A stretch of 18,171 bases of DNA from JBFMHD01 sp040752395 [NCBI: Candidatus Hydrogenedentota bacterium] (lineage in GTDB: Bacteria; JBFMHD01): contig JBFMHD010000025.1 in assembly GCA_040752395.1 (NCBI GenBank), forward strand, positions 1-18,171, in the 5' to 3' direction. Positions 1 to 18,171 of the stretch are shown here, in pieces. The translations under genes were made by a program, and so were the position numbers. How positions within the stretch are numbered: the stretch's first letter is position 1; each line of letters opens with the position of its first letter. The notes under the pieces were generated by a model. That model saw nothing but the letters and a program-made list of their open reading frames with translations, was not told the DNA's origin and searched no databases.

Positions 1-832
1 AGTTGTCTTTAATGCTGGTTTTCAAAATATTTAATGTAGTTTCCTGTTTTACCAGTGGGAAATCGCTTCCGAATATAAGTCGCTCACATCCTAAATTCTG
101 TAATGCTTTTAATATTGTTTTTGGGGGTTGAAAACTCGTATCAAGATATATATTCTTAAATTTCAGTGCCATCTCTATTACGATATTGTAATATTCAAGC
201 CCCATATGTACAAATATGAATTTCATTTTTGGAAACTTTTTTAATAGATTGATAAAGTTTTCAGGGTATGCAAATTTTTCAGCATCAATTTTAATAAACC
301 CTGCTCTGGCTGGACCTGTGTGAAAACAAACGGGTAGATTATATTTTGAAAATTCTTCTAAAATATTAGCTATTCTCTCGTCTTCTGGATGAATTTTCTG
401 GATGACAGGATGTATCTTTATTCCTTTGCACCCATTCTCAATATTAAATTTTAATCTGGCTAAATAATCAGTCTGTGAAAAATCAACTGATGCAAAGGGT
501 ATAAATTCTTGATATTTTTTTGACAATTCTATTACATACTCAGTTTTAACATTAGGTTCAATCGGTAAAAGTATCGCTTTGTTTACACCGTTCTTTTTAA
601 AAATTTCAATATAAGTTTCTGGTTTACATAATTGAACACGTTTGCAACTCTCCATATATGCTATATCACCAAGTAATCTACTGCTATTTTTTTTTGATCT
701 TGGATACGGTCTATTAAACTTTAAAAGCTCAAGTATTGAAACCAACCCAAACGGTATCTTATCTAAAGGATATTGTATTTGCGTACCTGTGTAGATATCA
801 CCAATATGTGTATGTGCATCAATTATATTCAT
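1..832 (-). CDS. Amidohydrolase_2 family (TIM-barrel metal-dependent hydrolase), 3' end outside the window
   Basis: The minus-strand frame is open from an ATG at 832 to the window edge (277 codons, no stop), so the C-terminus is missing. The N-terminus carries the metal-binding HxH motif (DAHTHIG, residues 5-11). Further down are HTGP, FVHMG and a late IFGSDFP that supplies the Asp expected near the end of the barrel. This set and order fit the Amidohydrolase_2 / COG2159 family, whose members are metal-dependent hydrolases or decarboxylases; the substrate cannot be read from sequence. The start overlaps the 3' end of the upstream epimerase-aminotransferase gene by 14 nt, so the two are almost certainly co-transcribed and translationally coupled. 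The location suggests a role in sugar or polysaccharide metabolism, but that is inference. Confidence 0.85.
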   Translation of the reverse strand, partial: MNIIDAHTHIGDIYTGTQIQYPLDKIPFGLVSILELLKFNRPYPRSKKNSSRLLGDIAYMESCKRVQLCKPETYIEIFKKNGVNKAILLPIEPNVKTEYVIELSKKYQEFIPFASVDFSQTDYLARLKFNIENGCKGIKIHPVIQKIHPEDERIANILEEFSKYNLPVCFHTGPARAGFIKIDAEKFAYPENFINLLKKFPKMKFIFVHMGLEYYNIVIEMALKFKNIYLDTSFQPPKTILKALQNLGCERLIFGSDFPLVKQETTLNILKTSIKDN

Positions 833-2984
833 CAGCGATGTCCTTAATTGATTCTATAATATAATCTATTTCTGCATCAGTAAGTCTTGGGTAAAATGGT
901 ATTGATATAGTTTCACTTCCTATTCGTTCACTAACAGGAAACATTCCTTTTTTGTACCCGTATTTTTCAGCATAATATTTCATAAGATGTATGGGTTTAT
1001 AATTGACAGCTACGCCTATGCCTTTATCCTGAAGTTTATATATGAACTCATCTCTGATATCAGCCCTGACCCATATTGTGAAAAGATGTCTTGAATGTTT
1101 TACATTGTGGAGTATCGCGGGAAGGCGTATATTTTTTATTTTTGATAAACCTTCATAATATCTATTAGCTATTCTTTCTCTTTTACTTAGAAGTTCCTCA
1201 ATCCTCGATAACTGTCCGATCAAAAGAGCAGCATCTACGTTTGACATATTCGCTTTGTATCCCAGTAATTCCATATCAAATTGTTTAAATCTACCTGAAT
1301 ATCTGGTTGCAGCATCAGCAGAAAGCCCGTGTAACCTCAGCTTCACCAGTGTATTAGCCAGTTCCTCATTATTGGTACCAATAGCGCCGCCCTCACCACT
1401 TGTAATATTCTTTGTAGCATAAAAACTAAAACAGGCTGCATCTGAAACCGCTCCTGGTCTTATATCATCCCGTACGCCTTCAACACAATGAGCACAATCT
1501 TCAATAAGATATAGTTTATGTTTTTTTGCTATTTGTGAAATTTTCTTCATATCACACATATGGCCATAAAGATGGACAGGAAGGATAGCTTTTGTTTTTT
1601 CTGTTATTGCATCCTCAATAAGATTAGCATCGATATTTCCTGTTTCTTCTTCAACATCGATAAATACAGGTTTTGCTCCGCAATGTTCGATAGCATTCGC
1701 AGTTGCTACAAATGACATCGGAGTAGTAATAACTTCATCGTCTTGAGTTATGCCCAAAGCTTTTAATACAAGAAACAAGGACTCTGTACAGCTCGTTGTC
1801 CCTATAACCCTTTTTACTCCAAGATATTCACTTAAATCAGTTTCAAACTTTTTTGTTATGTTTCCAGTAGTAAGAAAGATTGAATATAAAGTCTGTTGAA
1901 CATTTAATATATCTTTTTCGTCGATATTATGTTTATAAAATTCCACTGTTCTTTTTATAATATGTTTATCTTTTTCCTCGAGCATCGGGTTAAACTTTGT
2001 AAGATTGATATATCTTTCTGTAGTTACAGTCATCTCATCTTTATCACCTTCAAACTTTACCACACCTTTTGCTAAAGCATCACGTATCTTGATTATGGCT
2101 TCTGGCACATTATGAGCAGGCACAAAATCAAGCACCTTCTTTATTTTCTCAAAAGATACATTATAGGTTCTTATATCCTGGTCTTCAGGGACTTTAATCA
2201 ATTTAGCATCTGGTATTATATCATTTATCATATTTGCAACAGTAATGACTCTGAAATTCTGGTCATCACTCCCCACATTAAAAATCTCTCCAGCCACTTT
2301 TTCACGTTTGGAATTTATAATTTTTAGAAAAGCAGTTGCGGCATCTTCAACCTGCACAAGCGGTCTCCATTGTTCCCCACCACCGACCACAAAGATTTTC
2401 TTATCTTTAAATGCACGCGCAGTCATAATGTTTACAAGTAAATCAAACCTCATCCTTTTTGAAAGCCCATAAAATGTCCCGTTTCTTAAAACCGTTACAG
2501 CGAAATTTTTGTCACACATATTAAATAAGGCTTCTTCAACTATGAGTTTACACTTGGCATAAAGAGAGACAGGTTTACATTTGGAGTCTTCTTTTAAAAA
2601 TAAAGTATCACCAGAACCATACACACTGCAGGACGATGAGAATATCAATTGTTTCACCCCTGATTCTTTTGCGGCTTTTGCAAGGTTAATAGAGCCATCA
2701 CGATTAATAGCCAGTGTTAAATCAGGATTTAGCGCGCAGGACGGGTCGTTTGAAAGCCCGCTTACATCTATCAAAACATCAATATTGTTAAAAGTCTCCC
2801 TGGGTATCCATCGAATATCACACTTTAATAACTCAAAATTAGGGTTTGTTTTAAAACTATCAAGAGAAGCTTCACCAAAGAAACATCGATCCAGTACGCG
2901 AACAAAATGATTGTTCTCAAGTAACAATTTTACAAGCACTGTGCCAAGATAACCCGCACCACCTGCTATAAGTAGATTAGCCAT
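819..2984 (-). CDS. Fusion of NAD-dependent sugar epimerase/dehydratase (extended SDR) and DegT/DnrJ/EryC1 aminotransferase
   Basis: One 721-aa protein carries two complete enzymes. Residues 1 to about 325 form an extended short-chain dehydrogenase: the Rossmann motif GGAGYLG is at 8-14, an SSS stretch near 116-118 and the catalytic YxxxK (YAKCK) at 142-146. Residues from about 345 to 721 form a fold-type I DegT family aminotransferase with EDCAH near 495 and the PLP lysine in FYATKNITSGEGG (K525), so aminotransfer rather than dehydration is expected. Known members of these families act in sequence on nucleotide sugars, the SDR making or modifying a keto sugar and the DegT enzyme aminating it; the exact sugar is unknown. 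An in-frame TTG lies 24 nt upstream, but the ATG at 2984 has AGGAG seven bases before it and the Rossmann motif right after, so I chose it. It sits 44 nt after the WbqC gene and overlaps the amidohydrolase start. Confidence 0.93.
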   Translation of the reverse strand: MANLLIAGGAGYLGTVLVKLLLENNHFVRVLDRCFFGEASLDSFKTNPNFELLKCDIRWIPRETFNNIDVLIDVSGLSNDPSCALNPDLTLAINRDGSINLAKAAKESGVKQLIFSSSCSVYGSGDTLFLKEDSKCKPVSLYAKCKLIVEEALFNMCDKNFAVTVLRNGTFYGLSKRMRFDLLVNIMTARAFKDKKIFVVGGGEQWRPLVQVEDAATAFLKIINSKREKVAGEIFNVGSDDQNFRVITVANMINDIIPDAKLIKVPEDQDIRTYNVSFEKIKKVLDFVPAHNVPEAIIKIRDALAKGVVKFEGDKDEMTVTTERYINLTKFNPMLEEKDKHIIKRTVEFYKHNIDEKDILNVQQTLYSIFLTTGNITKKFETDLSEYLGVKRVIGTTSCTESLFLVLKALGITQDDEVITTPMSFVATANAIEHCGAKPVFIDVEEETGNIDANLIEDAITEKTKAILPVHLYGHMCDMKKISQIAKKHKLYLIEDCAHCVEGVRDDIRPGAVSDAACFSFYATKNITSGEGGAIGTNNEELANTLVKLRLHGLSADAATRYSGRFKQFDMELLGYKANMSNVDAALLIGQLSRIEELLSKRERIANRYYEGLSKIKNIRLPAILHNVKHSRHLFTIWVRADIRDEFIYKLQDKGIGVAVNYKPIHLMKYYAEKYGYKKGMFPVSERIGSETISIPFYPRLTDAEIDYIIESIKDIADEYN

Positions 2985-3001
2985 TGTAGTACTCCTATAA
3001 A

Positions 3002-3029
3002 GAAGCAAGAAGTGGGAAGTGAGAGGTAT
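3002..3029. repeat. Four degenerate heptamers between two operon genes
   Basis: On the plus strand four consecutive 7-mers of the GAAGCAA type can be read (gaagcaa, gaagtgg, gaagtga, gaggtat). They fill most of the 44-nt gap between the WbqC stop and the epimerase-aminotransferase start. The last unit touches the WbqC stop codon. A similar string (gaagtgagaggtgtcag) recurs near 13314-13330, so this is a dispersed repeat family rather than chance. Confidence 0.6.
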
Positions 3030-3739
3030 CAGAAAGTTTGGACAATGTGGTTAGGTTTTGAAGTTAACACATTTAGACTTTTATCGCCACAATTAAATAA
3101 TAAATCAACTATCGATAAATTGGGGATAAAATCTCCGAAAAACTGTGGGTATACAGGAGATTTAAACTCCTGAAACTCAAGTTTTATACCATTCTCTAAA
3201 AATTTTTCTACACTATATAAGTTTTTACCCGCGGCGCCGTTATAACAATAGGAAGCACCAAGCTCTATACATACTGCCATCAGTCTCTCTTTACCCCTTA
3301 CCTCTGTTTTTAATCGACTGCTATAGCTAATATCTCTTTCTAACCCTAAAAAATTCATACATAAAAATATTAGTTCCATATCAAGGTCTATAAGATACTC
3401 GAATCTTTTATTTATTACATCAATTATGGGTTCAAAATAATCATTAAAATAAGGTGTTTTACCATAGCAGGCTTTTAATAGGTTTATATGTCTTTTTTGC
3501 CAATCTTCATTATAAGAAATCTTTATATCTTTAATCAACGTTTTTGTAGGAGCTTTTTTTACAGGGACCGTAATATACACATCTTTACCATTAGTAGATT
3601 TGATCCTGTTTCTATTTCTCCAGTCAAGTTTTGTATATTGGGCATCGTCAAAAACAACGAATATATCGGTTCTGTAGATCTGCTCAAAAAAACCAAGCCA
3701 GGGGAGATAACCTGGCTGTAACATCATCAGACGTTTCAT
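3029..3739 (-). CDS. WbqC family protein
   Basis: This 236-aa protein begins with the family signature QPGYLPWLGFFEQI (residues 8-21), followed by FVVFDDAQY, DWRNRNRIK and a VPVKK segment. These are characteristic of WbqC-like proteins (PF08889), found in O-antigen and other surface-polysaccharide clusters. Their biochemical role is not firmly established; they are usually thought to act in nucleotide-sugar or glycan modification. Length is normal for the family. It is the first gene of an operon with the downstream SDR-aminotransferase fusion (44 nt gap) and the amidohydrolase. The ribosome-binding site is weak (AGTGA about 8 nt before the ATG). The start lies only 12 nt beyond one copy of the ~94-bp repeat, so that repeat may form the leader of this operon. 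Confidence 0.9.
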   Translation of the reverse strand: MKRLMMLQPGYLPWLGFFEQIYRTDIFVVFDDAQYTKLDWRNRNRIKSTNGKDVYITVPVKKAPTKTLIKDIKISYNEDWQKRHINLLKACYGKTPYFNDYFEPIIDVINKRFEYLIDLDMELIFLCMNFLGLERDISYSSRLKTEVRGKERLMAVCIELGASYCYNGAAGKNLYSVEKFLENGIKLEFQEFKSPVYPQFFGDFIPNLSIVDLLFNCGDKSLNVLTSKPNHIVQTF

Positions 3740-3751
3740 AGCATTTCACTT

Positions 3752-3845
3752 TTTATCAGGTCTTTTTTAAAAGTATCATTTTTAAGGAACTAAATTTTAT
3801 AAAAATAGCTTTTTTCATTCTCGTAATTCTTTAAAAACAAGCTTA
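3752..3845. repeat. ~94-bp direct repeat, copy A
   Basis: This copy matches 4791-4883 in the same orientation. The two share an identical 42-nt core (3774-3815 versus 4811-4852) and identical or near-identical edges ending in acaagctta. The core holds the palindrome ATTTTATAAAAT. The copy lies directly upstream of the WbqC gene on the minus strand. Copies A and B bracket the PIN-domain gene pair and a MITE-like element. Confidence 0.85.
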
Positions 3846-3901
3846 TTCTAAACTCTCACCAAATTTATCTGGCAATAGTTTCTATTTACTATAATAACAA
3901 T

Positions 3902-4007
3902 GTAATGCCTCAGTCTTCAGTGGAGTCTCTTTATCTTGCCTCTTGTATCTAATTCGTGCCGTTTCTTGCTTCTTGCTTCTTAATCCCACTTATAACAGAG
4001 GGATTAC
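3902..4007. mobile_element. MITE-like element 1 (106 bp) with terminal inverted repeats and 8-bp target duplication
   Basis: The left end reads GTAATGCCTCAGT. The reverse complement of the right end reads GTAATCCCTCTGT, matching at 11 of 13 positions. The element is flanked on both sides by the perfect octamer ATAACAAT (3894-3901 and 4008-4015), the signature of a transposition target duplication. The interior contains heptamer repeats of the CTTGCTT type. It has no coding capacity, so any movement would need a transposase supplied elsewhere. A 37-nt internal stretch (3908-3944) matches element 2 (14454-14490) at 33 positions. Confidence 0.8.
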
Positions 4008-4049
4008 ATAACAATATAGAGGTCTGGATTTAGCGTCGACGTTGTAAAC

Positions 4050-4241
4050 CTATCTTAGACGAATTTCTGCTCTGTTTTTACTTTCTTCTAATTCCTTCAA
4101 ATTAAACTCTTTTTCAGCCATCCGTACTCTGATTTCATGAAGTCCCGCCATCATATCATCCACTTCACCTCTGGAATTCATAAATTCTTTTGCAATACTT
4201 TCCCGAACCTCTACCTGATAAAAGTTACTGAAATAAGACAT
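4050..4241 (-). CDS. 63-aa protein downstream of the PIN gene; possible antitoxin partner
   Basis: The gene starts at an ATG (4241) preceded by an excellent GGGAGGT about eight bases upstream, and begins MSYFSNFYQVEVRES. The rest is rich in Glu, Lys and Arg and is predicted to be helical, with an EVRESIAKEF segment near residues 10-19 and a charged C-terminus that could form a coiled coil. I do not recognise a named family. Short helical proteins with an EVR-type N-terminal segment are often encoded beside PIN-domain genes as putative antitoxins, so that is the best guess. It begins 13 nt after the PIN stop codon, so the two are surely co-transcribed. The strong ribosome-binding site compared with the PIN gene would favour excess of this protein, as expected for an antitoxin. 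Confidence 0.7.
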   Translation of the reverse strand: MSYFSNFYQVEVRESIAKEFMNSRGEVDDMMAGLHEIRVRMAEKEFNLKELEESKNRAEIRLR

Positions 4242-4254
4242 ATAAATTACCTCC

Positions 4255-4713
4255 CTAAAGCATTGTAGGTTCAACAATTTCAATTGAATTATAGCCGAGC
4301 AAAATATTTACCACATTTACTTCCCTTTTGGTCTTTAATTTAACAATATGTTCAAAGTTCCAACTTACCATAATATCAAGAGAATTGATTGTTGTTACCG
4401 CGAGATGAATTGCATCCTCAATGTGTTTTACTGGTATGATCCCTCTTGTTACATATTCTTGAGCTAATATCCTGATTTCTTCATCCTTAGTGGAAAGAGA
4501 ATTAAAGCCTTCTATAAGATTAAGTAGATTTTCTCTTGTTACTTTATTACCTGTAGATTCTATTTCCTTTATTACTAAATCAGAAATAAATACCTCATAT
4601 TCTTTCAAATTTGTCCAAAATTGCCTTGTTGTCTCTTGACGGTAAGAATTCTTTTCATCAAAATAGGCATTAGGTACTGATGTATCTAAGTATAATTTTA
4701 ATTTAGATCTCAT
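4255..4713 (-). CDS. PIN-domain protein (putative RNase toxin, VapC-like fold)
   Basis: The protein is 152 aa from the ATG at 4713; a TTG 36 nt further up is an alternative but adds only a polar, unconserved tail. The N-terminal KLYLDTSVPNAYFDE gives the first PIN Asp and the Thr/Ser that follows it. Acidic positions appear in DLVIKEIES and in HIEDAIHLAVT, and a late SWNFEHIV resembles the C-terminal W-N/D-x-x-H signature of PIN nucleases. PIN proteins are Mg-dependent RNases and many are toxins of type II systems. There is no clear ribosome-binding site for either start. A small helical protein is encoded 13 nt downstream, the reverse of the usual antitoxin-first order. The pair lies between two copies of a direct repeat, so it may have arrived as a cassette. 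Confidence 0.85.
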   Translation of the reverse strand: MRSKLKLYLDTSVPNAYFDEKNSYRQETTRQFWTNLKEYEVFISDLVIKEIESTGNKVTRENLLNLIEGFNSLSTKDEEIRILAQEYVTRGIIPVKHIEDAIHLAVTTINSLDIMVSWNFEHIVKLKTKREVNVVNILLGYNSIEIVEPTML

Positions 4714-4790
4714 ATTTATACTTATACTATCTTTTTTATTTAAACTCAAGTAGAATTTGATTTTTTGTAGGGGAGGTTTTTGATACTGAG

Positions 4791-4883
4791 TTTATCAGTT
4801 TTTTTAAAGGTATCATTTTTAAGGAACTAAATTTTATAAAAATAGCTTTTTTAATGCCAATAGTTCTTTAAAAAACAAGCTTA
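4791..4883. repeat. ~94-bp direct repeat, copy B
   Basis: This copy is in the same orientation as 3752-3845, with an identical 42-nt core at 4811-4852. It contains an imperfect inverted repeat, TTAAGGAACTA facing TAGTTCTTTAA, that could fold with one G-U pair. It lies upstream of the PIN gene on the minus strand and directly downstream of the terminator of the preceding operon. Confidence 0.85.
4833..4860 (-). promoter_or_regulatory. Candidate sigma-70-type promoter for the PIN gene pair, inside repeat copy B
   Basis: Reading the minus strand, TTGGCA (-35, one mismatch from consensus) is followed by a 16-nt spacer and TATAAA (-10). It lies just after the terminator of the upstream operon and before the PIN gene, leaving a leader of roughly 110 nt. 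The -10 box falls in the part identical between the two repeats, but copy A lacks a recognisable -35 box at the same position. Confidence 0.5.
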
Positions 4884-4892
4884 AAGTTTTCA

Positions 4893-4920
4893 AAAACCCC
4901 TTTTTTTAAAAAGGGGGTTT
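4893..4920 (-). terminator. Intrinsic terminator overlapping the stop codon of the GNAT/radical-SAM gene
   Basis: The minus strand reads AAACCCCC, a T-run, an A-run, then GGGGTTTTTG. It folds into a C/G plus A/T stem with one bulged C, followed by a short T tract. The last codons of the upstream gene (K-P-P-F and the TAA) are encoded by the left arm and loop. This marks the end of the operon that starts at the phosphofructokinase gene. Because the sequence is nearly symmetrical it could also act in the other direction. Confidence 0.75.
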
Positions 4921-6399
4921 AAAAGAGACATCTTTATCCAGCGCATAAAAATAATTATAGTTCCACGACCGGTATTCAAGGTCAATACATCCTTTACACA
5001 TAGGTATCTCTTCTCTTCTACCCTGGATGTGTAATTTCCGCCAGGTATTAAAAAGCTCGGACTGCCATAACTCTTCTATACTATGTTCTTTAATATTTCC
5101 GACGCAGGAGGTATTGTAAATATCAGAAACGCATCCCCTGACATTGCCCAACGAATCTATTAATACTCTCTCCCACAAAAATGGGCAGGGTACGGTTGAG
5201 TGGAGGTATGTAGAATATTCTTTTTTTCGCTTGATAATGCCTTTGAAACTTAATAATTTTCTTATTAATACATCATCTACAATTTCCTCCCAGAATTTAA
5301 AAATATAGTCCAGTTCATTTTCATTTGCTTCCTGCTCTATTATGCTTACCATTATTTTAGTATTATAATTATTTTCATTTCGCAATCTAACAAGTTCTTT
5401 TATATTAAACAATACTTTTTCAAAATCCAGGCCGATGCGTATTTTTTCAAAAGTCTCTTTAGTAGCGGCATCTACGCTTACTTCGATACTCCTGATCCGT
5501 CTTTTAAGCAGTCGTTCTGACTTATCAGGTGTTAATAAACTGCCGTTAGTGGTTAGGGCAACATTTTTATCTTGTTTTACATCAAGCAAGTATTCTATCA
5601 TTTCAATCGCTTCAGGATGAGTTAATACTTCGCCGCAGGATGAGACACGAATCAAATTATGGTGATATCCCGCACATTCTTCTGCAACCTTTTTTAATAT
5701 CTCCCAGCTCATAAATGCATCCCTGCCTTTTATACTTGCGGTAAAATTTGTAGCAGCATTAGGGCAATGGATACATCGGGAATTACAAATAAACGAGAGA
5801 CCACAAACAACCATCTGCGGAAACGTTTTAGCTAGCGGAAATCTGAACCCGAAACTCTCAGGTATATGCGGGGATAATACCATATATATCCGTTCAACCT
5901 CATCATCACAAAAAAAATTATAATCTTCTTTTCTGCATTCAACAAATCCGAGTTTTTTATAAGTTCTATAAGCAGCTATATTTTCTTTAAGCATTTTTAT
6001 CCGAATTTTAATACAGGGGTGTATCTCCTGCCAGATATATTTTATAGTAAGCCTTAATGCCTCGGTCCCATAACCCTTTGCCCTATGCTCAGGATACCCG
6101 ATAAAAATACCTATCTCTGCTTCCAGTCTATTATAATCTATCCCAAAAATATTAACGTTTCCTATATATTGTGGTTCCTGTTTATTACCAAGCATAATTT
6201 TAAAAACTCTTCTTGCTGGATCATTTCTGACTTTATTAAACCACATTAGCTGTTTTTCAAGAGTAAGCTCCTCGTTTGGTCGTTCAATCAATCTTCGTAA
6301 CTCATTATCTTTCATCCATTGTAAGTTTATTTCGAGGTCATTTTCTGTAAGTTCGGCTAAATTAATATTTTCGCCCTTCATTATGTATTTATCTTCCAT
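4906..6399 (-). CDS. GNAT acetyltransferase fused to a radical SAM/SPASM domain
   Basis: This 497-aa protein has two parts. Residues 1 to about 175 are a GNAT N-acetyltransferase of the RimJ/RimL or PseH type, with the acetyl-CoA loop HRAKGYGTEA at 105-114 and the late AAYRTYKKLGF at 142-152. From about 195 onward is a radical SAM domain with CNSRCIHC (C205, C209, C212) for the 4Fe-4S cluster. The C-terminal SPASM/twitch region has further cysteines (C405, C423, C432, C468, C471) for auxiliary clusters. The fusion suggests that one substrate, perhaps an amino sugar or its carrier, is both acetylated and modified by radical chemistry; this is inference. The start is uncertain: the ATG at 6399 overlaps the upstream gene by 19 nt, while the ATG at 6381 forms a TAATG overlap and gives the more typical GNAT N-terminus MKGENINLAEL. 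It is the last gene of the operon. Confidence 0.9.
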   Translation of the reverse strand: MEDKYIMKGENINLAELTENDLEINLQWMKDNELRRLIERPNEELTLEKQLMWFNKVRNDPARRVFKIMLGNKQEPQYIGNVNIFGIDYNRLEAEIGIFIGYPEHRAKGYGTEALRLTIKYIWQEIHPCIKIRIKMLKENIAAYRTYKKLGFVECRKEDYNFFCDDEVERIYMVLSPHIPESFGFRFPLAKTFPQMVVCGLSFICNSRCIHCPNAATNFTASIKGRDAFMSWEILKKVAEECAGYHHNLIRVSSCGEVLTHPEAIEMIEYLLDVKQDKNVALTTNGSLLTPDKSERLLKRRIRSIEVSVDAATKETFEKIRIGLDFEKVLFNIKELVRLRNENNYNTKIMVSIIEQEANENELDYIFKFWEEIVDDVLIRKLLSFKGIIKRKKEYSTYLHSTVPCPFLWERVLIDSLGNVRGCVSDIYNTSCVGNIKEHSIEELWQSELFNTWRKLHIQGRREEIPMCKGCIDLEYRSWNYNYFYALDKDVSFKPPF

Positions 6400-7802
6400 C
6401 TTGTTTTAAAATTCTCCTCTGTCTCTTTTCTTATTCTATCAAGCTCGATAGTGGTTACACCCATCATTTTTGCTATTTTTTCTTTTCTTTTTAAAAAAGA
6501 AAAATTGATTCTGTCCCATTCTACGCATCTTATTTTTTCAATGTCGTACTGGGTAAATTCCACTGTTTTATATAAAGCTGTTGACCTTCTACTGACGTCT
6601 GCGAGTAAATCATCTTTATTAAGCAACCCTTTTTCTAAACACTTTTTTTCTAACTCTGTCCCTCGTTGAGGTGTTGCAATCGATATAGTGACATAATCAA
6701 ATAATGGGTTTGAAGCAAGAGCTATTGTTTCCTCAATCTGTTTTTGTGTTTCATCTGGAAAACCGATAACAAAATAACCAATAATTTCAAACCCTATATC
6801 TTTAGCTATCTGTAATTTCTCTATGTCTCTATTAAGTTTCACTGGTTTTTTTATTATATTGTCGATTACTTCCTGTGAACCTGACTCAAACGCAAGATTT
6901 AACCTGTAACAGCCTGCGGTGTACATCAGCTTCAATGTTTCTTCATCAAGCGAATAAATGCTCATACCACCAGCAGCTATCCATTTAAAATTCAATCCGC
7001 TATCGAGCACACCTTTGCATAATTCTTTTATTCTGCTTTTATTAAGATTGAGGTTTTCATCAAGAAAATGTATCTCCTCTATACCATAATCTTTAACAAG
7101 CATACACAAGTCTTTGATGACCAATGGGAGTGTTCGAATTCTTTGTTTTCTGATGCCACGAAGGAAACTAACGTTACAGAAAGAGCATAAGCAGGTACAT
7201 CCACGAGAGGTTTGATAATGGGTATAATTTCTGCTGTATTCAGGGTATCGTAAATTTGCTCTTCCTGGATATTTAAAATATTCTTTATAATTAAATTCTT
7301 CATAACAGGGGAATGGAAGCATATCTAAATCTTCAGTAAAAAAAGTGTTAGTATCAGGATATTTTTCATTATTAACTATTTTTAATAATGGTATATCGAA
7401 CTCGCCTTTTATTAAGAAATCGGCTTTGGTTCTTTTTATTGCTTCTTTTTGATACGAGGTAGCGAAGGCACCGGTATATACGGTCTTAATATTTTTATTA
7501 TAATCTTTTGTGATATCAAAAAGTTTAGCTGTATCATCATAATTTTCTTTAATTAAAAAAGTGAGCATCTGCGGTGCTGATACAATATGATCAGGTTTAA
7601 AACTCTGAAGAAATTCAATATATCTCGTTTCGATTTTGTCCTCGTTTTCTATTAAATTTAAATCAAATGCGCTGATAATATGTCCATTATTTTTCAAAAG
7701 TGCAGCGGAGAAAGCAGGTTCTATGGGGAACAAAACTTTTTTTTGCACTGACCTTGTGGTATCAAGTTTTTCACGTTGAATAATAAAAGCTACTCTCGCC
7801 AT
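6381..7802 (-). CDS. B12-binding-type radical SAM protein
   Basis: This 473-aa protein has an N-terminal Rossmann-like region (residues 1 to about 150) where cobalamin-binding domains of this class sit: FPIEPAFSAALLKNNGHII near 25-43 and a TGAF segment near 110. After a linker with PFPCYEEF comes the radical SAM cluster motif in SRGCTCLCSFC (C202, C206, C209; C204 is an additional Cys). HFLDENLNLNK, LAFESGSQ and YFVIGFPDET are the usual barrel motifs of the B12-radical SAM class (Elp3/MiaB-type core). Such proteins are often methyltransferases or ring-modifying enzymes. The usual DxHxxG cobalamin motif is not obvious, so B12 binding is uncertain. It overlaps the GT2 gene by 13 nt upstream and the GNAT/radical-SAM gene downstream, so it should act in the same pathway. 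Confidence 0.88.
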   Translation of the reverse strand: MARVAFIIQREKLDTTRSVQKKVLFPIEPAFSAALLKNNGHIISAFDLNLIENEDKIETRYIEFLQSFKPDHIVSAPQMLTFLIKENYDDTAKLFDITKDYNKNIKTVYTGAFATSYQKEAIKRTKADFLIKGEFDIPLLKIVNNEKYPDTNTFFTEDLDMLPFPCYEEFNYKEYFKYPGRANLRYPEYSRNYTHYQTSRGCTCLCSFCNVSFLRGIRKQRIRTLPLVIKDLCMLVKDYGIEEIHFLDENLNLNKSRIKELCKGVLDSGLNFKWIAAGGMSIYSLDEETLKLMYTAGCYRLNLAFESGSQEVIDNIIKKPVKLNRDIEKLQIAKDIGFEIIGYFVIGFPDETQKQIEETIALASNPLFDYVTISIATPQRGTELEKKCLEKGLLNKDDLLADVSRRSTALYKTVEFTQYDIEKIRCVEWDRINFSFLKRKEKIAKMMGVTTIELDRIRKETEENFKTRWKINT

Positions 7803-8584
7803 GGTTTAGAGGCCCCGTACTTTTTATAATAAAATTCTTTTGCTCTCTTTTTATTACCAAGAAAATACCATTTAAACCAGAAAGAGAATATATTTCTTAT
7901 ACTTGTTTTGATAGTCTTGAAATCGCTGCATTTACCAGGCCTTATTTTTGAATAATGAGAATAATAATGTATCTGGAACTGAATAACATCAAGACCTATA
8001 GCCTGGGCTTTTAACATACATTCAGCTGGTATAAACGAACTATAACTCTCAAGCTCTATACCCTCACAAAAGAATTCTCTTGGATAAAATTGCACAAACT
8101 GAAAATCCTGTATAGGTGACAAAAAAAGTATTTTTATAAGCCAGTAATTTATACGGGATTTAAGCCAGGGAAAATATGCTTTGGTTTTTGTAGTATCGTG
8201 TTTGAATGCTACGATAACATCATAATCTTTTAAAAATGGTATTACTTTTTCGAGGTCAGCAAGGCTAAAGTGACCATCTATATCGTTCCAGAAGACATAA
8301 TCTTTAGTCACATATTTTCTCGCGGTCCTTACAGCATAACCAACCCCCATATTATAAGGATGATGAATAACTTTCAGTTGCGGGATCTCTTTTTCGAGTC
8401 TATCAACGATCTCAGATGTAGCGTCAGTGCTCCCATCATCTATAAGAATGATCTCGAAATCATCTGTAAATTTCTTGAACTGCTCAACCCATACCATTAT
8501 CTGCTTTTCAACCAGTTCTGCTTCATTATATGCAAACGTAATAAGCGAAAACGAAAACCCCATTTTCTTGTTTTCGGCAGACAC
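7790..8584 (-). CDS. Family 2 glycosyltransferase
   Basis: This 264-aa GT-A fold protein has the N-terminal LITFAYNEAE, the nucleotide-binding IILIDDGSTDAT (DDGS at 49-52), then HHPYNMGVGYAVRTA and a DxD-like FWNDIDGHF at 98-106. These place it with the dolichyl-phosphate mannose synthase-like GT2 enzymes, which move a sugar from a nucleotide donor to a lipid or growing glycan. No long membrane segment is present beyond a hydrophobic patch near 147-156, so it should be cytosolic or peripheral. The GTG start at 8584 has AAGGGG about 9 nt upstream; an ATG seven codons later is the alternative. The gene follows the sugar-phosphate transferase by 22 nt and overlaps the radical SAM gene by 13 nt. 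Confidence 0.9.
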   Translation of the reverse strand: MSAENKKMGFSFSLITFAYNEAELVEKQIMVWVEQFKKFTDDFEIILIDDGSTDATSEIVDRLEKEIPQLKVIHHPYNMGVGYAVRTARKYVTKDYVFWNDIDGHFSLADLEKVIPFLKDYDVIVAFKHDTTKTKAYFPWLKSRINYWLIKILFLSPIQDFQFVQFYPREFFCEGIELESYSSFIPAECMLKAQAIGLDVIQFQIHYYSHYSKIRPGKCSDFKTIKTSIRNIFSFWFKWYFLGNKKRAKEFYYKKYGASKPWRE

Positions 8585-8595
8585 ATAGGTCTGCC
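8576..8595. other. Perfect 7-bp hairpin at the start of the GT2 gene
   Basis: GGCAGAC and GTCTGCC enclose a 6-nt loop. On the minus strand the hairpin directly follows AAGGGG and places the GTG start at the loop edge. It has no U tract, so it is not a terminator; it could modulate translation of the downstream genes or be chance. Confidence 0.35.
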
Positions 8596-8606
8596 CCTTC
8601 TGTCTT

Positions 8607-9980
8607 CTAAATTACCTGTTTCTTTAAAAGAAAAGGTATTGTTCTTACTATAATCTTTATATCAAAAAAGAGTGACCAGTTTTCAAGATAATATAAATCA
8701 AACTTTATTCGTTCCTTAATATCAGTATCGCCTCTGAATCCATTTATCTGAGCCCAGCCAGTTAATCCCGGCTTCATTATGTGTCTGTAAATATATTGCG
8801 GGATTTCTTCAATGAATTGTTTTACAAAGACTGGTCTTTCAGGTCTTGGTCCTACAAGACTCATATCACCAATAAATACGTTCCATAACTGCGGTATCTC
8901 ATCTATTCCGAATCTACGTAAAAATTTACCAACTCTGGTGCAGCGAGTATCATCCCAGTCAGTGATAACAGGTCCTGTCTTTCTCTCCGCACCAACATAC
9001 ATTGTCCTGAATTTGAAAATCCGAAATACCTTGCCATCAAACCCTACTCGTTTCTGTTTATATAAAACAGGTCCTGAAGAGGTTATTTTTATCAGCACAG
9101 CTATTACTAAACAAAGTGTTGTAACAAGCGGTAACGAACAGATAACAAAAATTATATCAAATATTCTTTTCAAAAGCAGACTTTCCCTTGAGAGTTTTAT
9201 TTCTCTTAATTCATAGAGTTCAAGCCCCTCAAGTAGAATACCATCTGATCCAAAATTCTCACATATAATCTTAACCCTTTTACCATAAAGTATAGACTCG
9301 ACAATTAATCTTAACTCCTTAAAAGGATCTATGCCAGGCTGAGCTATGACAACATCTGTTAATGAATCCTCTTTTAAATATCTTTCATAATTCTTAAGAT
9401 TGTCTATAATGCCTTCACCATCTTGTTGTTCTTCACAAGTAATGTATCCCTTAAATTTAAAAGACGGTAATCTCGATAAAATAGATTTTATTTTATGACT
9501 TATATTGTTATAACCAATAATAAGAAACTCAGGCGGATGAATAACTCCCCTGTTTATAAGGTCTTTTGTTTTTAAATGAAATAAGACCCGAACTAAAGAT
9601 AACCCTATAAAACTCAATCCAAAGAAGAATAATAAAATAAACCTTGAATAATAAAAATCAGAACTGAATTCTCTAAACAAAAATGCGAATACAATAACAC
9701 TTATAAAGGTTTTATTGATAACAGAAGCAGATTTCAAAAATGCAATACTTTTATCCTGATAATATATATTCGTAAAAAATCTCTCTATAAAACCATAAAT
9801 AACAAAAAATATTATCGTGATAATAAATAAGATAATATATGGTTTAAATGAATATACACAAAATGGCCTGATATAAGAGAAGTATATGCGAACCCGTATC
9901 GTGGCTGTATAAAAAAATAATAGTAATAAAAAATCCGTTATTAATCGTAAATATATAAATTTAGTCCTGTCCTTAATCAC
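8607..9980 (-). CDS. Polyprenyl-phosphate sugar-1-phosphate transferase (WcaJ/WbaP type)
   Basis: The 457-aa protein has four N-terminal membrane helices (about 10-28, 46-64, 88-102, 112-132), a central nucleotide-binding-like domain (about 150-260), a fifth hydrophobic segment (272-298) and the C-terminal bacterial sugar transferase domain. Signature motifs are KFRTM (323-327), DEIPQLWNV (360-368), SLVGPRPE (374-381), PGLTGWAQING (404-414) and YYLENWS (430-436). The family moves a sugar-1-phosphate from a nucleotide sugar to undecaprenyl phosphate, the first committed step of O-unit, capsule or exopolysaccharide assembly at the inner membrane. It begins with GTG at 9980, overlapping the upstream GT4 stop by 8 nt; no ATG is available before residue 327, so GTG is well supported. 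This is the strongest evidence that the operon makes a lipid-linked glycan. Confidence 0.95.
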   Translation of the reverse strand: MIKDRTKFIYLRLITDFLLLLFFYTATIRVRIYFSYIRPFCVYSFKPYIILFIITIIFFVIYGFIERFFTNIYYQDKSIAFLKSASVINKTFISVIVFAFLFREFSSDFYYSRFILLFFFGLSFIGLSLVRVLFHLKTKDLINRGVIHPPEFLIIGYNNISHKIKSILSRLPSFKFKGYITCEEQQDGEGIIDNLKNYERYLKEDSLTDVVIAQPGIDPFKELRLIVESILYGKRVKIICENFGSDGILLEGLELYELREIKLSRESLLLKRIFDIIFVICSLPLVTTLCLVIAVLIKITSSGPVLYKQKRVGFDGKVFRIFKFRTMYVGAERKTGPVITDWDDTRCTRVGKFLRRFGIDEIPQLWNVFIGDMSLVGPRPERPVFVKQFIEEIPQYIYRHIMKPGLTGWAQINGFRGDTDIKERIKFDLYYLENWSLFFDIKIIVRTIPFLLKKQVI

Positions 9981-11061
9981 CTTTTATAACTTTCTCCATC
10001 TTTGTTTTAAATATTTCTTGCGAAAAATTCAAAGAATGCGCTCTTACCTCTTTTTTATCCCACGTTATTCTCTCGAATTTAGTTATAATGTCAAGCAGAG
10101 ATTCAACACTATTCTCAAAATCAAAAAATAAGCCAGTTTTACCATCCAGGACTGTTTCTTTTGCACCACCCCTGTTAATAGCTATTACCGGCACACCACA
10201 TGCCATAGCCTCCACCGGCGTAATACCAAAATCATCCACTGCTGGGAATATAAATCCTTTTGCGCTTCTTAAATAATCCCGTAGCTTAAAATCATTGACC
10301 CAGTCTGTAAATGCTACATTTTCCGGCGCCAATCTCTTATAATATGACAGCATCGAGCCTTTACCCACAATCAATAATCTTCTACTTGCATCTTTTTTAA
10401 AAGCTTCTAATAATATACCTATCCCTTTGTATGGTTCTATTGCCGAGACAGTTATGTAATAATTCTCTGTTTTTATTTTCTCATTAAAAACAAAAAAATC
10501 AGTCCTTGCTGGCGGATAGATAACTCTTGAATCACGATTATAAATTCTTGAGATTCTCTCTCTGACAAACTCAGAGATAGCAACAAATTCGTCGACAAAA
10601 GAAGCTCTTTTTATATCCCATTCTCTTATTCGCGTGATGAATAAGTCAGTAAATATTCTCTTGAAACTTCCTTTCCTGAAATATACATCATACATATCAT
10701 ACGCATACCTCATAGGAGTTAAACAATAAGATATGTGTCTTGTATTCACATCCTTTTTTATACTCTTAGCTACGCAATGTGAGATTGAGATAACAAGGTC
10801 ATAACCGCTAAAATTAAAGCCCGAGATTGCAAAAGGGAATAAAGGCAGCATATAGCGATAATAGAGAACTATCCCTGGAAAATACTGTAAAAAAGAGGTA
10901 TAAATATTATTCTTTTTTATATCTTCATCAATAGGTTCAGGGTTATATATCAGTGTATAAATATCTGTTTTGCCAGTAATTGATAAAATATTTTTTAAAC
11001 ACTGTTCACCACCACGCATACCTGTTAACCAATCATGAACAATAGCTATCCGTTTTGGCAT
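9973..11061 (-). CDS. Family 4 glycosyltransferase (GT-B)
   Basis: This 362-aa protein begins IAIVHDWLTGMRGGEQ, a glycine-rich acceptor-side loop, and carries SYCLTPMRYAYDMY at 111-124, a motif common in mannosyltransferase-like GT4 enzymes such as WbaZ relatives. The donor-binding E-x7-E region is FGITPVEAMACGVPVIA at 278-294, followed by NRGGAKETV. Such enzymes transfer a sugar from a nucleotide donor to the growing lipid-linked oligosaccharide in the cytosol; the donor sugar cannot be assigned. The ATG at 11061 has GAGGAAG just before it and overlaps the 3' end of the preceding glycosyltransferase by 16 nt. It is followed, with an 8-nt overlap, by the sugar-phosphate transferase. Confidence 0.93.
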   Translation of the reverse strand: MPKRIAIVHDWLTGMRGGEQCLKNILSITGKTDIYTLIYNPEPIDEDIKKNNIYTSFLQYFPGIVLYYRYMLPLFPFAISGFNFSGYDLVISISHCVAKSIKKDVNTRHISYCLTPMRYAYDMYDVYFRKGSFKRIFTDLFITRIREWDIKRASFVDEFVAISEFVRERISRIYNRDSRVIYPPARTDFFVFNEKIKTENYYITVSAIEPYKGIGILLEAFKKDASRRLLIVGKGSMLSYYKRLAPENVAFTDWVNDFKLRDYLRSAKGFIFPAVDDFGITPVEAMACGVPVIAINRGGAKETVLDGKTGLFFDFENSVESLLDIITKFERITWDKKEVRAHSLNFSQEIFKTKMEKVIKGD

Positions 11062-12128
11062 AGAACTTCCTCAAATATTTTGAAAACCAAAAATGCTGTG
11101 TTTCTCCATTGATATTCTTTTACATAATCTATCCCTTCAACCACTAATTTTTTATAAGTGATCTCATCGTTCCAGATTTTCGCAATTAATAAAGCTGCTG
11201 AATCAACCTCAGCCGGTACGCTGATAATGCCTCGCTTGATATATGTATTTATCCTGCTGTCGTTTAAAACAATGGCCGGTGTGCCGAAACCTAAACCCTC
11301 TACTACCGACAACCCGAACCCTTCCTGACTCGATAATAAAAAAACAAATTTAGCTTTTCTATAATACTCAAATAATAATTCGTCACTTACTTTACCCTTA
11401 ATCTCAATCTCGCCACGTAATATCATTTCATAATATTTTGTTATTAAATCTTTACTTAAATCTGAAAATTCAAAACCTGTGCATACAATTTTATCTACAA
11501 GTCTAAATCTATTCTTCAAGACTAAAAAGATATCAAACATAAAATCCAGATTCTTATGTTCTTTTGCATTACCGCAATACAAAATTATATTCTCTTTATT
11601 CTCAATATTGCTGGTTGCTAAACTCATCTTTGCTGGTGTCGCTATCCTTATTTTTTCTTTATCAATCCATCTCGATAATTCGTTTCTGGAGACTATTGAA
11701 TCGGTAATCACAATGTCTGCTGTTTTTTGTAAATAAAAGAGCATAAACTTTAAATAAATCTCAGCAAAAAACCCAAGTTTTAATTCAGGTTTCAAATATA
11801 ATAAGTCATGAACAGTAACAACCACCTTTGACTCTTTATTATTTTTTATTAAAGGCGTATCAAAGTGCGGAAAAAAATATAGATCAAAATTAGATAGCCA
11901 TATCTTAGTAAAATATATATGCTCCAGTAACGAATACACCCTGTATCTACAGGTACTCCACTTGAAAAATCTATTTTGAAAGAGAGGATCAATGTGTTCC
12001 AATATTAAAATATTAAAATTATATTTATCATTGTTTATCTCTTTTAAATTATATAAGAGTTCTTCAACATATCTTCCAACACCACCATACCCTATCATTC
12101 TTGCATCAATAAAGATATTTTTTCGCAT
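11046..12128 (-). CDS. Family 4 glycosyltransferase (GT-B)
   Basis: The protein is 360 aa from the ATG at 12128; a TTG codon immediately upstream is not needed. FIDARMIGYGGVGRYVEELL at the N-terminus is the usual glycine-rich loop of GT4 enzymes. VVVTVHDLLYLKP lies near 103-115, and the donor site is SSQEGFGLSVVEGLGFGTPA near 266-285 with the E-x7-E pair. The function is addition of a sugar to the lipid-linked intermediate; specificity is unknown. Its ATG shares a base with the stop codon of the phosphofructokinase gene (TGATG), and it overlaps the next glycosyltransferase by 16 nt. It is therefore locked into one translationally coupled chain. Confidence 0.92.
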   Translation of the reverse strand: MRKNIFIDARMIGYGGVGRYVEELLYNLKEINNDKYNFNILILEHIDPLFQNRFFKWSTCRYRVYSLLEHIYFTKIWLSNFDLYFFPHFDTPLIKNNKESKVVVTVHDLLYLKPELKLGFFAEIYLKFMLFYLQKTADIVITDSIVSRNELSRWIDKEKIRIATPAKMSLATSNIENKENIILYCGNAKEHKNLDFMFDIFLVLKNRFRLVDKIVCTGFEFSDLSKDLITKYYEMILRGEIEIKGKVSDELLFEYYRKAKFVFLLSSQEGFGLSVVEGLGFGTPAIVLNDSRINTYIKRGIISVPAEVDSAALLIAKIWNDEITYKKLVVEGIDYVKEYQWRNTAFLVFKIFEEVLCQNG

Positions 12129-13204
12129 CAATTGCCTAAGGAGATTCCCATACCCCTGGTCTGTTTGATAATTTCTGAATTTTTATCAATTTTGTGATAT
12201 ATACCGATAGCATTTTTTATAGGGACAGATTCTATGTTAAAACCCTTTAAACAAACCATATGACCAAACATGGACTCAGCTATAAGCCTTGTTGCAGCAG
12301 CACCATATCTCGTCCCAAGAATCCTATCAAATGAACACGGTGACCCTCCTCTCTGTATATGGCCAAGAACAGTGCTCCTCACCTCTATACCTGTCCTTTT
12401 TTCTATTTCTTTCCCGATACTCTCACCTATCTTCCCAGGTCCTATCCCTGCACCATAAACCACCTTATCATTTTTAGGCATAGCACTTTCTGCAACCACA
12501 ACTATGGAGAACGTGCTACCAGAGCGATACCTCTTTTTCAAAAACTGACATACCTTTTCAATATCATATGGTATCTCTGGAATAAGTATAACATCAGCCC
12601 CACCCGCAATCCCCGCATAAAGAGCGATCCAGCCAGCATGCCGACCCATTACCTCAAGTACCAGGATACGATGATGCGATTCTGCGGTTGTATGTAATTT
12701 ATCTATGGCATCAGTTGCAGTATTAACAGCTGTGATAAATCCAAAAGTATAATCTGTATATGATAGATCGTTATCTATAGTTTTTGGAACACCCACTATT
12801 TTTACCCCTAACTCGTAAAACTCCTGAGCCAATTTTAACGAACCATCACCACCAATAACAATCAAGGCATCTATCCTCTCTTTGGTTAATCGGTTTATTG
12901 CTTTAATGATTAATCTTTTTATTTTTTTTTGTTTTTCCGTGGTTTGGTCTCTGTCAAAAAATATTTTAAAAGGCCCCTTATTAGTCGTCCCAAGTATGGT
13001 TCCGCCTCTCGGTAATATACCCTTGACATTTAAGAGTGTAAGCTCCAGAAATGACCCTGGCGACACAAGTCCCTGAAAACCATCCCTTATGCCGAAAACC
13101 CTATATCCATAAACTTTAATAGCTACTTTTGTTGCAGCTCTGATAACAGCATTCAACCCGGGGCAATCGCCGCCAGATGTCATAATACCTATTCGCTTGA
13201 TCAT
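12128..13204 (-). CDS. pfkA: 6-phosphofructokinase
   Basis: This 358-aa protein has all the PFK landmarks: MTSGGDCPGLNAVIR (8-22), RGGTILGTT (66-74), IGGDGSL (117-123), PKTIDND (140-146) with the catalytic Asp, MGRHAGWIA (186-194) and LGHIQRGG (280-287). It phosphorylates fructose 6-phosphate in glycolysis. At the two positions that separate phosphoryl donors it has Gly (GGDGS, E. coli G104) and Lys (PKTIDND, E. coli G124). Gly at the first favours ATP, while Lys at the second is typical of PPi enzymes and of one ATP-using clade, so ATP is likely but not certain. The ATG at 13204 follows AGAGGAAA at good spacing. It is the first gene of the glycosyltransferase operon, an uncommon place for a glycolytic gene. 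Confidence 0.95.
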   Translation of the reverse strand: MIKRIGIMTSGGDCPGLNAVIRAATKVAIKVYGYRVFGIRDGFQGLVSPGSFLELTLLNVKGILPRGGTILGTTNKGPFKIFFDRDQTTEKQKKIKRLIIKAINRLTKERIDALIVIGGDGSLKLAQEFYELGVKIVGVPKTIDNDLSYTDYTFGFITAVNTATDAIDKLHTTAESHHRILVLEVMGRHAGWIALYAGIAGGADVILIPEIPYDIEKVCQFLKKRYRSGSTFSIVVVAESAMPKNDKVVYGAGIGPGKIGESIGKEIEKRTGIEVRSTVLGHIQRGGSPCSFDRILGTRYGAAATRLIAESMFGHMVCLKGFNIESVPIKNAIGIYHKIDKNSEIIKQTRGMGISLGN

Positions 13205-13268
13205 TTCTTATTTCCTCTCTCTATCCCCACTCCTCTGAAAAACATTGTAACTCTAATGATATCAAGTA

Positions 13269-13455
13269 GAAGCAAGAGGCAAGAAGCAAGAAGCAAGAAG
13301 CAAGATAACGGAAGAAGTGAGAGGTGTCAGGACAGGCTACAGGCTACGGACTACAGCCGGCTGGAGACAAAAGCCAAAAGCCAGCTGAAAAGTCTTGAGT
13401 CTTGAGTCTCGAGTCCTGTTTTGACTCACGACTTGCGACTTGTGACTCACGACTC
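13269..13455. repeat. Heptamer-phased repeat array (about 27 units of 7 nt)
   Basis: Reading from 13269 in steps of seven, with no phase slip, gives runs of related units. There are five of the GAAGCAA type, then ACAGGCT twice followed by ACGGACT and ACAGCCG. Next come ACAAAAG and CCAAAAG, then TTGAGTC twice and TCGAGTC, then GACTCAC, GACTTGC, GACTTGT, GACTCAC and a partial GACTC. A few linking heptamers join the families. The array resembles the heptanucleotide short tandem repeats known from cyanobacterial genomes, but it strings several different families in one register. Confidence 0.85.
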
Positions 13456-13495
13456 TTTTCATATCATCTTTAGTTTTTCATCCTTTGTGCCTTTG

Positions 13496-13529
13496 CCTGC
13501 CTGCCGCGGCGGAGCGCGGCGCAGGCAGG
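13496..13529. repeat. GC-rich inverted repeat (hairpin)
   Basis: CCTGCCTGC at the left pairs with GCAGGCAGG at the right. An inner CGCG/CGCG extension continues the stem past a 2-nt bulge around a 6-nt loop. Its GC content stands out sharply from the AT-rich surroundings. It lies downstream of the TadG-like gene (minus strand) but has no U tract, so a simple terminator is unlikely; it looks like a dispersed palindromic element. Confidence 0.7.
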
Positions 13530-13580
13530 TGCCTCTGTACCTTTGAAAGTAAAAAGTAAGAAGTATCGAAAGGACAAACT

Positions 13581-14390
13581 TTATCTTACTGTAATTTTTT
13601 TCTCGCCAGTAGCAAAAAGACCATAATACTCAGCTGGTACATTATCTTTTACTGCTTCATAAAGAAAATGTTCTGCAAAACCACCAATAAGGTCATCACC
13701 CACAATATCAGTCACCATAAACTCGCAAAACCCTGATATAATGTTAGAATCCTTCTTTAAGACGCAGGCAAAAACAGACGGCACACCACCTTGATTGTAA
13801 TTAATTACCTGTTTTATGTCCTGATTAATACTTGAGAATTTTATTTTATCACCAGCTTTAAATTTATCTACCCCGGTTTTATCAATAAAGAAATATTGTA
13901 TATAATCTTCTCCTGGAGCCGATTTGAAACTCCCTGCTTTCCTTATAAGAAACTGAGTCTTGTATTCTATCCCTGTATTCAATTCAATAGCTAATTTAAT
14001 TCTGTTTGCATCCATCACCCCGACTATACCAGCGGACTCGGGTATAACCGTAACCACCTTTGTTGTAGTTTGATCAGTGGAAGCTTTACCTATTAATCTC
14101 ATCATATAAAGAGGTAATTTTTTAGCTGCTTTTACTGTTAGTATACAATTTCTCTGAGATACTACTGGAGTCTGATCTTTAAAAATTATATTCTTCTGTT
14201 TTGCTTTTGAATTTAAATAATCTATAGCCTTTTGAGGTTCATAAGGAAGATATTGACCTGCTTCCTTGAGAAGTAATTCTATCTCTTTCTGCAATGCTCG
14301 TCGGCCCTTAATACTTCTGTATACATCAGCCACCATACCAACAGCTATTAAAAACGCGAGTACACTACCAATTAGTATCAATCTTTTCAT
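13581..14390 (-). CDS. Single-TM protein resembling a divergent TadG-like pilus-assembly protein
   Basis: This 269-aa protein has an N-terminal membrane segment (about residues 4-22) followed by DVYRSIKGRRALQKEIELLL. The pattern parallels the TadE/TadG N-terminus, where a membrane helix is followed by an Asp-Val, an RR(x)LQ and an A-rich helix. The rest also follows the TadG layout: an ordered domain with TVKAAKKLPLYMMRLIG near 84-100 (compare the V-x-V-x-P-x-x-F-x-R-x-x-G pattern). This precedes a variable region ending in GGFAEHFLYE near 237-246, like the GFAxFFL close of such proteins. If correct it is anchored in the inner membrane with its bulk outside. No other tad gene is present, and this reading is pattern-based, so it may instead be an unrelated secreted protein. 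Its promoter lies only 8 nt upstream and no ribosome-binding site is seen. Confidence 0.7.
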   Translation of the reverse strand: MKRLILIGSVLAFLIAVGMVADVYRSIKGRRALQKEIELLLKEAGQYLPYEPQKAIDYLNSKAKQKNIIFKDQTPVVSQRNCILTVKAAKKLPLYMMRLIGKASTDQTTTKVVTVIPESAGIVGVMDANRIKLAIELNTGIEYKTQFLIRKAGSFKSAPGEDYIQYFFIDKTGVDKFKAGDKIKFSSINQDIKQVINYNQGGVPSVFACVLKKDSNIISGFCEFMVTDIVGDDLIGGFAEHFLYEAVKDNVPAEYYGLFATGEKKITVR

Positions 14391-14398
14391 ATTGCAAT

Positions 14399-14427
14399 TT
14401 TATAGTAAAAAATATAATTATAGTCAA
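14399..14427 (-). promoter_or_regulatory. Strong consensus promoter giving a probably leaderless mRNA
   Basis: The minus strand reads TTGACT (-35), an ideal 17-nt spacer, then TATAAA (-10). Only eight bases (ATTGCAAT) separate the -10 box from the ATG at 14390. Transcription would therefore begin within about two bases of the start codon, which agrees with the absence of any Shine-Dalgarno sequence. Confidence 0.75.
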
Positions 14428-14447
14428 GAAAAATTTTCTGATACTTC

Positions 14448-14526
14448 GTATTCCCTCAGTTTTCGGTGGAGTTTCTTTATCTTGCTTCTTAAGTAAATTC
14501 TACAGCACCAATAACTGACGGATTAC
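14448..14526. mobile_element. MITE-like element 2 (79 bp) with terminal inverted repeats and 8-bp target duplication
   Basis: The left end is GTATTCCCTCAGTT. The reverse complement of the right end is GTAATCCGTCAGTT, matching at 12 of 14 positions. The octamer GATACTTC flanks it exactly on both sides (14440-14447 and 14527-14534). It shares ends and a 37-nt interior block with element 1 (33 of 37 positions) but has fewer internal heptamers, which accounts for much of its shorter length. It lies between the divergent TadG-like and LipA-like genes, directly in the upstream region of the latter. Confidence 0.82.
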
Positions 14527-14556
14527 GATACTTCTTACTTTTGCCAGTGAGAAAAG

Positions 14557-15438
14557 ATGAAACCTGATTATTTGAAGATAAAACTGAGACCTCCTAATAA
14601 AAATAGAAAACATATCGAGATGCTTTTAAAAAAATACAATCTTAGAACAATCTGTGATTATGCATTATGCCCGAATAAATGTGAATGTTATAATAACTCT
14701 GAGCTAACGTTTCTTATTCTGGGTCCTTACTGCTCTCGTAAATGTGGATTCTGTAGGATCAGCACTATCGATTCTTCACCAGATCTCGATTATAGTGAAC
14801 CGTATAATATTTTAAAAATCGCAAAGATACTTAAATTAAAATACGTTGTAATAACCTCAACAACAAGGGATGATTTACCATTTTATGGCGCCTCACATTT
14901 TGCAGAGATAACCACACTTCTTAAAAATAACAATATCCCTGTCGAGTTACTTATACCGGATTTCAATGGTGATAATAAATGTTATGAAATAATTTATAAT
15001 AGTAAACCTGATGTTATCTCACATAATATTGAGACTGTACCTGCTCTCTATAACAAATTCAGGCAAGATTTCTCTTTTGATAGAAGTATCTCGCTTCTTA
15101 AGTGGTTCAGAGAAAAAGATAAAGATGTCATTCTCAAGACCTCAATACTTGTTGGGATTGGTGAAACTATCAATGATTTAACAAAAGTTTTTACCATCCT
15201 CTATAATTATCAAATAAATATTTTAATTATAGGTCAGTATCTCCAGCCAACAAAAAATAATCCTTTAGTTGTAAAATATTATTCTCTTGATGAATTTAAA
15301 CTTCTTGAGAATCTTGCTTTAAGATGTGGTATCCCTGTGGTTGTATCATCGCCGTTTGCTCGAAGCTCGTATAAAGCTTCCAGCATTAAATCAAAAGTTG
15401 TTATCGAATCTGCTTGTGGAGAGTCTGTACAAATATAA
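14557..15438 (+). CDS. lipA: Lipoyl synthase-like radical SAM protein
   Basis: This 293-aa protein keeps the three LipA signatures. The auxiliary cluster motif C-x4-C-x5-C lies in CDYALCPNKCEC (C33, C38, C44), the radical SAM motif in CSRKCGFC (C59, C63, C66), and the C-terminal RSSY at 269-272 supplies the Ser ligand of the auxiliary cluster. Internal LipA motifs VVITSTTRDDLP, HNIETVPALY, ILVGIGET and IGQYLQPT are also present. LipA inserts two sulfurs into protein-bound octanoate to make lipoyl groups. The sequence is divergent: there is an extra Cys (C42) inside the auxiliary motif, and the usual D-G-G after DDLP is replaced. The start at 14557 follows GTGAGAAAAG. It is the only complete plus-strand gene, carries a MITE-like element upstream, and its last 48 nt overlap the convergent membrane protein gene. 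No lipB, lplA or lipoylated subunit gene is nearby. Confidence 0.85.
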   Translation: MKPDYLKIKLRPPNKNRKHIEMLLKKYNLRTICDYALCPNKCECYNNSELTFLILGPYCSRKCGFCRISTIDSSPDLDYSEPYNILKIAKILKLKYVVITSTTRDDLPFYGASHFAEITTLLKNNNIPVELLIPDFNGDNKCYEIIYNSKPDVISHNIETVPALYNKFRQDFSFDRSISLLKWFREKDKDVILKTSILVGIGETINDLTKVFTILYNYQINILIIGQYLQPTKNNPLVVKYYSLDEFKLLENLALRCGIPVVVSSPFARSSYKASSIKSKVVIESACGESVQI

Positions 15439-16923
15439 ACCAAAATCATTATAATACTTGACATTTACGAGCTCATAATCATCACTGCTAAAATTCCTGT
15501 CAGCGCTTAATAAATAATATCCGATATTATTCTCTTTTATCTTTTCGCTATATTCCTTTAATTTATTGAATTGTATCACATTAAAACTTTTGACGTTCTC
15601 TAAAAAAGCTAATTCAAAACCTGAGATAAGATTATTCGAAACAATGTTTTTATCTAAAACTATCTCTCCACTCATCTGTTGAACAGCTTTGTGATGTGAC
15701 GTGACAGGATGAACTAAATAGAATATACTTGCGGGTATAACATAACTCGCTATCCAGCATAGCATAAATACAGGTAAAACTATCATTTCTATCCAGCTCT
15801 TTCTTAGTATAATGCAGTGCTTCGAAAAATTGTTGACAGAGAGAAAGAACAATCTACCAAGTAAGACAATCTCAATCCCAAGACTTGCAAATAAATACCG
15901 CTCCTCTATATATAAGAAGAGATAACCAATATGATATAACAGAATAGCAAAAATTAGAAAAAAATCATCTCTATTCATTTTTTTAAAATTAATAAATATA
16001 AGAGCTAATAGAGTAAAAGTTATAACAGGGAGTCTATAAAAGTTTATAAATAAGTCTTTTTTAACGTTATCTTTTACTGCGTGAAAAAATTGTTTTAATG
16101 AGATATTTAGCTTAAGTGTTGAAGCAAAATTTGTAGGATTACTCCAGAAATGAGTCCTCTCTCTCTCTGGCTCTAAATATTTATCACCCCAGTCATTTTG
16201 GTTCTCACGCTGTACTAATAAATAATAAAGATTGTATCTTACAACAGAATTGTCTGAAAAGATTATTTTATAAGGTGAATAAAAGATACAAAGACCAATG
16301 ATAAATATCATAAACTTTTTTATGCGGGACTTTTTTATAAAAAGTAAAAACAAATATAATATAAAACCATAGATTATTAAATAAGATTTGACAATACTTC
16401 CAAGCCCACAAATCAATCCTGAAATAAACTCATTTTTTAATCTGTCAAAAGTCAATGATTGAGAGTAGACTCTTATTAATAATAATATAAACACTGCCAC
16501 AAGTAGATCAGGAGTCATTGTTAATAATGGGTTACCGCTTAATAAATATAATAAAGCAATCACGCAGCTGAACAATGGATAAATAAGGCAGTGGGTAGAG
16601 ATATTCTGCCATTTGATACCGCCAGCTGCAAGGGGCACCCATACTAAAAAATATATCCCTGCACTCCAGCAGATCCCTATTATTAAAGAGAGGTATTTAG
16701 CACAATATATCGGATTTAATTTTAAAAAATGTACTGGTATGAGTAAGAGCGTATAAGCAGGGCTCCAGTATCCTGTAAAACCAGACAGCTCTCCACAAGA
16801 TAATATCCTTGAATTGTCAAGATAACTCAAGCCATCAGAAGAAACAATAGCACCACTATTCTTTATAAAAAAACAAACCGCAGATAAATATATAACAAAA
16901 AACAGAATTAAAAGTTTTTTAAT
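15391..16923 (-). CDS. GT-C (GT39/ArnT-like) membrane glycosyltransferase with unusual start
   Basis: The first standard start in frame is TTG at 16830 (479 aa). The frame stays open for 93 nt further upstream and encodes a good first membrane helix (KKLLILFFVIYLSAVCFFIK) followed by SSDGLSYLD, the expected N-terminus of this family where an acidic loop follows helix 1. I therefore extend it. Reaching the helix needs either an AUU start at 16923, which has AAAGGGG seven bases upstream, or a -1 frameshift from an ATG at 16940 through the slippery A-AAA-AAC at 16920-16914. About ten further membrane helices follow. GT39-type enzymes transfer sugars from polyprenyl-phosphate donors outside the membrane, often to lipid A or glycans. 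Its 3' end overlaps the convergent lipA-like gene by 48 nt. Confidence 0.78.
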   Translation of the reverse strand: MKKLLILFFVIYLSAVCFFIKNSGAIVSSDGLSYLDNSRILSCGELSGFTGYWSPAYTLLLIPVHFLKLNPIYCAKYLSLIIGICWSAGIYFLVWVPLAAGGIKWQNISTHCLIYPLFSCVIALLYLLSGNPLLTMTPDLLVAVFILLLIRVYSQSLTFDRLKNEFISGLICGLGSIVKSYLIIYGFILYLFLLFIKKSRIKKFMIFIIGLCIFYSPYKIIFSDNSVVRYNLYYLLVQRENQNDWGDKYLEPERERTHFWSNPTNFASTLKLNISLKQFFHAVKDNVKKDLFINFYRLPVITFTLLALIFINFKKMNRDDFFLIFAILLYHIGYLFLYIEERYLFASLGIEIVLLGRLFFLSVNNFSKHCIILRKSWIEMIVLPVFMLCWIASYVIPASIFYLVHPVTSHHKAVQQMSGEIVLDKNIVSNNLISGFELAFLENVKSFNVIQFNKLKEYSEKIKENNIGYYLLSADRNFSSDDYELVNVKYYNDFGLYLYRLSTSRFDNNF

Positions 16924-16964
16924 AGTTTAACCCCTTTCATCTTGCTTCTTGCTTCTTGATATCC

Positions 16965-17035
16965 CCTCAGTCTACTACGGGTCTAAAGACCCTCACTACT
17001 CTGTGCCTCTTTCTTTATCTTGCTTCTTGCTTCTT
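16965..17035. repeat. Partial or rearranged relative of the MITE-like elements, with heptamers
   Basis: CCTCAGTCT at the left and TCTTTATCTTGCTTCTTGC at the right match the left half of elements 1 and 2. The middle is replaced by a palindrome GGGTCTAAAGACCC (16979-16992), and no right terminal repeat or target duplication is visible. A neighbouring heptamer run of the CTTGCTT type lies at 16938-16958. The element supplies the final codons and stop of the minus-strand gene at 16996. Confidence 0.6.
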
Positions 17036-18171
17036 ACATAATATAATGCTCTGGTAAAAAATATAAAAGAAATAATGGCATATAAAATAATTATATATTC
17101 TCCACCATAAAGCCTCGTCATAATAACATCACTACCATATATTGCTATGGCTTCTAATTGTATATAAACCTTACCAAAAATCGATTCAAGCAAAGTTAAT
17201 GGTCTGTTATGATTGTATAAGGTCAAATAAAACATATTTACTATAACTACTGAGGTTCCACAAAGTTGAATAAACACACTGAATAAAAATATTATAAAAA
17301 AAAGAATCTTATTAATCTCTTTATAAGCAAAACTATAAATTGAAATAAATAGCAGAATAAGATATGGAACCATAAGCCGCGGTCCGTACTCAAGATTAAT
17401 CTCTTTGTCCCGCCAGAAACTGTATAACAAAAGATAAGAAAGAAAAATAATCCACGAAATTAAAATATCTTTTATCTTTATGGACTCCTGCTCTTGCCGG
17501 AATAATATGACTAATTTGTAAAAAGTATAAAAAAACGTTAATATTAATAATGGGAAATAGTAAAATATGGACTTGAATGGACTTAATAAATATATCCTTA
17601 AACCCTCTAATAAGTTCGAATCCCATAAATTCTCATATCCTGTTTCAAGTATATCCCCTGTTCTTATATAATTATAATACGCTGCAATAATAAGAGCTAA
17701 AAACAACCAGGCTGAAATCATTAAAATGGATTGTTTATTTCTATAGAGTAAATAGTAATATACTACTAAAAGAAATATCGCAATGATTGTATCAAATCTC
17801 ACTAAAAATAACAGAGATACAATAACCCCGATAATTAAACTATTATATAATTTTGCGTCTTTAAAAGTTCGCCAGAATAATAAAACAAGTAAAAACGTTG
17901 TAAGAACTGTATTGAAAAAATACTCTGCATAAACCCATACTGGAGACGCAAACCCGATTATTATTGAACATAACGCTGATTTATATGTATCCAGTCTCGT
18001 TCGGCAAATAAGATATGCTACTACAACTGTCAAAGCAGCTGAAAGAATACTTAAAAGAGAGCAAAACCAGTGTCGCATAACCTCTTTAGCTGTCTCACCT
18101 TTGCAGAATCTTGAAAAGAAATCACCTGCATAATAAAAAGGTATGGCAATAAGTGACATACCTATACCAAA
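16996..18171 (-). CDS. GT-C (GT39-like) membrane glycosyltransferase, 5' end outside the window
   Basis: The frame is open through the window edge (four more codons, F-G-I-G, precede the first internal ATG at 18159), so the N-terminus is missing. GIGMSLIAIPFYYAGDFF corresponds to the G-x-G-x-S-L-x-A-I-P-x-Y segment found in the first periplasmic loop region of GT39/RgtA-like proteins. Around ten membrane helices follow. LEYGPRLMVPYLILLF near residues 249-264, counting from the 18159 ATG, is the R-x-L-x-P-x-L-P-type segment of the same family. The protein probably transfers sugars from a polyprenyl-phosphate donor on the outer face of the membrane. Its last ten or so residues (KKQDKERGTE) are encoded by the heptamer/MITE-like repeat, suggesting that insertion of the repeat remodelled the C-terminus. 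Confidence 0.85.
   Translation of the reverse strand, partial: FGIGMSLIAIPFYYAGDFFSRFCKGETAKEVMRHWFCSLLSILSAALTVVVAYLICRTRLDTYKSALCSIIIGFASPVWVYAEYFFNTVLTTFLLVLLFWRTFKDAKLYNSLIIGVIVSLLFLVRFDTIIAIFLLVVYYYLLYRNKQSILMISAWLFLALIIAAYYNYIRTGDILETGYENLWDSNLLEGLRIYLLSPFKSIFYYFPLLILTFFYTFYKLVILFRQEQESIKIKDILISWIIFLSYLLLYSFWRDKEINLEYGPRLMVPYLILLFISIYSFAYKEINKILFFIIFLFSVFIQLCGTSVVIVNMFYLTLYNHNRPLTLLESIFGKVYIQLEAIAIYGSDVIMTRLYGGEYIIILYAIISFIFFTRALYYVRSKKQDKERGTE

What the first reader, a model, noticed from the sequence alone, without database searches (positions are those of the whole stretch)
14440..14534. Second member of the same MITE-like family, with a different 8-bp target duplication, in the lipA-like upstream region
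The 79-bp element has 12/14 matching terminal repeats and exact GATACTTC octamers on both sides. Two independent insertions with different, perfect 8-bp duplications establish a mobile family. The two copies differ in the number of internal heptamers, so the heptamer tract may expand or contract after insertion.
Basis: seen in the sequence. Interest (0 to 1): 0.75.

Follow-up and report, generated by a model that had tools for sequence, protein, structure and literature searches.

The report
Tiny IS66-type mobile element near lipA
A 79-base mobile DNA element with no gene of its own, probably moved by an IS66-type transposase made elsewhere in the cell, has inserted just in front of a lipoic-acid gene; it is one of two related copies in this stretch and is an ordinary kind of bacterial mini-transposon with an unusual filling of seven-base repeats.

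Summary
At 14448-14526 lies a 79-bp element with imperfect terminal inverted repeats (12/14) between exact copies of GATACTTC; a 106-bp relative lies at 3902-4007 between copies of ATAACAAT. All four ends are one change from GTAATCCCTCAGT. They are too short to encode a transposase: MITEs. A likely mover is added: ends starting GTA(A), TCAG at positions 9-12 (three of four ends) and an exact 8-bp duplication resemble single-gene IS66 (ISBst12-group) elements. 17 of 42 IS66 loci showed inverted ends with 8-bp duplications, 15 of the 17 starting GTA; none of 7 such end pairs at 60 IS256/ISL3 control loci did. Against: positions 5-6 differ from IS66, an IS66 end profile ranks these ends only 20th-99th in the window, and the host genome is not held, so no partner was sought. 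The heptamer claim is weaker: TTGCTTC arrays also lie outside the elements, beside other heptamer arrays, and in four viral contigs; copy 1's extra tract is not a plain lengthening of the shared one. Sister genomes could not be compared. New member of a known kind, modest interest.

The parts
14440..14447 (.). left target-site duplication GATACTTC
   Evidence: exact match to 14527-14534
14448..14526 (+). MITE copy 2, 79 bp, no transposase gene
   Evidence: TIR 12/14, exact 8-bp flanking duplication, homologous to copy 1
14448..14469 (+). left terminal inverted repeat of copy 2 (GTATTCCCTCAGT...)
   Evidence: 17 of 22 positions match the right end
14505..14526 (-). right terminal inverted repeat of copy 2 (GTAATCCGTCAGT... 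on the minus strand)
14482..14490 (+). single TTGCTTC heptamer plus TT inside copy 2
   Evidence: sequence; same place as the shared tract of copy 1
14527..14534 (.). right target-site duplication GATACTTC
3894..3901 (.). left target-site duplication ATAACAAT of copy 1
3902..4007 (+). MITE copy 1, 106 bp
   Evidence: TIR 11/14, exact 8-bp duplication, left 43 bp 86% identical to copy 2
3963..3981 (+). second heptamer tract (2.7 units of TTCTTGC) present only in copy 1
   Evidence: TRF, alignment
4008..4015 (.). right target-site duplication ATAACAAT of copy 1
14557..15438 (+). lipoyl synthase-type radical SAM gene; 22 bp lie between the right duplication and its ATG
   Evidence: NCBIfam NF004019 lipoyl synthase 291.8 bits over a cut-off of 203, TIGR00510 lipA 245.1 bits below its cut-off of 310.25; Pfam Radical_SAM; distance
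13581..14390 (-). divergent ORF without a family match; the element lies in the spacer between its start and lipA
   Evidence: ORF list; no Pfam or NCBIfam match

Best explanation
The feature is a non-autonomous miniature transposon (MITE). It carries only the two ends that a transposase recognises and a body of about 35 bp that includes one heptamer unit. It was probably inserted by a transposase of the single-gene IS66 type (ISBst12 group) supplied in trans: the enzyme binds the GTAATCCCTCAGT-like ends, joins them to an 8-bp staggered cut, and repair of the gaps gives the 8-bp duplication. Shown here: the two copies, their ends, their exact duplications, the lack of room for a transposase gene. 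Inferred: the transposase type (from end anatomy only), its action in trans, the steps of the reaction (established for DDE transposases in general), and that the insertion may change the lipA leader. The heptamers in the body are most likely ordinary sequence of this genome's spacers, which are rich in heptamer arrays, carried along by the element.
For: Two copies with exact and different 8-bp duplications; only two such arrangements in the window against a mean of 0.017 in 60 resampled windows; alignment score above all of 2000 shuffles. All four ends are one change from GTAATCCCTCAGT, each at a different position. IS66 loci (PF03050) from genomes of the phylum of G001 and from plasmids: 17 of 42 show inverted ends (at least 11/14) with an exact 8-bp duplication; 15 of the 17 start GTA at both ends and 9 of the 17 have TCAG at positions 9-12 of at least one end (loci; counts). 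Controls: 2 of 30 IS256-type and 5 of 30 ISL3 loci show such ends, none of the seven starts GTA. Published: IS66 ends begin GTAAGCG with 8-bp repeats (PMC11946415, passages); ISDge4 of the ISBst12 group moved in the laboratory with imperfect ends GTGACTACTCAGCA / GTAACTGCTCAGCA and an 8-base repeat (PMC12898284, passages). Self-match at a lag of 7 is raised in non-coding DNA of the window (0.360 against 0.280 in coding).
Against: No transposase with these ends is known: the host genome is not held. Positions 5-6 are TC in three window ends and TG in one, while position 5 is C in 30 of 32 and position 6 is T in 25 of 32 compared IS66 ends; the published GTAAGCG start also parts after GTAA. A profile of those 32 ends ranks the four MITE ends only 20th, 24th, 54th and 99th of 36,318 13-mers of the window. 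One window end lacks TCAG (TCTG) and one starts GTAT. 25 of 42 IS66 loci gave no ends, and one of the 17 (L049) is probably a chance pair. One ISL3 control (L102) matches the MITE consensus at 7 of 13, as well as three of the IS66 elements and better than two. IS6 and IS1595, which also make 8-bp duplications (recalled), were not run as controls. A search for short elements with IS66 ends in 5 genomes and 11 plasmid records found 0 of 16.
Confidence: 0.7

Rival explanations
1. A MITE moved by a transposase that is not IS66, from another family that makes 8-bp duplications or from an undescribed one.
For: Ends differ from compared IS66 ends at positions 5-6 and score only moderately on their profile. 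No autonomous partner is known. IS6 and IS1595 were not tested.
Against: GTA start, TCAG at 9-12 in the same register and 8-bp duplications agree with IS66; none of the 7 end pairs recovered from IS256 and ISL3 loci starts GTA.
Confidence: 0.2
2. Not transposition but a heptamer-based repeat that spread by slippage or recombination, with inverted ends and duplications by chance or by a transposase-independent route.
For: TTGCTTC arrays occur at other places in the window without such ends and duplications, and the body shares the stretch before the tract, CTTTATC, with the array at 17018-17035.
Against: Exact 8-bp duplications at two sites around homologous inverted ends; the arrangement occurred at a mean of 0.017 per resampled window.
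Confidence: 0.03
3. A hairpin-forming regulatory RNA element of the lipA leader kept for its structure.
For: As RNA, 14427-14580 folds better than shuffles (-36.3 kcal/mol, z -3.12; 1 of 200 shuffles as good). Copy 2 as DNA folds somewhat better than shuffles (z -1.85; 10 of 200 as good).
Against: Any inverted repeat folds so. Copy 1 lies at an unrelated place and as DNA folds no better than shuffles (z -0.27). Each of the four changes from the consensus in the outer 13 bases breaks a pair and none is compensated (sequences).
Confidence: 0.05

Closest known systems
IS66 family, ISBst12 group (for example ISDge4)
   Same: 8-bp target duplication, imperfect inverted ends, GTA(A) start and TCAG at positions 9-12 (PMC12898284, passages)
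   Different: the window elements are 79 and 106 bp without a transposase; positions 5-6 of the ends differ
BrickBuilt MITE of Porphyromonas gingivalis (PMC4596501, abstract and passages seen)
   Same: a bacterial MITE with tandem repeats inside it
   Different: 23-nt repeats, ends most like IS5-family ISPg1/ISPg9, 19 copies, duplications of differing length; here 1 to about 4 heptamers and IS66-like ends with 8-bp duplications
Intergenic heptanucleotide repeats: TAACTGA of Beggiatoaceae (PMC4679880), GGGAATC of Xanthomonas (PMC4692102); passages seen
   Same: heptamer arrays mainly in intergenic DNA
   Different: described as arrays on their own; heptamers inside a MITE were not in the passages I saw. 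A Thiomargarita paper with both MITEs and heptamers (PMC4853749, passages) found no TAACTGA in its repeat consensus sequences
MITEPsy1 and MITEPsy2 of Pseudomonas syringae (PMC3189936, passages seen)
   Same: short non-autonomous elements with inverted ends; MITEPsy1 was caught moving
   Different: listed as IS5 with a question mark, and with ends like a Tn3-family element; duplications of 4 nt and unknown

Membership tests
Bacterial MITE | short element with terminal inverted repeats | tested here: met
   79 and 106 bp; 12/14 and 11/14
Bacterial MITE | target-site duplication | tested here: met
   exact GATACTTC and ATAACAAT
Bacterial MITE | no transposase gene | tested here: met
   elements of 79 and 106 bp have no room for one
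Bacterial MITE | several copies in the genome | tested here: inconclusive
   two copies in 18 kb; genome not held
Bacterial MITE | autonomous partner with the same ends | not testable with these tools
   no genome held for the window
IS66/ISBst12-derived element | 8-bp target duplication | tested here: met
   IS66 yardstick
IS66/ISBst12-derived element | ends start GTA(A) | tested here: met
   three of four ends GTAA, one GTAT; 15 of 17 IS66 end pairs start GTA
IS66/ISBst12-derived element | ends follow GTAACT..TCAG closely | tested here: inconclusive
   TCAG at 9-12 in three of four ends, positions 5-6 differ; profile ranks 20-99 of 36,318
IS66/ISBst12-derived element | moved by an IS66 transposase | not tested
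   needs the host genome or a transposition assay

The most novel reading that the evidence does not exclude
The MITE is a carrier for heptamer repeats: transposition sows a single TTGCTTC unit with its CTTTATC lead into new intergenic sites, where slippage can grow it into an array, and the TTGCTTC arrays without ends at 13268-13305, 16940-16958 and 17018-17035 are grown remains of decayed copies. That would explain how one heptamer comes to lie in many spacers of a genome.
Probability: 0.08. Interest if true: 0.6.

Novelty: new member of a known kind. Interest (0 to 1): 0.32.

Why it matters
In the listings of my paper searches (20 of 95 papers listed; 0 papers; 25 of 342; 15 of 438) I saw no title or abstract start that describes a MITE with IS66 ends, and the prokaryotic MITE review PMC10969869 does not hold the word IS66 in its main text; so an IS66-type MITE may widen the list of transposases known to feed such elements. 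Why heptamer repeats are so common in bacterial spacers is little studied (PMC4692102, passages); an element that carries the unit makes one route testable. Otherwise the effect is local: an insertion 22 bp before a lipoic-acid gene that may alter its leader.

Tried and rejected
Host and sister genomes: own-genome search not possible. The one genome-contig scan, spent on the LipA protein, returned 1 relative among 46 pattern matches, a 36% identical LipA of an Anaerolineales MAG (L001), which is no close relative; viral contigs with the same protein gave 0 relatives among 21. Phosphofructokinase of the window against plasmids (84 records, all under 60% identity) and against solved structures (29 sequences) did not place the host. 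Hence no ortholog or empty-site test.

Other copies: element patterns in viral contigs gave 0 or one match (L002) with no partner end seen in the 700 bases that I read around it, taken as chance. Plasmids and phages by blastn gave no match for either element. Short elements with IS66 ends: 0 of 16 genomes or records. An IS66 transposase (L009) in viral contigs: 0 relatives. PF03050 in G001 itself: 0 of 1. The 729-aa sugar-enzyme protein in 21 genomes (18 of 21 with a match) was of no use here.

Third copy at 16959-17035: the end-like ATATCCCCTCAGT matches the consensus at 10 of 13, a level reached 9 times in the window and 4.4 times on average (maximum 8) in 20 resampled windows, and the local match of the left half is mostly the heptamer tract itself. 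Not counted as a copy.

Heptamers as a mark of the family: rejected. A 22-base heptamer pattern is in 0 of 400 genomes of the phylum of G001; a 25-base one is in four viral contigs, whose fetched stretches have G+C of 0.36 to 0.66 and no match to a MITE-end pattern; with TTATC in front of two units: 0.

Promoter or terminator in 14380-14620: none by the consensus scan. tRNA: 0. Rfam at gathering score: 0. Papers quoting the heptamer array in letters: 0.

End search at IS66 loci was run with three settings; the counts given are those, the widest one. One search, with TIRs and duplication scored together on 22 loci, put exact 8-base duplications first in 12 of 22.

Full report
Observation. Window 14448-14526 is 79 bp, its first and last 14 bases match as inverted repeats at 12 positions, and GATACTTC stands on both sides. 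No other arrangement of this type lies in the window, and 60 Markov-resampled windows gave a mean of 0.017, maximum 1 (criteria set after seeing the elements). The two elements align with a score of 93.9; 2000 shuffles gave mean 31.3, sd 5.8, maximum 52. With the outer 22 bases of each side taken off, 3 of 2000 shuffles reach the observed score of the bodies.

Ends. The four ends are GTAATGCCTCAGT, GTAATCCCTCTGT, GTATTCCCTCAGT and GTAATCCGTCAGT; each is one change from GTAATCCCTCAGT, each at a different position, and the similarity runs on to about base 22 (15 to 18 of 22 between any two). At 12 or more of 13 positions the consensus matches these four places and no other in the window.

What could move it. 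Ends in GTAA and 8-bp duplications suggested IS66 from memory; I tested this. The IS66 transposase family PF03050 was searched in 101 genomes of the phylum of G001 (Chloroflexota, judging by the title of L001, which lies in G001); 19 of 101 hold it. Thirty loci from that search (of 47 places listed) and 12 from plasmids (of 40 hits listed, 395 records) were scanned for inverted ends with an exact 8- or 9-bp duplication: 17 of 42 have them, all with 8 bp; 15 of 17 start GTA at both ends, one starts GTT, one (L049) looks like chance. A frequent end is GTAACT, two variable bases, TCAG. Nine of 17 have TCAG at positions 9-12 of at least one end, the same register as in three of the four window ends. 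The same scan at 30 IS256-type loci found 2 and at 30 ISL3 loci found 5, none starting GTA. The best match to the MITE consensus over 13 positions is 6 to 9 in the 16 IS66 elements other than L049 and 4 to 7 in the controls, so the difference is clear for the start and the register, less so for the plain count. Some of the 42 loci come from the same contig, and 25 of 42 gave nothing, which broken elements and contig ends could explain (not tested). In print, IS66 ends begin GTAAGCG with 8-bp repeats (PMC11946415, passages; ISPpa5a and ISPpa7 in PMC3281130 also have 8-bp repeats, passages), and ISDge4 of the ISBst12 group moved in Deinococcus geothermalis with ends GTGACTACTCAGCA and GTAACTGCTCAGCA and the repeat CCTCGATG (PMC12898284, passages).

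What speaks against IS66. Position 5 is C in 30 of 32 IS66 ends and T in all four window ends; position 6 is T in 25 of 32 and C or G in the window. A profile of the 32 ends (16 elements, L049 left out) ranks the window ends 20th, 24th, 54th and 99th of 36,318 13-mers. The profile alone would therefore not find them; the argument rests on the joint anatomy of end start, TCAG register and duplication length. IS6 and IS1595 were not run as controls. No short element with GTAACT..TCAG ends was found in 16 genomes or records.

Heptamers. Copy 2 holds one TTGCTTC unit and two bases; copy 1 has TTGCCTC at the same place and 2.7 further units at 3963-3981. The length difference is 27 bp, not a multiple of 7, and the alignment places an extra block of about 25 bp in copy 1 downstream of the shared tract. 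Expansion after insertion is possible but not shown. TTGCTTC arrays also lie at 13268-13305 (minus strand), 16940-16958 and 17018-17035, without such ends and duplications. The spacer 13205-13580 alone has TRF arrays of six different heptamers at a low score limit of 30. Leaving out the first 818 bases and counting 14 ORFs as coding, the self-match at a lag of 7 is 0.360 in non-coding and 0.280 in coding DNA, the largest non-coding value of lags 3-12; runs of 8 or more matches at that lag are 6 non-coding and 1 coding. TTGCTTC arrays of at least 25 bases turn up in four viral contigs, whose fetched stretches have G+C from 0.36 to 0.66, and a 22-base one in 0 of 400 genomes of the phylum of G001. 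Heptamer arrays are known from other bacteria (PMC4679880, PMC4692102; passages), where polymerase slippage has been proposed. So the heptamer is most simply a piece of local spacer sequence that the element carries.

Place and effect. 22 bp lie between the right duplication and the ATG of a lipoyl synthase-type gene (NCBIfam lipoyl synthase NF004019 over its cut-off, TIGR00510 below it), in the spacer to a divergent ORF without a family match. The joined flanks give a plain single-GATACTTC sequence. No promoter or terminator of the scanned types was found. As RNA the stretch folds into a long hairpin, as any inverted repeat would; I give it no function.

Limits. No genome is held for the window, the host is unknown, the orthologous site could not be compared, and copy number beyond two is unknown.

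Comparison. This is a bacterial MITE by size, ends, duplication and lack of a gene. A MITE with tandem repeats inside it has been described, BrickBuilt (PMC4596501, abstract and passages). A MITE with IS66 ends was not among the titles and abstract starts that my searches listed (listings capped at 15 to 25 papers), and the review PMC10969869 does not mention IS66; most subscription journals are outside that library.

Noticed in passing
window 13205-13580: One spacer holds tandem arrays of six different heptamers (AGAAGCA, ACAGGCT, CAAAAGC, AGTCTTG, GACTCAC, AAAGTAA, score limit 30) and, by eye, a G+C-rich inverted repeat near 13496-13529; period-7 self-match is raised in non-coding DNA of the window.
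   Followed up: partly
window 3763-3837 and 4800-4874: A 75-bp direct repeat, 91% identical, flanks a segment with MITE copy 1, a 77-aa ORF and a PIN-domain ORF, as if the ORF pair were a cassette; the repeats do not fold clearly better than shuffles and PADLOC has no match for the two ORFs.
   Followed up: partly
L119 1221-1273, L120 11752-11776, L121 913-993, L122 113-137: TTGCTTC heptamer arrays in four viral contigs of differing base composition; the same heptamer may arise or spread repeatedly. Their gene context and relatedness were not examined.
   Followed up: partly
window 16959-17000: Between two TTGCTTC arrays lies GGGTCT-AA-AGACCC, a 6-bp inverted repeat, beside a weak end-like sequence.
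   Followed up: no
window 819-3008 and 4906-6399: Two gene fusions: sugar epimerase with DegT-type aminotransferase (729 aa), and GNAT acetyltransferase with radical SAM/SPASM (497 aa), among glycosyltransferase genes.
   Followed up: no
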